Assembly: GCF_900046455.1 (NCBI RefSeq)
Contig: NZ_FCOT01000012.1
Location: 854,017 to 918,016, forward strand
Direction: 5' to 3'
Length of the DNA stretch: 64,000 bases
Origin: Cellulomonas timonensis
Lineage (GTDB): Bacteria; Actinomycetota; Actinomycetes; Actinomycetales; Cellulomonadaceae
The translations under genes and the position numbers were made by a program. Shown here piece by piece: positions 1-64,000 of this stretch. How positions within the stretch are numbered: position 1 is the first letter of the stretch; the number at the start of each line of letters is the position of its first letter. Under the pieces are notes generated by a model that saw nothing but the letters and a program-made list of their open reading frames with translations, ran no database searches and was not told the origin of the DNA.

Positions 1-439
1 CCAGGCCCGCGCGCACGTCCACAGCCTTGCTCGTGTCGGTTGAGCCGGAGCCGGCGCCGCCGTACACCGGGTCCGCCGCGCCGCGGCCCAGCAGGGTCAC
101 CTTGAGCCCGTCACCGGTGAGCGGGAGGGCCTGCGCCTCGTTCTTCAGCAGGACGACGCCCTCGGCCTCGATCGACTCCACCAGGGCCTCGGCTGCGGCC
201 GTGGCCTCCTCGGCGGTGGCGAAGTCCTGCTCGTTGTACGTGGTGTCCCAGTCCGCTGTGGCGTCCGAGTTGGTGATCGTGTAGGTCCCCGTGCCGAGCT
301 GGGAGGCGACCCAGTTGGAGAAGACTCCCAGGAGGACGTTCGCGGTGATCGCGAGGACTAGGACGACCCCGAGCACCGGGGCCCAGATGGCCACGAACTT
401 CTTGTTGGACATCGGCACCTTCGCCGCGTTGCTGCTCAC
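1..439 (-). CDS. GH3 family beta-glucosidase, N-terminal part (runs off the window)
   Basis: Partial gene on the minus strand; only about the first 146 residues are inside the window. It starts at GTG 439, preceded by AAGGAGAGG about 9 bases upstream. The product opens with a short cytoplasmic stretch and one membrane segment (VLGVVLVLAITANVLLGVF), then an acidic region and the motif EGVVLLKNE..ALPL followed by KVTLLGRGAADPVYGGAGSG. These are hallmarks of the GH3 C-terminal (alpha/beta sandwich) domain. Here that domain comes first, the circularly permuted layout known in some Gram-positive GH3 enzymes. Likely a membrane-tethered extracellular beta-glycosidase; substrate not determinable from this part. 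Confidence 0.82.
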   Translation of the reverse strand, partial: MSSNAAKVPMSNKKFVAIWAPVLGVVLVLAITANVLLGVFSNWVASQLGTGTYTITNSDATADWDTTYNEQDFATAEEATAAAEALVESIEAEGVVLLKNEAQALPLTGDGLKVTLLGRGAADPVYGGAGSGSTDTSKAVDVRAGL

Positions 440-3284
<2,845 letters not shown>

Positions 3285-3288
<4 letters not shown>

Positions 3289-3998
3289 GCGTTCCGCCCG
3301 CCGAGGTAGTCGGTGAGCGCCGCGAGGAACGCCTTCTTGCGCGGGCGGCTGATGAGCAGGTTGTGGCCGCCCACCATCACCGCGCTGCTCTGCTGGACTG
3401 CCAGGACGTGCCGCAGGTTCACCAGGTAGCCGCTGTTGCAGCGGAAGAAGTCCTTGCCCTCGAGCTCGGCCTCCATCGTCTTGAGCGGCGCCACCACCGA
3501 GTACCTGCCGTCGACGGTGTGCACGATCGTGCGGTGCTTCGCGCTCTCCAGGTACACGATGTCGCTCGTCGCCACGCGCACCAGCCCTCCGTCGACGGTG
3601 AGGAGGACGTAATCCGCCGAGCGGCGGCGCAGGCGGGCGATCGACCGCTTGATCTCCTGGGAGAACGCGAAGTACGACACGGGCTTGAGCACGTAGCTCA
3701 GCGCGTCCACCTCGTAGCCGCGGATCGCGTGCTGCGTCATGTTGGTGATGAACATGATGACCACGTCCTGGTCCACCTGGCGGATGCGCTCCGCGGCGCT
3801 GAACCCATCGAGCTCGGGCATCTGCACGTCGAGCAGCAGGATGTCGAAGCCGGGGCGGTAGCCGGCCACCACCCGGCTGCCGTCGGTGAACATCGAGACG
3901 TCGAACGCCTCCCCGTGCTCCCCCTCGTACCGACGCAGGTGGTCGACGAGAAGGGCCGCGCTCGCTGCATCGTCCTCGACGATGCCGATCTTGATCAC
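3285..3998 (-). CDS. LytTR-family response regulator (AgrA-type)
   Basis: Receiver domain (IGIVEDD acidic pocket, phospho-Asp in ILLLDVQMPELDGF, conserved Thr/Ser and Lys in MFITNMT and VLKPV) followed by a C-terminal LytTR DNA-binding domain (LLTVDGGLVRVATSDIVYLE ... FFRCNSGYLVNLRHV). Partner of the kinase directly downstream, with a 4-base overlap. I choose GTG 3998 because GGGGAAG lies 5 bases upstream; an ATG at 4028 would add ten residues with no homology. AgrA-type regulators bind paired 9-bp repeats; none was identified here, so its targets are unknown. Confidence 0.88.
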
Positions 3999-4143
3999 TG
4001 TGCTTCCCCGGTCGTGGCTGGGCGCCATGGACGGCAGCGGGAGTGGTCGACCAGGGATGGGGGCGCTGACCCCGACGTCCCCGGTCGCGCGCGCGCCGGT
4101 CCAGCGAGTCCGGGGTGATGCTAGGCGACGGCCGCCCGACGTG

Positions 4144-5352
4144 TCATCCGTGCAGGCCGGGCGCCCTGGAGGCGTGCGCGCTCAGCCGCTGGGCCAGGGG
4201 CGCCGCGCGCAGCACCGAGCGGGCGGCGAGCCCCTTGGTCGAGACGAGCAGGTCGACCTGTTCGCGCCGGTCGGGGAAGATCCGCGCGCCCGTGGAGTAC
4301 CGCGCCTCGAAGGCCGGGTCGAAGAACGGGGCGTCCGTCGAGCCGAAGACGTGCGTCATCGCCGCGATGCGGCCGATGGACCCCGGGCTGTACCGGGCGT
4401 GGTCCTCGGCGTAGGCGTCCAGAAACCCGAAGTACGCGCCTCCGGAGCGCAGGCCGTAGCCGATCCAGAGCGTCTGGCCGCCTGCGGCGAGCCGGATGAC
4501 GTGCAGGTCACCGTCCTCTCGGAACTGGGACACGACCTCGCGGAACCACCGCAGACCCGGCGGGTCCAGCCGCAGCGCCGCGCCGCCCTGCGTGCCATCC
4601 CCCTTCCACCCCGACGCCTGCAGGTCGAGGAACTCGTCGTCGGCGGCGGGGTCCGCGCTCAGGTCGTGCAACTCCAGGGGCCCACCGGTGGCGCGTTCCA
4701 GCCCGCGCACGCAGCGGCGCATGTTCCGTCGCTCGTCGGTGGGCATGTGGTCGGTGGCGAGAGCCGGTCGGACGATCGACGCCGCCACTGAGCCGCCGCG
4801 CGCGCCGGCGGCGGCGGCGGACACAGTGGACTCCTGGTCGGCGGGAACCGGCGTGCTGCTCCGGCGCGCGAAGGCGGTGACCTCCCGGCGCCGCTCATGC
4901 ATCAGCATCGGGGTCCGGCCCACCGCCGTCGCGAGCGCCTCGGCGAGGACGCCGTCGCTCGGGAACCGCTGGAGCTGGACGAGCCCGGGCAGGCCCACCG
5001 ACGTCATCCCGTGCAGCAGGGCCTCGAGCACCTCGGCCACCCGCCCGCCACCGCGCACGAGCGGGTGGTGGCGGTCGGAGTGCAGCGTCATGAACGCCCC
5101 GCCCGTCGCCGCCGCGCGCCCCGGCGCGCGGCGCGCCACCGGCTTGGTCGTGACCGCGAGCGCCGCGAGCCACTCCCCGAGCTCCTCGACCACGACGACC
5201 TGGAGGCCACCGGCCTCGACGCGCGCGCGGGCGGGGACGAGGAACCGCGGGTCCAGGTACACATTGGGCTCCACCGCCCGGTCGGCCAATCGCCGCCAGG
5301 CCTCGGCATCGGTCTGCGTCACCTGGGCCAGCGGGATGAGCCGTATGTGCAC
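4144..5352 (-). CDS. CelD/BcsL-like GNAT acyltransferase (BioF2 type)
   Basis: About 400 residues with the FemAB/GNAT pattern of the CelD-like family (Acetyltransf_6): N-terminal EPNVYLDPRFL segment, a middle ERRNMRRCVRGLERATG region, FLDLQASGWKG, then IRLAAGGQTLWIGYGLRSGG and FGFLDAYAEDHARYSPGSI. The family acylates polysaccharide or other cell-surface acceptors; the actual substrate is unknown. GTG 5352 is preferred to ATG 5394 because GGAGG stands about 6 bases upstream of it. Monocistronic in appearance; a separate unit from the two-component genes. Confidence 0.75.
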   Translation of the reverse strand: MHIRLIPLAQVTQTDAEAWRRLADRAVEPNVYLDPRFLVPARARVEAGGLQVVVVEELGEWLAALAVTTKPVARRAPGRAAATGGAFMTLHSDRHHPLVRGGGRVAEVLEALLHGMTSVGLPGLVQLQRFPSDGVLAEALATAVGRTPMLMHERRREVTAFARRSSTPVPADQESTVSAAAAGARGGSVAASIVRPALATDHMPTDERRNMRRCVRGLERATGGPLELHDLSADPAADDEFLDLQASGWKGDGTQGGAALRLDPPGLRWFREVVSQFREDGDLHVIRLAAGGQTLWIGYGLRSGGAYFGFLDAYAEDHARYSPGSIGRIAAMTHVFGSTDAPFFDPAFEARYSTGARIFPDRREQVDLLVSTKGLAARSVLRAAPLAQRLSAHASRAPGLHG

Positions 5353-5480
5353 GAGGGTCCTCCGTCGGGCGTCGCGGGCCACGGGGGCGGACATTTCGGG
5401 CCCTTGTCCTGTCTACCCGTTTCGGGCGCGCGCCGGGCTCGGTTCGGGGATCCGACACAGGACCCCGACGTGACCGGGAG

Positions 5481-6047
5481 TCAGGCCCCGAGGCTCACAA
5501 TCAGCGAGCAGACGGCCAGCACCAGCACCGCAGGCGTCATGACGGCGCGCTCCGACCGGCTCCTCGAGATGCCGTTCATCAGCACGCCGACCGAGAAATA
5601 GGCCGTCAGCACCCACGCGGCGGGCCGCGCGAACCCGTCCGGCAGCAGGTCGGCCATCCCCGCCCGATCGAGCAGCACCACCGCGAACACCGCGTAGACC
5701 AGCACCGAGACCGCGCTGCCGACGCGCAACCGAGTCGGCAGCACCTGCGCGTGCTGGCCGCCCCAGGCGAACCGCCCCCAGGGGGCGCCGAACGCCAGGC
5801 AAAGCTGGAAGACGCTCAGCGCCGCGAGGGCCACACACGCGGTCGAGGCCGCAATGGTCTGCACGGCGCCGACGCTAGCGGGCGCACGCGCGCGGTGACG
5901 CCGAAACGCGCTGCCGGCGATCATCACCGCGAGCGCCTCGGTGTCGCCGACCTCGAGGTCGCGTCGGCCGCCGGGGGGCGTGGTCATGGGCGTGGGCCCC
6001 GTTCGGGCCTGCAGGGCGTCGCGGCGGGTGACCTCGACCCGCCTCAC
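5481..6047 (-). CDS. Small membrane protein, unknown function
   Basis: The C-terminal ~125 residues hold four hydrophobic segments: ASTACVALAALSVFQLCLAF, SAVSVLVYAVFAVVLL, WVLTAYFSVGVLMNGIS and VLVLAVCSLIVSL, with a conserved-looking GAPWGRFAWGGQHAQVLP loop after the first. The first ~60 residues are Arg/Pro rich and could be untranslated; GTG around 5864 (VQTIAAST) would give a compact four-helix protein. The long start at GTG 6047 overlaps the stop of the regulator remnant by GTGA. No function is recognised. Confidence 0.6.
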   Translation of the reverse strand: MRRVEVTRRDALQARTGPTPMTTPPGGRRDLEVGDTEALAVMIAGSAFRRHRARAPASVGAVQTIAASTACVALAALSVFQLCLAFGAPWGRFAWGGQHAQVLPTRLRVGSAVSVLVYAVFAVVLLDRAGMADLLPDGFARPAAWVLTAYFSVGVLMNGISRSRSERAVMTPAVLVLAVCSLIVSLGA

Positions 6048-6343
6048 GCGCGGTTCGGGGTGGCCCCTGCGTCTGCTGCCGCGTCTCGGGTCGCGGCGAG
6101 CGAGGCGAGCAGCGCGAGGCCGTCCGCATCAGCGGATCCGGGCGCCGCGCTGTAGGCGACAAGCATCAGCCCGGGCTCCTGGACCACCTGCATCACGTCG
6201 TAGTCGAGGGCCAGCACACCCACGTCGGGGCGCCGCAGCCCCGGCACCCGCCGCCGCCCGGTCGTCGGCAGCCCCACGTCGGGAGGTGTCAGCCGTGCGC
6301 GACGGGAGGCCAAGAAGTCCCGCACCTCATCCCAATGTCCCAT
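6044..6343 (-). pseudogene. Collapsed MmyB-type XRE regulator (internal deletion)
   Basis: The 99-codon frame joins two ends of a normally ~270-290-residue regulator. Residues 1-38 match the start of the HTH domain (DFLASRRARLTPPDVGLP..GRRRVPGLRRPDV). From residue ~42 the sequence already matches the extreme C-terminus of the MmyB ligand-binding domain (LDYDVMQVVQEPGLMLVAY followed by PGSADADGLALL). The recognition helix and nearly the whole sensor domain are missing although the frame is intact. It lies divergent from an aldo/keto reductase gene, a common pairing for this regulator family, so it was probably its regulator. Confidence 0.68.
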
Positions 6344-6548
6344 GCCTCGACGGTACGAGAGCTGTGGCGCCCATAGCCACGCACTGCGAGTACGCCCATC
6401 CGCAGGGCGTTCCTCCAGTCGTGGCGCCGTGGTCGGGTGAGGACGCCGGGCGGGCGGGCCTCACACCTGGTGTGCTGGACAGAGCACCCCATGTCGACGG
6501 GGCTCGCGCCTCAGTCCTGGAGCACCACCAACGACCACCGGAGCACCC

Positions 6549-7439
6549 ATGACCAGCACCTCCATGCCGACCCTCACGCTGAACGGCGGCGTCACCATGC
6601 CCGCCCTCGGCTTCGGCGTCTTCCAGACCCCGCCCGAGGAGACGGTCGCCAGCGTCCGCACCGCGCTGGACACCGGCTACCGCCTGATCGACACCGCCGC
6701 GGCGTACGGCAACGAGCGTGAGGTCGGCCTCGCGATCGCCGAGTCGGGGATCGACCGGGCCGAGGTCTTCGTCGAGACGAAGGTGTGGATCAGCGACTAC
6801 GGCTACGACCAGACGCTGCACGCGTTCGACAAGTCAGCGGCCAAGCTGGGGCTCGACCAGATCGACCTGCTGATCCTGCATCAGGCGCTGCCGAGCCGCT
6901 TCGACCTCACCATCGAGGCGTACCGCGCCCTGGAGGCGCTGCTGGCCGACGGGCGGGTGCGCGCCATCGGCGTCAGCAACTTCATGCCCGAGCACCTGGA
7001 CCGGCTGCTGGCGTCGGCGAGCGTCGCGCCCGCGGTCAACCAGGTCGAGGTGCACCCGTACTTCCAGCAGCCCGATGTGCAGGCCACCGACGCGGCGAGC
7101 GGCATCGTCACGCAGGCGTGGTCGCCGATCGGCGGCATCACCGCCTACCGCGACACCGGCACGCGCACGTTCGACGACCCGACGATCACCCGCATCGCCG
7201 AGGCCCACGGTAAGACCCCCGCCCAGGTGATGCTGCGCTGGCACCTGCAGGAGGGCCGCTCCGCGATCCCCAAGTCGACGAAGCCCGCCCGTATCCGGGA
7301 GAACTTCGACGTGCTGGACTTCGAGCTCACCGGCGACGAGCTCGCCGAGGTCGACGCGCTCGACCAGGGCGTACGCCGTGGCCCCGACCCGCCGGACATC
7401 ACCCTGGAGTCGTTCGGCCGCCCCATCCCCGAGGCCTGA
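6549..7439 (+). CDS. Aldo/keto reductase (AKR5, diketogluconate-reductase type)
   Basis: 296 residues, the normal length of the family; NADPH-dependent cytoplasmic carbonyl reductase. The catalytic tetrad is complete: D48, Y53 (TAAAYGNE), K78 (VETKVW) and H111 (DLLILHQAL). The cofactor region reads PKSTKPARIRENFDVLDFEL. ATG 6549 has GGAG six bases upstream. The divergent neighbour is a deleted MmyB-type regulator, so expression may now be constitutive. Substrate cannot be assigned; 2,5-diketo-D-gluconate or methylglyoxal-like substrates are typical. Confidence 0.9.
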   Translation: MTSTSMPTLTLNGGVTMPALGFGVFQTPPEETVASVRTALDTGYRLIDTAAAYGNEREVGLAIAESGIDRAEVFVETKVWISDYGYDQTLHAFDKSAAKLGLDQIDLLILHQALPSRFDLTIEAYRALEALLADGRVRAIGVSNFMPEHLDRLLASASVAPAVNQVEVHPYFQQPDVQATDAASGIVTQAWSPIGGITAYRDTGTRTFDDPTITRIAEAHGKTPAQVMLRWHLQEGRSAIPKSTKPARIRENFDVLDFELTGDELAEVDALDQGVRRGPDPPDITLESFGRPIPEA

Positions 7440-7448
7440 GCGCCGCCG

Positions 7449-8357
7449 TCAGCCGAAGGTGGCGAGGACCTCCCCGAACGCCCCCGTCGCGGCGACAGTG
7501 ACGCCACCGTCCTCGGATCGGCGGGGGACCTGCTCGAGGCCGCCGTCCCGCCAGAAGAACACGTTCTCGCGGAGCCCGCCGGGACCGCTGGACTGGTTGG
7601 CGGCCATGCCGATCAGCGTCCGCATCGCCTCGATCACCGAGAGGCCCTCGAGGGGGTGCACGATGATCAAGGTGCGGTTCGGCACCGCCACCAGCACCCC
7701 GTGTCGGGGGCTCTCAAGCTTGAAGTCGGCGGCCAGCACGTCCCCGAGCACCAGGAGCCGGCTGGCGTGGAAGTACCCGCCGGTGCTGACGTGCAGGTCG
7801 CCCCCGCTGTCGAGGGCGTACACCTTCACCTGCTCCGCGGCCAGCGCCCGAAGGTTGCGCAGCCCGGTCTCGCGGACCGACGCCCACCCGCCGAGCCTGT
7901 CGATCGCCTTCGCGCCGCTCAGCGTCTCCACATGGTCCGGGTAGTCGATGCCGAGCACCGCCACCAGGTCGCCGACGATGTCGTCGCCCACCTCCATGCC
8001 GCCCGGGATCGCGTCGCGCTCGAGGACCCGCAGGTAGACCTGCTCGTCCCGGATGGGCTCCGGGGCGAGCGAGCCCTGCAGGGCAGGCGCCATCACGCCA
8101 GCGTGCTGGGCCAGGAGCGCGGGCCACTCCCGCTCGGGGACTGCGGCGGCCCTCGTGGCGATGCCGTGGAGCGGCAGGACGCCCTCTGACGCCCGCAACA
8201 CGCCACCCTCCAGCACGGTCTCCATGCCAGCCTCCGCGAACGCCCGCTGGGCCGCGGAGGCGAACCGCGCCGCCTGCTCCACGGTGAACATCGGCAGGGC
8301 CTCGTCGGCAGGCCCCTCCTGCTCGCCCTTGCGCCGACCGAACCAGCCCACGAGCAC
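7449..8357 (-). CDS. Conserved protein of unknown function (about 300 residues)
   Basis: Soluble acidic protein without signal peptide or membrane segment. It has an N-terminal FTVEQAARFASAAQRAF helix, a central DYPDHVETLSGAKAIDRLG segment with a G-rich YALDSGGDLHVSTGGYFHAS stretch, and an end reading VPNRTLIIVHPLEGLSVIEA followed by NVFFWRDGGLEQVP. The last part loosely recalls the DUF1444 (YtpQ) family, but I would not assign it. GTG 8351 is an equally good start because GAGG is better spaced for it. Convergent with the aldo/keto reductase, 9 bases away. Confidence 0.65.
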   Translation of the reverse strand: MLVGWFGRRKGEQEGPADEALPMFTVEQAARFASAAQRAFAEAGMETVLEGGVLRASEGVLPLHGIATRAAAVPEREWPALLAQHAGVMAPALQGSLAPEPIRDEQVYLRVLERDAIPGGMEVGDDIVGDLVAVLGIDYPDHVETLSGAKAIDRLGGWASVRETGLRNLRALAAEQVKVYALDSGGDLHVSTGGYFHASRLLVLGDVLAADFKLESPRHGVLVAVPNRTLIIVHPLEGLSVIEAMRTLIGMAANQSSGPGGLRENVFFWRDGGLEQVPRRSEDGGVTVAATGAFGEVLATFG

Positions 8358-8614
8358 CGCCCTCTCTGCGCCGATGCCCGCTGGCCGGCCGAGGATCGGC
8401 TGGGTCGAGGTCGGAGTAAAGCCCGGAACTTATCGCGGCCCACATCGCCCACGGGCGGGAATGGCGCCAGGGCGACGGGTGAGCGGCGCGAGCATTCCAG
8501 TGACGGGAGGCCGCCAGTGCCGACTTCCGGTGGGATTGATACGTTTTGCGCAGCGTCGCGTGTCGATGGCGGACTGCGCCAGGCATGGAGGCGTCGGACC
8601 CGGCAGGTGGGCAC

Positions 8615-9082
8615 GTGACCGAGCAGGAGAAGAGCAGGCTCGTCGCCTGGAACCGTGAGCTGGCGGCGGCCCATCAGCGGCTGCGCGACGCGCTGCGCGT
8701 GACGCGCGATGCGCTCGACTCCGGCGACACCGGCTCGGCGCGCACCGACCTGCTGTTGTACTGCCACGGGTTCTGCACCGCCCTCAGCGCCCACCACGTC
8801 AGCGAGGACGTCGCGCTGTTCCCCGAGCTGTCCGCGCGTTGGCCGGCGCTGCGGCCCACGATCGCGAGGCTGCGGGAGGACCACGACACGATCGCGTCCC
8901 TGCTCGGGCGGCTCGACCGGGCCCTCGGCCGTTCCGCCCCGGTGGAAGAGCTCCAGCAGCACCTGGACGGGCTCGCCGCGATCATGGAGTCCCATTTTCG
9001 CTATGAGGAACGCCAACTCCTCGACATCCTCTCCACCTTGGAGCTCGACGCGGAGCCCCAGGCGATTCTCGGCCCACTCTGA
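8615..9082 (+). CDS. Hemerythrin HHE domain protein
   Basis: About 155 residues forming a four-helix bundle with the di-iron ligand pattern of hemerythrin-like proteins: H in YCHGFCTALSAHH, HVSEDVALFPELS, LREDHDTIASLL and MESHFRYEERQLL. Such proteins bind O2 or NO or sense redox state; which applies here is unknown. GTG 8615 has AGGTGG four bases upstream; ATG 8585 is an alternative with a poor site. The SDR gene follows after 28 bases on the same strand, so they may be co-transcribed. Confidence 0.82.
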   Translation: MTEQEKSRLVAWNRELAAAHQRLRDALRVTRDALDSGDTGSARTDLLLYCHGFCTALSAHHVSEDVALFPELSARWPALRPTIARLREDHDTIASLLGRLDRALGRSAPVEELQQHLDGLAAIMESHFRYEERQLLDILSTLELDAEPQAILGPL

Positions 9083-9110
9083 ACCATCCCCACCAGGAAG
9101 GACCGGCCCC

Positions 9111-9884
9111 ATGGCTGCTGGCGCGCCCTCGCAGAAGGTCGTCATCCACGGGGCGGGCGGCGCGATCGGCGCCGCCGTCGCCGAGGGGTTCGCGCGCCGG
9201 GGAGCGGAGCTCTTCCTCGCTGGCCGCCACACCGCTGCCGTCGACGCGACAGCGGACCGCGTGCGCGCGCTGACGACCGCCCCCGTGCACGTCGCCGAGG
9301 TCGACGCGTACGACCAGGCGGCGGTGACCGCGCACACCGACGCGGTGGTCGACGCCGCCGACCGCCTCGACGTGATGCTGAACGCGGTGGGGATCCCGCT
9401 GGTGCAGGGCGTCCCGCTGCTGGAGATCAGCCTCGACGACGTCCTCGCGCCCGCGACGAGCTGGCTCCGGACGCAGTTCCTCACCACGCAGGCCGCCGCC
9501 CGTCACATGGCGCCGCAGGGCAGCGGGACCATCCTGACGCTCTCCGCGTCCCCCGCGAGGATGTCGATCGCCGGAGTCGGCGGGTTCGCCGCGGCATGCG
9601 CTGCCGTGGAGGCGCTCACGCGCACCTTCGCCGCCGAGGTGGGCCCCTCCGGTGTGCGCGTGGTCTGCCTGCGGCCGCAGCGCATCCTCGACACGATCGG
9701 CGACACCCCCGACCTGCCGATGCCTCTCGAGGACTTCACCCAGTTCCTGGAGTCGCTCACCAGCAGCAAGTCGCTGCCCACCCTCGCCGACGTGGCCCAG
9801 ATGGCCGTCTTCCTCGCCGAGGGGGGCGCCTGCGCCATGAACGGGGCGATCGTGAACCTCACCTGCGGCATGAGCCCGGACTGA
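9111..9884 (+). CDS. SDR-fold protein lacking catalytic Tyr and Lys
   Basis: 257 residues with a Rossmann nucleotide-binding glycine motif at the N-terminus (VVIHGAGGAIGAAVAEGFA), NAVG in place of NNAG, and a Ser in ILTLSASPARMS. The region that should read YxxxK is GFAAACAAVEALTRTFAAEV, so Tyr is Phe and Lys is Cys. Classical dehydrogenase chemistry is therefore unlikely; a binding or regulatory role or a lyase-like activity is possible. ATG 9111 has AGGAAGGA about 9 bases upstream; a longer upstream frame overlapping the hemerythrin gene is not real. Confidence 0.8.
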   Translation: MAAGAPSQKVVIHGAGGAIGAAVAEGFARRGAELFLAGRHTAAVDATADRVRALTTAPVHVAEVDAYDQAAVTAHTDAVVDAADRLDVMLNAVGIPLVQGVPLLEISLDDVLAPATSWLRTQFLTTQAAARHMAPQGSGTILTLSASPARMSIAGVGGFAAACAAVEALTRTFAAEVGPSGVRVVCLRPQRILDTIGDTPDLPMPLEDFTQFLESLTSSKSLPTLADVAQMAVFLAEGGACAMNGAIVNLTCGMSPD

Positions 9885-9915
9885 TGAGGCCCACGCACAG
9901 CGCCCACGCACAGCA

Positions 9916-9947
9916 GAGGGGCGGCGCCCGACCGGGCGCCGCCCCTC
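9916..9947. terminator. Bidirectional terminator hairpin
   Basis: Perfect 14-bp stem (9916-9929 with 9934-9947) and a GACC loop, between the convergent SDR and HesB-like genes. There is no T-run, as is common in GC-rich actinobacteria. Confidence 0.8.
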
Positions 9948-9963
9948 GTGATGCGTGTGCTGG

Positions 9964-10245
9964 CTATGCCTGCGGGCTCAGTCGGAACCCTGCGCTGCCC
10001 GCCGTGCTCTCCACGTCGAGCTCCTGATCAGCGAGCGTGGTCGAGGTCTCCGGGGAGACGAACACGTGCGCCGGCCCCTCGGTGATCACGTCGTCGCCGG
10101 GCGCGGGCTCGGTGACGAGCGAGAGCTCGAAGCTGCCGATCTGGTCGGGCGACTCCGCGATCCGCAGACCGCCCGAGTCGGGCAGGCCCGCCTTCGAGGT
10201 GAGATCGGCGACTGCACTGCGGGCGTTCTCGGTCAGGGTGAGCAC
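9964..10245 (-). CDS. HesB/IscA-like domain protein without cysteines
   Basis: 93 residues beginning VLTLTENARSAVADL and containing the GGLRI strand, the family look of A-type Fe-S carriers. The conserved cysteines of IscA/HesB are all absent, so cluster binding by the usual ligands is not possible; Cys-less actinobacterial paralogues are known. GTG 10245 has GAGAGGAG six bases upstream, an excellent site. The frame is nevertheless open upstream all the way into the MscS gene, so the same stretch can also be read as the C-terminus of that ORF. Confidence 0.6.
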   Translation of the reverse strand: MLTLTENARSAVADLTSKAGLPDSGGLRIAESPDQIGSFELSLVTEPAPGDDVITEGPAHVFVSPETSTTLADQELDVESTAGSAGFRLSPQA

Positions 10246-12114
10246 GGGTGCTCCTCTCGTTTCCGGTGAGGACGCCGCCCTGCCACGCACCTGGGTCCGG
10301 GCAGGGGGGAGGCGCCTTCGGACCGTCCCACGGTCACAAGGCCCGCCAGGCCCCGCAACCGGGTGTCCGCTGGGCGAGACCGCGTCCCGAAGGCTAGACC
10401 TGGCCGCCCGAGCCTCCCGTCCCCTCCCCCGGCCCGTCGCCTGTCGCCTCACCAGGCCCGTCGAGCGCCGCTCGGGGAGGGCGGGATGACGCACAGGGCG
10501 CCCCGAGGGCGGGACGGCCGGCGGCTTTCCCGGGCGCGACTGGAGGCCCTCGACCATGGCCCGCTCGTCGCGTCCCGGATCCTCGTCGCGCCCCTCGTCC
10601 TCGCCCTCGTCACGGTCGGCGTCCTCGTCCCCCGCGGCGCCCTCCTGCGCCCCGGCGCCCTCGTCACGCCGTGCTGCCTCGTCACGCCGTGCCGCCTCGT
10701 CGCGCGCGGCGTGCTCCTCGCGTTCGGCGATCACGTCCTCGCCCGGGCCGGCGAAAGCCCGCGAGCGCTCGATCGCCTCGATGCTCCCGGTGAACAAGCT
10801 CGAGTCGCTCGTGAGGTCGATGCGCTGCGTCTCGTCCGAGCTGCGCGGAGCGGGCTGCTCGCCCTTCGCGCGGGTCGACACGCGCGCGCTGCGGCGCCCC
10901 ACGATGCCGGGCGGGGCGTGGCCGGCGGTCTGGTCACGCGCAGCCTCCCGCGGGGTGGCGGCCCGCTCGGGCGCCGACGGGGTGGGCGCGCGCGATGCGG
11001 GGACCCATCGGCGCAGGCCACGCGTCGGCCGCGCCCCGGTGTCCTCCTCGTCCTCGTCCACCACGCTCACCAGCGCGACTGTCCGGGTCCGCGGAAGCGC
11101 CTGTGGCGCCTCGCTCCGGAGCCATTCGACGAGCCCCTCGCGCAGGAAGCAGCGCAGGTCGAACAGCGTGCCGGCGTCCCGGGCGCTCGCCAGGGCGCGC
11201 AGCCGCACGAAGCCCTGCGTCGCGTCAGTCACCTGCAGCACGCCCACCCGGCGGTCCCACAGTGGCGTGCTGGCGAGCAGCCGCGACATCTCGGCGCGCA
11301 CGTCCTCGACGGGCACGTCCCAGTCGACGTCGATCTCGACGGTGCCGAGCAGGTCGGCGGCCCGACGCGTCCAGTTCTCGAACGGGGTGGTGGTGAAGTA
11401 GGTCGACGGCAGGATCAGCCGCCGGTCGTCCCATACGTGCACCACCACGTACGTCAGCGTGATCTCCTCGATGCGCCCCCACTCGTTGAGGACGATCACC
11501 ACGTCGTCGACCCGGATCGCGTCGGTGAACGCGAGCTGCACCCCGGCGAAGAAGTTCGCCAGCGAGCTCTGCGCCGCGAGCCCCGCGACGATCGACAGCA
11601 GCCCGGCCGAGGCGAACACGCTCGCGCCGACGCCGCGGGCCTCCGGGAACGTCATGAGGATGCCCGCGAACGCGCTGATCACCAGCACGGCCACGGTGAT
11701 CCGGCGCACCACGGTGATCTGGGTGCGGATGCGGCGGGCTTGGCGGTTGTCGGGCAGATCCATGCGGTACCGGCTGAGCATCGCGTCCTCGACCACGAAC
11801 GCGAGCGTGCCGATGAGCCAGGACACGGACGCGACGAGGGAGATGAACAGCGCGTGCCCGACGATGCGGGTCCAGCGCGCCGGGTCCGTGGAGAGCCAGA
11901 CGCCGATCCACACGGCGATCAGCAGGAAGGTGACCTGCAGCGGCGCACGCGACTTCCTCGTCAGGTCGGCCGCGATCGCGTACCGCTTCGCCACCCGGCG
12001 TGCGATGACAGAGACGATCGCAGCCGCGATGAGCGCCCCGATGGCGCACGCGACCAGCACGAGAACCGGGACGAAGACCTCGCTCGGATCGTCGACCGCG
12101 GCGGCCAGGGTCAC
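9964..12114 (-). CDS. MscS-type mechanosensitive channel (ORF runs on into HesB-like domain)
   Basis: The N-terminal ~290 residues are a small-conductance mechanosensitive channel: four membrane helices, pore helix region FASAGLLSIVAGLAAQSSLA followed by NFFAGVQLAFTDAIRVDDVV, then the beta domain (WGRIEEITLTYVVVHVWDDR, STYFTTTPFENW). From about residue 340 comes a long acidic/Arg-rich disordered tail with DEAARR repeats. From ~10560 down to 10246 the frame looks non-coding, then enters the HesB-like domain. In the +1 frame a tail ending ..GTGGSGGQV and a TAG at 10394 look more natural, so a frameshift near 10450-10560 is likely and the true channel may end at 10394. Confidence 0.7.
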   Translation of the reverse strand: MTLAAAVDDPSEVFVPVLVLVACAIGALIAAAIVSVIARRVAKRYAIAADLTRKSRAPLQVTFLLIAVWIGVWLSTDPARWTRIVGHALFISLVASVSWLIGTLAFVVEDAMLSRYRMDLPDNRQARRIRTQITVVRRITVAVLVISAFAGILMTFPEARGVGASVFASAGLLSIVAGLAAQSSLANFFAGVQLAFTDAIRVDDVVIVLNEWGRIEEITLTYVVVHVWDDRRLILPSTYFTTTPFENWTRRAADLLGTVEIDVDWDVPVEDVRAEMSRLLASTPLWDRRVGVLQVTDATQGFVRLRALASARDAGTLFDLRCFLREGLVEWLRSEAPQALPRTRTVALVSVVDEDEEDTGARPTRGLRRWVPASRAPTPSAPERAATPREAARDQTAGHAPPGIVGRRSARVSTRAKGEQPAPRSSDETQRIDLTSDSSLFTGSIEAIERSRAFAGPGEDVIAEREEHAARDEAARRDEAARRDEGAGAQEGAAGDEDADRDEGEDEGRDEDPGRDERAMVEGLQSRPGKPPAVPPSGRPVRHPALPERRSTGLVRRQATGRGRGREARAARSSLRDAVSPSGHPVAGPGGPCDRGTVRRRLPPARTQVRGRAASSPETRGAPVLTLTENARSAVADLTSKAGLPDSGGLRIAESPDQIGSFELSLVTEPAPGDDVITEGPAHVFVSPETSTTLADQELDVESTAGSAGFRLSPQA

Positions 12115-12214
12115 CAGGTCAGGGTAAGCACGCTGGGCGACGGGCGCGCAGCACGGGCGCGGGCGGGCTGCGCGTGGTGAGGTCGACGGAGCGATGGTGG
12201 AGGGAGGTCACGCG

Positions 12215-12976
12215 GTGCGTGTGCTCGTGACGAATGACGACGGGGTCGCGTCGCCTGGCCTCGCGGTGCTGGTCCGGGTGGCGCAGGCCCTGGGCGGCGA
12301 CGTGCTGGTGGCCGCCCCCGCGCATGACGCGTCCGGCTCGAGCGCGGCGTTGACAGGCGCCGAGCACTTCGGCCGCGTCGAGGCCGTGGAGGCCCGGCCG
12401 CCAGGCGTCCCCGATGGCGTGGAGTGCCTCGCCGTCGACGCGACGCCCGGGCTGATCACGCTCGCCGCCGCCCGTGGGAGGTTCGGCCTGCCGCCCGATC
12501 TGGTGCTCTCCGGCGTCAACCGAGGGCCCAACACGGGCCGGGCGGTGCTGCACTCGGGCACTGTGGGAGCCGTGCTCACCGGCGCGACGCATGGCATCGA
12601 GGGGCTTGCGGTGTCGCTGGCCTCCGCCGACCCCGCGCACTGGGACACCGCCGAGGCGTGCGCCATCGCCACGATGCGCACGCTGCTCGCCGCCCCGGCC
12701 CCCGGCCGGGCTGCCAACCTCAACGTGCCCGATCTGCCCCTGGCCGGGCTGCGGGGTGTGCGGCGCGCGCGGCTCGCGGCGTTCGGCGCCGCGCAGGCCC
12801 ACGTGGAGGAGCGGGACGGCGGCGAGGTCGTGGTGACCTACTCCAGCCCTGACGAGTCACCCGACGACGACACCGACTGGGCGCTGCTCGCCCGCGGATG
12901 GGCCACCTTGACGCTCATCAACCCGCCCACGTCTGACGACACCTCACCCCTCGGGCCGGTCACACTGCCGGGCTGA
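12215..12976 (+). CDS. surE: 5'/3'-nucleotidase SurE
   Basis: Metal-dependent survival-protein phosphatase acting on nucleoside monophosphates. It starts with RVLVTNDDGVASPGL, which holds the D-D metal ligands, and contains SGVNRGPNTGRAVLHSGTVG, the family active-site signature, then ANLNVPDLP. 253 residues, the usual length. I choose GTG 12215 because GGAGGGAGG lies 7 bases upstream; ATG 12194 would add seven residues that contain that ribosome site. Its 3' end faces the carotenoid operon 19 bases away. Confidence 0.93.
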   Translation: MRVLVTNDDGVASPGLAVLVRVAQALGGDVLVAAPAHDASGSSAALTGAEHFGRVEAVEARPPGVPDGVECLAVDATPGLITLAAARGRFGLPPDLVLSGVNRGPNTGRAVLHSGTVGAVLTGATHGIEGLAVSLASADPAHWDTAEACAIATMRTLLAAPAPGRAANLNVPDLPLAGLRGVRRARLAAFGAAQAHVEERDGGEVVVTYSSPDESPDDDTDWALLARGWATLTLINPPTSDDTSPLGPVTLPG

Positions 12977-12995
12977 TCCCGGCGGCCCCAGTGGC

Positions 12996-13865
12996 TCAGG
13001 TGAGCGCGTCCGCGATGAGCAGCATCGTCACCAGGAACCCGGTGACGAGGTTGAGCCACAGGAAGCGGCGCCACCCGCGGTTCGCGCGCTCGCAGTCCGC
13101 GTCGCGCACCGACCAGAACGCCGCGGCGTTCAGCGCGTAGGGCAGTGGCAGCAGCGCCGCCAGCCAGCCCGGCCACGGCAGCAGGGCGAGCACGGCGGCC
13201 GCCAGCAGGTAGGCCACGGTGGCCGCGACAACCGTGGCGTGGGCGCCCAACACCGTCGCCACCGACCCGATGCCACCCGCGCGGTCCGCCCGGACGTCCT
13301 GCACGGCGCCGAACGCGTGGGAGGCCATGCCCCACAGCGTGAACGCGACCAGCACCGGCCACACCGGGCGCGCCGCCAGGTCCGCGCCCACCAGCACCAG
13401 CGCGTACAGCAGCGGCCCGACGAAGTGCATCGCCGAGGTGAACGAGTCGAGCACCGGGCGCTCCTTGAAGCGCAACCCTGGCGCCGAGTACGCGACCACC
13501 AGGAACAGCACCGCCAGCAGCGTGATCCCCGCGCCCACAGAGCCCTGGCCGAGCAGCCACGCCGTGAACGGCGCCGTCGTCACCACGCAGGCCCACAGGA
13601 TGCGCCGGTGCACTGTCCGCGCGACGGCGGGGTCCGCGAGCGCCCCCTCGATGCCGCCCTTGCGCGGGTTGCGCAGGTCGGAGGCGTAGTCGAAGACGTC
13701 GTTCACGCCGTACATCAGCAGGTTGTAGGGCGCCAGGAAGAAGAGCGTGCCGACGACGAGCAGCACGTCGACGCGTCCGCCGGTGGCGACGAGGTACCCG
13801 GCGGCGAACGGGTACGCGGTGTTGATCCAGGAGAACGGCCGTGAGGCGGCGACCCCCTGCCTCAC
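12996..13865 (-). CDS. crtEb: Lycopene elongase (UbiA-family prenyltransferase)
   Basis: Integral membrane prenyltransferase of about 289 residues with eight or nine hydrophobic segments. The first Asp-rich motif is NDVFDYASD and the second is in VQDVRADRAGG. In the C50 carotenoid pathway it adds two C5 units to lycopene, giving a flavuxanthin-type product for the cyclases. Last gene of the crt operon; its GTG start overlaps the CrtYf stop by GTGA, indicating coupled translation. Confidence 0.9.
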   Translation of the reverse strand: MRQGVAASRPFSWINTAYPFAAGYLVATGGRVDVLLVVGTLFFLAPYNLLMYGVNDVFDYASDLRNPRKGGIEGALADPAVARTVHRRILWACVVTTAPFTAWLLGQGSVGAGITLLAVLFLVVAYSAPGLRFKERPVLDSFTSAMHFVGPLLYALVLVGADLAARPVWPVLVAFTLWGMASHAFGAVQDVRADRAGGIGSVATVLGAHATVVAATVAYLLAAAVLALLPWPGWLAALLPLPYALNAAAFWSVRDADCERANRGWRRFLWLNLVTGFLVTMLLIADALT

Positions 13866-14215
13866 CCGTCGGTCCCGTCAGCCCTGTCCGGCGCCGGCGC
13901 CGACACATGCGCGTCCGGCGCCCGATCCCGCCGCCGGCGCCCCAGCACCGTCCACAGCACGGGCATCGCGATGCCGGCCGCGATCGGGTACGCGAAGTCC
14001 TCGAGCGGGGCGCCCCACACCCACACGCCCAAGATCTTCGAGGGCTCGTACGTGTACAGGCCCACCTCGATCATCAGGGTGTCGAAGATCAGCGTGAGCA
14101 TCAGCAGGTGCGCCACCGTCCAGACCACCGCCCAGCCGCGCAGACGGCGCAGCACCGGCGCGCACACCAGGCACAGCACGGCGAGCACTGCGACGTTGAG
14201 CACCGCGTTGGTCAT
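13862..14215 (-). CDS. crtYf: C50 carotenoid epsilon-cyclase subunit (lycopene cyclase domain)
   Basis: 117 residues with three hydrophobic helices and the lycopene-cyclase-domain signature YTYEPSKILGVWVWGAPLED followed by FAYPIAAGIAMPVLW, in which PLEDF is the conserved acidic motif. Works as a heterodimer with the product of the gene just upstream to cyclise the elongated C50 carotenoid. Starts at ATG 14215, overlapping the CrtYe stop by ATGA. The C-terminal ~25 residues are charged and disordered. Confidence 0.87.
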   Translation of the reverse strand: MTNAVLNVAVLAVLCLVCAPVLRRLRGWAVVWTVAHLLMLTLIFDTLMIEVGLYTYEPSKILGVWVWGAPLEDFAYPIAAGIAMPVLWTVLGRRRRDRAPDAHVSAPAPDRADGTDG

Positions 14216-14577
14216 CGGTCGCGCTCCGCCGTCTCGCTGGGCTCGGCCCTCTGGCCGTGCTCCCGCCCGGCGGCGGACCTGTCGAACCAGCGCCACGCGA
14301 GCAGCGCCAGGTAGCAGAGCAGCGCCAGGAAGAACGCCTCCTCCACCGGCAGCTCGGGCGCCAGCAGCAGGCCCGTCATATGCGGGCTGTCGCCGCGCGC
14401 GAAGATGCCGAGCAGCAGCCCGGCGCCGTCCCACGCGAGGAACCCCGCGACGCCGATGCCGACGCACAGGGCGGACCGTCGCCAGTCGGACCAGAAGGCG
14501 AGCCGGTGGGCGCGGTCCAGCAGCGCGAGGCCGCCGAGGGACACCAGCAGGGCGCCGAGGTAGGCGAGGCCGATCAC
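14212..14577 (-). CDS. crtYe: C50 carotenoid epsilon-cyclase subunit (lycopene cyclase domain)
   Basis: 121 residues, three membrane helices, with the motif ELPVEEAFFLALLCYLALL matching the PxE(E/D)xxFF signature of heterodimeric lycopene cyclases. GTG 14577 overlaps the stop of crtI by GTGA. It pairs with the adjacent crtYf product; the pair makes decaprenoxanthin-type rings in related bacteria. Which ring type is formed here cannot be read from sequence alone. Confidence 0.86.
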   Translation of the reverse strand: MIGLAYLGALLVSLGGLALLDRAHRLAFWSDWRRSALCVGIGVAGFLAWDGAGLLLGIFARGDSPHMTGLLLAPELPVEEAFFLALLCYLALLAWRWFDRSAAGREHGQRAEPSETAERDR

Positions 14578-16235
14578 GGGCGCCTTCCCGGCGAGGCGCC
14601 GGGCCACAGGCCGCGGGGCAGCGCCGCGTCCAGGAACCCGCGGCGCAGCGGCGCCGGCAGCGGGCGCGGCGACGTCTCGCCGAGCAGGCGCTTGACCACC
14701 AGCTCGGCGCTGATCAGGCACATCGGCAGTCCCACACCGGGGATCGTGCCAGCCCCGACGTGCAGCAGGTTGGGGACGCGCGGCGACGCGTCGCCGGGTC
14801 GGAACATGGCGCTCTGCCGCAGCGTGTGCTCCATGCCGAGGGCCGTGCCCCGCCATGCGGAGAAGTCCCGTGCGAAGTCCGCGGGCCCCACCACGCGCCG
14901 GGTGACGACACGTCCGCGCAGGTCGTCGATACCCGCCCAGGCCCCGACTTGGTCGAGGAAGCGGTCGGCGTGGGCTTCGAGCTGTGCCCGGGAGGCCGGA
15001 TCGGCGCCGAGTGCGGCGTCGGCCGGGAACGGGACCAGCAGGAAGAGGTTCTCGTGGCCGGGTGGCGCGGCGCTCGGGTCGGTGGCGGTGGTCCGCGAGA
15101 CGTAGGCGGAGGCCACCTGCGGCACGCGCAGCGTCGACGGGTCCGCGCCGGCGCGCTTGCCCAGGATGTCGTCGAAGTTCCCGGCCCAGTCGCGCGTGAA
15201 GAACAGCGAGTGGTGCGCCAGCTCGGGCAGCTCGCCCCGCACGCCCGCCATCACCAGCATCGACGAGATCCCCGGCCCCCGGTCCCGCCACCACGGCTCC
15301 GGCAGTGAGCGGTGGCGGGGGCCCAGCAGCGCGGTCTCGGTGTGGTGCCGATCGGCCCCGGACACCACGAAGTCGGCCTCGACGAGCTCGCCGGACGTGA
15401 GCCGCACGCCGCGTGCGACGCCGGTGCGCCGGGGATGCCGCAGGCTGCGCGCGGCGGGCTCCACCTCGATGGACGCGACATCGGCCCCGGTGCGGATGCG
15501 CACGCCCTGGTCGCGGGCAATGCGCTCCAGCGCCTCGATCAGCGTGTACATCCCGCCGCGCGGGTAGCGCACGCCGTCCACCAGGTCGAGGTGGCTCATC
15601 AGCGAGTACAGGGCGGGCACCCGGTATGGCGACGAGCCCAGGAAGACCGCGTGGTACCCCAGCACCTGGCGCAGCACCGGGTGCTGGACGACGCCGGCCA
15701 CCTTGTCGGCGAGCGGCCGGGTGAGCAGCCCGGCGAGGGTCCGGGCCCTGCGGAGCACGTCGGCGGACAGCGCCCGGTCGGGCCGTTGGAACGTCGTGTA
15801 GAGGAAGTGGTCGAGCGCGATCCGGTAGGCCTCGCTGGACTCGGCGGCGTAGGCGCGCATGGCCTCGCCGGCGCCGGGCTCGAGCGCGTCGAAGGCCTTC
15901 CAGTTCAGCTCGGCGTCGGCGGAGACCTCCAGCATCGCGGCCGGCCCCGCCCCCACGGGCTCCGGGAACACGCGGTACGCGGGGTCGAGCCGCATCAGGT
16001 CCAGGTGGTCGTCGACACGCTCGCCGAGCAGCGCGAACAGGTGCTCGACGACCTCGGGCATGAAGTACCACGACGGCCCGGTGTCGAACCGGAACCCGTC
16101 GAAGGACGCGGCGCCCACCCGGCCGCCGACGCTCGCGTGCCGCTCCAGCAGCGTGACCTGGGCGCCGCCCCGCGCCAGCAGCGCCGCCGTCGCCAGGCCC
16201 CCGATGCCGCCTCCGACCACCACCACCCGGCTCAT
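14574..16235 (-). CDS. crtI: Phytoene desaturase
   Basis: 553-residue FAD enzyme that converts phytoene to lycopene. N-terminal dinucleotide motif VVVVGGGIGGLATAALLARG with an ERHASVGGR strand, then FDTGPSWYFMP, and at the C-terminus LLHVGAGTIPGVGLPMCLIS, the carotenoid-oxidoreductase FAD motif. Third gene of the operon. It overlaps both neighbours by four bases, and its ATG 16235 lies within the end of crtB. Confidence 0.94.
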   Translation of the reverse strand: MSRVVVVGGGIGGLATAALLARGGAQVTLLERHASVGGRVGAASFDGFRFDTGPSWYFMPEVVEHLFALLGERVDDHLDLMRLDPAYRVFPEPVGAGPAAMLEVSADAELNWKAFDALEPGAGEAMRAYAAESSEAYRIALDHFLYTTFQRPDRALSADVLRRARTLAGLLTRPLADKVAGVVQHPVLRQVLGYHAVFLGSSPYRVPALYSLMSHLDLVDGVRYPRGGMYTLIEALERIARDQGVRIRTGADVASIEVEPAARSLRHPRRTGVARGVRLTSGELVEADFVVSGADRHHTETALLGPRHRSLPEPWWRDRGPGISSMLVMAGVRGELPELAHHSLFFTRDWAGNFDDILGKRAGADPSTLRVPQVASAYVSRTTATDPSAAPPGHENLFLLVPFPADAALGADPASRAQLEAHADRFLDQVGAWAGIDDLRGRVVTRRVVGPADFARDFSAWRGTALGMEHTLRQSAMFRPGDASPRVPNLLHVGAGTIPGVGLPMCLISAELVVKRLLGETSPRPLPAPLRRGFLDAALPRGLWPGASPGRRP

Positions 16236-17140
16236 GCGCCCATCCTCGCGTCCTGCGGCAGGCGGTGACCCGCGCCACCGCCGCGCGCCTCTGCGGCCAC
16301 CGACCACAGCACGACCGCCACCTTGCGCGGCCCCCGCACCCGTAGCCGGCGCGCCAGCAGCTCGTCGGGCGGGGTGGCCGCCAGCCGCGTCAGCAGCGTG
16401 TCGTAGAGCCCGAGCGTCGCGGCGACGGCGAGCCGTGCGCGGCGCGGCAGCCGCGGCAGCGCGCCCCGCGCCACCCGGAGGTCCCGGCCGATCTCGTCGA
16501 GGATGCGGTCCAGCTGGGCGCGGTCCAGGGCCCCCGGCCGCACGCCCGGGAAGTAGCACCTGCCAAGCTCGCCGGAGTCCACGCCCAGATCGCGCAGGAA
16601 GTTGATCTTCTGGAACGCGGCGCCCAACGCCCGCGCGCCAGCGACCAGCCCCGCGTCGGGGCGCCGCACGGGCTCGCCCGGGGCCCGGTCGGCGTTGAGG
16701 AACACCGCCAGGCACATGAGCCCCACGACCTCCGCGGAGCCGTAGACGTACCGCTCGTAGCTCTCCTGGTCGTGCACCCGCACCGTCAGGTCGGCGCGCA
16801 TCGACGCGAAGAACGGGTCGAGCTCGGCATGCCCGATGCCGGTCCGCGCGGCCGTGGCGGCGAACGTGTGCACCACCAGGTTCGTGGAGTAGCCCGACAC
16901 CAGGGCGCGGGCCGTCTGCGCCTCGAGCTCGTCGAGGAGCGGCCCGGCGTCCGCGCCGCGGTGCGTGTCGACCACCTCGTCGGCGATCCGCACCAGCGCG
17001 TAGACGGCCTCGATGTCGTGGCGTGCCTGGCGCCCGAGCAGGCGTGCGCCCAGCCCGAAGGACGTCGAGTAGCCGGCGAGCACCACGCTGCTGGCGCGGG
17101 CCGCGGTCCGGTCGTAGAGGGCCAGGGCGGTGTCGCGCAT
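16232..17140 (-). CDS. crtB: Phytoene synthase
   Basis: 302 residues; condenses two geranylgeranyl diphosphates to phytoene. The family signatures are YALVRIADEVVDTH (first Asp motif, DExxD), YVYGSAEVVGLMCL, and AFQKINFLRDLGVDSGELGR, which holds the second Asp-rich motif (normally NxxRDxxED). The latter reads RDLGVDSGELGR, so the acidic pair is slightly changed. ATG 17140 follows GGGGGAG and shares one base with the crtE stop. The C-terminal half carries many Arg residues. Confidence 0.92.
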   Translation of the reverse strand: MRDTALALYDRTAARASSVVLAGYSTSFGLGARLLGRQARHDIEAVYALVRIADEVVDTHRGADAGPLLDELEAQTARALVSGYSTNLVVHTFAATAARTGIGHAELDPFFASMRADLTVRVHDQESYERYVYGSAEVVGLMCLAVFLNADRAPGEPVRRPDAGLVAGARALGAAFQKINFLRDLGVDSGELGRCYFPGVRPGALDRAQLDRILDEIGRDLRVARGALPRLPRRARLAVAATLGLYDTLLTRLAATPPDELLARRLRVRGPRKVAVVLWSVAAEARGGGAGHRLPQDARMGA

Positions 17141-18258
17141 CAGCTCCCCCTCCCGTCGAGCTCGTCCACCATCGCGACAAGGCGCCCCGCGAGGGGTGCG
17201 GGCAGATTCTGCACCGCGCACTCGCGCGCGGCCCGCGCCGCGCCGCCGGCCAGGGCGAGCGCCCGGTCTCGGGCCCCGCACGCGGTCATCAGCTCGCGCA
17301 CCTGGGCCGCGCCGTCCTCGTCCAGGCCCGGGTCGCCCACGCGGTGGTCCAGCAGCTCGCGTCCGGCGTCGTCGGCGAGCAGGTACGTCAGGCGCAGCAG
17401 CTCGGTGCGCTTGCCCTCCCGCAGGTCGGAGAGGGCGGACTTGCCGGTGCGCGCCGGGTCGCCGAACACGCCCAGGTCGTCGTCGACGAGCTGGAAGGCC
17501 ACGCCCAGCGCATTGCCGAACTGCTCGAGCCGTCCGTGGACACCGGCGGGCGCGCGCGCGAGCAGGGCGCCTGCGGACAGGGGCCCGGTGAATGAGTAGG
17601 CGGCGGTCTTCAGCTCGGCAATCCGCAGCGGGTCCACGTCGGACGGGTCGCGCAGCTCCGCGTCGATGTCGAGCAGCTCGCCCGCGACTGTGGCGCCGAG
17701 CGTGCGGGCCATCAGCGCGACGACCGCCACGCGCAGCGCCGGGTCGACGGGCGCCGCGGCGACGAGCTCGAATGCGGACACCAGGGCCAGGTCGCCGCCC
17801 AGCAGGCCTGCGGCCAGCACCTGGTCGTCCGCTGCGGGTCCAGCCACCCCGGCCTGCGCGAGCCGGGCGCGGTGGGCGCCGGCGATGTTGGGCTGGCCTC
17901 GGCGCACCTCGTCGTGGTCGAGGAGGTCGTCATGGGTGAGCATCGCGGTGTGCACGAGCTCCTGCGCGGCGGCGACCGGCGCGACGGCCTCGAGGTCCGT
18001 GCCGCCGAGGCCCAGGTAGGCCGCGACGGTGAGCCGGGGGCGCATGAGCTTGCCGCCCACCTGGTCGGCAACGGCCGACCAGAGCTGGGCGTAGGGCTGG
18101 GCCACGTGCGCGGCGCGCTCGAGCCTGCCGGCGAGGTACCTGTCGAGCACGGCTGTGGTCGCGGCCATCGCGGCGTCGACTCGGCGGGCGAGCCCGTCCG
18201 GGTCGGCCTGCTCGTGGACACGGGTGTGGGACTCGGCGGTGCTGACCTGTTCGTTCAC
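17140..18258 (-). CDS. crtE: Geranylgeranyl diphosphate synthase (polyprenyl synthetase)
   Basis: 372 residues, first gene of the carotenoid operon; makes the C20 precursor. Substrate-binding Asp-rich motifs are THDDLLDHDEVRRG and FQLVDDDLGVFGDPARTGKS. GKLMRPRL is the conserved GK.xRP element near the N-terminus. The start at GTG 18258 has GAGAGGGG within 5-9 bases. An in-frame stretch upstream to 19071 only reflects the reverse complement of galE. A perfect palindrome 23 bases upstream probably controls the whole operon. Confidence 0.92.
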   Translation of the reverse strand: MNEQVSTAESHTRVHEQADPDGLARRVDAAMAATTAVLDRYLAGRLERAAHVAQPYAQLWSAVADQVGGKLMRPRLTVAAYLGLGGTDLEAVAPVAAAQELVHTAMLTHDDLLDHDEVRRGQPNIAGAHRARLAQAGVAGPAADDQVLAAGLLGGDLALVSAFELVAAAPVDPALRVAVVALMARTLGATVAGELLDIDAELRDPSDVDPLRIAELKTAAYSFTGPLSAGALLARAPAGVHGRLEQFGNALGVAFQLVDDDLGVFGDPARTGKSALSDLREGKRTELLRLTYLLADDAGRELLDHRVGDPGLDEDGAAQVRELMTACGARDRALALAGGAARAARECAVQNLPAPLAGRLVAMVDELDGRGS

Positions 18259-18280
18259 GGTCCCCTCTCCCCACATCGGA

Positions 18281-18300
18281 ATGCTCAGCATACTGAGCAT
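18281..18300. promoter_or_regulatory. Palindromic operator upstream of the crt operon
   Basis: Perfect 8-bp inverted repeat ATGCTCAG-N4-CTGAGCAT, 23 bases before the crtE start codon. On the minus strand its centre reads TATGCT, a plausible -10 hexamer, so a bound repressor would block the promoter. The size and symmetry suit MarR-family repressors, and a MarR-type CrtR controls crt genes in corynebacteria. No regulator gene is adjacent here. Confidence 0.55.
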
Positions 18301-18384
18301 GGCGTAGATCGCTAGCCCGTGCTCCAGGCTCCCACCTGCGGCGATCCTCGGCAGGCCCGAAATGTCCAGCGGTAGGGTGGCGGC

Positions 18385-19341
18385 ATGAACTGGCTGGTCA
18401 CCGGCGGCGCCGGGTACATCGGATCGCATGTCGTCCAGGCGTTTCGGGAGGTCGGCCTCGGCGCTGTCGTCCTGGACGACCTCTCCAGCGGGCACGCCGA
18501 GTTCGTGCCCGACGACGTGCCCCTCATCCGCGGCTCGATCCTCGACACCGACCTCGTCGCCGGCACCCTCGCCGAGCACCACGTCACCGGCGTGGTGCAC
18601 CTCGCCGGGTTCAAGTACGCCGGCGTCTCCGTCGACCGGCCGCTGCACACCTACGAGCAGAACGTCACGGGCACGAGCCACCTGCTCGCAGCGATGGCGA
18701 CCGCTGGTGTCGACGCGATCGTCTTCTCGTCCAGCGCCGCCGTCTACGGCACCCCGGACACCGACCTGGTGACCGAGCAGACGGCCACCGCGCCCGAGTC
18801 GCCCTACGGCGAGTCCAAGCTCATCGGCGAGTGGCTGCTGCGCGACCAGGGCCGGGCCACCGGCCTGCGCCACACGTCGCTGCGGTACTTCAACGTGGTC
18901 GGATCCGGCTCCCCCACGCTGTACGACTCCAGCCCGCACAACCTGTTCCCGCTGGTGCTCGACGCGCTCGCCGCAGGCCGCACCCCCCGCATCAACGGCG
19001 ACGACTACCCCACCCCCGACGGCACCTGTGTGCGCGACTACGTGCACGTCGCCGACCTGGCCGTCTCGCACGTCGCGGCCGCCCAGGCGCTGGCCGGGGG
19101 GCGCGCGCTCGAGCCCGTCTACAACCTGGGCAGCGGCGACGGCGTCTCAGTGCGGCAGATCATGACGGCGATGGCCGACGCCACCGGCATCGAGTTCACC
19201 CCCGACGTCGCCCCGCGCCGCCCCGGCGACCCGGCCCGCATCGTCGCGTCCGGCGCCCTGGCCGCCCGGGACCTCGACTGGAAGATGCGCCACACGCTCG
19301 CCGACATGGTCGCGTCCGCCTGGCGGGCCCACACCCGCTGA
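18385..19341 (+). CDS. galE: UDP-glucose 4-epimerase
   Basis: 318 residues; extended SDR that interconverts UDP-glucose and UDP-galactose, which would feed the UDP-galactopyranose mutase at the start of the window. NAD motif VTGGAGYIGSHVVQA, Ser in FSSSAAVYG, catalytic Tyr and Lys in SPYGESK, and substrate loop LRYFNVVGSGSPTLYDSSPH followed by GDDYPTPDGTCVRDYVHVAD. Monocistronic, divergent from the crt operon, with about 126 bases between the starts. Confidence 0.94.
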   Translation: MNWLVTGGAGYIGSHVVQAFREVGLGAVVLDDLSSGHAEFVPDDVPLIRGSILDTDLVAGTLAEHHVTGVVHLAGFKYAGVSVDRPLHTYEQNVTGTSHLLAAMATAGVDAIVFSSSAAVYGTPDTDLVTEQTATAPESPYGESKLIGEWLLRDQGRATGLRHTSLRYFNVVGSGSPTLYDSSPHNLFPLVLDALAAGRTPRINGDDYPTPDGTCVRDYVHVADLAVSHVAAAQALAGGRALEPVYNLGSGDGVSVRQIMTAMADATGIEFTPDVAPRRPGDPARIVASGALAARDLDWKMRHTLADMVASAWRAHTR

Positions 19342-19368
19342 CCCGCCGGGCGCGGCGCCCGCTACCGG

Positions 19369-20304
19369 CTACTTCCGCAGGTCGTCGAGCCGCGCGGCCA
19401 CCTGCTCCAGCACCCGCTCCGACCCGGCATAGACGCCGCTGGCCCGCGGCCAGTGCACGACGACGTCCGTGAAGCCCAGCGCCACCGCGCGCTCGACGCC
19501 CTCCATCAGCAGGTCGACGGAGGCCAGCGAGAACATCGGGGCGCCGTCCAGGCTCAGGTAGCGCCGGCGGGGCCCCACGTCCGGCCCGGCGGCCTCCCGC
19601 TCCTGGGCCAGGACGTCGTCGAAGTCGGCGACCATGCCCGCCAGCCCCGCCCACCAGTGCTCCTGCGCCACCCCGGGCGCCAGGCCCTCCTCCTCGGGGC
19701 CGAACGACGGGCCGAAGGTCGCCCACCCCTGCCCGTGACGCGCCGCGACGCGCATCGCCCGCGGACCGTTGGCCGCCACGACGAACGGCGTCCGGGGCCG
19801 GGCCAGCGTCCCGGGCAGCATCCGGGCGTCGTGCGCCTCGTAGAACTCGCCGACATGCTCCGTGACGGGTTGCGTGAGCAGCTGGTCCAGCAGCCCCACG
19901 AACTCCTCGAACCGCCGAGTGCGCACGCCCCGCGTCGGCGGCGGACCCAGCACCGACGCGTCGAAACCCTCCCCGCCGGCGCCGATGCCCAGCAGGAACC
20001 GCCCACCGCTGATGTCGTCGAGGCCCATCACCTCTTTGGCGAACGGCACCGGGTGCCGGAAGTTCGGCGACGCCACCCACGTGCCCAGCCCGATCCGCTC
20101 GGTCACCGCCGCGGCCGCCGCGAGCAACGGGACCGTCGCGAACCACGGCTCGTCGACCAGCGACCGCCACGAAAGGTGGTCGTAGGTCCAGGCATGGTCG
20201 AAGCCGTACTCCTCCACACGCCGCCAGCGCTCGCGCGCCTCGCTCCAACGGTCCTGCGGCAGCAGCACCACGCCCAGGCGCAACGGTTCGCTCATGGGAC
20301 TCAC
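19369..20304 (-). CDS. LLM-class flavin/F420-dependent oxidoreductase
   Basis: About 311 residues with the bacterial luciferase-like TIM barrel: LGVVLLPQ strand, FDHAWTYDHLSWRSLVDEPW, ERIGLGTWVASPNFRHPVPF, then AKEVMGLDDISGGRFLLGIG. The AKE..LD..S.GR.xLGIGAG block is typical of the actinobacterial F420 group. Cofactor (F420 or FMN) and substrate are not determinable. ATG 20295 (three codons later) is an equally possible start. Convergent with galE. Confidence 0.85.
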   Translation of the reverse strand: MSPMSEPLRLGVVLLPQDRWSEARERWRRVEEYGFDHAWTYDHLSWRSLVDEPWFATVPLLAAAAAVTERIGLGTWVASPNFRHPVPFAKEVMGLDDISGGRFLLGIGAGGEGFDASVLGPPPTRGVRTRRFEEFVGLLDQLLTQPVTEHVGEFYEAHDARMLPGTLARPRTPFVVAANGPRAMRVAARHGQGWATFGPSFGPEEEGLAPGVAQEHWWAGLAGMVADFDDVLAQEREAAGPDVGPRRRYLSLDGAPMFSLASVDLLMEGVERAVALGFTDVVVHWPRASGVYAGSERVLEQVAARLDDLRK

Positions 20305-20336
20305 GCTATCCGTGGACGCCGCCGCCGTTCGGCCCC

Positions 20337-20370
20337 AGCCGCTCAGTCCCAGCCGCTCAGTCCCAGCCGA
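20337..20370. repeat. 14-bp tandem repeat duplicating a gene end
   Basis: Two full copies and part of a third of AGCCGCTCAGTCCC. The copy at 20351-20364 contains the stop codon and last codons of the zincin gene; the copy at 20337-20350 repeats them just beyond the stop. Confidence 0.85.
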
Positions 20371-20710
20371 GCTCGTGCAAGCGCGCGTCGTCGATGCCGA
20401 AGTGGTGGGCGATCTCGTGCACCACCGTCACCGCGACCTCCTCGACCACCTCGTCGCGGTCCTCGCAGATCGCAAGCGTCGGGTTGCGGAAGATCGTGAT
20501 GCGGTCCGGCAGCGAGCCCATGGCCCACCACTCCCCACGTTCGGTCAGCGGCGTCCCGTCGTAGACTCCGAGCAGGTCGGGCTCGCCCTCGGGCGGGTCG
20601 TCCTCGACCAGCACCACGACGTTGTCGATCTGCGCGGCCAGCTCCGGAGGGATCAGGTCGAGCGCATCGCCGACGGCCACCTCGAAGTCCTCGCGTGACA
20701 TCTCCACCAT
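20357..20710 (-). CDS. Small zincin-type metallopeptidase family protein
   Basis: About 117 residues ending in VVHEIAHHFGIDDARLHELGW: HExxH plus a downstream acidic residue is the zinc-binding active site of the actinobacterial metallopeptidase family (Zincin_1). DRITIFRNPTLAICEDRDEV is also family-typical. No signal peptide, so cytoplasmic; substrates unknown. The start is uncertain among closely spaced ATGs (20719, 20710, 20701); AGGA lies 8 bases before 20710. The gene end is duplicated in tandem. Confidence 0.85.
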   Translation of the reverse strand: MVEMSREDFEVAVGDALDLIPPELAAQIDNVVVLVEDDPPEGEPDLLGVYDGTPLTERGEWWAMGSLPDRITIFRNPTLAICEDRDEVVEEVAVTVVHEIAHHFGIDDARLHELGWD

Positions 20711-20859
20711 GACGACCATCCTGCCGCGCCGCACCGGGCTCCGGAACCACGGCGCAACAGGGGGTCACACCCCTTCTGACCTGCGGTTTTGGTGTTCCTG
20801 GCTCCCACACCTTATGGTTATCACCGGTCAGAAGACGCCTCGACGTCAGGGGCAGTCCC

Positions 20860-20932
20860 GCCCCCATCGTCTAGCGGCCTAGGACCCCGCCCTTTCACGG
20901 CGGTAGCACGGGTTCGAATCCCGTTGGGGGTA
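20860..20932 (+). tRNA. tRNA-Glu (TTC)
   Basis: Cloverleaf with acceptor GCCCCCA/TGGGGGT (one G-T pair), anticodon loop CTTTCAC in a CCGCC/GGCGG stem, T-loop TTCGAAT, discriminator A. CCA is not encoded. First of a tRNA cluster in the usual actinobacterial order Glu-Asp-Phe. Confidence 0.96.
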
Positions 20933-20966
20933 CGAGCAGTACTGCAGGAACCTTGTCTCACCACAA

Positions 20967-21040
20967 GGCCCCGTAGCGCAGTTGGTTAGCGCGCCGCCCT
21001 GTCACGGCGGAGGTCGCGGGTTCAAGTCCCGTCGGGGTCG
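20967..21040 (+). tRNA. tRNA-Asp (GTC)
   Basis: Acceptor GGCCCCG/CGGGGTC, anticodon loop CTGTCAC with a CGCC/GGCG stem, T-loop TTCAAGT, discriminator G. 34 bases after tRNA-Glu, probably the same transcript. Confidence 0.96.
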
Positions 21041-21049
21041 CTCGATATA

Positions 21050-21071
21050 CGCCCGGTCATTTGGCCGGGCG
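21050..21071. terminator. Hairpin between tRNA-Asp and tRNA-Phe
   Basis: 7-bp stem CGCCCGG/CCGGGCG with an 8-base loop. It could be a processing signal or a weak terminator. Confidence 0.5.
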
Positions 21072-21081
21072 TTGTCGGTTC

Positions 21082-21154
21082 GGCCACTTAGCTCAGTTGG
21101 TAGAGCGTTCGACTGAAAATCGAAAGGTCGGCAGTTCGACCCTGCCAGTGGCCA
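21082..21154 (+). tRNA. tRNA-Phe (GAA)
   Basis: Acceptor GGCCACT/AGTGGCC, anticodon loop CTGAAAA in a TTCGA/TCGAA stem, T-loop TTCGACC, discriminator A. Third member of the tRNA cluster. Confidence 0.96.
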
Positions 21155-21161
21155 CAGAACG

Positions 21162-21190
21162 AGCCCCGCCCGGAGTCCCGGTGCGGGGCT
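21162..21190 (+). terminator. Terminator of the tRNA cluster
   Basis: Stem AGCCCCGC/GCGGGGCT with a 13-base loop directly after tRNA-Phe, followed by TCGTCGTCTC. Confidence 0.7.
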
Positions 21191-21345
21191 TCGTCGTCTC
21201 CGGATCACGCGGCCGGCCCGCGACGGGCGCGGCGCCCACCCCGTCCCGTCACACGGCGCTCATCTGCCCGAGTGGCCCCGGAAACATCGGCACGCCACGA
21301 TGCATTTGTCCGCTTCGCTCGTCCGAGGGAAAGTGTGGTCCGCCC

Positions 21346-21621
21346 GTGCTCAAGAAGTCCCGCTCCGCCGCGTCCGCCACCCGCACGCTCACCTTCGCCC
21401 TGCCGGCGTCCACGCTGCCCGTGAGCGTCGTCGGCACGTTCAACGACTGGACGCCGGGGGCGCACCCACTGCGCCGCCGCTCCAACGGGACGGCCAGCAC
21501 GTCCGTGACGGTCCCGGTCGGGACGACTGTGCGGTTCCGGTACCTGGGCGACAACGGGCTCTGGTTCGACGACGCCGACGCCGACGAGATCACCGCGGAC
21601 GGCGGAGTCGTGCTGGCCTGA
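21346..21621 (+). CDS. Stand-alone CBM48-like (isoamylase early set) protein
   Basis: 91 residues: short basic start, then TLTFALPASTLPVSVVGTFN followed by DWTPGAHPLRRRSNGTASTS and FRYLGDNGLWFDDADADEI. VxVVGxFNDW and the late W-F-D-D pattern are those of glycogen/starch-binding CBM48 domains normally fused to branching or debranching enzymes; here no enzyme is attached. Cytoplasmic, perhaps a glycogen-binding adaptor. GTG 21346 is the likely start, with GAGGGAAAG further upstream than usual. Confidence 0.75.
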   Translation: MLKKSRSAASATRTLTFALPASTLPVSVVGTFNDWTPGAHPLRRRSNGTASTSVTVPVGTTVRFRYLGDNGLWFDDADADEITADGGVVLA

Positions 21622-21681
21622 GGGCCTGCGGCGCGCGTCGTCCACCCGGGCGATGTCGGCGCCCGTCACTACGGTGCGCAC

Positions 21682-22503
21682 ATGCACACCGTGACACGTG
21701 GCGAGGGCCGCCCGATCCTGCTCATCCACGGCTTCGGCGTCGACCATCGCCTGCTCACCAGCCTCGACGGGGCGGTCGCCGCCGCCGGGCCGTGGCGCCG
21801 GGTGTACGTGGACCTGCCGGGCATGGGTCTGAGCACCGACCCCGTCTCCAGCTCCGACGACGTGCTCGACGCCCTCACCGACCTGGCCGCCGTCCAGTTC
21901 GCCGAGCCGTTCGCGGTGCTGGGCTCGTCGTACGGAGGCCTGATGGCCCGAGCCCTCGCCGCGCGGCTCGGCGACCAGGTGGCCGGTCTGGCGCTGCTGG
22001 CGCCCCTCGCCACCGACGGCGACCCGGACGCGCCACCGAAGCACGTCGCCCACGCGGACCCGGCCCTGCTCGCCCGGCTCAACCCGGCGGACGCGGCGGA
22101 GTTCGCAGCGATGGCCGTCCGCCAGACGCCTGAGGCCTGGGCGCTGTTCCGGGACCACGCCCTGCCGGGCATCCGCGCCGCCGACCAGCCCACGCTGGCG
22201 CGCATCCGGGCGCAGTACGCGCTCTCTCACACCGTCGAGCCCGCGGGGTACGCGTTCACCGGCCCCACCCTGGTCGTCACCGCACGGCACGATCAGGTCG
22301 TCGGCTACCGCGACGCCCTGGCCCTGCTCCCGCACTACCCCCGGTCGACGTTCGCGCTCTTGGACGACGCCGGCCACAACGTGCACCTCGACCAGCCCGC
22401 CGTCGTGGCGGCACTGCTCCAGGAGTGGCTCGCCCGGGTCGCCTCCGCGTCGCCCGCCGCTCGTCCGGCCGCTAGTCCGGCTGCACAGGCTGGTGCGCGG
22501 TGA
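21682..22503 (+). CDS. Alpha/beta hydrolase
   Basis: 273 residues with a full hydrolase set: oxyanion region LLIHGFGVDH, nucleophile elbow GSSYGG, acid Asp in VVTARHDQVVG, and catalytic His in DDAGHNVHLD. Such proteins act as esterases or C-C hydrolases; the substrate is unknown. The last ~25 residues are Ala/Pro/Ser rich and overlap the convergent nrdI gene by 32 bases. Confidence 0.87.
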   Translation: MHTVTRGEGRPILLIHGFGVDHRLLTSLDGAVAAAGPWRRVYVDLPGMGLSTDPVSSSDDVLDALTDLAAVQFAEPFAVLGSSYGGLMARALAARLGDQVAGLALLAPLATDGDPDAPPKHVAHADPALLARLNPADAAEFAAMAVRQTPEAWALFRDHALPGIRAADQPTLARIRAQYALSHTVEPAGYAFTGPTLVVTARHDQVVGYRDALALLPHYPRSTFALLDDAGHNVHLDQPAVVAALLQEWLARVASASPAARPAASPAAQAGAR

Positions 22504-22921
22504 CGAGGGCGGCGTCGAGCTGCTCGAGGATGGCCCGCCCCTCCTCCACGTCCCAGGGGGTGCCGGCCAGCTCGAACTCGAAGAGCATCGGCCGACCCGA
22601 GCGGCGGGCGATCTCCCGTGCGGCCATCTGGTAGTGCTGTCCGAAGTTCCGGTTGCCTGATCCCATCACCCCGACGAGCCGCCGGCGGTTCGCCTCCGAG
22701 CGCAGGAAGCGCCGGACGGCCTCCGGGATCGTGTCGTTGCTGTCGTTCCCGGTCTTGTAGGACGGCGTGAGCAACACCCACGGCCCGTCGACCTCGCTCA
22801 GGCGGTGCTCGCGCTCCGCGAGGTTGAACACGGGCCGCTCCAGCCGCTCGGCGAACGAGCGCACCAGCCCGCTGGCGCTCGAGTAGTAGTAGAGCGGGGT
22901 CTGTCGCATCCGTCGATGCAA
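22472..22921 (-). CDS. nrdI: Class Ib ribonucleotide reductase flavodoxin NrdI
   Basis: About 149 residues: YYYSSASGLVRSFAERL is the FMN-phosphate loop, then WVLLTPSYKTGNDSNDTIPE and GVMGSGNRNFGQHYQMAARE, both NrdI signatures. It delivers oxidant to assemble the Mn-tyrosyl radical cofactor of NrdF. nrdE, nrdF and nrdH are not in this window, so this copy is separated from the usual cluster or is solitary. Short upstream ATG alternatives differ by five residues. Confidence 0.92.
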   Translation of the reverse strand: MHRRMRQTPLYYYSSASGLVRSFAERLERPVFNLAEREHRLSEVDGPWVLLTPSYKTGNDSNDTIPEAVRRFLRSEANRRRLVGVMGSGNRNFGQHYQMAAREIARRSGRPMLFEFELAGTPWDVEEGRAILEQLDAALVTAHQPVQPD

Positions 22922-22935
22922 CCAGGGATCGACGG

Positions 22936-22969
22936 CATCGCTGCCGGGACGATCGTCCCGGCAGCGATG
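22936..22969. terminator. 34-bp perfect palindrome upstream of nrdI
   Basis: Seventeen bases each side with no spacer (CATCGCTGCCGGGACGA and its complement). It lies 37 bases past the end of the DUF1269 gene and 15 bases before nrdI on the same strand, so it would form a strong hairpin between the two. Probably a terminator for the upstream gene; it could also affect nrdI expression. Confidence 0.6.
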
Positions 22970-23005
22970 TCTCGGCCACCACTCGCGCCGGTCACGGCGT
23001 CAGGC

Positions 23006-23551
23006 TCAGGCCGCCGCCTTCTCCTCGGCCTTGGCCTCGGCGATCGCCCTCTCCAACTCCTTGCTGTCGGCCTTGAGCTGCTTCTTCAGGATCTTCTTGC
23101 CCCGCGACAACGCGGCGTCGACTCGGGCCTCGACGTCCTCGGCGGCGACGATCAGCACGGCGCTCTGGCCACTGTCGAGCTCCTCGCCGAGCTCCTTGAG
23201 GTCCTTGCGGCTCACCCCGCCGACCACGTGCCCGGTCAGGGCGCCCAGCACCAGGCCCCCGCCGGCGCCCCAGGCCAGCCCCGCGCCGATGACCACCGCC
23301 GGGAACAGCGCGCTCAGCGCGCCCACCGCCAGGCCGATGCCGAGCCCGGCGACGCCGCCCTGGATCACCGGCTGCTCGTGGCGCTTGACGATCTTGACCT
23401 TGCCGTCATCACGGCGGGTGACGACGGCAGCGTCGTAGGTGTCCCCCAGGTCCCAGTCCTCGTAGAGCGTCCGCGCGGCGTCGTAGTCGGCGAGCGCGGC
23501 GTCGGTGTCGTCGTAGGTGTTGATGATGATCACGTAGCTGTCCAGTGGCAT
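23006..23551 (-). CDS. DUF1269 family protein
   Basis: 181 residues. The N-terminal half (SYVIIINTYDDTDAALADYD) is a ferredoxin-like fold. The centre has two Gly-rich hydrophobic segments (GLGIGLAVGALSALFPAVVI, GGGLVLGALTGHVVGG), and the end is a charged Lys/Glu/Ala helix (KKILKKQLKADSKELERAI). This is the layout of DUF1269 stress-linked proteins, often found near holin-like envelope proteins as here. ATG 23551 is the clear start. Function unknown. Confidence 0.82.
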   Translation of the reverse strand: MPLDSYVIIINTYDDTDAALADYDAARTLYEDWDLGDTYDAAVVTRRDDGKVKIVKRHEQPVIQGGVAGLGIGLAVGALSALFPAVVIGAGLAWGAGGGLVLGALTGHVVGGVSRKDLKELGEELDSGQSAVLIVAAEDVEARVDAALSRGKKILKKQLKADSKELERAIAEAKAEEKAAA

Positions 23552-23822
23552 GACGTGGCTCCGTCGCGGTCGTGAGGCGCTGGGATCAACACCTCTGCAC
23601 TCCATTGAAGGCGGGCCACCGGCGGCTGCAACCGGCCGCACGGCGCGCTCCGGGCGGATCTGGACCGGGCCTGGGCATCCCCATCGCCCGCCGGCGCCGT
23701 CCCGCCGGGTGGACTTCCGCGTCTTACCTGCACGTCTATACGGGGAACGGGCGCACGCGGGGCCTAGGCTGTCGCGCGCGCGGCGACGACGCCGGCGCAC
23801 CATGCCGATGGCGGAGGTTTCC

Positions 23823-24260
23823 GTGAGCGAGTCCCCCGGCCCCGAGCGCACCCGCTCCGGCCGATTCTTCGATCGATTCACCGAGCCGATCGCGGGGATG
23901 GCCCGCGACAAGATCGGGCAGGTCGAGGACAAGGTGCGCGCCTCGGTGCAAGCCGAGATCGACGTGGTCTCCCGCGCGGTCAAGGCGAAGGCCGTCGAGG
24001 TCCGGCCGAGCGCCCTCGCGTTCGCCGCAGCCGCGCTCCTCACGGTGCTGGGCGCCGCGCTGCTGCTCGGAGGCGCCGTGGTGGGCCTCGCGCATGTGGT
24101 GTGGCTGTGGCTGTCGTTCATCCTGGTCGGCGTAGCGGTCATCCTGCTCGCCGCGGGATTCGCCGCATGGGGCCGCAGCCACCTGCCCCAACCGGCCCGT
24201 GTCGCCCCGCCCGCCCCGGACCCGGTCATCGAGGAGCAGGTCCACCCCTGGGCCGACTGA
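23823..24260 (+). CDS. Small two-helix membrane protein of the envelope-stress cassette
   Basis: 145 residues: a polar amphipathic N-terminus (FDRFTEPIAGMARDKIGQVE), then two adjacent membrane helices (ALAFAAAALLTVLGAALLLG and VWLWLSFILVGVAVILLAAG) and a short polar Pro-rich tail. It resembles the Phage_holin_3_6-like proteins coded with DUF3618 partners. GTG 23823 is chosen because GGAGG (23812-23816) is well placed; ATG 23808 lies before that site. First of three consecutive small membrane genes. Confidence 0.7.
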   Translation: MSESPGPERTRSGRFFDRFTEPIAGMARDKIGQVEDKVRASVQAEIDVVSRAVKAKAVEVRPSALAFAAAALLTVLGAALLLGGAVVGLAHVVWLWLSFILVGVAVILLAAGFAAWGRSHLPQPARVAPPAPDPVIEEQVHPWAD

Positions 24261-24351
24261 GGCCGAACGGCGCGCTGAACGCGCATGTCGGGCCTGTGAC
24301 CAGCAGACTGGGGCATGGCACGCAAGCCTGGTGCGGACGGAGGGTGAGGTC

Positions 24352-24765
24352 ATGGTCACGGGATCGCAGCGCGAGACGGAGGATCGCCACTCGATCGGTC
24401 GGCTCGTCAGCCAACTGAGCGAGCAGGGCGCGCGCCTGGTGCGCGCGGAGATCGATCTCGCCAAGGCGGAGATGGCGGCCCGAGCGAAGCAGGCGGGCAT
24501 CGGGATCGGCCTGCTGGTCGGCGCAGGGCTGTTCGGCTTCTTCGCGTTCGCCACGCTCATCGCCACAGCGGTGCTCGGCCTGGCGACCGCGCTCGACGCA
24601 TGGCTCGCCGCGCTGATCGTGGGGGTGGCGCTGCTGGTCATCACCGCGATCCTCGGGCTGCTCGGCAAGAACCGCCTGCAGGCGGGGATGCCGCCCACGC
24701 CGGAGGCCGCCAAGGAGAACCTGAAGCTCGACGTCGAGGCAGTCAAGGGAGGCATCCGGTCATGA
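24352..24765 (+). CDS. Holin-like superfamily 3 membrane protein
   Basis: 137 residues: N-terminal helix SIGRLVSQLSEQGARLVRAE followed by IDLAKAEMAARAKQAG, then two membrane segments. The block LSEQ..LVRAEI.LAK.E is the signature of the Phage_holin_3_6 (DUF1469) family. Despite the name these are chromosomal envelope proteins, not lysis proteins. ATG 24352 follows GGAGGGTGAG. It overlaps the next gene by ATGA. Confidence 0.85.
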   Translation: MVTGSQRETEDRHSIGRLVSQLSEQGARLVRAEIDLAKAEMAARAKQAGIGIGLLVGAGLFGFFAFATLIATAVLGLATALDAWLAALIVGVALLVITAILGLLGKNRLQAGMPPTPEAAKENLKLDVEAVKGGIRS

Positions 24766-25028
24766 CCGACCCGAAGATCACAGCGCTGGAGTCCGAGCTC
24801 CGCGCCACCCGCGCGCAACTGGCCGCGACAGTGGACGAGCTGACGACGCGGCTGGACCCGCGCCGTCAAGCCTCCGAGGCTGTCGAGAACGGCCGGCGCC
24901 TGGTGCGTGACGCGGTCGGCAATGACCCGCACACCGACCCGAACGCCCGTCAGCGGGCCCGGGTGATCCTCGGAGTCGCAGGCGCCGCCGTGGGCTTGGT
25001 CGTCGCCGGGATCGTCCGCAAGCTCTAG
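24762..25028 (+). CDS. DUF3618 family protein
   Basis: 88 residues: LESELRATRAQLAATVDELT is the family motif (IE..R..LA.TVDEL), followed by a helical region and one C-terminal membrane segment (VILGVAGAAVGLVVAGIVRK). Encoded with the holin-like protein in many actinobacteria, overlapping it by four bases. Probably a partner in the same envelope complex; function unknown. Confidence 0.87.
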   Translation: MTDPKITALESELRATRAQLAATVDELTTRLDPRRQASEAVENGRRLVRDAVGNDPHTDPNARQRARVILGVAGAAVGLVVAGIVRKL

Positions 25029-25996
25029 CGCGGCAGCCGTGACGCGCGGGCCTCGACGGCCCGGGCGGACCAGGCCGACCACAGGTGCTGCGCGGCGTAG
25101 GACCGCCACGGGCTCCAGCGACGAGCGATCCGCTCGGCGGTCCGCTCGCCGACTGCCGCGCCGGCGCCCCCGGGCAGCTCGGCCAGCGCCCGGCGGAGCA
25201 CGAGGTCGCCGGCAGGGAACACGTCCGGCGCCCCGAGGGCCCGGAGCGCCAGATAGTCAGCGGTCCACGGCCCGATGCCCCGCAGCGCCACCAACTGGGC
25301 CCTGACCTGCGCCACGTCCACGTCCGGGCCGGGCTCGAGCGAGAGGCCGTCCACGACCGCGCGGGCCAGCACGCCGATGGCGGCGGCTCGCCCCGTGTTG
25401 AGCCCGAGCGCGCGCAGCGCGTCGACGGGCAGGGCCGCCAACCGCTCCGGCCCGGGGAACAGCCACAGCCCGTGGCTGCCGGGCTCCCCGAAGGCACGCA
25501 CCAGGCGCCCTGCGACCGTGCGGGCCGCGGAGGTGGAGACCTGCTGGCCGAGCACCGCACGCACGGCCAGCTCGAACGGGTCTGATGTTCCGGGCACCCG
25601 GAGCCCGGGCCTGGCCTGGATCAACGGCCCGATCAGCGGATCGTCGCCGAGCGCGGCGGAGATCGCTGCCGGGTCGGCGTCGAGGTCGAGCCAGCGGCGC
25701 AGGCGCGCCGTCACCGTGGGGATGTCCCCCTCGGCGGCGCCAGCCACCACGGCCTCGAGGTGCGAGCCGTCGGCGGCCAGCACCACGGTCGCCCGCACTG
25801 GTCCAGCGCTGCCCGTCAGCAGCCGTGTCACCGCGTGCTGCCCCTGTGAGGGCGAGGCGTCGGTGGAGGCGCTGCTTGCGGCGATCTCGAGGCCAGGTAT
25901 CGCCCGATCGCTGACGTGCCGGTACCAGGCGACGGCGTCGAACGGCTGCCGGTGCGGCAGTGGCAGCCGAATGCCGTCTGCTGTGGTCAGTGTCAC
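25025..25996 (-). CDS. alkA: DNA-3-methyladenine glycosylase II (AlkA type)
   Basis: Base-excision repair enzyme for alkylated purines. N-terminal AlkA_N region (LPHRQPFDAVAWYRHVSDRA followed by IPGLE), then the helix-hairpin-helix GPD core LVALRGIGPWTADYLALRAL with the catalytic Asp in FPAGDLVLRRAL. There is no Ada domain in front, unlike many actinobacterial homologues. Start uncertain: GTG 25996 fits the family length of about 320 residues; the frame is open to 26212. Tail to tail with the DUF3618 gene, sharing four bases. Confidence 0.87.
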   Translation of the reverse strand: MTLTTADGIRLPLPHRQPFDAVAWYRHVSDRAIPGLEIAASSASTDASPSQGQHAVTRLLTGSAGPVRATVVLAADGSHLEAVVAGAAEGDIPTVTARLRRWLDLDADPAAISAALGDDPLIGPLIQARPGLRVPGTSDPFELAVRAVLGQQVSTSAARTVAGRLVRAFGEPGSHGLWLFPGPERLAALPVDALRALGLNTGRAAAIGVLARAVVDGLSLEPGPDVDVAQVRAQLVALRGIGPWTADYLALRALGAPDVFPAGDLVLRRALAELPGGAGAAVGERTAERIARRWSPWRSYAAQHLWSAWSARAVEARASRLPR

Positions 25997-26195
25997 GTCA
26001 GCGACGGGCGTGCGCCCGGCCGGCGCCCATTCCGCAGCCTGTTCCGCACCGCGAGCACGACCGGTCGATCCCTGAGCCGCGCACCGTCCATGATGCGGAC
26101 GGCCTGGGGGAAGAGTGTGGACCGTTGCGCTCCGGCCGCCGCATGGCGGGACCGGGCGCTCATCGTGCTCAGCGGGACGTGCGGCGCCGAGAACG

Positions 26196-26405
26196 TCAGG
26201 CCTTGCCCTCACGCGGCTGCGGAACGCCGTTGAGGAGCTCGCGGACCTCGGACTCGCGGTATCGGCGGTGTCCGCCGAGCGTGCGGATCGACGAGAGCTT
26301 GCCCGCCTTCGCCCACCGCGTCACTGTCTTCGGGTCGACCCGGAACAGCGTCGCGACCTCGGATGGGGTGAGCAGGGCCTCGGACTCTGCGGGGTGTGCG
26401 GACAT
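26196..26405 (-). CDS. bldC: BldC-type MerR-like developmental regulator
   Basis: 69 residues, essentially only a winged-helix DNA-binding domain: LLTPSEVATLFRVDPKTVTR, WAKAGKLSSIRTLGGHRRYR, then ESEVRELL. Nearly identical in layout to Streptomyces BldC, which binds tandem direct repeats in AT-rich promoters. GGAGG lies 7 bases before ATG 26405. The upstream leader contains nested inverted repeats. Confidence 0.93.
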   Translation of the reverse strand: MSAHPAESEALLTPSEVATLFRVDPKTVTRWAKAGKLSSIRTLGGHRRYRESEVRELLNGVPQPREGKA

Positions 26406-26859
26406 CGACTGCCTCCAGGTGGCGCACGGCCCGCGTTCCGGAACGTGTGTCCCGTGGGCCGTGCAGTCTCGTGTGTCGTGCTTCCGACCGAGGCGTCACC
26501 GCAGCGTCCGCAAGCGGAAGCCAGGTGATGCCCTGCCCCCTGCAGCGCTGTCGTCTAGCATGGCGTACCTGGTCGAAAGCCGCATAAGGTTCACGGGCTG
26601 CGCGGCTGATTCTCACGAACGTCTCATGCAGACGGTGCGTATCGGTCACAACTAGAGTAATCCCTACCGTCCGGTCGGTGCAGCCCCAGACCACGCCTCG
26701 ACCACCACCCAGGCATCGACACCGGCGCCCTCGGGACGCGAGTGGTCGGAATAGCAGCCGAGCATGTACCGTTGCCCCACGAAGAGACGATTCAGCACCC
26801 CGGGGCCGCACGTGTACGCACGGTGCCGCCCCGCATCCACGTAAGAGGGGGTCGATGCC
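26406..26859. other. 454-base intergenic region between bldC and the DUF3073 gene
   Basis: No convincing ORF. It must hold divergent promoters. Next to bldC it contains a stem GCACGGCCC/GGGCCGTGC (26424-26432 with 26456-26464) enclosing the perfect palindrome CGTTCCGGAACG (26434-26445). The middle, 26560-26670, is less GC-rich than its surroundings and is the best place for promoter or BldC-like sites. AGAGGGGG lies just before the DUF3073 ATG. Confidence 0.5.
26424..26464. promoter_or_regulatory. Nested inverted repeats in the bldC leader
   Basis: Outer 9-bp stem 26424-26432/26456-26464 with a 12-bp perfect palindrome at 26434-26445 inside, 19 bases before the bldC start. Either an operator pair or an RNA hairpin. 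Confidence 0.4.
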
Positions 26860-27066
26860 ATGGGGCGCGGCCGTCAGAAGGCTAAGCAGACGAAGGTCGC
26901 CCGGGAGCTGAAGTACTTCAGCCCGGAGACCAACTACAGAGCACTCGAACAAGAGCTCACGTCGCGAGGCCACAACGATGTCGTGACCGACAGCCGCCGT
27001 GCTGTGGACACAGACGACGATGCGGACGGGTCGGGCGACTACCGCCCGTGGGCAGACGAGCGCTGA
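26860..27066 (+). CDS. DUF3073 family protein
   Basis: 68 residues: MGRGRQKAKQTKVARELKYF followed by SPETNYRALEQEL is the strongly conserved start of this actinobacterial family; the acidic C-terminus ends DYRPWADER. Small basic-then-acidic protein, usually found beside purM and bldC as here. Function unknown. Its stop codon lies inside the terminator stem. Confidence 0.93.
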   Translation: MGRGRQKAKQTKVARELKYFSPETNYRALEQELTSRGHNDVVTDSRRAVDTDDDADGSGDYRPWADER

Positions 27067-27084
27067 CGCCTCCAGCGTCAGCGC
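27060..27084 (+). terminator. Terminator overlapping the DUF3073 stop codon
   Basis: Perfect 10-bp stem GCGCTGACGC/GCGTCAGCGC with CTCCA loop; the TGA stop is in the 5' arm. Confidence 0.7.
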
Positions 27085-27091
27085 AAGGGCA

Positions 27092-27136
27092 CGTCGCGAT
27101 CCCCAGAGCACGAGTGTGCTGGACGGGATCGCGACG
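27092..27136. terminator. Long hairpin between DUF3073 and purM genes
   Basis: Outer 12-bp perfect stem CGTCGCGATCCC/GGGATCGCGACG with an inner AGCAC/GTGCT stem and GAGT loop. The symmetric position between convergent genes suggests bidirectional termination, mainly for the purF-purM transcript. Confidence 0.7.
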
Positions 27137-27225
27137 CCACCGCCCCCACTTTCGGGCACCACCCCACTTCGGGCATCGCCCCCGAGCCCGCATGCGCAGG
27201 CCCGGGGTGACGCCGACCCGCAGGC

Positions 27226-28353
27226 TCAGGCCGTCCGGTAGGCGCCCGTCATCCGCACAGCGCCCGCCTGCACACCCTTGGTGCCCGACACCAGCTCGAC
27301 GTCCAGCACGTCCCGCAGCGCCTCCAGCGGGCTCACCGTGCCGAGATCCCAGGCGGGCAGGCCCAACTCCGCAGCGTGCGCCACAACCCCGTCCACGGCC
27401 TCGGGGGCCACGATCGCGACCATCCCCACGCCCAGGTTGAGGGTGTTCTCCAGGTCACTCCACGGCACCCCGCCGAGCGTCCGGACCAGGTCGAAGACCG
27501 GGGGCAGCAACCAGCTGCCGCGCGCCACCTCGGCCACCAGGCCGGCGGGCAGCACCCGGGCGACGTTGGCCGCCAGGCCGCCACCGGTGACGTGCGAGAA
27601 CGCGTGCACGCCGCCCGCCGCCCGCTCCACGAGGGCCAGGCAGTCGGAGGCGTAGACCCGGGTCGGGACCAGCAGCTCCTCGCCGAGCGTGCGGCCCAGA
27701 TCGGGCACATGCCGCTCGAGGCCCCAGCCGGCGACCTCGATCACCTTGCGCACCAGCGAATACCCGTTGGAGTGCAGGCCGCTGGACCCCAGCGCGATCA
27801 GCACGTCACCGGAGCGCACCCGCTCCGGGCCGAGCACCTCGTCAGCCTCGACCACTCCGGTGGCGGCTCCCGCCACGTCGTACTCCTCCGGCCCGAGCAG
27901 GCCCGGGTGCTCGGCGGTCTCCCCGCCGACCAGCGCCGTCCCCGCGACCTCGCAGGCCGCCGCGATCCCGCGCACGATGTCCGCGATCCGCTCCGGCACC
28001 ACCCGTCCGCAGGCGATGTAGTCCGTCATGAACAGCGGCTTCGCGCCGACCACCACGATGTCGTCCACGACCATGCCGACCAGGTCGAAGCCGATCGTGT
28101 CGTGGATGTCCATCGCCTGCGCGATCGCGACCTTGGTGCCGACCCCGTCAGTGGACGTGGCCAACAGCGGACGGCGGTAGCCCACCAGCGCCGAGGCGTC
28201 ATAGAGCCCGGCGAACCCGCCGAAGCCGCCCAGCACCTGCGGCCCGTGGGTCGCGCGCACGGCGTCCTTCATCAGCTCGACGGCCTTGTCGCCGGCGTGC
28301 GTGTCCACTCCGGCGGCGGCGTAGGTGACGCCGGCGCCCTGTGCGGCGCTCAC
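27226..28353 (-). CDS. purM: Phosphoribosylformylglycinamidine cyclo-ligase
   Basis: 375 residues; forms AIR from FGAM and ATP in purine synthesis. Signatures: YAAAGVDTHAGDKAVELMK, LATSTDGVGTKVAIA, DLVGMVVDDIVVVGAKPLFM, ALVGGETAEHPGLL, and the Gly-rich SHVTGGGLAANVARVLP. It starts at GTG 28353, overlapping the purF stop by GTGA, so the two genes are translated as a unit. Confidence 0.96.
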   Translation of the reverse strand: MSAAQGAGVTYAAAGVDTHAGDKAVELMKDAVRATHGPQVLGGFGGFAGLYDASALVGYRRPLLATSTDGVGTKVAIAQAMDIHDTIGFDLVGMVVDDIVVVGAKPLFMTDYIACGRVVPERIADIVRGIAAACEVAGTALVGGETAEHPGLLGPEEYDVAGAATGVVEADEVLGPERVRSGDVLIALGSSGLHSNGYSLVRKVIEVAGWGLERHVPDLGRTLGEELLVPTRVYASDCLALVERAAGGVHAFSHVTGGGLAANVARVLPAGLVAEVARGSWLLPPVFDLVRTLGGVPWSDLENTLNLGVGMVAIVAPEAVDGVVAHAAELGLPAWDLGTVSPLEALRDVLDVELVSGTKGVQAGAVRMTGAYRTA

Positions 28354-29915
28354 GGGTGTTCCAGGGCGGTCGCGCCACCCGAGGTGCTCATCAAGGTCGA
28401 CAGTCCGTCCTCTGGGGCTCCCAGTGGGAGCTCGTTCTGCTCGAGCAGCTGCTTGCCGAGCCGAGACTCGGGCGGCAGCTCGATGGGGTAGTGGCCGCTG
28501 AAGCACGCGGTGCAGAGCTGCGACGCGGGCTGCTCAGTCGCCTCGATCATCGCCTCCTGGGAGATGTAGCCGAGGGAGTCGGCGCCCAGCGACGCGCCGA
28601 TCTCCTCGACGCCCAAGCCGGTGGCGATGAGCTCGGCACGGGTGGCGAAGTCGATGCCGTAGAAGCAGGGCCACTTCACCGGGGGCGAGCTGATCCGCAC
28701 GTGCACCTCGGCTGCCCCGGCCTCGCGGAGCATCCGGATCAGGGCGCGCTGCGTGTTGCCGCGGACGATCGAGTCGTCCACCACCACGAGGCGCTTGCCG
28801 CGGATGACCTCGCGCAGCGGGTTCAGCTTGAGCCGGATGCCCAGCTGGCGCAGGGTCTGCGAGGGCTGGATGAACGTGCGGCCCACGTAGGCGTTCTTGG
28901 TCAGCCCTTGTCCGAACGGGATGCCCGACGCCGCCGCGTAGCCGACGGCGGCCGGGGTGCCGGACTCGGGCACGGGGATGACGAGGTCTGCCTCGACGGG
29001 GTGCTCGGCGGCGAGGCGGCGGCCCATCTCGACGCGCGCGGCGTGCACGGAGCGGCCCGCGATGGTCGTGTCGGGCCGGGCCAGGTAGACGTACTCGAAC
29101 ACGCAGCCCGCGCGCTCCACGGGGGCGAAGCGCTGCGTGCGCAGGCCGTCGGAGTCGATCGCGATGAACTCGCCGGGCTCGACCTCGCGCACGTAGGACG
29201 CGCCCACGATGTCGAGGGCTGGGATCTCGCTGGCGACGACCCAGCCGCGCTCCAGGCGGCCGAGGACGAGCGGGCGCACCCCCTGCGGGTCGCGTGCCGC
29301 GTACAGGGTGTGCTCGTCCATGAAGACGAGGCTGAAGGCGCCTCGCAGGCGCGGCAGCACTTCGAGCGCCGTGGCCTCGAGGGTGTGGTCCGGGTCGCCC
29401 GCGAACAGTGCGGTGATGAGCGCGGTGTCGGTGGTGTTGCCGCGGGCCAGCTCGCCGCGACGCTGCGGGCCGTACCGCTCGGCGACCAGGTCGACGAGCT
29501 CGGCGCTGTTCGTGAGGTTCCCGTTGTGGCCCAGGGCGAGGGTTCCGGAGGCCGTGGCGCCCAGCGTGGGCTGCGCGTTCTCCCAGGTGCTGGCGCCGGT
29601 CGTGGAGTACCGCGTGTGCCCGATGGCCAGGTGGCCGGTCAGGGCGTTGAGCGCGGTCTCGTCGAAGACCTGCGAGACGAGGCCCATGTCCTTGTAGACG
29701 AGCAGTTGCTCGCCGTTGGACGTCGCGATGCCCGCCGACTCCTGGCCGCGGTGCTGCAGCGCGTAGAGCCCGAAGTAGGTGAGTTTGGCGACCTCTTCAC
29801 CCGGAGCCCAGACCCCGAAGACGCCGCAGGCGTCTTGGGGGCCCTTCTCATCCGGTAGCAGGTCGTGGGTCAGGAGTCCGTCTCCGCGAAGGGCCACGCC
29901 ACCATGGTTGCACAC
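28350..29915 (-). CDS. purF: Amidophosphoribosyltransferase
   Basis: First committed step of purine synthesis (PRPP plus glutamine). N-terminal glutaminase with the nucleophilic Cys exposed after propeptide removal (KGPQDACGVFGVW), LYALQHRGQESAGIAT, GHTRYSTTG and GHNGNL. The PRPP-binding motif is LVVVDDSIVRGNTQRAL, and cysteines near the end (WPCFYGIDF, QLCTACFSGHYP) fit a 4Fe-4S cluster. 521 codons from GTG 29915; GTG 29897 would match the usual N-terminus of homologues better. Confidence 0.96.
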   Translation of the reverse strand: MCNHGGVALRGDGLLTHDLLPDEKGPQDACGVFGVWAPGEEVAKLTYFGLYALQHRGQESAGIATSNGEQLLVYKDMGLVSQVFDETALNALTGHLAIGHTRYSTTGASTWENAQPTLGATASGTLALGHNGNLTNSAELVDLVAERYGPQRRGELARGNTTDTALITALFAGDPDHTLEATALEVLPRLRGAFSLVFMDEHTLYAARDPQGVRPLVLGRLERGWVVASEIPALDIVGASYVREVEPGEFIAIDSDGLRTQRFAPVERAGCVFEYVYLARPDTTIAGRSVHAARVEMGRRLAAEHPVEADLVIPVPESGTPAAVGYAAASGIPFGQGLTKNAYVGRTFIQPSQTLRQLGIRLKLNPLREVIRGKRLVVVDDSIVRGNTQRALIRMLREAGAAEVHVRISSPPVKWPCFYGIDFATRAELIATGLGVEEIGASLGADSLGYISQEAMIEATEQPASQLCTACFSGHYPIELPPESRLGKQLLEQNELPLGAPEDGLSTLMSTSGGATALEHP

Positions 29916-29976
29916 GTGCCCGGCTGCCCGGGGCGACGATCCGGGTCGCGGATCGCGGGCCGGCGACGGGCAGCAC

Positions 29977-30058
29977 GAAGCCCCACGGGTCGGCCGGGAG
30001 CCAGGGCAGACCCGTGGGGCTTCGGGGTGGCTGGGGGCGCCGTGGGGCGCCCCCAGCC
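29977..30058. terminator. Double terminator between the xylanase gene and purF
   Basis: Two consecutive strong hairpins: a 15-bp perfect stem (29977-29991 with 30009-30023) and a 13-bp perfect stem (30029-30041 with 30046-30058, 4-base loop). They isolate the purine genes from the xylanase transcript. Confidence 0.85.
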
Positions 30059-30074
30059 GGGGTTCACCTCGAGG

Positions 30075-33000
30075 TCATGACCCCGAGGAGCCGCTCGGCT
30101 GGAGCGCGTCGCGCCGGCGCGAGACGACGACGAACGCCACGCCAGCCATGACCAGGACGAGGGCCAGCAGCCCGAGTCCGAGGCCCATGCCCGTCGACGC
30201 GAGCCAGCCGCCGGGGGTGGTCGCCCCCGGAGTCGTGCCCGGCGTCGTGCCCGGCGACGTGCCCGGCGCGCCCGGTGTGCCGGCGTCCGCGGCGGCGACG
30301 GTGAGGCTCGCTTCCACCAAGATCACGCCGTTGACCGCAGCCCCGATCCGGTACACCCCGAACGGGGTGTCCGCCGGGACCTGGGCGGCCACGACGGCGC
30401 TGCCGTCGGCGCCGACCACTGCCGTGCCGATCGTCAGCCCCGGAGCGACGCGTGCCCGAGCGGCACGCCTCTGGGCTCCAGCGTTCTCGGCAGTCCCGTC
30501 GATGAGCTGGATCGTGACCTCGTCGCCGGGGGTGAAGCCGGCCAGCCGCACCTCGAACGCCCCGCCGGGCGCGACCGTGACGTCGCTGAGCGACATCGAC
30601 GGCACGGGCTCCTGCGGGCCGACGGGCGAGTCGATCGCCGCGACGAGCTGGCCCACGCCCCAGCGGGCGGTGGACTGGTAGCCCGCGCCCGTGGGGTCGG
30701 CCCAGTTGGTGATCCCGGTGCGCGCCCCGGCGGACGCGTCGTTGACCTGGAAGTCCAGGCCGTGGAACGTGGCCAGGCCACCCTCGCCGAGCAGGTCGAC
30801 GGCGGCCTCGACCCGGTAGCCGGTGGCGGTCCGCACCACAGCGGACTCGAGGCGAGCCCTCTGGGCGCTCTCGTCACCGGTCCCGAACGAGACCACGTTG
30901 TCGGCGCTGATCCGGATCTGCGTGTCCTCGGCGCGGTAGCCGCCGTTCTTGTGGTTGCCCGCGTCGACGAAGAGCTCGACCGAGTCCTGGATCCACGGGT
31001 CGGAGCCCGTGACGTCCACGATCGGGTCGGTCACGTCCGCCAGGACGTACAGGGTGTCGCCCTTCCACAGCGTGCGGACCTGCGCGATGGCGCCGCCCGC
31101 GCCCTGGACCTGCTTGTCCGTGGCTATGACGCCGGAGTCGGCCCACACCTCGTCGACCGCGCCGTCGATCGCCGGCGCCGCCGACGCCTGCGCGACGTCG
31201 AGGTACGAGATCGGCTCCAGGAGCGTGAGCGTCCCCATCGCGCCCGGGGTGTTCCAGGCGCCCGTCGACGAGCCGTAGGCGACGCGGACGTCGAACTGGA
31301 GCGTGCTGCCCTCGACCGCCCCGTTGAGGGGCAGGTGCACGACGGCGACCCAGCCGCCGTCGACCTCAGTCGCGACGCCGTCGACGTCACCACTGCCGTT
31401 GCGGTGGAAGGAGAAGGTGTCGCCTCCGACGACGAGCGTCACCTTGTCGGCGACGTCCACGACGCTGTCGGCGACCTTGACGTACGCCGTGAGGTGGTCC
31501 GGCGCCCAGCGGAGCTGGAACGCCGAGTTCTCGTCGACAGCCCGCAGCCGCAGACGGTCCCACTCGGGCGAGCTGGTCGCCTCCGGGGTGAGGGCGACGT
31601 CGCCGCCGAACACGTCCGCCGTGCGCAGGCGGGCCGGGAGCGAGGCCCCGGCGGCGCCGTAGTAGGCGGGCTTGGCCAGCATCGCGTCGTTGAACACCAG
31701 GGGCGCGCCCGAGGAGTCCCGCCAGCTGCGGCCGTCCGTGAGTCCCCACACCGTGATCGAGAACAGCGAGCTCTCGTGGGCGCGGAACATCTCGAACGCG
31801 TCGCGGAAGTAGTAGCCCTGGTCGATCAGCCGAGCCTGCGTGACCGGGGTGCCGGTCGTGACGTCGAACTCGGTGACCGCCTGCGTCACGCCCATTCCCT
31901 CGAATCGCGTGATCGCGGACTCGAGCGCGGAGACCGGCATGTCGAGGTTCACATGGAACTGGTGGCCCACGCCGTCCAGCGGCACGCCCCGCTCGAGCAG
32001 GCGCTCGACGAGGTCGAAGTACCGCTGCTGCTTGCCGCTCTGCTCGGTGTTGTAGTCGTTGATGAACAGCGCCACCGGCCGGGCGGGGCCGCTCGCCGAC
32101 GCGAACTCGTCGTTGAACGCCTCGTCCGCGTACTGGAACGCGAGGTCGATGTACTGCTCGCCGAGGATGCGGAACCACTCGCTGCGCCGCAGGCCGTCGG
32201 CGTTCTCCGCGCCGTCCGAGACGACCTCGTTGACGACGTCCCAGGCGACGAGCGGGTTGGTGGCCGAGCCGAACTCCCCGTACTCGTCAGACAGGTACTC
32301 GGCGACGTTGAAGATGTGGTCGCGCAGCCGGTCCTTGAGGATCTGCTGCCCGGCAGGCGTCGCGGGGAGCGGGGCCCCGGCGCTGTCCTGGAAGAACCAG
32401 TCCGGCGTCTGGCTGTGCCAGACGAGCACGTGGCCGTACATCCGCAGGTCGTTGTCCTGCGAGTACTTCATCAGCGCGTCAGCCTCGACGTGCGGGCTGA
32501 ACGTGCCGTCCGCGGCGTACCAGGCCTCGGGCTTCATGTGGTTCTCAGGCGTGATCTGGTTGAAGTGGCGCAGCAGGAGGTCGCTGGCCGATCCGGTGGT
32601 CTCCCGGCTGTCGATCGCGACACCGAGGGGCACCCCGACCGAGTCCATCAGCGCGGGAAGGTCCTCGATGACGCTGGGCGCCGGCTGACGGACGGTGATG
32701 TCGTCGATGAGGAACGTCGAGGTGTTGCCCGCGGCGTTGTTCGCCCACTTCGTCTCGAAGTAGACGGACGCGGAGTCGGTGAACTGCGGCAGCGTGAACG
32801 TGCCCGTGACCTTGGTCCACCCGGTGGTCAGGCCCGTGAGCTGGACGAGGTTGGAGTACGTGGTGGTTCCGCCCGACGTCGTGGCGGAGCTGAAGGTCAT
32901 GTCCCCCGGGGCGGAATCGAACTTGATCCACGCCTCGAGCTCGTAGGCAGTCCCCGCGGTGAGGAGCCCCGACACGTCGAACGAGATGCCCTGGCCCTGG

Positions 33001-34253
33001 GACACGCGGTCGCTGACGCGGGCCGCGTACGTGCTGTTGTGGCCATCGGCGACAACGGCCACCGTCGGGTCGCCGTTGCCGTCGTCCCGCGGGCCCCAGC
33101 CCTGGAGCGTGTTGTCCTCGAAGTCAGCCTGCAGCGACGGGGCCGCGGGCGCCGGGGCGCCTCCGACGGGCAGCGTGAAGGTCCAGCCAGCGGCGAGACG
33201 CTCGGCGACGACAGCCTTCGTGGCGGCGACGGAGCCGGCGCGGGCGCCGCCACCGTCATGCACGAGGACGATCTCGCCCGGCTTCATGGCCGCGCGGAGC
33301 CGCGTGGTGAGCAGGGCCTCGTCCTGCGTCTCCCAGTCGGCGATGAGGTTGTCGACAGCCAGCGGCTGCATGCCGAGCGCGACCGCGACGGCCGAGGTCT
33401 GGCCCCAGCTGCCGTTGGGCGCCCGGAAGTACGGCACCTGCGCGTTCGGGTTGCCGAGCGCGGTGCGGATGATCTCGAGGTTCGCCATCAGGTCGGCCTG
33501 GGCCTGCTCCGGCGTCATGGAGCCCATGTCGGCGTACCCGGTGGAGTGGTTGCAGAGCGTGTGGCCCTCACGGACCATGCGCTTGAGGATGTCGCCGCCG
33601 CCGGTGGCCTGGATGTTCTGGCCGATGACGCAGAACGTGGCCTGGACGTCGTTCGCGGCCAGGAAGTCCAGCAGGTCCGTCGTGTAGGCGCCGTTGGGGC
33701 CGTCGTCGAAGGTCAGCGCGGAGACGTTGCCGGTGCCGCGCGCGAGCTTGGAGGGCGCGAGCACCGGGGAGACGGCGCCGCCGGGCACGAAGGCCGGGTC
33801 GATCACGATGCCGCCACCGGTGGCGGCCTTCGTGACGAGCACGTCGTCGAGCAGGAACCCGGGCTTGGACCCGGCCCACGAGCCGGCCTCGAGCGCGAAC
33901 TTGACCGTCGCCGCGTCCGCTGCCGCCGGCAGGGTGTAGGAGCCGGACACGGTGGTCCAGGCCGTGGTGCTCAGGGCGGCCGCGCCGACGGGCGTGTAGC
34001 TGCCGTCGTACATCGTGAACCGGCCGATCGCGTCGGCGTCAGCGTCGACGAGCTTGACGCGCGCGGACAGCGTGTAGGCCACCCCGTGCTCCAGCACGCC
34101 CTCGGCCGACCCGACCGAGTCCCAGGTGTTCGCACGGTTGGTCACGCTCAGCGCCTTGCCGGCGCCTTCCGTGACGTACGCGAGCGTGGGGCTGCCGCTC
34201 TGCTGGAGGGAGCCGAGGGTCTCGTCGTCGAAGTTCGCCGACAGCACCTCCAC
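30075..34253 (-). CDS. Modular CE4 deacetylase / GH10 xylanase with CBMs and LAxTG wall anchor
   Basis: 1,392 codons open in frame. Order: CBM4_9-like domain (~1-142); CE4/NodB polysaccharide deacetylase (~172-370: LTFDDGPNG, RAPNGSWG, LVHDGGG); second CBM4_9/22-like domain (~380-530); GH10 xylanase (~535-870: acid/base Glu in WDVVNEVV ~672, nucleophile Glu in VTEFDVTTG ~792); two CBM9-type domains (~890-1205); a beta domain; Gly/Thr/Pro linker; sorting signal LASTG (~1349), hydrophobic helix and RRR. So a surface-anchored acetylxylan-degrading enzyme. The second CE4 metal His is Tyr (HSTGY). The signal peptide is in another frame (see 34254-34375), separated by a run of six G (34279-34284). 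Confidence 0.88.
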   Translation of the reverse strand: MEVLSANFDDETLGSLQQSGSPTLAYVTEGAGKALSVTNRANTWDSVGSAEGVLEHGVAYTLSARVKLVDADADAIGRFTMYDGSYTPVGAAALSTTAWTTVSGSYTLPAAADAATVKFALEAGSWAGSKPGFLLDDVLVTKAATGGGIVIDPAFVPGGAVSPVLAPSKLARGTGNVSALTFDDGPNGAYTTDLLDFLAANDVQATFCVIGQNIQATGGGDILKRMVREGHTLCNHSTGYADMGSMTPEQAQADLMANLEIIRTALGNPNAQVPYFRAPNGSWGQTSAVAVALGMQPLAVDNLIADWETQDEALLTTRLRAAMKPGEIVLVHDGGGARAGSVAATKAVVAERLAAGWTFTLPVGGAPAPAAPSLQADFEDNTLQGWGPRDDGNGDPTVAVVADGHNSTYAARVSDRVSQGQGISFDVSGLLTAGTAYELEAWIKFDSAPGDMTFSSATTSGGTTTYSNLVQLTGLTTGWTKVTGTFTLPQFTDSASVYFETKWANNAAGNTSTFLIDDITVRQPAPSVIEDLPALMDSVGVPLGVAIDSRETTGSASDLLLRHFNQITPENHMKPEAWYAADGTFSPHVEADALMKYSQDNDLRMYGHVLVWHSQTPDWFFQDSAGAPLPATPAGQQILKDRLRDHIFNVAEYLSDEYGEFGSATNPLVAWDVVNEVVSDGAENADGLRRSEWFRILGEQYIDLAFQYADEAFNDEFASASGPARPVALFINDYNTEQSGKQQRYFDLVERLLERGVPLDGVGHQFHVNLDMPVSALESAITRFEGMGVTQAVTEFDVTTGTPVTQARLIDQGYYFRDAFEMFRAHESSLFSITVWGLTDGRSWRDSSGAPLVFNDAMLAKPAYYGAAGASLPARLRTADVFGGDVALTPEATSSPEWDRLRLRAVDENSAFQLRWAPDHLTAYVKVADSVVDVADKVTLVVGGDTFSFHRNGSGDVDGVATEVDGGWVAVVHLPLNGAVEGSTLQFDVRVAYGSSTGAWNTPGAMGTLTLLEPISYLDVAQASAAPAIDGAVDEVWADSGVIATDKQVQGAGGAIAQVRTLWKGDTLYVLADVTDPIVDVTGSDPWIQDSVELFVDAGNHKNGGYRAEDTQIRISADNVVSFGTGDESAQRARLESAVVRTATGYRVEAAVDLLGEGGLATFHGLDFQVNDASAGARTGITNWADPTGAGYQSTARWGVGQLVAAIDSPVGPQEPVPSMSLSDVTVAPGGAFEVRLAGFTPGDEVTIQLIDGTAENAGAQRRAARARVAPGLTIGTAVVGADGSAVVAAQVPADTPFGVYRIGAAVNGVILVEASLTVAAADAGTPGAPGTSPGTTPGTTPGATTPGGWLASTGMGLGLGLLALVLVMAGVAFVVVSRRRDALQPSGSSGS

Positions 34254-34375
34254 CGGCCCGGCCGCCTTCGCGGGGAGCGGGGGGACCCCAGCATCTGAGC
34301 GGACGCGACGCCGCCGATGACCAAACTAATTCCGAGGGTTCGCAGAAACCTGCGAGTTCCTTGAGTCCGACCCAC
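34254..34375 (-). other. Out-of-frame signal peptide of the xylanase
   Basis: AAAGGAG seven bases before GTG 34375 opens a peptide with basic start and hydrophobic core (RRFLRTLGISLVIGGVASAQ), a normal secretion signal. After the C6 run (minus strand) the frame departs from the xylanase and becomes Arg-rich. Adding one C would give ..LGSPPLPAKAAGPVEVLSANF, joining it smoothly to the mature protein. Either a sequencing error in the homopolymer, a fixed mutation, or slippage-based phase variation. Confidence 0.75.
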
Positions 34376-34669
34376 GACGACGCTCCTTTGCGCACCCTGA
34401 CATGGTTAGTGACCTGGGAATCTACGCAGAACTCGGACATTCAGACAAGCGTCCAGCAATATGTTCACCCGATCAACTATTCAGTCGCTCGGCGTGTCGC
34501 GACACGGAATCGTTCGGGTGACATACGGAATCCATCGACGGGCGACCCGGGCACAGGTCGTCGACAACGCCCTGACCTGCGAGGACGCACAGCGCAAAGC
34601 CCGCCGAACCGCCTCGAACCCGCCTGGAGGCGGGTGGATGGGCGGCCCGGCGGGCCTGGGAGGCGCGGG
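34376..34669. other. Intergenic region upstream of the xylanase
   Basis: About 290 bases without a supported ORF and lower in GC than its surroundings (34400-34520). It should contain the xylanase promoter and the end of the small membrane gene. A 14-bp perfect palindrome at 34493-34506 is the only clear element. Confidence 0.5.
34493..34506. promoter_or_regulatory. 14-bp palindrome upstream of the xylanase gene
   Basis: CGTGTCGCGACACG, perfectly self-complementary, about 118 bases before the GTG start. It does not resemble the TGGGAGCGCTCCCA element of cellulase repressors. Possible operator. Confidence 0.4.
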
Positions 34670-35068
34670 TCAGCGCGTGCGGCCGCTACGCCGATCGAGG
34701 AGGACGGCGATCGCGCCGCCGACGAAGGCCCCGAGGACGCCCAGCGCGAGGCCCACGAGGAACCGCACGGAGCCGAGCCCGTCGAGGAACGAGATGAAGC
34801 CGGCGCCGTCCGAGCCGCGCGTGCCGTCCTCCGCGCTCAGCTGCACGAGCACGAGCGCCACGACGATGCCGACGAGCGCGCCGACGGCCATGAAGACGCT
34901 GACCTTAGGCGCCCGGCGCACCGTGGCGGGCGTCGCGACCCGTCGGAGCTCGGCCTCGCTGGGCACGGGCTTCGGGTGCTCGACATCCGGCTCGGGCCGG
35001 GTCTGCGGCTCGGGCTGCGACGGCGGCGGAGTCTGCGGCTGGCCGTGCGAGGGCTGCTGGTCTGACAC
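34670..35068 (-). CDS. Proline-rich two-helix membrane protein, unknown function
   Basis: About 132 residues from GTG 35068 (VSDQQPSHGQP); a longer frame reaches 35110. The first ~55 residues are Pro/Gln rich and cytoplasmic in character; two membrane helices follow (VSVFMAVGALVGIVVALVLV and FLVGLALGVLGAFVGGAIAV) with a polar loop between them. Proteins of this plan occur near purF/purL in actinobacteria, so the gene may be an original member of the purine neighbourhood. No function assigned. Confidence 0.7.
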   Translation of the reverse strand: MSDQQPSHGQPQTPPPSQPEPQTRPEPDVEHPKPVPSEAELRRVATPATVRRAPKVSVFMAVGALVGIVVALVLVQLSAEDGTRGSDGAGFISFLDGLGSVRFLVGLALGVLGAFVGGAIAVLLDRRSGRTR

Positions 35069-35136
35069 CTGACGATCGTAGGCCAGCGCGCCGCGGCCCC
35101 GGACTCTCACCCGGGGCCGCGACCGCCATCAACCTC

Positions 35137-38100
35137 TCAGGACACCGTGCAGGGCGTCCCGCCGAGCGTGAACCCGGTGGGCGTGCCCGGCCCGGTGCGC
35201 GGCGCCGACGCGAGGAAGCCGAAGCTCACCGAGCGTCCCGGTCGCACGGTGCGGTTCCACGACTCGTTGCGCACCGTCACCTGGGCGCCGTGCTGCGTCA
35301 GCCGGCCGTTCCAGGCGTCGTAGACCCGCTCGCCCTTCGTGAACGTCCAGCCCAGCTCCCAGCCGTTCAGGGTGGTGGCCGAGTCGTTGGTGAGGGTGAC
35401 GAGGGCGATGAACCCGCCCGGCCACAGCCCCGCCTTCCGGTAGTCGACGGTGCACGTGGCCACGGGCGCCGCCTGCACCTGCACGGTCAGGGTGACGCTC
35501 GTGCCGGTGCCGGGGACCGTCGCGACGATGTCGAGCGGCCCGGTGGTGGCCGTCATGGGGATCGTCGCTGAGATCGACGCCCTGCCGACCTCGTCAGTGC
35601 CGTCGACGCGCGTCGGGTCGACGGGGAACGCGCCCGCCGCGACCCCGCCGACGGTCACGTCGACCGTCTGCGCCTGCGTCTCGCCGCCACTGAACAGCAA
35701 TGACGACAGCTCGGCCGTGACCGTGCCGCCCGGCGCGTAGACGCCACCCGCGGGAGCGCTCGTCACCCGTGCGCCCACAGCCCGCTGGGCGAGGTCCGGG
35801 CCCACCGGCGAGGACGCCGCGAGGTAGTCCACGAACGCCTGCAGGTCCACCCGCCCGGAGTCCCGTGCGCCCGCGCCCTGCGCCAGGGTGGCGAAGTTGT
35901 CGCCGCCCGACGCGAGGAACGAGTTCACCACGACGGTGTAGACCGCCGCCGGGTCCAGGGCGACGCCGTCGAGGGTGATCTGGGTGACGTGCTGCCCGGC
36001 GGGGGCCGTCGGGTCGTACACGTACTTCAGGCCCTGCGAGACGCCGAGCTTGAGGAACGGCCGGCTGGACCCTGCGGGCTGCCACTGCTCCTCGAGCACC
36101 TGGCGTACCTGCGCGCCTGTGAGCTGCGTGGTGACCAGGGTGTTCGCGAACGGCTGCACCGTCGCGGCCTCCCGGTAGGTGACGTTGCCATCAGGGTCCC
36201 CGGCGCCGGTGGACGCGTAGCGCAGGTCCGCCCGCAGGCCACCCGGGTTCATGAAGGCGATCTGCGCCCCGAGCTCGCGCGTCGACCACAGCTGCACGTC
36301 GGCCACCAGGTTGCCCAGGGTGGACTCGCCGCCCCGGTTCTCCGGCCCGTTCGCGTTCGTGGAGGTCGGGGTGTCACGGGCCCGGTTGAAGTCGGCCGCG
36401 ATCGTGCCGAGCGACCGCGAGCCCAGCTCGCTCGCCGCCGCGACGGCGTCGGCGACCAGCGCGGCCACCGCCGGGTCGGCCGGGAACGCCGCCACCCCGC
36501 CCGGGGCCAAGCTGACGTTCTCCGCGTCGATGCCGGTGACCTCGCCGGTGGCCCGGTCCACGGTGAACGTGAGGTGGCCCAGCGCCTCGCCGTACTGGCT
36601 GGACTGGATCACGGGACGGGTCAGGCCCTCCGCCCAGCCCTCGACGGGAAGCCGGTGCAGGTACCGCTGATGGGTGTGGCCGCCGACGATGGCGTCCACC
36701 TCGCCGCTGACCTGCGTGGCGATCCGGCCGAATGCCGAGTCGTCGGTGACGTCCGCGAGATCCGTCCCCGCGGCGCCCTCATGCACCAGCAGCACGATGA
36801 CGTCCGCCTCGCCGTTGGCCGGGTCGCCGTCGGTGAGCCCGGCGGCGACGCGGTTGACCTCGGCGACCACCGGGCGCACCTCGAGCGACGCGATGCCCGC
36901 CGGGGTGACGAGTGTGGGCAGGTCCTCGGTGATGGCGCCGATGAAGCCGACGGTCACGCCGTCGACGTCGCTCAGCGCGTACTCATCGAATGCGGGCGCG
37001 CCCGTGGCCCGGTCGTAGAGGTTGGCCGCCAACCACGGGAAGTCCGTGCTGGGGATGACGCGATCGTCCATGTCCGCGCGCCCTTGGTCGAGCTCGTGGT
37101 TGCCGAGCGCCGACGCGTCCACACCGATCAGGTCGAGGAAGTCGAGCGTCGGGGTGTCCTGCTGGACGAAGGACGTGAACGTGGACGCCCCGATCGAGTC
37201 GCCCGCCGAGGCCACCAGCGTCGCCGGGTTCTGCGCCCGGAACGCCTCGATGGCGCCCGCGACGACGGCGGCGCCCGCCACCGGGCTGGTGCCGCCGCCC
37301 GCCTCGAGCCGGCCGTGGAAGTCGTTGAAGGTCAGCAGGTCGATGGTGGCCGTGCCGGTGGCCGGACCGCCCCCGGCGTCGAGGCCGAGCAGCACCGGGT
37401 CGTGGTCGGAGGATCGGTACACCGACGCCGCGTCAGCCCACGGCCGCGTGTACTCCAGGCCCAGCCACTCGGGCGCGTTGATGGTCCACACATCCGAGCC
37501 GGTGACCCGCTCGGCGAAGGACGGCGTGCCGATGGCGTGGTCCAGCGAGCCGAGCTCCCCGTCGAACGTGTAGGTGTCCTCCCCTGGCGCCAGCGTGGCG
37601 ACGAGGTCGACCCACCCGGCGTCGGCGAAGACCTGCACAGGGTCCTCCTGGCCGTAGGAGTTCAGGTCGCCGAGCACCACCACGTCGTCGGAGCCGCTGT
37701 TCGCCCGCAGCGCGTCCGCGAAGGCCACGACGGCCTGCGCCTGCGCGATCCGGTCGGCGTTGAAGAACCCCTGGCCGTCGGCGGGCTGTGTGCCGGAGCC
37801 GCTCTTGGACTTGAAGTGGTTGGCGATCACCGTGAACGGCTGGGCCTCCCCCGCGCCGCCCGCGACCGTCGGGACGAAGGTCTGCGCGATGGGCTCGCGC
37901 GCGTTGCCCCACACCGTCTCGTCGACCTGGGTGGCGCTGTCGCCCACCGGGGTCGCCGCCGCGGGGCGGTAGATGATCGCGCTCTGGATGACGTCGGTGG
38001 CGGGCGCTCCCGGCCCGACGAGCGCCTTGGGGGTCGGCACATACGCCCACTCCTCGGCGCCGGCGGCGTCGTTGAGGCCGGCCACCAGGTCCGCGAGCGC

Positions 38101-39276
38101 CACATCGGGCGTCCCGTCGCCGAACTGCGTGGAGTTCTCGATCTCCTGCAGGGCGACCACGTCGGCGCCGAGCCCGCTGATCGCCGCGACGATCTTGGAC
38201 CGCTGCACCGCGAACTGCGCCGCGGTGGCGGCCCCTCGGGCGTCCGGGTCCACCGATGTCAGGGTGGTGAAGTAGTTGAGCACGTTGAAGGCGCCCACCT
38301 GCAGGTCGCCGCCGACGGCCTCGGGCGCTGCCGGGCGCTCGGCGCCGGTGAAGGCGGCCTTCTGGGCAGCCGGGGTGCTGGCGTCGATCGGCAGCGTCGG
38401 GTGCAGCCGCCAGTCGTCGAAGCCGTAGCTCAGCACGTACGGCGCCTGCGGCCAGGCGACGGCCGCGCCATTGCGGACCGGCGCGTCGGGCGTGGCGTAC
38501 GGCTGGGCCGTGGGGTCGCTCAGGGTGACGTTGCGGCCGTCGTCGAGCAGCAGCCGGCGTGCGAGGTTCTGGGCCGTGAGCGCCTGCGCCTCGGGGCCGG
38601 GCCGCAGCACGTCCGTGGCCTTGACGGGCAGCTCGTCGCCCGCCGCGAGCCACACCGTGCCGAAGTTGAGGAGCTGGTGGGAGGACGTCACGCGGTAGTC
38701 GCCCTGCGGGACGACGAGCATGCCCTCGAGCTGCTCGCGATCCGCGCCCAGAAGCGTCGCGGGCAGCTCGGTGGGCTGCGGCGGAGTGGCGTCGCCCCCG
38801 ACGACGGCGACGGTGGCGCCGACGGTGGACGTGCCGATCTGCGTGAGCCCGAAGTACTCGGAGACCGTGCCGGTGACGCTCACGGCATCGCCGAGCACCG
38901 CGTCGGTCGTGCCCGCGCGCAGGAAGACGAAGACGCCGTCGGAGGCCCCTGGCGTGGCGTCTTCCGCGCCGCCCGATCCTGCCGTCTGCACGTATAGCCC
39001 GCGGTAGCCCGAGGCACGGTGGTCGGCGGTGACGACACCCTCGACAGTCACCTCCTGGCCGACCAGCGGCGACGCGGCGCCGGTTCCCTGGACGTCGGCG
39101 ATGGTGTGGGTGGCGGCGACGGCCGCCGTGACGGCCGACTCGTCGGCGGACGCGGCTGCCGAGCCGTCCGGCGCCGGATCGGCGGACGCGGGAAGCGCCC
39201 CGACCACGAGGGCCAGGGCGCTGAGGGTGGAGACGGGGAGCAGAAGGCGCTTGGTGTGGCGCCGTGGGGTGAGCAT
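35137..39276 (-). CDS. Secreted endonuclease/5'-nucleotidase with cellulose-binding CBM2
   Basis: About 1,379 residues. GGAGG precedes ATG 39276; a signal peptide follows (RRHTKRLLLPVSTLSALALV, cut after ALPASA). Next an OB-fold region (EVTVEGVVTADHRASGYRGL), then an ExeM/NucH-type endonuclease/exonuclease/phosphatase domain (QVGAFNVLNYF, VVALQEIENS, VVLGDLNSYG, SSDHDPVLLG), a 5'-nucleotidase metallophosphatase (FNDFHGRLEAGG, GNHELDQG, VGGHTHQ) with its C-terminal domain (MNPGGLRADL), and a last ~105-residue CBM2 with three exposed Trp candidates (GLWPGG, DAWNGRL, NESWNR) and terminal Cys pair. It could degrade extracellular DNA to nucleosides and phosphate while bound to cellulose. Confidence 0.9.
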   Translation of the reverse strand: MLTPRRHTKRLLLPVSTLSALALVVGALPASADPAPDGSAAASADESAVTAAVAATHTIADVQGTGAASPLVGQEVTVEGVVTADHRASGYRGLYVQTAGSGGAEDATPGASDGVFVFLRAGTTDAVLGDAVSVTGTVSEYFGLTQIGTSTVGATVAVVGGDATPPQPTELPATLLGADREQLEGMLVVPQGDYRVTSSHQLLNFGTVWLAAGDELPVKATDVLRPGPEAQALTAQNLARRLLLDDGRNVTLSDPTAQPYATPDAPVRNGAAVAWPQAPYVLSYGFDDWRLHPTLPIDASTPAAQKAAFTGAERPAAPEAVGGDLQVGAFNVLNYFTTLTSVDPDARGAATAAQFAVQRSKIVAAISGLGADVVALQEIENSTQFGDGTPDVALADLVAGLNDAAGAEEWAYVPTPKALVGPGAPATDVIQSAIIYRPAAATPVGDSATQVDETVWGNAREPIAQTFVPTVAGGAGEAQPFTVIANHFKSKSGSGTQPADGQGFFNADRIAQAQAVVAFADALRANSGSDDVVVLGDLNSYGQEDPVQVFADAGWVDLVATLAPGEDTYTFDGELGSLDHAIGTPSFAERVTGSDVWTINAPEWLGLEYTRPWADAASVYRSSDHDPVLLGLDAGGGPATGTATIDLLTFNDFHGRLEAGGGTSPVAGAAVVAGAIEAFRAQNPATLVASAGDSIGASTFTSFVQQDTPTLDFLDLIGVDASALGNHELDQGRADMDDRVIPSTDFPWLAANLYDRATGAPAFDEYALSDVDGVTVGFIGAITEDLPTLVTPAGIASLEVRPVVAEVNRVAAGLTDGDPANGEADVIVLLVHEGAAGTDLADVTDDSAFGRIATQVSGEVDAIVGGHTHQRYLHRLPVEGWAEGLTRPVIQSSQYGEALGHLTFTVDRATGEVTGIDAENVSLAPGGVAAFPADPAVAALVADAVAAASELGSRSLGTIAADFNRARDTPTSTNANGPENRGGESTLGNLVADVQLWSTRELGAQIAFMNPGGLRADLRYASTGAGDPDGNVTYREAATVQPFANTLVTTQLTGAQVRQVLEEQWQPAGSSRPFLKLGVSQGLKYVYDPTAPAGQHVTQITLDGVALDPAAVYTVVVNSFLASGGDNFATLAQGAGARDSGRVDLQAFVDYLAASSPVGPDLAQRAVGARVTSAPAGGVYAPGGTVTAELSSLLFSGGETQAQTVDVTVGGVAAGAFPVDPTRVDGTDEVGRASISATIPMTATTGPLDIVATVPGTGTSVTLTVQVQAAPVATCTVDYRKAGLWPGGFIALVTLTNDSATTLNGWELGWTFTKGERVYDAWNGRLTQHGAQVTVRNESWNRTVRPGRSVSFGFLASAPRTGPGTPTGFTLGGTPCTVS

Positions 39277-39452
39277 CGGACGGTCCTCCTTGGCCGAGCC
39301 ATGCCGTCGGTGCGGGTGGCACCTGGCGTGCTCGCACGCTAAACCCGGCGAATCGCCCACCGCTACCCCCAGAACGGACTGGTCGGTAACTCGTCACCGA
39401 GCGGTGACCCGCGCGTCATCGGGGCGACACGCCCTGGCCACTTGGCACCCGG

Positions 39453-39833
39453 TCAGGCGCGTCGGCGCGTCGCCTGCAACGGCAGCCAAGCCGCCAGGTC
39501 CGCGCGCTCCCCCGAGGCCGAGACCCTGCCCGCGGCGACCGCGTCCTCCCATGTGAGCTCGCCGGTCGCGAGCCCCAGCCACGTCTGCGCGTCGGTCTCC
39601 ACCACGTTGGGCGGGGTGCCGCGCGTGTGGCGCGGCCCTTCGACGGCCTGCACGGCGCCGTCGGGCGGCACCCGCACCTCCACTGAGCGGCCCGGCGCCA
39701 CGTCGGCCAGCTCCTCGAGCGTGAACCGCACAGCGGTGCGGCGCACAGCCACCGGCACGTCCCCACCCGCGTCGCGCCACTGCCACACGGCCTCGCGCCC
39801 CTGCGCCGGATCGGTCCGCCGTCTCACACCCAT
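39453..39833 (-). CDS. Sterol-carrier-like family protein
   Basis: 126 residues starting MGVRRRTDPAQGREAVWQW; the C-terminal part TPPNVVETDAQTWLGLATGE followed by LTWEDAVAAGRV is the SCP2-like motif of actinobacterial sterol carrier family proteins, usually found next to purL and purF. Probably a small lipid- or nucleotide-binding protein; role unknown. An upstream frame to 40013 is the reverse complement of the DoxX leader and is not included. Confidence 0.82.
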   Translation of the reverse strand: MGVRRRTDPAQGREAVWQWRDAGGDVPVAVRRTAVRFTLEELADVAPGRSVEVRVPPDGAVQAVEGPRHTRGTPPNVVETDAQTWLGLATGELTWEDAVAAGRVSASGERADLAAWLPLQATRRRA

Positions 39834-39969
39834 GGCTCGATCATGCCCGAGCCCGCGCGCTGTCCCGCGGGGCGCCACAGAGGCGACGCACGCTGGCGCG
39901 GCGCGCTCTGGCCGATACGGGGGGAAACTGGGGGAATCGCAGGTTCCACGAGCGATCAGGGGGCGCATC

Positions 39970-40545
39970 ATGGCCAGCACACCACCCGTGGCGGGCGCCG
40001 CGGGCTCCACCATGTCGGCTCAGAGCCGGGTGGTCACCTCAGGGTCCGGGCGGCGATGGCTCGCTGTGCTGCGGCTCGCGACAGGGTTCATCTTCTTGTG
40101 GGCGTTCCTCGACAAGACGTTCGGGCTGCACTACAGCACCGGGGCGCCTGTCGAGGGGGGCACGCCGTCGGTCGCCTGGATCGATGGCGGGACGCCCAGC
40201 CAGGGCTTCATGAAGTTCGCGGCGGTGGGGCCATTCAAGGACTTCTTCGCATCGATCGCCGGCACCTTCACCGACTGGCTGTTCATGGCGGCGCTGCTGG
40301 GCATCGGCATCGGGCTCATGGCAGGCGTCGCACTGCGGATCACCGCCGTGGCGGGCACCATCCTCATGCTGTGCATGTGGGCGGCCGAGTGGCCGCCGCT
40401 GGAGGGCTCCAGCAACCCGATCGTCGACTACCACATCATCTACGCGCTGGTGATGATCGTCTGCGCCGTGCTCTACGCAGGCGACACGTGGGGCTTGGGC
40501 CGCTGGTGGGGCTCGCTAGTGGGCCGCCAGCACTGGCTCCGCTGA
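39970..40545 (+). CDS. DoxX family membrane protein
   Basis: 191 residues with four membrane segments: WLAVLRLATGFIFLWAFLDK, DWLFMAALLGIGIGLMAGVA, ITAVAGTILMLCMWAAEWPP and HIIYALVMIVCAVLYAGD. The first helix with RxxxGxxFLWxFLDK is typical of the actinobacterial DoxX-like group. The periplasmic loop after helix 1 carries GGTPSQGFMKFAAVGPFKDF. AGGGGG precedes ATG 39970; ATG 40012 is a possible later start. The gene end is tandemly repeated. Confidence 0.85.
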   Translation: MASTPPVAGAAGSTMSAQSRVVTSGSGRRWLAVLRLATGFIFLWAFLDKTFGLHYSTGAPVEGGTPSVAWIDGGTPSQGFMKFAAVGPFKDFFASIAGTFTDWLFMAALLGIGIGLMAGVALRITAVAGTILMLCMWAAEWPPLEGSSNPIVDYHIIYALVMIVCAVLYAGDTWGLGRWWGSLVGRQHWLR

Positions 40546-40580
40546 CGCGCTGGCTCCGCTGACGCGCTGGCTCCGCTGAC
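40533..40580. repeat. 17-bp tandem repeat duplicating the DoxX gene end
   Basis: Nearly three copies of CTGGCTCCGCTGACGCG. The first contains the last codons (Trp-Leu-Arg) and the TGA stop; the other two repeat them downstream. Confidence 0.9.
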
Positions 40581-40611
40581 CCGCCGTGCCGCCGGCCAAC
40601 GGCACGGCGGG
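40580..40611 (+). terminator. Terminator after the DoxX gene
   Basis: Perfect 12-bp stem CCCGCCGTGCCG/CGGCACGGCGGG with an 8-base loop. Confidence 0.8.
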
Positions 40612-40701
40612 ACCACCGACAGGCGCCGGCCGGCCTCATCCGCAGGGAAGAGGCCGACCGACGCCCGTCAGGAGTACTCGCTCAGCGGCTGACGCCAGCG
40701 C

Positions 40702-42066
40702 TCACCAGCGGGCGTTGCGCGCCATCTCGATCGCGATCTCCTGCCACCACTGGCCGGCGGCCGGGCCGCCGTTGCACGCGCCGTCGCTCTCGCCGGGCAG
40801 CTTCACCCAGAGCAGGGCGTCGAGCCCGCCGCTGCCCACACGCACGGGCCGCTCGCCGAGCGCCCGCCCACGCGGGTTGCACCACTCGCCATTGGAGCCG
40901 TTGCCGTTGCGCGAGGTGTCGATGACGAACGTCTTGCCACCCGTCAGGCCCGAGATCGTCTGGCCGTAGGACCGTGACGCGTCGGTGGTCTGGTAGTTCG
41001 AGGTGTTGAGCGCGAAGCCCACCGCGTGCTCGAAGCCCACCAGGTTCAGGCGGCGCGCCGCCTCAGCTGTGCCGAGCCAGCCCGAGTGGCCGACGTCGAG
41101 GTACACGCGGGCGCCCTTGAGGGTCAGGGCCTTCGCGGCGTACTTCAGGTACCCGACGCGGTCGCCCTGCCCGCTGCAGTCCCCGAGCTGGGCGAGCGCG
41201 TCCGGCTCCAGGACCACCCACGGGTTGCCCTGGATGCCCGCGGCGACGGTGTCGATCCAGCGCGCGTACTCGCTCTCGGCGACGCCGCCGCCCGAGTGGG
41301 AGCCGCAGTCACGGCCCGGGATCGCGTAGATGACCAGCACGGGCGTCTTGCCCGCGGCCACGGCCCGCGAGGTGTAGTCGCGGACACCCGCCTGCGCCTC
41401 CGCCGGGGTGTCCCAGTCGCCGACCCAGTAGGCCTGCGGCGTCTGGGCGATCTTGTTGAGCAGCGTCTTGGTGTCCCCTGACGCGGCTGCGGCGGCGCGG
41501 TACGCCTGGGTGTCGGTGTCGACGTAGAAGTCGCCCGTCTGGGGCGGCGGCGTCGTGGGGTTGGTGGTGGGCGTCACCGTGGGGGTGACAGTGGGCGTCA
41601 CCGTGGGGCTGACCGTCGGGGTGGGCGCCACTGTCGTCGGGCTCGACGTCGGCGTCGTGCCGGTGCAGGTGGTGCCGTTGACGCGGAAGGAGGTGGGGAT
41701 CGGGTTCGACCCGCTCCAGGAGCCGTTGAACCCGAAGCTCGTGCGGGCGCCTGTGGCGAGCTTGCCGTTCCACGGCAGGCTCGCGACCGTCACGTTCGCG
41801 CCGCTCTGGGTGAGCGTGCCGTTCCAGAGCTGCGAGATCTTCTGCCCTGCGGTGTAGGACCAGTCGACGGTCCAGGACGTGAGCGGGTCGCCGAGGTTGG
41901 TGACCGTGACGTCGGCGCCGAAGCCGGTGGGCCACTGGTTGGTGATCGCGTAGTCGACGCGACAGGCGGGTGCGGCCTGGGCCGTGGTGGCTGTGGCCAG
42001 GCCGATGCCGGTCACGGTGAGCAGGCTCGCACTCAGCAGCGCTGCGGCCTTCCTGCGGTGGGACAT
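40702..42066 (-). CDS. GH6 cellulase with N-terminal CBM2 (CenA-like endoglucanase)
   Basis: 454 residues, the size and plan of Cellulomonas fimi CenA. Signal peptide (RRKAAALLSASLLTVTGIGL ..TAQA), CBM2 (~38-140; NQWPTGFGADV, LWNGTLTQSG, SLPWNGKL, ending in Cys), a Pro/Thr/Val linker of VTPT repeats, then GH6 (~190-454) with the acid Asp in LGDCSGQGDR, DVGHSGWLG, and the second Asp region GGLDALLWVKLPGESDGAC. Conserved Cys pairs are present. ATG 42066 has GGAGAG five bases upstream. Secreted enzyme hydrolysing cellulose. Confidence 0.95.
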   Translation of the reverse strand: MSHRRKAAALLSASLLTVTGIGLATATTAQAAPACRVDYAITNQWPTGFGADVTVTNLGDPLTSWTVDWSYTAGQKISQLWNGTLTQSGANVTVASLPWNGKLATGARTSFGFNGSWSGSNPIPTSFRVNGTTCTGTTPTSSPTTVAPTPTVSPTVTPTVTPTVTPTTNPTTPPPQTGDFYVDTDTQAYRAAAAASGDTKTLLNKIAQTPQAYWVGDWDTPAEAQAGVRDYTSRAVAAGKTPVLVIYAIPGRDCGSHSGGGVAESEYARWIDTVAAGIQGNPWVVLEPDALAQLGDCSGQGDRVGYLKYAAKALTLKGARVYLDVGHSGWLGTAEAARRLNLVGFEHAVGFALNTSNYQTTDASRSYGQTISGLTGGKTFVIDTSRNGNGSNGEWCNPRGRALGERPVRVGSGGLDALLWVKLPGESDGACNGGPAAGQWWQEIAIEMARNARW

Positions 42067-42170
42067 GCGTCTCTCCATCGTTCGAGGGCGCGACCGACGT
42101 GACGACGATGTGCACGGGGGTCGCTCGTGTCGGGACGACACAACCCGGTCAGCGTCGCCAGCGCCAGAAG

Positions 42171-42182
42171 GTGAGCGCTTTC
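42171..42182. promoter_or_regulatory. Possible LacI-type half operator upstream of the GH6 gene
   Basis: GTGAGCGCTTTC contains the palindromic core AGCGCT of actinobacterial cellulase operators (TGGGAGCGCTCCCA), about 105 bases before the start codon, but the flanks do not match well. Confidence 0.25.
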
Positions 42183-42229
42183 TCTTCCGCCCTAAACGAT
42201 TCAGAGCGCGTGCGGACCGCGGACGACGA

Positions 42230-42263
42230 AGCCCCCGCCGACCAGGAGGTCGTGGCGGGGGCT
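42230..42263 (-). terminator. Terminator of glutamate dehydrogenase gene
   Basis: 10-bp perfect stem AGCCCCCGCC/GGCGGGGGCT with a 14-base loop just past the gdhA stop. Confidence 0.75.
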
Positions 42264-42287
42264 CCGAGGGCTGCGGGGGCGTGCGGG

Positions 42288-43679
<1,392 letters not shown>

Positions 43680-43767
43680 TTAGGGCTCATGACCCGCACC
43701 CGCCTGGGACGTCCGCCCTCTGAGCGTCGCATCCGCAGCGCCCGCAGGCCTCTCGTGCCCGGCTGGA

Positions 43768-46179
43768 TCACCCGAAGTATGCGGGGAGAGTCTGGGCGGA
43801 GACCGTCCGGGCCTCGTCGAGGGGCAGCGTGAACAGCCCCTCCACCTCGACGGCCGGCACGTGGGCGTGCTGGTCGTCATGGGCGCCCGTCGCCGCGCCG
43901 GCGCCTGCGGCGCAGGTCTCGGCGGTGATCCCGATGCGCAGCGCCGGGACCCCGCGCGCGGTGCACAGGTCCGTGAACCGGACCTCCTCGCTGCGCGGCA
44001 CCGCCACGAGCGCGCGGGCGCCGGACTCGGAGAACAGCGCCGCGAACGGCGTCACCCCGTCCCGCTCGCACAGCCCCGCGAGGCTCACCTGGGCGCCCAC
44101 GCCGAACCGCAGGCTCGACTCGACGAGCGCCAGGGCGAGGCCGCCCTCGGAGAGGTCGTGCGCGGCGTCGACCAGGTCGTCCCGGCTCGCGTGGGCCAGC
44201 ACCTCGGCGAGACGGCGCTCGGCCTCCAGGTCCACCTTCGGCGGCAGCCCGCCCAGGTGCTGGTGCGCGACATCGGCCCAGGCCGAGCCGTCCAGCTCGT
44301 CACGCGTCGTGCCCAGCAGGTAGATGGCCTGGCCTGCGGCGGTCCAGCCCGACGGGGTCGCGTCGGCGACGTCGTCCAGCACGCCGAGCACGCCGACGAC
44401 GGGAGTCGGGTGGATCGACGAGTCGATCTTGCCCGGCTCGCCGGTGCCGTTGTACAGGCTCACGTTGCCGCCGGTAACCGGGACGCCCAGCACCTGGCAG
44501 CCGTCGGCGAGGCCGCGGATGGCCTCGACGAGCTGCCACATGGCGTCCGGGTCCTCGGGGCTGCCGAAGTTCAGGCAGTCGGTCACCGCGAGCGGGCGGG
44601 CGCCCGTGGTCGCGACGTTGCGGTACGCCTCCGCGAGCGCGAGCTGCGCGCCGGTGTAGGGGTCGAGCTTGGTGTGGCGGCCGTTCGCGTCGGTGGCGAG
44701 CGCCACGCCCAGGCCCGTCTCCTCGTCGACCCGGATGACCCCGGCGTCGTCGGGCTGGGCCAGCGCGGTGTTGCCCTGCACGAACCTGTCGTACTGGTCC
44801 GTCACCCACGCCGGGGAGGCCAGGTTCGGGGAGCCGAGCAGGCTCAGCAGCGTCGCGCGCAGCTCCTCCGGAGCGCTCGGGCGGGCGGCGCGGTCGGCCG
44901 CGTCACCGCTGATCGAGTCGGCGTTCAGCGCGTCCTGCCACGACGGGCGGGCGAACGGGCGGTGGTAGACGGGGCCGTCATGCGCCACCGTCTTGGGGTC
45001 CACGTCCACGATGCGCTCGCCGTCGTGGTCGATGGTCAGGCGGCCCGTGCCGGTGACCTCGCCGATGATGGCCGTCTCGACGTCCCACTTGCCGGTGATG
45101 GCCAGGAACTCGTCGAGCTTCTCCGGCGTGACGACCGCCATCATGCGCTCCTGGGACTCCGACATGAGGATCTCGCCGGCCGTCAGGGTCGGGTCGCGCA
45201 GCAGCACGTTCTCCAGGTCGACGTGCATGCCGCCGTCGCCGTTGGACGCCAGCTCGCTCGTCGCGCAGGAGATGCCCGCGGCGCCCAGGTCCTGGATGCC
45301 CTCGACGACGCGCGCGGCGTACAGCTCGAGGCAGCACTCGATGAGCACCTTCTCCATGAACGGGTCGCCCACCTGCACCGACGGGCGCTTCGAGGGCTTC
45401 TCGTCATCGAAGGTCTCGCTTGCGAGGATCGACGCGCCGCCGATGCCGTCGCCGCCCGTGCGGGCCCCGAACAGGACGACCTTGTTGCCTGTGCCCGACG
45501 CGTTCGCCAGGTGGATGTCCTCATGGCGCAGCACGCCCACGCACAGCGCGTTGACCAGCGGGTTGCCCTGGTAGCAGGCGTCGAACACCAGCTCGCCGCC
45601 GATGTTCGGCAGGCCGAGGGAGTTGCCGTAGCCGCCCACGCCCGCCACCACGCCGTGCACCACACGAGCCGTGTCCGGGTGGTCGATCGCGCCGAACCGC
45701 AGCTGGTCCATGACCGCCACCGGGCGCGCGCCCATCGAGATGATGTCGCGGACGATGCCGCCGACACCCGTCGCCGCGCCCTGGTACGGCTCGACATACG
45801 ACGGGTGGTTGTGCGACTCGACCTTGAACGTGACAGCCCAGCCGTCGCCGATGTCCACGACGCCCGCGTTCTCGCCGATGCCCACCAGCAGGTGCTCCTT
45901 CATCTCCGGCGTGGTCTTCTCGCCGAACTGCGACAAGTGCACCTTGGACGACTTGTACGAGCAGTGCTCAGACCACATCACCGAGTACATCGCCAGCTCG
46001 GCGGCCGTGGGGCGCCGGCCCAGGATGTCGCGGATCCGCTGGTACTCGTCGGGCTTGAGGCCCAGCTCCGCGAAGGGCTGCTCCTGATCCGGGGTCGCGG
46101 CGGCGTGCTCCACCGTGTCCGAGTGACGCCGGGCGTCGGAGGCATGCGTGGCGGGGTCGTGCTGAGGCGCGCTGGTCAT
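43768..46179 (-). CDS. purL: Phosphoribosylformylglycinamidine synthase II (small PurL)
   Basis: 803 residues; ATP-dependent amidation of FGAR with NH3 supplied by PurQ/PurS, which are not in this window. Signatures: [39 protein letters not shown] with [36 protein letters not shown] and [14 protein letters not shown]. The first ~35 residues are poorly conserved, so the start may be further in. A His/Ala-rich insertion lies near the C-terminus ([11 protein letters not shown]). Confidence 0.95.
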
Positions 46180-46340
46180 CGATTCCCTCGAGTGGGTGGC
46201 CCGGACGGCTGGGTCCGCGGGGTCCGTCGGAAGACCAGGCCAGGCTACCGGCGTCCACTGCGTGCCCGGGCTGGGTGCCCAGAGGGCGGTCGGGCGCCCA
46301 GACGAATCCGTACGGAAATGTCCCGTGGTTGAGTTCCGGC

Positions 46341-47135
46341 ATGGGAACGTTCAACACCTACGTCGTTGCCCAGTGGGACCGTCCACTGACCGAACTGCGC
46401 GCCAACGCCGCCCTTGAGCACCTCGGCGCGGATGAGGGGTTCTCGTGGGCTCGCGCAGACGGCCGGCAGTGCTTTGCGCCCGAAGGGGAGTTCTACGGAG
46501 GCGAGTTGCTACCGCCCATCACGGAGATCGAGCGAGAGGTCGAGGGCCCTGTCCTCGGGCTGGGGGTCGCCAGCTCTCATTGGGAAGTGGCGTTCAACCT
46601 GCGCGGTGCGCCATGTTGGATTGCTGCCGAAGGGTCTGACGAGACGCCTGGCGCGTACTTCGAGGAGCTGATGACTCGGCATTGGGGGCGGCCATGGCAG
46701 ACGGGCGCCGCAGCCGCACTGGCCGAGTGGGTGTCGCCGTGGGCTCAGGTCAACGCGGCGGTCGTGGCGGTGACTTTGACCATTCCGCACCTGCTCGCCG
46801 AGGCCAAGCTCGCCGACCTGCAGCGCGTGCTGACCCTTGCGCCTCAACGCGGACACCCTTGGTGGAGCATCTATGGGTCCGACTCGGTCAGCGAGTCTGA
46901 TATCCCGGGAGCGCTCTACGCCATCGATGCCTACTCGCTGATTGTCTCGAACCTTGTCCTGCCATACGAGGAGGGGTGCGTACCTGGGTTGGCGCTTGTC
47001 TTCACGTCCACGGGCTTCGGCCTCTGGGACCGCGTCAACTCAGCGTGGTCCAGAGCGCCCGAGTTGACCTACAAGGCCGCCCTCAGCGAACTGGCGCCGC
47101 TCCTGGTCGCGCTCGGGTGGTCGCCGCTGCGCTGA
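46341..47135 (+). CDS. Hypothetical soluble protein next to the duplicated regulator
   Basis: About 264 residues, no signal peptide or membrane helix, less GC-biased than the purine genes. Begins [20 protein letters not shown]; a central [20 protein letters not shown], and near the end [20 protein letters not shown]. No recognised domain; no clear Shine-Dalgarno before ATG 46341, and an earlier in-frame start at 46275 is possible. It ends ten bases before the truncated response-regulator copy, convergent with it. Confidence 0.6.
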
Positions 47136-47140
47136 AGGCG

Positions 47141-47507
47141 CGGCCTAGCGGCGGATGATGCCGCGTTGGGTGGCGACGGCGACCGCCGCGGTGCGGGAGT
47201 CGACACCGAGCTTGGTGTAGATGTGCACCAGGTGGGACTTCACGGTGGCCTGGCTCAGGAACAGCCGCTGGCTGATCTGCTGGTTGGACAGCCCCTCGGC
47301 GACGAGTTGCAGCACCTCGGTCTCGCGGGGGCTGAGCACGCCGCCCGGCGCCCGGACGCGGTCCATGAGCCGCATCGCGATCGCGGGGGCGAGGGCTGAG
47401 CGGCCCGCCGCGGCGGTGCGGACGGCTGCTGCGAGCTCCTCGGGCGGGGCGTCCTTGAGCAGGTAGCCGGTGGCGCCCGCCTCGATGGCGGCGAGAATGT
47501 CGGCGTC
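47141..47507. repeat. 367-bp direct repeat, left copy
   Basis: Matches 50862-51228 in the same orientation with six mismatches (five within 47166-47206, one near 47495). It covers the 3' half of a LuxR-type response regulator gene. All six differences are synonymous in that reading frame. Confidence 0.93.
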
Positions 47508-47508
47508 A
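47145..47508 (-). pseudogene. Truncated LuxR-type response regulator (3' half only)
   Basis: Encodes the end of the receiver (ILAAIEAGATGYLLKDAPPE) and the complete HTH_LUXR domain (LSPRETEVLQLVAEGLSNQQ, ATVKSHLVHIYTKLGV), identical in protein sequence to the intact regulator at 50866-51498. The 5' half with the phosphorylation site is missing; upstream of 47508 the sequence is unrelated. A 76-codon internal frame from 47375 could still make a free DNA-binding domain, but no start signal supports it. Confidence 0.85.
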
Positions 47509-47941
47509 GCCGCTCGAGGCGCGTCACCACCGCCCCGACGGACTTGTCATGCGGTCATACCGTCGGGCTAGCGTTGAAGGGCCGGAGGCCGTGGAGGGCA
47601 TCACGCGCTCGGGCCGCGACCGCGATGCTCCGCCTCGTGAGACCGCGACACACACGCGAGCGCTCGACGTCGCACGAGCCACCGGGAGCCAGATCCCGTC
47701 GATGGCCGCCATGAGCCTCCTCGTCGCCCACCTGCCATGCCCCGACCCCGCTCAGCGCCACCGCCCATGTTTTGTCCGAGGGCGACGTGGGCAGCCCAGA
47801 GAAGGCTCGACATCGCGGATCTCACAATTCGGACATAGTGGCCATTTTCACGGGCTGTAGATACCGTTTTGCTGGTACACACAGCGACAGTGAATCGCTC
47901 CGATCTTCGATCTCCACTTGATGCCGCAGGGGGCCTGCACC

Positions 47942-48675
47942 GTGACCGACACCAACATTGGCGTGCGCAAAAACGATCTTGCAGATATCGGATTCGTCCA
48001 TGGGTACCTAGAGTTTGCAGATAGCACACAGAAAGAGATCGACGAGTCGACTGCCGATTGGACCACCTTCACGCGCACATGGGACGATCTGCACCCAGAC
48101 ACGTACATGGCAGATGGAGGTCGATACCGCTATCGGCGATACTCGGAATTCGACGTGGAAGCACCTACGGGAACATTCACTCGTCGACCGCACGTTGCTT
48201 ACTCGCAAACCACGGATGTCAACCACCTCAACGGAGGGTCGAGCGCTGGTATGAGCCGATTACGAACGCGATGGTCCAGAGCGGGAGTTTCGCTCGAATA
48301 ATCGCCACATGCAGCCAGTTCCTCGAGTCGGCACGACCCGGACATCACTGGCTCGCTCAGTGCTTTCAGAATCGGATTGTGGCGACGCCAGATGAGTCAG
48401 GTAGGCCTGCACCCGAAGGCCGTCATCGCGACGGCGTCGATTTTGTGCTCACGCTATTCGTCGCTCGCGTCGGAGCAGACGGCGGGGAGAGCAGCACCTG
48501 GACGCGCGACGAGCAGAAACTCGCGAGTGTCCAGCTTCAGGACTCCGGTGAATACATCTTCCTCGACGATAATCGCCTTCTCCATGACGTCACACCCGTT
48601 CTCCTTCGGCCCGCTGCAGACACTGGCTACCGTGACGTTCTGATCGTCATGTTTACGTCGCACGGCAAGGCCTGA
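47942..48675 (+). pseudogene. 2OG/Fe(II) amino-acid dioxygenase (PF10014 type), frame broken once
   Basis: GTG 47942 (AGGGGG 9 bases upstream) begins VTDTNIGVRKNDLADIGFVH with GRYRYRRYSEF, and TDVNHLNGG at about residue 98. At GGAGGGTC (48233-48240) the homology jumps to the -1 frame, continuing VERWYEPITNAMVQSGSFAR, then Fe ligands EGRHRDGVDF and the distal His NRLLHDVTPV, and the 2OG Arg GYRDVLIVMF. This matches the free amino-acid hydroxylase family of isoleucine dioxygenase/BsmA. Restoring one base gives a ~245-residue intact protein. The ArgG-like gene follows after 5 bases. Confidence 0.8.
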
Positions 48676-48680
48676 GGTCC

Positions 48681-49901
48681 GTGAACCGAAAGATCAGATC
48701 CTTCTCCCAACTCCACACTGAGGTCGCCGATCGCGGACGACCTGTGGTAACCCTGTTCAGCGGCGGTCTAGACAGCAGCTATCTCCTCCTGCGCCTGCTC
48801 CAGTACGGCGTGAGTGAGGTACACGCACTCTCGGTCAACATCGGCGACCATGAGAGCACCGAAGCAAAGCAGCAGATTGCGGAAGCGATGGGGGCCACGC
48901 TTCATCTTGTCGATGCTAGGTCGGAGTTCGCCGAGAAGTTCGTCCGTCCAGCGATATTGGCGCACGCGGTTTACCTCGACACGCATCCGATCAGTTCGTC
49001 GCTATCGCGGCCGCTAATTGCGGCGCGAGCAGTAGCCCTAGCGAACGACCTTGGGGCATCCACAGTGCTCCACACGGCGAACCGTTCGCAGAACACGCTG
49101 CGTCGCATTAACGGGGCAATTTCGGACCTGGAGTATTTCGGCTCGTTTGGCAGCCCGTACGACTTGGACCCTGTAGACCGCTCCCAGAAGGTTGCGGCGC
49201 TAGCGGCGGCGGGCATCACCGGATCGGCAGCCCGCCTTATCAGCGGTGATTCCAATCTCTGGTGCCGCGAGTACGAGTCCGGCGGCCTCGACGACCCCGA
49301 GAGCCACGATCTAGGACTTGCCCCGTTCGAATGGACACGTCCCGACGCGTTAGCAATGTCAGATGATGTCGCGATCACGTTCAGTCAGGGCATCCCTGTG
49401 GCGGTCGATGGTCGGCCGATGGGACTCGTCGAATTGATCGGCGAACTGAACAGCCGAGTCGGGCGATTCGGATTCGGTCGGTACAGCGGACTTGAACACC
49501 TCGACGGGGGACAGAAGGTCCTGGAAGTACGGGAGATGCCTGCCGCTTGGATAATCTTGAGGAGCCGTCGCCACCTAGAGCTAGCGACTCTTCCAGAGAA
49601 CGCCGTCAGAGAGAAGATGGCTCTCGAGCAGACGTGGGTGACGGAAGCACTCGAAGGACGCTGGTATCGCGGCCTTCGTGAGAGCTTGGACCACTTCTTC
49701 GCGAAGCTACTCGACCCGATTGAAGGTACCGTGCGCTGGAAACTATCACCTCATTCCGCGGATACCGTATCCATTGTGGCCGACCGACCGTTATACGTGC
49801 GTGACCGAGAGCAGTGGGAGCGGGAATCGATCGCCGACGAACGTAGTCATCATCTTGTTCCAGCGCCACGGCCATTAGTTGACGCCATGGTCGTTACCTA
49901 G
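48681..49901 (+). CDS. Divergent argininosuccinate-synthase-like ligase
   Basis: 406 residues of the ArgG fold. ATP loop VTLFSGGLDSSYLLLRL, then VNIGD where ArgG usually has (A)NLGQ, SRPLIAARAVALANDLGA, GDSNLWCREYESGGLDDP (ArgG: DxNLWGRSIExGxLEDP), and GIPVAVDGRPMGLVELIGEL and EVREMPAAWIIL near the C-terminus. The loop that in ArgG reads GKGNDxxRF and contacts aspartate and citrulline is RSQNTLRRI here, so substrates have probably changed. ArgG joins a carbonyl/ureido group to an amine by adenylation. GTG 48681 with TGAGG; five bases after the dioxygenase and directly abutting the exporter. Confidence 0.82.
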   Translation: MNRKIRSFSQLHTEVADRGRPVVTLFSGGLDSSYLLLRLLQYGVSEVHALSVNIGDHESTEAKQQIAEAMGATLHLVDARSEFAEKFVRPAILAHAVYLDTHPISSSLSRPLIAARAVALANDLGASTVLHTANRSQNTLRRINGAISDLEYFGSFGSPYDLDPVDRSQKVAALAAAGITGSAARLISGDSNLWCREYESGGLDDPESHDLGLAPFEWTRPDALAMSDDVAITFSQGIPVAVDGRPMGLVELIGELNSRVGRFGFGRYSGLEHLDGGQKVLEVREMPAAWIILRSRRHLELATLPENAVREKMALEQTWVTEALEGRWYRGLRESLDHFFAKLLDPIEGTVRWKLSPHSADTVSIVADRPLYVRDREQWERESIADERSHHLVPAPRPLVDAMVVT

Positions 49902-50879
49902 ATGACGACGGCCCGCCCTGCCGGAAGGGCCAGTCTGCGCGTCGACCTGCTCGTCATGTCGGTGGCCGTCGCTTGGGGCGCGACCTACTGGGTGGCCAAG
50001 GACCTGGTCGCCGGCGGCGCGGTGCTCGCCGTCCTCGGGGTGCGGATGGGCCTGACGACCGTGCTGCTCGGGGCGGGCCTGCTGCTGTCCCGTCGGCGGG
50101 TCACGAGGAGCGAGCTGACGGTCGGCGTCACGCTGGGCGTGATCCTGACGGCGGTCTTCGCGTTCGAGACGTTCGGCATTGCCGGCCCCAGCGCCACGAA
50201 CGCCGGACTGATCATCAGCCTCACGATGATCTTCACGCCGGTCCTCGAGTCCGTGGTGAACCGGACCCGGCTGGCGGGGATCTACTACGTCGCGGGCGTC
50301 CTGTCGATCCTCGGGGTCGCGCTGCTCACCGCGGGCGGCGAGGTCACGACCTTCGGCCTCGGGGACTGGCTCGTGCTCGGCGCCGCCGTCGTCCGGGCGG
50401 TCCACGTCACGATGATGCACCGGCTGCCGCGGGGCAGGCCGCTCGACTCGTTCAACCTGACGTTCGTGCAGATGGCGGTGTGCGGCGTCGCCTTCGTGGC
50501 GGCCTCATTCTTCACGTCTCAGTCGGTGGCCTCGTTCGTCCCCCGCATGGACGCCGGGCAGGTGGCGGCGATGGTGTTCCTGGTCATCGTCTGCACCGTG
50601 TTCCCGTTCGTCGTCCAGATGTGGGCGGTCCGTCGCACGTCGCCGAGCCGGGTCAGCCTGCTGCTCGGCACCGAGCCGGTGTGGGCGGCGCTCGTCGGCG
50701 TCACGCTGGCTGGCGACCGGCTCGCCCCGATCGGGTGGGTCGGGCTCGTGATCGTGCTGGTGTCGACGCTGGGCGCGCAGAGGTTGGGCTCGGATGGGCC
50801 GGCGCGGCCCGGGAGCCACCCGACCGGTCCCGGCGCGGAGACCCGCGAGGTCGGGGCGGCGCGGCCTAGCGGCGGATGA
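49902..50879 (+). CDS. EamA/DMT-family exporter (RhtA-like)
   Basis: 325 residues, ten hydrophobic segments in two EamA repeats (VDLLVMSVAVAWGATYWVAK ... ; WLVLGAAVVRAVHVTMMHRL ... TEPVWAALVGVTLAGDRLAP). Members export amino acids and metabolites. The ATG directly follows the TAG of the ArgG-like gene with no own ribosome site, so translation is coupled. Composition returns to very high GC exactly at this junction. Its last codons and stop lie inside the right repeat copy and overlap the response-regulator gene by 14 bases. Confidence 0.87.
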   Translation: MTTARPAGRASLRVDLLVMSVAVAWGATYWVAKDLVAGGAVLAVLGVRMGLTTVLLGAGLLLSRRRVTRSELTVGVTLGVILTAVFAFETFGIAGPSATNAGLIISLTMIFTPVLESVVNRTRLAGIYYVAGVLSILGVALLTAGGEVTTFGLGDWLVLGAAVVRAVHVTMMHRLPRGRPLDSFNLTFVQMAVCGVAFVAASFFTSQSVASFVPRMDAGQVAAMVFLVIVCTVFPFVVQMWAVRRTSPSRVSLLLGTEPVWAALVGVTLAGDRLAPIGWVGLVIVLVSTLGAQRLGSDGPARPGSHPTGPGAETREVGAARPSGG

Positions 50880-51228
50880 TGCCGCGCTGAGTCGCGACGG
50901 CCACCGCCGCGGTGCGGGAGTCGACGCCGAGCTTGGTGTAGATGTGCACCAGGTGGGACTTCACGGTGGCCTGGCTCAGGAACAGCCGCTGGCTGATCTG
51001 CTGGTTGGACAGCCCCTCGGCGACGAGTTGCAGCACCTCGGTCTCGCGGGGGCTGAGCACGCCGCCCGGCGCCCGGACGCGGTCCATGAGCCGCATCGCG
51101 ATCGCGGGGGCGAGGGCTGAGCGGCCCGCCGCGGCGGTGCGGACGGCTGCTGCGAGCTCCTCGGGCGGGGCGTCCTTGAGCAGGTAGCCGGTGGCGCCCG
51201 CCTCGATGGCGGCGAGGATGTCGGCGTC
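50862..51228. repeat. 367-bp direct repeat, right copy
   Basis: Same sequence as 47141-47507 apart from six substitutions, 3,721 bases downstream. Here it is part of the complete response-regulator gene. Confidence 0.93.
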
Positions 51229-51498
51229 GGTGTCGTAGGTGGTCAGCACCAGCACCCGGGGCCCGCCGGGCTGGGCGGTGATCTGCGCAGTCGCCTGCGT
51301 GCCGTGCATGCCCGCGCCGAACTGCAAGTCCATGAGCACCACGTCCACGTCCCCATGGGCGGCGCGCTCGACGGCCTGCTCGGCGGTGGTGGCCTCGGCG
51401 ACCACCTCGAAGCCGGGCTCGGTCTCGAGGACGGCGCGCAGCCCGGCGCGGACCACCGGGTGGTCGTCGGCGAGCAGCAGGCGCACGCGCTCGCTCAT
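50866..51498 (-). CDS. NarL/LuxR-family response regulator
   Basis: 210 residues: receiver with RLLLADDHPVVRAGL, phospho-Asp in VDVVLMDLQFG, VLVLTTYDTDADI and YLLKDAPPEEL, followed by the HTH_LUXR domain (LSPRETEVLQLVAEGLSNQQ). Cognate kinase gene directly upstream, overlapping by ATGA. The divergent ABC transporter genes beyond the kinase are the probable targets. Its 3' half exists a second time at 47145-47508. Confidence 0.94.
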   Translation of the reverse strand: MSERVRLLLADDHPVVRAGLRAVLETEPGFEVVAEATTAEQAVERAAHGDVDVVLMDLQFGAGMHGTQATAQITAQPGGPRVLVLTTYDTDADILAAIEAGATGYLLKDAPPEELAAAVRTAAAGRSALAPAIAMRLMDRVRAPGGVLSPRETEVLQLVAEGLSNQQISQRLFLSQATVKSHLVHIYTKLGVDSRTAAVAVATQRGIIRR

Positions 51499-52685
51499 GC
51501 GCCGGCCTCCACGGGGAGGGTCACGGCCACGGCCGTGCCGGAGCCGGGCGCGGACTCCACCGCGAGGGAGCCGCCGAGCGACCGGGCGCGCGCCCGCATG
51601 GCCGCGAGCCCGAAGCCCGCGCCGTCGGCTGCCCGACCGGGCGCGTCGACGGCGTCCGGGTCGAAGCCCTGGCCGTCGTCGACCACGTCGAGCGCCACCT
51701 CGGGTCCCATGTAGCTCAGCGTGAGCTCGACGCGGCTGGCATGCGCGTGCTGGACGGCGTTGGCGAGCGCCGACTGCGCGATGCGCAGCAAGGCGAGCTC
51801 ATGCGCCGACGGCAGCGGGGTCGGCTCGCCGGAGACCTGCACGTGCACGGCGATCCCCGCCGTGTCGGCGGTGGTGGCGCCCACGCGCCGCAGCGCGCTG
51901 GGCAGGTCGCCCGCCTCGAGGTCGGGGGGCGACCAGTCACGCACGAAGCGCCGCGCCTCGGCGAGGTTGTCGGCCGCCGCCACCCGGGCCCGCTCGACGT
52001 GCGCCAGCGCCTCGTCGGGGTTGTCGGGCAGGCGCCGCTCGGCAGCGCGGAGCAGCAGCTGGATGCTGGACAGCCCCTGCGCGAGGGTGTCGTGGATCTC
52101 CCGGGCGACGCGCTCGCGCTCCTCGAGCATTCCCGCGGTGCGCTCGGCCGCCGTGAGGTCGTCACGCGCCTCCTGGAGCTGCTCGATGAGCCGGCGGCGC
52201 TCCTCGCTCTCCCGGTACAGCGCCTGGTAGCCGAGCACCACCGCCACCGACACCGCCGCACCGAGCACCGGGCCGATGACCATCGCGGCGGTGAACACGT
52301 GCTGATGCCAGCCGAAGCCCGCGATCGCGGCGACGGTGGTCAGCCCGACGGCGACCACGCCCCAGCGGGTGCGCAGCAGGTGCATCTCGACGAAGAACAG
52401 CGGGAACGCGAGCCAGATGCCGTCCGGGGTCAGCGCGAGCAACACCAGCCACACGGCGATGAGCACGCCCAGCCACACCGTCGCCGCGCCGCGCGAGCGC
52501 CGCACCGCCGGGACGAGCTGGCCCGCCAGGTAGACGAGCCCGAGCGCGACGGCCGTCGCCGCCACGGCGCCCGCGTCGTCCATCTGGTCGACGACCGCCC
52601 GCACCCCGGCCAGCACGAGGAGCGCGACCACCAGCAGGTGCAGGCAGGCGCGCAGCAGCACGGGGGTCAGGGATCGGGCGCTCAC
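51495..52685 (-). CDS. NarL-type sensor histidine kinase (HisKA_3)
   Basis: About 396 residues: five or six membrane helices (LLRACLHLLVVALLVLAGVR ... AAMVIGPVLGAAVSVAVVLG), coiled linker, dimerisation/phosphoacceptor REIHDTLAQGLSSIQLLLRA, then an HATPase with LANAVQHAHASRVELTLSYM as N-box and DDGQGFDPDAV, GFGLAAMRARARSLGGSLAV as G-boxes. GTG 52685 (GGGAGGA directly upstream) is taken as start; the frame extends to 52871 without homology. No periplasmic sensor domain, so the signal is probably sensed in the membrane. Confidence 0.9.
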   Translation of the reverse strand: MSARSLTPVLLRACLHLLVVALLVLAGVRAVVDQMDDAGAVAATAVALGLVYLAGQLVPAVRRSRGAATVWLGVLIAVWLVLLALTPDGIWLAFPLFFVEMHLLRTRWGVVAVGLTTVAAIAGFGWHQHVFTAAMVIGPVLGAAVSVAVVLGYQALYRESEERRRLIEQLQEARDDLTAAERTAGMLEERERVAREIHDTLAQGLSSIQLLLRAAERRLPDNPDEALAHVERARVAAADNLAEARRFVRDWSPPDLEAGDLPSALRRVGATTADTAGIAVHVQVSGEPTPLPSAHELALLRIAQSALANAVQHAHASRVELTLSYMGPEVALDVVDDGQGFDPDAVDAPGRAADGAGFGLAAMRARARSLGGSLAVESAPGSGTAVAVTLPVEAGA

Positions 52686-52873
52686 GTCCTCCCAGGCTAG
52701 GTCGCTGCCCGAGCCGCGGCATCGATCAAAAGGCGGAGCGGGCCTGCGCCTTCCGGCCATCACAGTGCCACCGCGAGCGCGATGCCCGAGGGGGGTCGTT
52801 CCGGGGAGCGTGGGGGATGTCGCCGGGCCCCGGTCCCGGCGCCTGCATCCACTCGTAGGAAAGGCCGTCATCT

Positions 52874-53956
52874 GTGTTCGTCCCCTGGAAAGACCTGCGG
52901 TTCGCCAAGGGCCGCTTCGCCCTCATGGGGGTGGTCGTCGTCCTCATCACCGTGCTCGTCGGGCTCGTCTCCGGACTGACCGCCGGGCTCGCGCATCAGA
53001 ACATCTCCGCCATCACCGACCTGCGCGCCGACCGGCTCGCGTTCACCGCCCCGGCCGACGGCGAGAAGGTCTCGTTCACCGACTCGCAGGTCGACGCCGC
53101 CACGTGGCAGGCGTGGGCCGACGTGCCGGGGGTGACCTCGGCGGAGCCCCTCGCCATCACGATGACGCGGGCGGCCGTGGACGGCGGCAAGGCCGCGAGC
53201 GTCGCCGCGTTCGGCGTCGAGCCCGGGTCGTCGCTGGCGCCTGACCGCCACGTCGCCGACGGCTCGGTGGTGCTCTCGACAGCCGCCGCCGACGACCTGG
53301 GGCTGGCCCCCGGGGACACGCTCACTCTCGCCGGTCGCCAGGTCGAGGTCGCGGCCGTGGCCGGTGACGACTGGTACAGCCACACCCCCGTGGTGTGGGC
53401 GAGCCTGGCCGACGCCCAGCAAGGTGGGGCCGCCGCCGACGGTGGCGCCCCGACGGCCACCGTCGTCGCCTTGACCACCGGCTCCGACGCCGATCTGGCC
53501 GCCGCCGACGCACGGCTCGGCACCAGCACCGTCACCACCGGCGACGCGCTGTCCGCGATCGGCTCCTACACCTCGGAGAACGGCTCGCTGCAGCTCATGC
53601 GGGGGTTCCTGTTCGCGATCTCCGCGCTGGTCATCGGTGCCTTCTTCACGGTGTGGACCATCCAGCGCAGCGGCGACGTCGCCGTGCTGAAGGCCCTGGG
53701 CGCCTCGACCCGGTACCTGCTGCGCGACGCGCTCGGGCAGGCAGTGGTGCTGCTGGTGCTGGGCACCGCCATCGGCTCGGCCATCGCGGCCGGTGTCGGG
53801 CTCGCCATCCGCGGCTCCGCGCCGTTCGTCCTCGACCTCAGCACGGTCCTCGTGCCCGCGCTCGTCATGATCGCGCTGGGCGCCGCCGGGGCTGGGCTGT
53901 CCATCCGACGGATCACGTCCGTCGACCCGCTGACCGCACTCGGGAGCGCACGATGA
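52874..53956 (+). CDS. ABC transporter permease (FtsX/MacB-like)
   Basis: 360 residues: N-terminal helix FALMGVVVVLITVLVGLVSG, a ~200-residue extracellular domain (MacB-like), and three C-terminal helices with the FtsX block LFAISALVIGAFFTVWTIQR followed by SGDVAVLKALGAS. It forms a transporter or signalling complex with the ATPase encoded next, overlapping by four bases. Divergent from the kinase gene with ~190 bases between, so likely controlled by that two-component system. Confidence 0.88.
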   Translation: MFVPWKDLRFAKGRFALMGVVVVLITVLVGLVSGLTAGLAHQNISAITDLRADRLAFTAPADGEKVSFTDSQVDAATWQAWADVPGVTSAEPLAITMTRAAVDGGKAASVAAFGVEPGSSLAPDRHVADGSVVLSTAAADDLGLAPGDTLTLAGRQVEVAAVAGDDWYSHTPVVWASLADAQQGGAAADGGAPTATVVALTTGSDADLAAADARLGTSTVTTGDALSAIGSYTSENGSLQLMRGFLFAISALVIGAFFTVWTIQRSGDVAVLKALGASTRYLLRDALGQAVVLLVLGTAIGSAIAAGVGLAIRGSAPFVLDLSTVLVPALVMIALGAAGAGLSIRRITSVDPLTALGSAR

Positions 53957-54636
53957 GCCTCACCCTGACCGATGTCACCCTCACCTACCCCGACGGCACG
54001 TCGCGCCTGACGGCCCTCGACCACGTGAGCCTGGACGTGCCCGCGGGCACGCTCACCGCCGTGGTGGGCCCGTCCGGCTCGGGCAAGTCGAGCCTGCTGG
54101 CCGTCGCCGCGACCCTTATCAGCCCCGACTCCGGGCGCGTCGTCGTCGCCGGCACGGACACCGCCGGCCTCGACCGTGACGCGCTCACCACGTTGCGCCG
54201 CGACCGCATCGGCATCGTGTTCCAGCAGCCGAACCTGCTGCCGTCGCTCACCGCCGCCGAGCAGCTCCAGGTCATGGCGCACCTCGCCGGGCACTCCCCC
54301 CGGGCCGCCCGGACCCGCGCGCTCGAGCTGCTCGACTCCGTCGGCATGGCCGACCTCGCCGACCGCCGCCCGCACCAGCTCTCCGGCGGGCAGCGCCAGC
54401 GCGTCAACATCGCCCGGGCCCTCATGGGCGACCCGGCGGTGCTGCTCGTCGACGAGCCCACCAGCGCGCTCGACCACGAGCGCGGCGCCGCGATCATCGA
54501 CCTGGTGGTGACGCTGACCCACCGGCAGGGCGTCGCGACGGTGCTCGTCACGCACGACCGCGCGCACCTGGGCGAAGTGGACCAGGTGGTCGAGATGCTC
54601 GACGGGCGAGTGCGGCTGCCCGCGGCAGCGGCCTGA
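53953..54636 (+). CDS. ABC transporter ATP-binding protein (LolD/MacB-like)
   Basis: 227 residues with Walker A GPSGSGKSS, Q-loop VFQQPNLLPSLTA, signature [15 protein letters not shown], Walker B VLLVDEPTSALD and switch His VTHDR. The subfamily pairs with FtsX-like permeases. ATG 53953 overlaps the permease stop (ATGA). A very strong terminator follows the stop codon. Confidence 0.94.
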   Translation: MSLTLTDVTLTYPDGTSRLTALDHVSLDVPAGTLTAVVGPSGSGKSSLLAVAATLISPDSGRVVVAGTDTAGLDRDALTTLRRDRIGIVFQQPNLLPSLTAAEQLQVMAHLAGHSPRAARTRALELLDSVGMADLADRRPHQLSGGQRQRVNIARALMGDPAVLLVDEPTSALDHERGAAIIDLVVTLTHRQGVATVLVTHDRAHLGEVDQVVEMLDGRVRLPAAAA

Positions 54637-54646
54637 GTCTGCTGTT

Positions 54647-54693
54647 CGACGTCCCCGGGAGCGCTCACGCGAAGGGCGCTCCCGGGGACGTCG
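54647..54693 (+). terminator. Terminator after the ABC operon
   Basis: Perfect 18-bp stem (54647-54664 with 54676-54693) and an 11-base loop. Confidence 0.88.
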
Positions 54694-54710
54694 CGGGTTA
54701 CCGTGCCACC

Positions 54711-55619
54711 GTGCGGAGACAGGCGGCTGCCCGAGGGCGAGCGAGGCGGGGCTGGCCCGCGCATGGCGCGCAGGCCGGTGGGCGCAGCGCGCGGAGTGCC
54801 GCCGTGGCAGCGCTCGGCGCCGCGGTGCTCGGAGCCGCAGTGCTCGCGGGCTGCACCGGGCTCCCGACGACGACTCCCCCGACCAGCGCGGACACCTCCG
54901 CTCCCACAGCAACGGCAACGCCCGACGCCGCACGGCCCACCGCCGACGAGATCCGCGCCCAGGGCGTCCCCCTCACCGCAGAGGGAGTGACGCTCACCGT
55001 GATGACCCCGGGAGCGACCCCCGACGCCGAGGCCCTCGACGACGGGTCGGCGCGGCTCACCCTCGACGTGCCGGACGGCTCGGCGGCGCCTGCGCTGGTC
55101 GTGACGCTCGCGGCGCCCTCGGGCAGCGTGTTCGAGGTTCAGGTGGACGGCTCGGTGGTGCTGCGCGCGGCGGACGGGTCGTTCGCCGGCGGCCTCGCGG
55201 CGCCGACCGCCCGAGCCTCGGAGGGCGCTGTGACGGCGAAGTTCTCCGCCGTCGCCGAGGACGTGCTCGACCTCACCGTCTCCTCGCTGACCGGCGACGC
55301 GACGTTGGCGGCGGGCTCCGCGACGCTCTGGCTCGGCGCCCGCATGCTCGACAGCCCCGCCGACTGGGGTGAGCGGGAGGGCGGCCGGTCGCTCGCGGTG
55401 CGGCCCACCGCGTGGGCGCGCGCCGGGGGCCTGGCCGCGCAAGAGGGCGTGTGGGCGGCGGTCATCGCGCAGGAGCCCGAGGCCGACACGAACGGGATGC
55501 GCGATCAGCTGCTCTGCCACGCGCTCGGGGCCCCGGACAAGGAGTCCTGGAACCTCGAGCCGTGGCGGCCCGACGTCGGCTCCTTCGCGACGCTCGCGGC
55601 CCGCTGCAACCCCACCTGA
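54711..55619 (+). CDS. DUF2599 lipoprotein
   Basis: About 302 codons. After an Arg-rich start comes a lipoprotein signal (AAVAALGAAVLGAAVLAGC, lipobox LAGC), a Thr/Pro-rich spacer, a beta-rich middle region, and the C-terminal DUF2599 domain: AVRPTAWARAGG, QEGVWAAVIAQEPEADTNGM, RDQLLCHALGAPDKESWNLE, PWRPDVGSF. Exported and lipid-anchored. Function unknown. The true start may be a later GTG or ATG within the first 25 codons. Confidence 0.83.
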   Translation: MRRQAAARGRARRGWPAHGAQAGGRSARSAAVAALGAAVLGAAVLAGCTGLPTTTPPTSADTSAPTATATPDAARPTADEIRAQGVPLTAEGVTLTVMTPGATPDAEALDDGSARLTLDVPDGSAAPALVVTLAAPSGSVFEVQVDGSVVLRAADGSFAGGLAAPTARASEGAVTAKFSAVAEDVLDLTVSSLTGDATLAAGSATLWLGARMLDSPADWGEREGGRSLAVRPTAWARAGGLAAQEGVWAAVIAQEPEADTNGMRDQLLCHALGAPDKESWNLEPWRPDVGSFATLAARCNPT

Positions 55620-55662
55620 AAACTGCCCGCGCGCGGCAGGCCCGGCGTGGCACGCTCGGAGC

Positions 55663-56319
55663 ATGGTGCCCACCGACCGGCTCGTGCTGTTCGCGCTGGC
55701 GAGCGTCTCGCTGATCCTCGTGCCCGGCCCGTCCGTGGGCTTCATCCTCGCGACGACGCTGCGGCACGGTCGCGCCTCGGGCCTCGCGGCCACCGCCGGG
55801 ATCGAGCTCGGGTACCTGGTGCATGTGCTGGCCGCCGTGGCGGGGCTGTCCGCTGTGGTGGTGGCCAGCGCGAGCATGTTCACGGCCGTGAAGGTGGTGG
55901 GCGCGGCGTGGCTCGTGTGGTTGGCGGTGCGCTCGTGGCGGGCCAGGACGCCGGGCACCCTCGCCGACACCCGGGATCCGGAGGGCGCCAAGGGCGGGGC
56001 GAGATCGGCCACGTCGGCCGGGGCGTTCCGCGCGGGCCTGCTGGTCGGCGCGCTCAACCCGAAGACTGCTGTGTTCTACCTGGCGTTCCTCCCGCAGTTC
56101 GTCGTGCCCGCGGCCGGGCCGGTGTCCCTCCAGCTCCTCACCCTGGGCCTGCTGTTCATCGCGTTGGCGTGGGTGCTCGACTCGATGTGGGCGCTCGCGG
56201 GCGGAGCAGTGCGGCGGTTCCTGCCCCGGCTGCGGATGCGGGTGCTGGACCGGGTCTCGGCGGGCGTCTACGCGGCGCTCGCGGCGGTGACCCTCACCGC
56301 CCGACGTGTCGCCGCATGA
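55663..56319 (+). CDS. LysE/RhtB-family exporter
   Basis: 218 residues, six hydrophobic segments. SLILVPGPSVGFILATTLRH holds the PGP motif of the first helix, and AGLLVGALNPKTAVFYLAFL with PQFV is the family block after the third. Exports amino acids such as homoserine/threonine or lysine in related proteins; substrate not determinable. The loop at ~105-120 is charged. ATG 55663. Confidence 0.9.
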   Translation: MVPTDRLVLFALASVSLILVPGPSVGFILATTLRHGRASGLAATAGIELGYLVHVLAAVAGLSAVVVASASMFTAVKVVGAAWLVWLAVRSWRARTPGTLADTRDPEGAKGGARSATSAGAFRAGLLVGALNPKTAVFYLAFLPQFVVPAAGPVSLQLLTLGLLFIALAWVLDSMWALAGGAVRRFLPRLRMRVLDRVSAGVYAALAAVTLTARRVAA

Positions 56320-56374
56320 TCTGACCCGGGGTGGTGACGGCTACGGTCGTGGGCAACACCGGCGAAGGAGTGCT

Positions 56375-57397
56375 GTGCCCACCGACCCTGAGGTGACCGC
56401 GCATGAGCGCGAGATCACTGAGGCCGTAAATCTGTGCTTGCCCTCGGGCCGGCTGAACCCTGCGGCAGTGGGGTGGAGCCGCCGCCCGCTGCACCGCACG
56501 GAGTTGCGCGGCTGGGGCCGGGCCAAGCGGTGGGAGTACTGGGGGGTGATGACCCCGACGCATGTCATCGGGGTGACGGTGGCGAGCCTGGACTACGCGG
56601 CGCAGCACCAGGTGTGGGTGCTCGATCGCGCGACGGGCGAGGAGATCGACCACGTCGCTGTGGTCCCGTTCGCGCGCGGCGCGGTGCTGCCAGCAAGCCT
56701 GGGACTTGGCCCCGCGAGTGCGACCGCGCGCGGGTTGGAGATCACGCTCACGGAGGGTGACAGCCGCACGCTGCTGCGCGCCCGCACCGATCGGGTCGTG
56801 GTGGACCTGCTCTCGATGCCGGAGGAGGGCCACGAGAGCCTGGGCGTCGTGGTGCCGTGGAGCGACCGCCAGTTCCAGTACACCGTGAAGGACGTCGCCC
56901 GGCCGGTGACGGGGACGCTCGTGGTGGACGGGGTGGCCCATGACGTGCCCGACGGCGCCTCGTGGGCGGTGCTCGACCATGGGCGCGGCCGGTGGCCGTA
57001 CTCGATGCGCTGGAACTGGGGCGCGGGCAGCGGCAGGGTCGACGGCGCCGTGGTGGGGGTGCAGGTGGGCGGCCGGTGGACCGACGGCACGGGCTCCACG
57101 GAGAACGCGCTGCTGCTCAATGGGCGGCTGCACAAGAACAGCGACGAGCTCGTGTGGGAGTACGACCGCGCCGACTGGCTCGCGCCGTGGCAGGTGCACG
57201 ATGCCGGACGCGAGCGCGTGGACCTGGAGTTCACGCCATTCCACGAGCGCGCCTCGCGGATGAACCTGGGCGTCGTGGCAGGTGAGACCCATCAGTGCTT
57301 CGGCACGTGGGCCGGGTGGATGAGCACGGACACGGGCGAGCGGGTGCGCGTCGACGGGATCGAGGGCTGGGCCGAGGAGGCGCGGAACCGCTGGTGA
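56375..57397 (+). CDS. DUF2804 family protein
   Basis: 340 residues from GTG 56375 with AAGGAG four bases before it. The beta-rich body carries the family pattern: RWEYWGVMTPTHVIGVTVAS, WAVLDHGRGRWPYSMRWNWG, RVDGAVVGVQVGGRWTDGTG, STENALLLNGRLHKNSDELV and GTWAGWMSTDTGE. DUF2804 proteins resemble lipocalin-like hydroxylases/isomerases of the carotenoid 1,2-hydratase fold; no enzyme activity is assigned here. Confidence 0.87.
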   Translation: MPTDPEVTAHEREITEAVNLCLPSGRLNPAAVGWSRRPLHRTELRGWGRAKRWEYWGVMTPTHVIGVTVASLDYAAQHQVWVLDRATGEEIDHVAVVPFARGAVLPASLGLGPASATARGLEITLTEGDSRTLLRARTDRVVVDLLSMPEEGHESLGVVVPWSDRQFQYTVKDVARPVTGTLVVDGVAHDVPDGASWAVLDHGRGRWPYSMRWNWGAGSGRVDGAVVGVQVGGRWTDGTGSTENALLLNGRLHKNSDELVWEYDRADWLAPWQVHDAGRERVDLEFTPFHERASRMNLGVVAGETHQCFGTWAGWMSTDTGERVRVDGIEGWAEEARNRW

Positions 57398-57772
57398 GGC
57401 GCCTGTCCGCCACGAGGTTGTCGGTCCGACCCTCGCCGACCACCTGGTAACCTCACGGCATCATGCGCTCTCAGACCCTCACCACCACGTGCCTCCGCAG
57501 CTTCTCTGCGTCGAGCGCACGGTGTTGTCGCTGACCGCTTGCTGAGCGCGGGTCGCTGAAGCGACCCCCCGGCACTCCCCCGAGGCCCTCGCCTCACCCG
57601 CCGATCCGTCGGCATCCCTGACGTCCCCGCGCGCCCTCCTCCGATGATGCGGCGCGCGCCCGTCGCACCCCCTCTCCCGTTCCTGGCATCCCCAGGGCGG
57701 AGCCCTGTCTCTATACCACTTCGGCGGCGGCGGCCGACCTTACGCGGGTAGACCCGGGGGCGCCGGCGTCAT
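57398..57772 (+). promoter_or_regulatory. Structured leader region of the peptide ABC operon
   Basis: 375 bases containing the promoter area, the leader peptide, then hairpins at 57551-57568 (GGGTCGC-TGAA-GCGACCC), a GC-rich stem around 57638-57661 (GCGCGC..GCGCGC), and 57693-57707 (CAGGGC-GGA-GCCCTG followed by TCTCTAT). The last looks like an intrinsic terminator, so the arrangement fits transcription attenuation. Confidence 0.5.
57463..57534 (+). CDS. 23-residue Cys-Cys leader peptide (sulfur attenuator type)
   Basis: ATG 57463 opens a 23-codon frame beginning MRSQTLTTTCLRSF and ending SARCCR then TGA. Actinobacterial ORFs of this kind, with a run of cysteine codons next to the stop and lying upstream of sulfur-uptake transporters, are thought to act as attenuation leaders: ribosomes stall at Cys codons when cysteine is scarce. 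A 7-bp hairpin begins 17 bases after the stop. It precedes the peptide ABC transporter by 239 bases. Confidence 0.68.
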   Translation: MRSQTLTTTCLRSFSASSARCCR

Positions 57773-59332
57773 GTGAGAGAAAAATATCATGCGCAGCACG
57801 CGACAGAGCTAGACACAGCGAGGCGATCCCGACTGTTCCCCGCCGCCGCGCTCGCCCTCGCCGCCTCCCTGGCGCTGGCGGCGTGCGGTGGTGGCTCCGG
57901 CTCCACTGACGCCGGCGGCTCCACGCCCGGCGCCTCCGAGGCCGAGATCGTCATCGGCTCGACGAACGAGCCCACCGGGCTGGTCCGCAATGTCGGCGGC
58001 TCCTCCGGCGTCTCGCAGACCATGACGCGCAACGTCTTCGAGGGCCTGACCTCGGTGGACGTCGACGGCGCCGTGATACCGACGCTGGCCGAGAGCTGGG
58101 ACGCCTCCGAGGACGGCCTGACGGTCACGTTCCACCTGCAGACCGATGTCGTGTTCCACGACGGCACGCCGTTCACCTCCGCCGATGTCGCGTGGAGCAT
58201 CTCGCAGGCCATCGCGCCGGAGTCGAAGAGCGCGCGCAAGGCCGACCTGTCGGTGATCCAGGACATCGCCACGCCCGACGACGCCACTGTGGTGCTCACA
58301 CTGGCCCGCCGCAGCCAGGCGCTGCCGTTCTACCTGGCGTCCGTCACCATCGTGAAGGATGGCGACACGGAGCTGAGCAGCGACAACGGCACCGGCCCGT
58401 ACCGGTTCGCCGAGTGGACGCAGGGCGACCACCTGACCATCGAGCGTTTCGACGACTACTGGGGCGAGCCGGCTAAGAACATCGGCGTCACGTTCCGCTT
58501 CTTCAAGGACACGACGGCGCTGAACAACGCGCTGCTCACCGGCGACCTGGACCTGGTCATCGCGGAGGACTCCCCCGACCAGCTCGTGCAGTTCGAGGGC
58601 AACCCGGACTTCACGATCACGGAGGGCACGTCGACGACCAAGCAGATCTGGACGTTCAACAACCGCATCGCGCCGTTCTCCGACGTGCGGGTGCGCCAGG
58701 CGCTGTACAAGGCGCTGGACCGCGACAAGATCCGCTCGGCCGTGTGGGACTCCTACGGCACGGTCATCGGCTCGATGGTGCCGCCCACCGACGACTGGTT
58801 CGTCGACCAGGCCGACGTGCACGCGTACGACCCGGCCGCGGCCAAGGCCCTGCTCGCCGAGGCCGGCGTCACCGACTTGGCGTTCTCCCTCGACTACGTC
58901 GCCGGGGACAACAACGAGACGATCGTGCAGCTCATCAAGGCGGACCTCGCGGCCGTGGGCGTCACGCTGAACCTCAACCCGATCGACGACGCGACCTGGT
59001 ACCAGAAGATCTACACGGACAAGGACTACGAGACCACCCTGATGGGCCACGTGAACCCGCGTGACCTGGTCTGGTACGCCAACCCCGACTTCTACTGGGG
59101 CTACAACAACGCCGACGTCCAGCAGTGGGTCGCCGACGCCGACCAGGCCGCGACGACCGACGAGCAGGTCGCGCTGCTGCGCAAGGTCAACGAGACCATC
59201 GGCCTCGAGGCGCCGTCCGCGTGGCTGTACCTCGACCCGCAGATCCGCGTGGCCCGCTCCGACATCAGCGGCTTCCCGATCGACCAGGTGACGGAGTCCT
59301 TCTACGTCGCCGACATCGTCCGGGAGGGCTGA
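57773..59332 (+). CDS. Oligopeptide-type ABC transporter substrate-binding lipoprotein (family 5)
   Basis: About 519 residues: lipoprotein signal (FPAAALALAASLALAAC), then the SBP family 5 fold with VFEGLTSVDVDGAVIPTLAE, FHLQTDVVFHDGTPFTSADV, DNGTGPYRFAEWTQGDHLTI and RVRQALYKALDRDKI. Captures peptides or related solutes (nickel, glutathione and others in this family). With the Cys leader upstream, a sulfur-containing ligand is the best guess. Start unusual: GTG 57773 has no ribosome site; ATG 57789 has GAGAG but is in another frame and stops after seven codons. Confidence 0.9.
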   Translation: MREKYHAQHATELDTARRSRLFPAAALALAASLALAACGGGSGSTDAGGSTPGASEAEIVIGSTNEPTGLVRNVGGSSGVSQTMTRNVFEGLTSVDVDGAVIPTLAESWDASEDGLTVTFHLQTDVVFHDGTPFTSADVAWSISQAIAPESKSARKADLSVIQDIATPDDATVVLTLARRSQALPFYLASVTIVKDGDTELSSDNGTGPYRFAEWTQGDHLTIERFDDYWGEPAKNIGVTFRFFKDTTALNNALLTGDLDLVIAEDSPDQLVQFEGNPDFTITEGTSTTKQIWTFNNRIAPFSDVRVRQALYKALDRDKIRSAVWDSYGTVIGSMVPPTDDWFVDQADVHAYDPAAAKALLAEAGVTDLAFSLDYVAGDNNETIVQLIKADLAAVGVTLNLNPIDDATWYQKIYTDKDYETTLMGHVNPRDLVWYANPDFYWGYNNADVQQWVADADQAATTDEQVALLRKVNETIGLEAPSAWLYLDPQIRVARSDISGFPIDQVTESFYVADIVREG

Positions 59333-59339
59333 GCTGCTG

Positions 59340-60311
59340 ATGGCCCGTCACCTGCTGCAGCGCGCGCTGGCGCTGCTGGTCTCGCTCGCGATCGCGGGCG
59401 TCGTCGTCTTCGCCGTGCTGCGGCTGCTGCCGGGCGACGCCGCCGGCACGTCGCTGGGCGTCGGGACCACGAGCGACCAGCTCGCGCAGCTCCGCAGCGA
59501 GCTCGGCACCGACCAGCCGGTCGGCGCACAGCTCTGGCAGTGGGTGACGGGCCTGGCCTCCGGCGATCTGGGCACGTCCTTCGTGTCCCGGATGCCGGTG
59601 GCCGACCTCATCGCGGCACGGCTCCCCGTCACGCTGCCGTTGAGCCTGGCGGCGTTCGTGCTGTCCGTGCTCATCTCCGTGCCGCTGGGCATCATCGCGG
59701 CGGTGCGGCGCCGTGGCGTCGTGGGCGTGGCCGTCTCCGCGATGGCCCAGCTCGGCGTCGCGGTGCCGGTGTTCTGGGTGGGCGTGATGCTCGTGTGGGT
59801 GTTCGCCCTCAAGGCGGGGGTGCTGCCCCCGGGCGGCTTCCCCCGGCAGGGGTGGTCCGACCCGGCGGCGGCGATCCGCTCGCTGACGCTCCCCGTCGTC
59901 ACCGTCGCCATCGCCATGTCGTCGGTGATGGTCCGCTACGTGCGCTCGGCGACGCTGGACGTGCTCGACCAGGACTACCTGCGCACGGCCCGTTCGCTCG
60001 GGTACAGCCGCACCCGCGCGCTCGCCCGGCATGGGCTGCGCAACGGCGCCGTGCCGGTGGTCGCGATCCTCGGCATCGAGCTGGCGACCTCGCTGCTGGG
60101 CGCCGTCGTGGTCGAGAACGTCTTCGCACTGCCCGGCCTCGGCGCGCTGCTGCTCGACTCGGTGCAGGCGCGCGACCTGCCCGTGGTGCAGGCGCTCGTG
60201 CTGATCATCACGGCCGTCGTGCTGCTCGTGAACTTCCTCATCGACCTGACGCAGCAGGCCATCGACCCGCGGCTGCGCGGCGCCGCAGCCACGAGGGGAG
60301 CGGCCCGATGA
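59340..60311 (+). CDS. ABC transporter permease, DppB type
   Basis: 323 residues, six membrane helices; begins LQRALALLVSLAIAGVVVFA with VLRLLPGD, and the cytoplasmic EAA loop reads DYLRTARSLGYSRTRALARH, followed by GLRNGAVPVV. Typical N-terminal GD..A..LG element after helix 1. Seven bases after the binding-protein gene; overlaps the next permease by ATGA. Confidence 0.93.
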   Translation: MARHLLQRALALLVSLAIAGVVVFAVLRLLPGDAAGTSLGVGTTSDQLAQLRSELGTDQPVGAQLWQWVTGLASGDLGTSFVSRMPVADLIAARLPVTLPLSLAAFVLSVLISVPLGIIAAVRRRGVVGVAVSAMAQLGVAVPVFWVGVMLVWVFALKAGVLPPGGFPRQGWSDPAAAIRSLTLPVVTVAIAMSSVMVRYVRSATLDVLDQDYLRTARSLGYSRTRALARHGLRNGAVPVVAILGIELATSLLGAVVVENVFALPGLGALLLDSVQARDLPVVQALVLIITAVVLLVNFLIDLTQQAIDPRLRGAAATRGAAR

Positions 60312-61225
60312 GCACCGACCTGACCGCCGGGGCGGCGCTGACCCCCGACGACCTGTCCGGCCCCCGGCCCGACGCCCCCGCTCCGGCCCTCGCCGCCGGT
60401 CGCGCCGCGCGCCGCCGCAGCCCGTCGCTGATCGTGGGCGCCGTCCTCGTCGGACTCGTCGCACTGGTCGGCGTGGTCGCGACGTTCTGGACCCCGTACG
60501 CCCTCGACGCCACCGGCAGCGGCCCCCGTCTCGCGGGCCCGTCCGCGGAGCACTGGGCGGGCACCGACCGGTTGGGCCGGGACCTGCTCAGCCAGCTCAT
60601 GGGCGGCGCGCAGGCCGCGATGGTCGTCGCCGTGGCCTCGGTGCTCGTCGCCACCGTGCTCGGCCTGACCCTCGGCATCCTCGCCGCCGCGACCACCCGC
60701 TGGCTCGACGTGGCCCTGGTGAACGTGGTGGACCTGCTCATCGCCTTCCCGACGCTGCTGCTCGCCATGCTGATCGTCACCGTGCGCGGCGCCTCGCTCA
60801 CCTCCGCGATCGCGGCCATCGGCATCGCCGGCTCGGCCGTCATCGCGCGGGTCACCCGGGTCAACACCGCGCGGGTGCTGCGTGAGGACTACGTGACGGC
60901 CGCGAAGGCGTCGGGCACCGGCTGGTGGGGCACCATCCGGCGGCACGTGCTGCCGAACATCAGCCCCACGCTGCTGGTGCAGGTCATGCTGCTGGCCGGC
61001 TCCGCGATCCTCGCCGAGGCGTCGTTGTCCTACCTGGGGCTCGGCGCCCCGCCGCCGCAGGCCTCCTGGGGGCGGCTGCTGCGCGAGGCACAGGCCACGA
61101 TGCTGGTGCAGCCGTGGGGCGCGATCCTGCCGGGCCTGGCCGTGGTGGCCACGGTGCTGGGCCTCAACCTGCTGGGCGACGGCCTCCGCGAACGCAACGA
61201 CCCGAACCTGAGGGGTGACCGATGA
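60308..61225 (+). CDS. ABC transporter permease, DppC type
   Basis: 305 residues: polar N-terminus, helix SLIVGAVLVGLVALVGVVAT, HWAGTDRLGRDLLSQLMGGA (the DppC signature GTDxxGRD), and EAA loop DYVTAAKASGTGWWGTIRRH with VLPN. Partner of the preceding permease. Stop overlaps the start of the first ATPase gene (ATGA). Confidence 0.94.
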   Translation: MSTDLTAGAALTPDDLSGPRPDAPAPALAAGRAARRRSPSLIVGAVLVGLVALVGVVATFWTPYALDATGSGPRLAGPSAEHWAGTDRLGRDLLSQLMGGAQAAMVVAVASVLVATVLGLTLGILAAATTRWLDVALVNVVDLLIAFPTLLLAMLIVTVRGASLTSAIAAIGIAGSAVIARVTRVNTARVLREDYVTAAKASGTGWWGTIRRHVLPNISPTLLVQVMLLAGSAILAEASLSYLGLGAPPPQASWGRLLREAQATMLVQPWGAILPGLAVVATVLGLNLLGDGLRERNDPNLRGDR

Positions 61226-62022
61226 GCCTCCTCGAAGTCCGCGACCTGACAGTCCGCACCTCCGGCGGGCGCACCCTGCTCGACTCCGTGAGCTGGTCCG
61301 TCGAGGCTGGCGGGCGGCTGGGCGTGATCGGCGAGTCCGGATCGGGCAAGTCGATGACCGCGCTGGCCGTGCTGGGCCTGCTGCCCGACGGGATGACGAC
61401 GACGGGCCAGGTGCTGCTGGACGGCGTCGACCTGCTCACGCTGCCCAGCCGCAGGCTCGACCGCATCCGCGGCGCGCAGATCGCGATGGTGTTCCAGGAG
61501 CCGCTCACGGCCCTGGACCCGCTGATGACCGTGGGCCGCCAGATCGCCGGGCCGCTGCGCCTGCACCGCGGGCTGTCCCGAGCGCAGGCCCGCGAGCAGG
61601 CGGCGGCGCTGTGCCGCATGGTGCGCCTCGACGACTACGAGCGGATCCTCGGCTCGTACCCGTGGCAGCTCTCCGGCGGGCAGCGGCAGCGCGTCGCGCT
61701 GGCGATGGCGCTCGCGTGCGAGCCGCGCGTCCTCCTAGCCGACGAGCCGACGACGGCCCTCGATGTGACGGTCCAGGCAGAGGTGCTCGACCTGCTCGAC
61801 GAGCTCGTGGACCGCACCGGCGTCACCCTCGTCTTCGTCTCCCACGACCTGCCGGTGGTCGCGCGGGTCGCGCGGGACCTGGTGGTGATGCGCGAGGGCC
61901 GGGTCGTCGAGTCCACCACCGTGGCCGACGCGTTGGCCGCCCCCGCCCACCCGTACACCCGCCAGCTCATCGACGCGGCCCGTGCCGTGACCCGGCTGCC
62001 GTTCACACAGGAGGCGATGTGA
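61222..62022 (+). CDS. ABC transporter ATP-binding protein, DppD type
   Basis: 266 residues: Walker [29 protein letters not shown], signature [15 protein letters not shown], Walker [17 protein letters not shown], switch VSHDL. The ending [10 protein letters not shown] is typical, but the C-terminal oligopeptide-ATPase extension with the Fe-S type Cys motif is absent. Overlaps both neighbours by four bases. Confidence 0.94.
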
Positions 62023-62837
62023 GCACCGCATCTGGCCTCGACACCGCGCCCGGGCCTGCGCTGGCGGCTCCGACGGGCGCCCCGCTGCTCGAGCTCGCGG
62101 GCGTCGGGCGCTCGTACGGCTCCGGGCCGCGCGCCACCACCGCGCTGGCCGGCGTGGACCTGGCCGTCCACGCCGGGCGCAGCGTCGGCATCGTCGGGGA
62201 GTCCGGCGCCGGCAAGTCCACGCTGCTGCGCCTGCTCCTCGCCCTGGACCGGCCGACCACCGGGGAGGTCCGCTACCGCGGCGAGCCGCTCGCCCACCGC
62301 AACCGGGCCGCCGTGCGCCGGTTCCGGCGCGACGTGCAGATCGTCTTCCAGGACCCGCGCTCCTCGCTGGACCCCCGGATGACCATCGGGGACGTCATCG
62401 CCGAGCCGCTGCGCTCGCTGCGTATCCCCGGCGACCGCCGCGCGCGCGTCGCCGAGGTGCTCGGCTGGGTGGGCCTGGAGCCCGACGCGGCGACCCGGTA
62501 CCCGGCGCAGTTCTCCGGCGGGCAGCGGCAGCGCATCGCCATCGCCCGCGCGCTGGCGCCGTCGCCGTCGGTGCTGGTGGGCGATGAGCCGGTCAGCGCC
62601 CTGGACGTGTCCGTGCGGGAGCAGGTGATGGACCTGCTGCGCCGCCTGCGCGCGGAGCTGGGCCTGACGCTCGTGCTGGTCAGCCACGACATCGCCGTGG
62701 TCGGCCAGCTCTGTGAGGACACCGTCGTGCTGCACGACGGCCGCGTCGTCGAGGCCGGGACCACCGAGCAGGTGCTCACCCGCCCCCAGGACCCGTACAC
62801 CCAGCGGCTGCTCACAGCCGTGCCGCGCCTTCCCTGA
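62019..62837 (+). CDS. ABC transporter ATP-binding protein, DppF type
   Basis: 272 residues: Walker [30 protein letters not shown], signature [15 protein letters not shown], Walker [16 protein letters not shown], switch VSHDI, and [17 protein letters not shown] at the end. GTG 62019 has GGAGG five bases upstream within the end of the preceding gene. Completes the five-gene importer. Confidence 0.94.
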
Positions 62838-62888
62838 CCGCCCGCGTTTCCCGTTGACCCGGCGGGCGCCCACGCCAAGACTGCCCGG

Positions 62889-63653
62889 GTGGACCATGAG
62901 ACGCCGCTGACCGGCGGCAACACGACAGCCGGCGTGGTGCGCGCCGGCGACACAGTGCGCCGCACGGCGGGCCCCTGGACGCCCGCCGTGCACGCCGTGC
63001 TGACCCGGCTGGCCGACGTCGGCTTCCCGCACGCGCCCCGCTCCCACGGCCTCGACGACCAGGGCCGCCACGTCGTCGACTTCATCCCCGGCCCGATGGC
63101 GCACCCGACGAGCCCGGGCGTCACGCCGCCGGACCTACGCGAGGTGGGACGCGTGGCCCGGGACCTGCACGACGCGCTCGACGGCTGGACGCCGCCCAGC
63201 GACGCGCAGTGGCACACCGCGATCGCCCCCGACGGCACCGACCTGGTGATCCACCACGACCTGGCGCCATGGAACCTGGTGCTGGCCGACGATCGGCTCG
63301 TGCTGATCGACTGGGATGGCTGTGGTCCCGGCACGCGCGGCTGGGACCTGGCCTATGCGGCCCACGGGTTCATCCCGCTGTCACCGGGCGGCCCCGGGCC
63401 GTCGGCGTCGGGTGACGCGTTGCGTGCCCTCGCCGACGGCTACCGACTCGACGAGGCCGGGCGCACCCGGTTGGCGGACCTGCTGGCGCCCCGCGCGTGG
63501 AGCATGTTCGACCTGCTGGAGGGCGGCCATCGCACGGGCGCCCAGCCGTGGTCACGGCTCTGGGATGAGGGCCACGGCGGCTACTGGCGTGCTGACGCCG
63601 AGTGGATCGAGGCTCACGGCGAGGTGCTGCGCCGCGCCCTGGGCGTGGGCTGA
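62889..63653 (+). CDS. APH-type phosphotransferase
   Basis: 254 residues, kinase-like fold. Catalytic loop VIHHDLAPWNLVLADD (HxDxxxxN) and metal-binding LIDWDGCGPGTRGWDLAYAA. The N-terminal lobe is short: TVRRTAGPWTPAVHAVL replaces the usual Lys-containing strand, with RR at the expected site. Members phosphorylate aminoglycosides, choline or other small alcohols; resistance cannot be inferred. Starts at GTG 62889, 51 bases after the transporter operon; no strong Shine-Dalgarno. Confidence 0.85.
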   Translation: MDHETPLTGGNTTAGVVRAGDTVRRTAGPWTPAVHAVLTRLADVGFPHAPRSHGLDDQGRHVVDFIPGPMAHPTSPGVTPPDLREVGRVARDLHDALDGWTPPSDAQWHTAIAPDGTDLVIHHDLAPWNLVLADDRLVLIDWDGCGPGTRGWDLAYAAHGFIPLSPGGPGPSASGDALRALADGYRLDEAGRTRLADLLAPRAWSMFDLLEGGHRTGAQPWSRLWDEGHGGYWRADAEWIEAHGEVLRRALGVG

Positions 63654-63674
63654 GGCCAGGCGTCGAGCTCGCCG

Positions 63675-64000
63675 TCAGTGCAGCAGCTCGATCCAGTTCG
63701 GCGGCACGTTCCCCGCAGGGCCGGGGACGGGCTGGCCCGACGGGTGGTGCGTCGGCGCGGCCAGCGGCGGCCCCTCGAAGAAGCCCTCACGCGGGTAGTC
63801 CCAGAACCACTCCTCGCCCGGCTCATACGACTGGACGATCGGGTGGCCGGTGTCATGGTGGTGCCCGGTGGCGTGCTGGGCCGGCGACGAGTCGCAGCAG
63901 CCCACATGGCCGCACTCCGCGCAACGCCGCAGGTGGAACCACCAGCCGCCGGACTGCAAGCACTCGACGCAGCCAGGCCCGCTCGGCGGGACGGTGGTGT
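63675..64000 (-). CDS. UBP-type zinc finger protein, 5' end beyond the window
   Basis: About 108 residues visible. Zinc ligands: CVEC, WWFHLRRCAECGHVGCCDSS, then HATGHHHDTGHPIVQSYEPG, the full Cys/His set of the ZnF-UBP fold, followed by EEWFWDYPREGFFEGPPLA. Stand-alone bacterial ZnF-UBP proteins have no ubiquitin partner; function unknown. The start codon lies outside; a frame from ATG 63959 is internal. Confidence 0.88.
   Translation of the reverse strand, partial: TTVPPSGPGCVECLQSGGWWFHLRRCAECGHVGCCDSSPAQHATGHHHDTGHPIVQSYEPGEEWFWDYPREGFFEGPPLAAPTHHPSGQPVPGPAGNVPPNWIELLH

Follow-up and report, generated by a model that had tools for sequence, protein, structure and literature searches.

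A conserved leader ORF ending in cysteine codons lies upstream of a family 5 ABC importer operon in Cellulomonas timonensis and its relatives

The window analysed here, a stretch of 64,000 nucleotides from the Cellulomonas timonensis genome, carries an SBP_bac_5-type (family 5) importer encoded by five genes (57773-62837). The operon stands alone, with no sulfur genes seen in its neighbourhood, and the genes flanking it differ between genera. Upstream of the importer genes, the plus strand contains a 23-codon ORF encoding the peptide MRSQTLTTTCLRSFSASSARCCR; its final three sense codons, TGT TGT CGC, are followed by a stop (Cys-Cys-Arg-stop). This is exactly the arrangement described in an earlier sequence-only reading of this DNA, which had proposed a leader peptide, cysteine-responsive attenuation by three hairpins behind it and the uptake of a sulfur compound by the importer. 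The host is close to Cellulomonas cellasea: its binding protein and the one from strain ET82 share 99% identity. The features of the locus are as follows:

57448-57453, plus strand: candidate -10 box TAACCT (TAnnnT), 9 nt before the leader ATG
57463-57534, plus strand: poly-Cys leader ORF, probably leaderless, conserved in orthologues and above chance in the shuffle test
57523-57528, plus strand: tandem Cys codons TGT TGT, proposed stall site
57535-57705, plus strand: C-rich untranslated spacer, candidate Rho-loading region, invariant against ET82 except for a 1-nt indel at 57667
57550-57567, plus strand: strongest local hairpin GGGTCGC-TGAA-GCGACCC (7 perfect pairs, -12.4 kcal/mol), with no T run behind it
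57706-57824, plus strand: 119-nt strain-specific segment in place of the 28 nt holding ET82's native Shine-Dalgarno region and ATG
57773-59332, plus strand: SBP_bac_5 substrate-binding lipoprotein, start GTG 57773
59340-60311, plus strand: permease 1 (BPD_transp_1, NikB/OppB-like)
60308-61225, plus strand: permease 2 (BPD_transp_1, NikC/OppC-like)
61222-62022, plus strand: ATPase 1 (ABC_tran, OppD/NikD-like)
62019-62837, plus strand: ATPase 2 (ABC_tran, OppF/NikE-like)

In order to trace the leader in other genomes, binding-protein orthologues were searched in relatives and named genomes. Within the Cellulomonadaceae, the family of the window strain, the leader was present upstream of the binding protein in all orthologues having upstream DNA (25/25; locus L155 was left out as too short), so that the leader-peptide claim withstood the comparison that could have overturned it. 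Of these leaders, 24/25 end in a Cys-Cys cluster, and where scored, the distance from the start of the Cys-Cys leader to the binding-protein match is 249 to 564 nt. When the upstream DNA of each locus was shuffled, no more than 0.75% of the trials produced an ORF of this kind. The peptide sequences vary by genus, as illustrated by Oerskovia (MFLDLSAPTRTPSTGRHGSTSAARCCRCL), Sanguibacter (MRRDTTVLSHVSPLAQPRHVGAGCCCRCSR), Jonesia (MYANTVQKSHAVVRVTATTCCCCCC) and Timonella (MHNNTFPVINTVPRVAGTVCCRCC), and the terminal Cys cluster is common to all compared. Most relatives have more terminal Cys codons than the window leader, which has just two. On this comparative evidence, the leader ORF is real and under selection.

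Outside the family, Scrofimicrobium has the leader, and so does locus L024 from a different family of the order. It was absent upstream of homologues at 48-51% identity (0/8) and also missing at loci L079, L080 and L082. The remaining family member, L151 (G936), has the leader MRTVLVAPHAARPVLAARASCRG with a single Cys and the ending Ser-Cys-Arg-Gly, while its close relative L152 has Cys-Cys; the single-Cys form may be decaying or tuned. Searching nine of the leader peptides against the NCBIfam profiles assigned them to no family even at E 10, and an Rfam search of the whole window at gathering score returned only three tRNAs, all away from the leader region.

In the window and in most relatives, the leader ATG is preceded at a distance of 7-10 nt by a TAnnnT box, which in most orthologues is followed by a conserved CATC-ATG. 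No Shine-Dalgarno sequence was evident before the leader. This spacing of TAnnnT and ATG with no evident Shine-Dalgarno sequence is the arrangement of mycobacterial leaderless mRNAs (PMC4633059), and, judging by where the box lies, the mRNA that carries the leader is probably leaderless or nearly so.

Cysteine leaders lacking obvious terminators were predicted before actinobacterial cys operons in 2005 (PMC1262725), and mycobacterial poly-Cys leaders, which precede cysA2, Rv0485 and nirA, were later seen by ribosome profiling (Shell 2015, PMC4633059). Canestrari 2020, as summarised by the citing papers PMC9094748, PMC9031893 and PMC13236596, reported mycobacterial Cys leaders to be cysteine-responsive attenuators. 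Like the mycobacterial ORFs, the leader found here is a short, probably leaderless ORF with a C-terminal cluster of Cys codons heading an operon; whereas those precede cysA2, Rv0485 and nirA, the target here is a family 5 ABC importer behind a long C-rich spacer. With the leaders of PMC1262725 it shares Cys codons near the stop, the lack of conserved terminator hairpins and a pyrimidine-rich spacer, and it differs from them in the target gene and in the actinobacterial families concerned.

The same genome contains a further poly-Cys leader, MVHSSPCVPQRHLRGDAAACCRALCCLGACPRSA, 96 nt before a sulfite reductase-cysH-cysD operon (L093 2745-2849; G000:C13:876744-876848), and Cys-cluster leaders also precede sulfite reductase in several relatives. 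A pattern search of the genome for further CC-ending leaders gave mostly coding-like matches. The cysteine-responsive control put forward in the sequence-only reading is well supported by analogy with the published leaders (PMC4633059, PMC1262725, and Canestrari 2020 via PMC9031893 and PMC13236596) and by the leader of the sulfite reductase/cysHD operon. The ORF before the importer is short, carries a C-terminal Cys cluster and keeps its position ahead of orthologous genes, as is characteristic of actinobacterial poly-Cys leaders; it is a genuine conserved cysteine leader of this known kind and very probably acts as a switch that responds to cysteine shortage. We found no description of this leader-importer pair in the literature searched, subscription journals being mostly outside its reach.

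Next, we compared the locus with that of C. cellasea ET82. Across leader and spacer (57463-57705), none of 243 positions is substituted and a single 1-nt indel separates the two strains, although about nine substitutions would be expected at the average divergence of 3.8% over 14 kb. Just upstream of the leader, 7/63 positions differ. Because of this contrast between the invariant segment and the DNA immediately before it, the spacer itself is probably under constraint. The conservation covers the whole leader DNA, and an excess of synonymous changes in the leader was not seen between close relatives (pS 0.047, pN 0.063). Overall, the transporter operon has diverged less than the DNA on either side of it, its genes differing by only 1.3-3.5% from those of ET82, and part of the conservation of leader and spacer may reflect operon history rather than spacer constraint alone. 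The upstream genes for a DUF2804 protein (56306-57397) and a LysE-type exporter (55675-56319) are roughly 3-6x more diverged from ET82 than the genes of the binding protein and first permease.

On the sense strand, the untranslated region after the leader stop is C-rich and G-poor, as would suit a Rho-dependent attenuator. The mean C/(C+G) of the spacers is 0.618 in 10 lineages compared to 0.534 upstream of 15 homologues that have no leader (Mann-Whitney P = 0.0009), with one value per lineage, lineages that are not fully independent and control regions that partly overlap coding DNA. A spacer so unusually rich in C fits Rho-dependent termination, which the authors of PMC1262725 had suggested for actinobacterial cysteine leaders.

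Taken together, the locus can be read as a cysteine-sensing upstream ORF that would control a sulfur-compound importer through a Rho-type readout shielded by a stalled ribosome, a model to which we give an even chance of being correct. With ample cysteine, ribosomes would complete the leader and be released at its stop; the long C-rich spacer, left untranslated, would then make the transcript prone to early termination, most likely through Rho. A shortage of charged Cys-tRNA would instead hold a ribosome on the terminal Cys codons, where it would cover the stop together with the first part of the spacer, so that RNA polymerase could continue into the importer operon. The cell would in this way make the products of all five genes and take up a sulfur-containing compound. 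What we infer for this locus is the stalling, the Rho step and the substrate, and the direction of the response, with the importer up when cysteine is short, would follow the precedents. The tnaC leader of Escherichia coli stalls ribosomes through its nascent peptide and tryptophan. Unlike tnaC, the leader described here would stall by lack of charged Cys-tRNA. Common to both would be the masking of a Rho-loading region by a ribosome stalled at the end of the leader (tnaC as cited in PMC1262725).

The main rival is translation attenuation, in which the spacer RNA would hide the Shine-Dalgarno sequence of the binding protein until a ribosome stalled on the Cys codons frees it. Such control is described for the cys genes of M. 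smegmatis (as cited in PMC13236596), and the native sequence of ET82 offers CCGUUCC as a pairing partner for the GGACGG in the Shine-Dalgarno region. However, across 20 loci a crude duplex test scored the pairing between Shine-Dalgarno region and spacer no higher than with shuffled spacers (mean z = 0.0), the spacers are long (122-356 nt) and their sequences are not conserved between genera, and the native Shine-Dalgarno region is gone in the window strain. We therefore consider translation attenuation possible, at clearly less than even probability.

The loss of the native start region also raises the possibility that the leader persists in the window strain while its control has been broken or rewired, which is compatible with the other explanations and which we regard as somewhat unlikely. 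Compared to ET82, the native start region GGACGGACCATGAG, with its ribosome-binding site and ATG, has been replaced by the 119-nt segment. The only in-frame start candidate found in the window strain is GTG 57773, which is preceded by CGGGGGCGCCGGCGTCAT, a doubtful Shine-Dalgarno region, and which gives the protein a longer N-terminus before the intact lipobox. The segment occurs as a single copy in the genome and has weak GC-repeat-like matches in the family; a repeat finder detected no terminal repeats, and neither a plasmid match nor a source was found, so that nothing points to a mobile element. Control in the window strain may be altered by the lost start region. Against a broken control speak the intact reading frame and lipobox and the low divergence of the operon genes from ET82, and an assembly error at 57706-57824 may also be involved.

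Classical trp-type attenuation by an intrinsic terminator and antiterminator hairpins, as originally proposed for the three hairpins of this region, is improbable. GC-rich hairpins can indeed be drawn, notably that at 57550-57567 and others at 57582-57595, 57601-57612, 57629-57657 and 57695-57705, and several relatives show intra-leader hairpins that include Cys codons. However, the hairpins of the region are at the level expected by chance for sequence of 71-74% GC: the fold z-score was -1.0 for the window and -1.2 for the native ET82 version, with values between -3.9 and +1.0 at other loci. An intrinsic terminator scan found no terminator-like site on the plus strand, no T run stands behind any of the hairpins, and the consensus structure in the alignment of all lineages was almost nil (-0.3 kcal/mol). 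The hairpins within the leaders were likewise not convincing, since synonymous recodings fold about as stably (mean z = -0.2; -1.2 against dinucleotide shuffles). Thus, the hairpins of the earlier proposal exist on paper, whereas their role as terminator and antiterminator is not supported by a terminator T run or by conserved alternative hairpins.

A chance ORF without function is scarcely credible and was rejected at the comparative-sequence level: an ORF of 23 codons by itself says little, and close relatives show no surplus of synonymous over non-synonymous changes, but the ORF, its terminal Cys codons, the promoter spacing and the position before the same gene are kept across many genera, and both the shuffle test and the absence of substitutions against ET82 argue for function.

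Since intrinsic termination is unsupported, Shine-Dalgarno sequestration is at chance level and the spacers are C-rich, we prefer the Rho-type readout with modest confidence. In its favour we counted the conservation of the ORF and its Cys codons, the promoter-like box, the constraint and C-richness of the spacer and the second poly-Cys leader on a sulfate-assimilation operon; against it we counted the translation attenuation of M. smegmatis, the partly coding controls of the C-richness comparison, the presence of only two Cys codons and the lost native start region.

With regard to the substrate, the best solved relative of the binding protein by profile is AgaA (6hlx, E = 1.4e-53), followed by Lmo0135/CtaP (5isu, E = 2.5e-50), and the GsiB glutathione-binding family also matches, far below its cut-off. 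AgaA is not known as a binder of sulfur compounds. CtaP of Listeria monocytogenes is, like the protein of this importer, a family 5 binding protein and has been linked to cysteine transport; the relationship is distant, and AgaA scores better. The uptake of a sulfur compound, as suggested in the sequence-only reading, is plausible mainly because of the Cys leader. More tentative, and in our view doubtful as a whole, is the wider picture in which the Cellulomonadaceae and their relatives would possess a dedicated importer for sulfur compounds (e.g. glutathione or cysteinyl peptides) under a Rho-read cysteine leader, with a recent 119-nt replacement of the leader region's end in the window strain.

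It is difficult to tell from sequence what a family 5 importer takes up, and a conserved cysteine sensor suggests a testable substrate class for an uncharacterised importer present in at least 25 species-level genomes. The leader also widens the cysteine-leader concept to targets other than operons for cys biosynthesis, and with such long C-rich spacers the old proposal of a role for Rho in Actinobacteria can be put directly to the test.

Some leaders show structures of their own. At L005 and L078, and also at L026, the poly-Cys codons (TGTTGT) can form base pairs with Asn/Thr codons (AACAAC) early in the leader, and the resulting hairpin inside the leader holds the Cys codons in its 3' arm. 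This hairpin is strongest in L005 (P = 0.003 against synonymous recodings). Inspected by eye, the spacer of L005 (G021) contains GGGCAACCGCCC followed by ATAATTTTT, which, unlike the spacers of its GC-rich relatives, resembles a weak intrinsic terminator.
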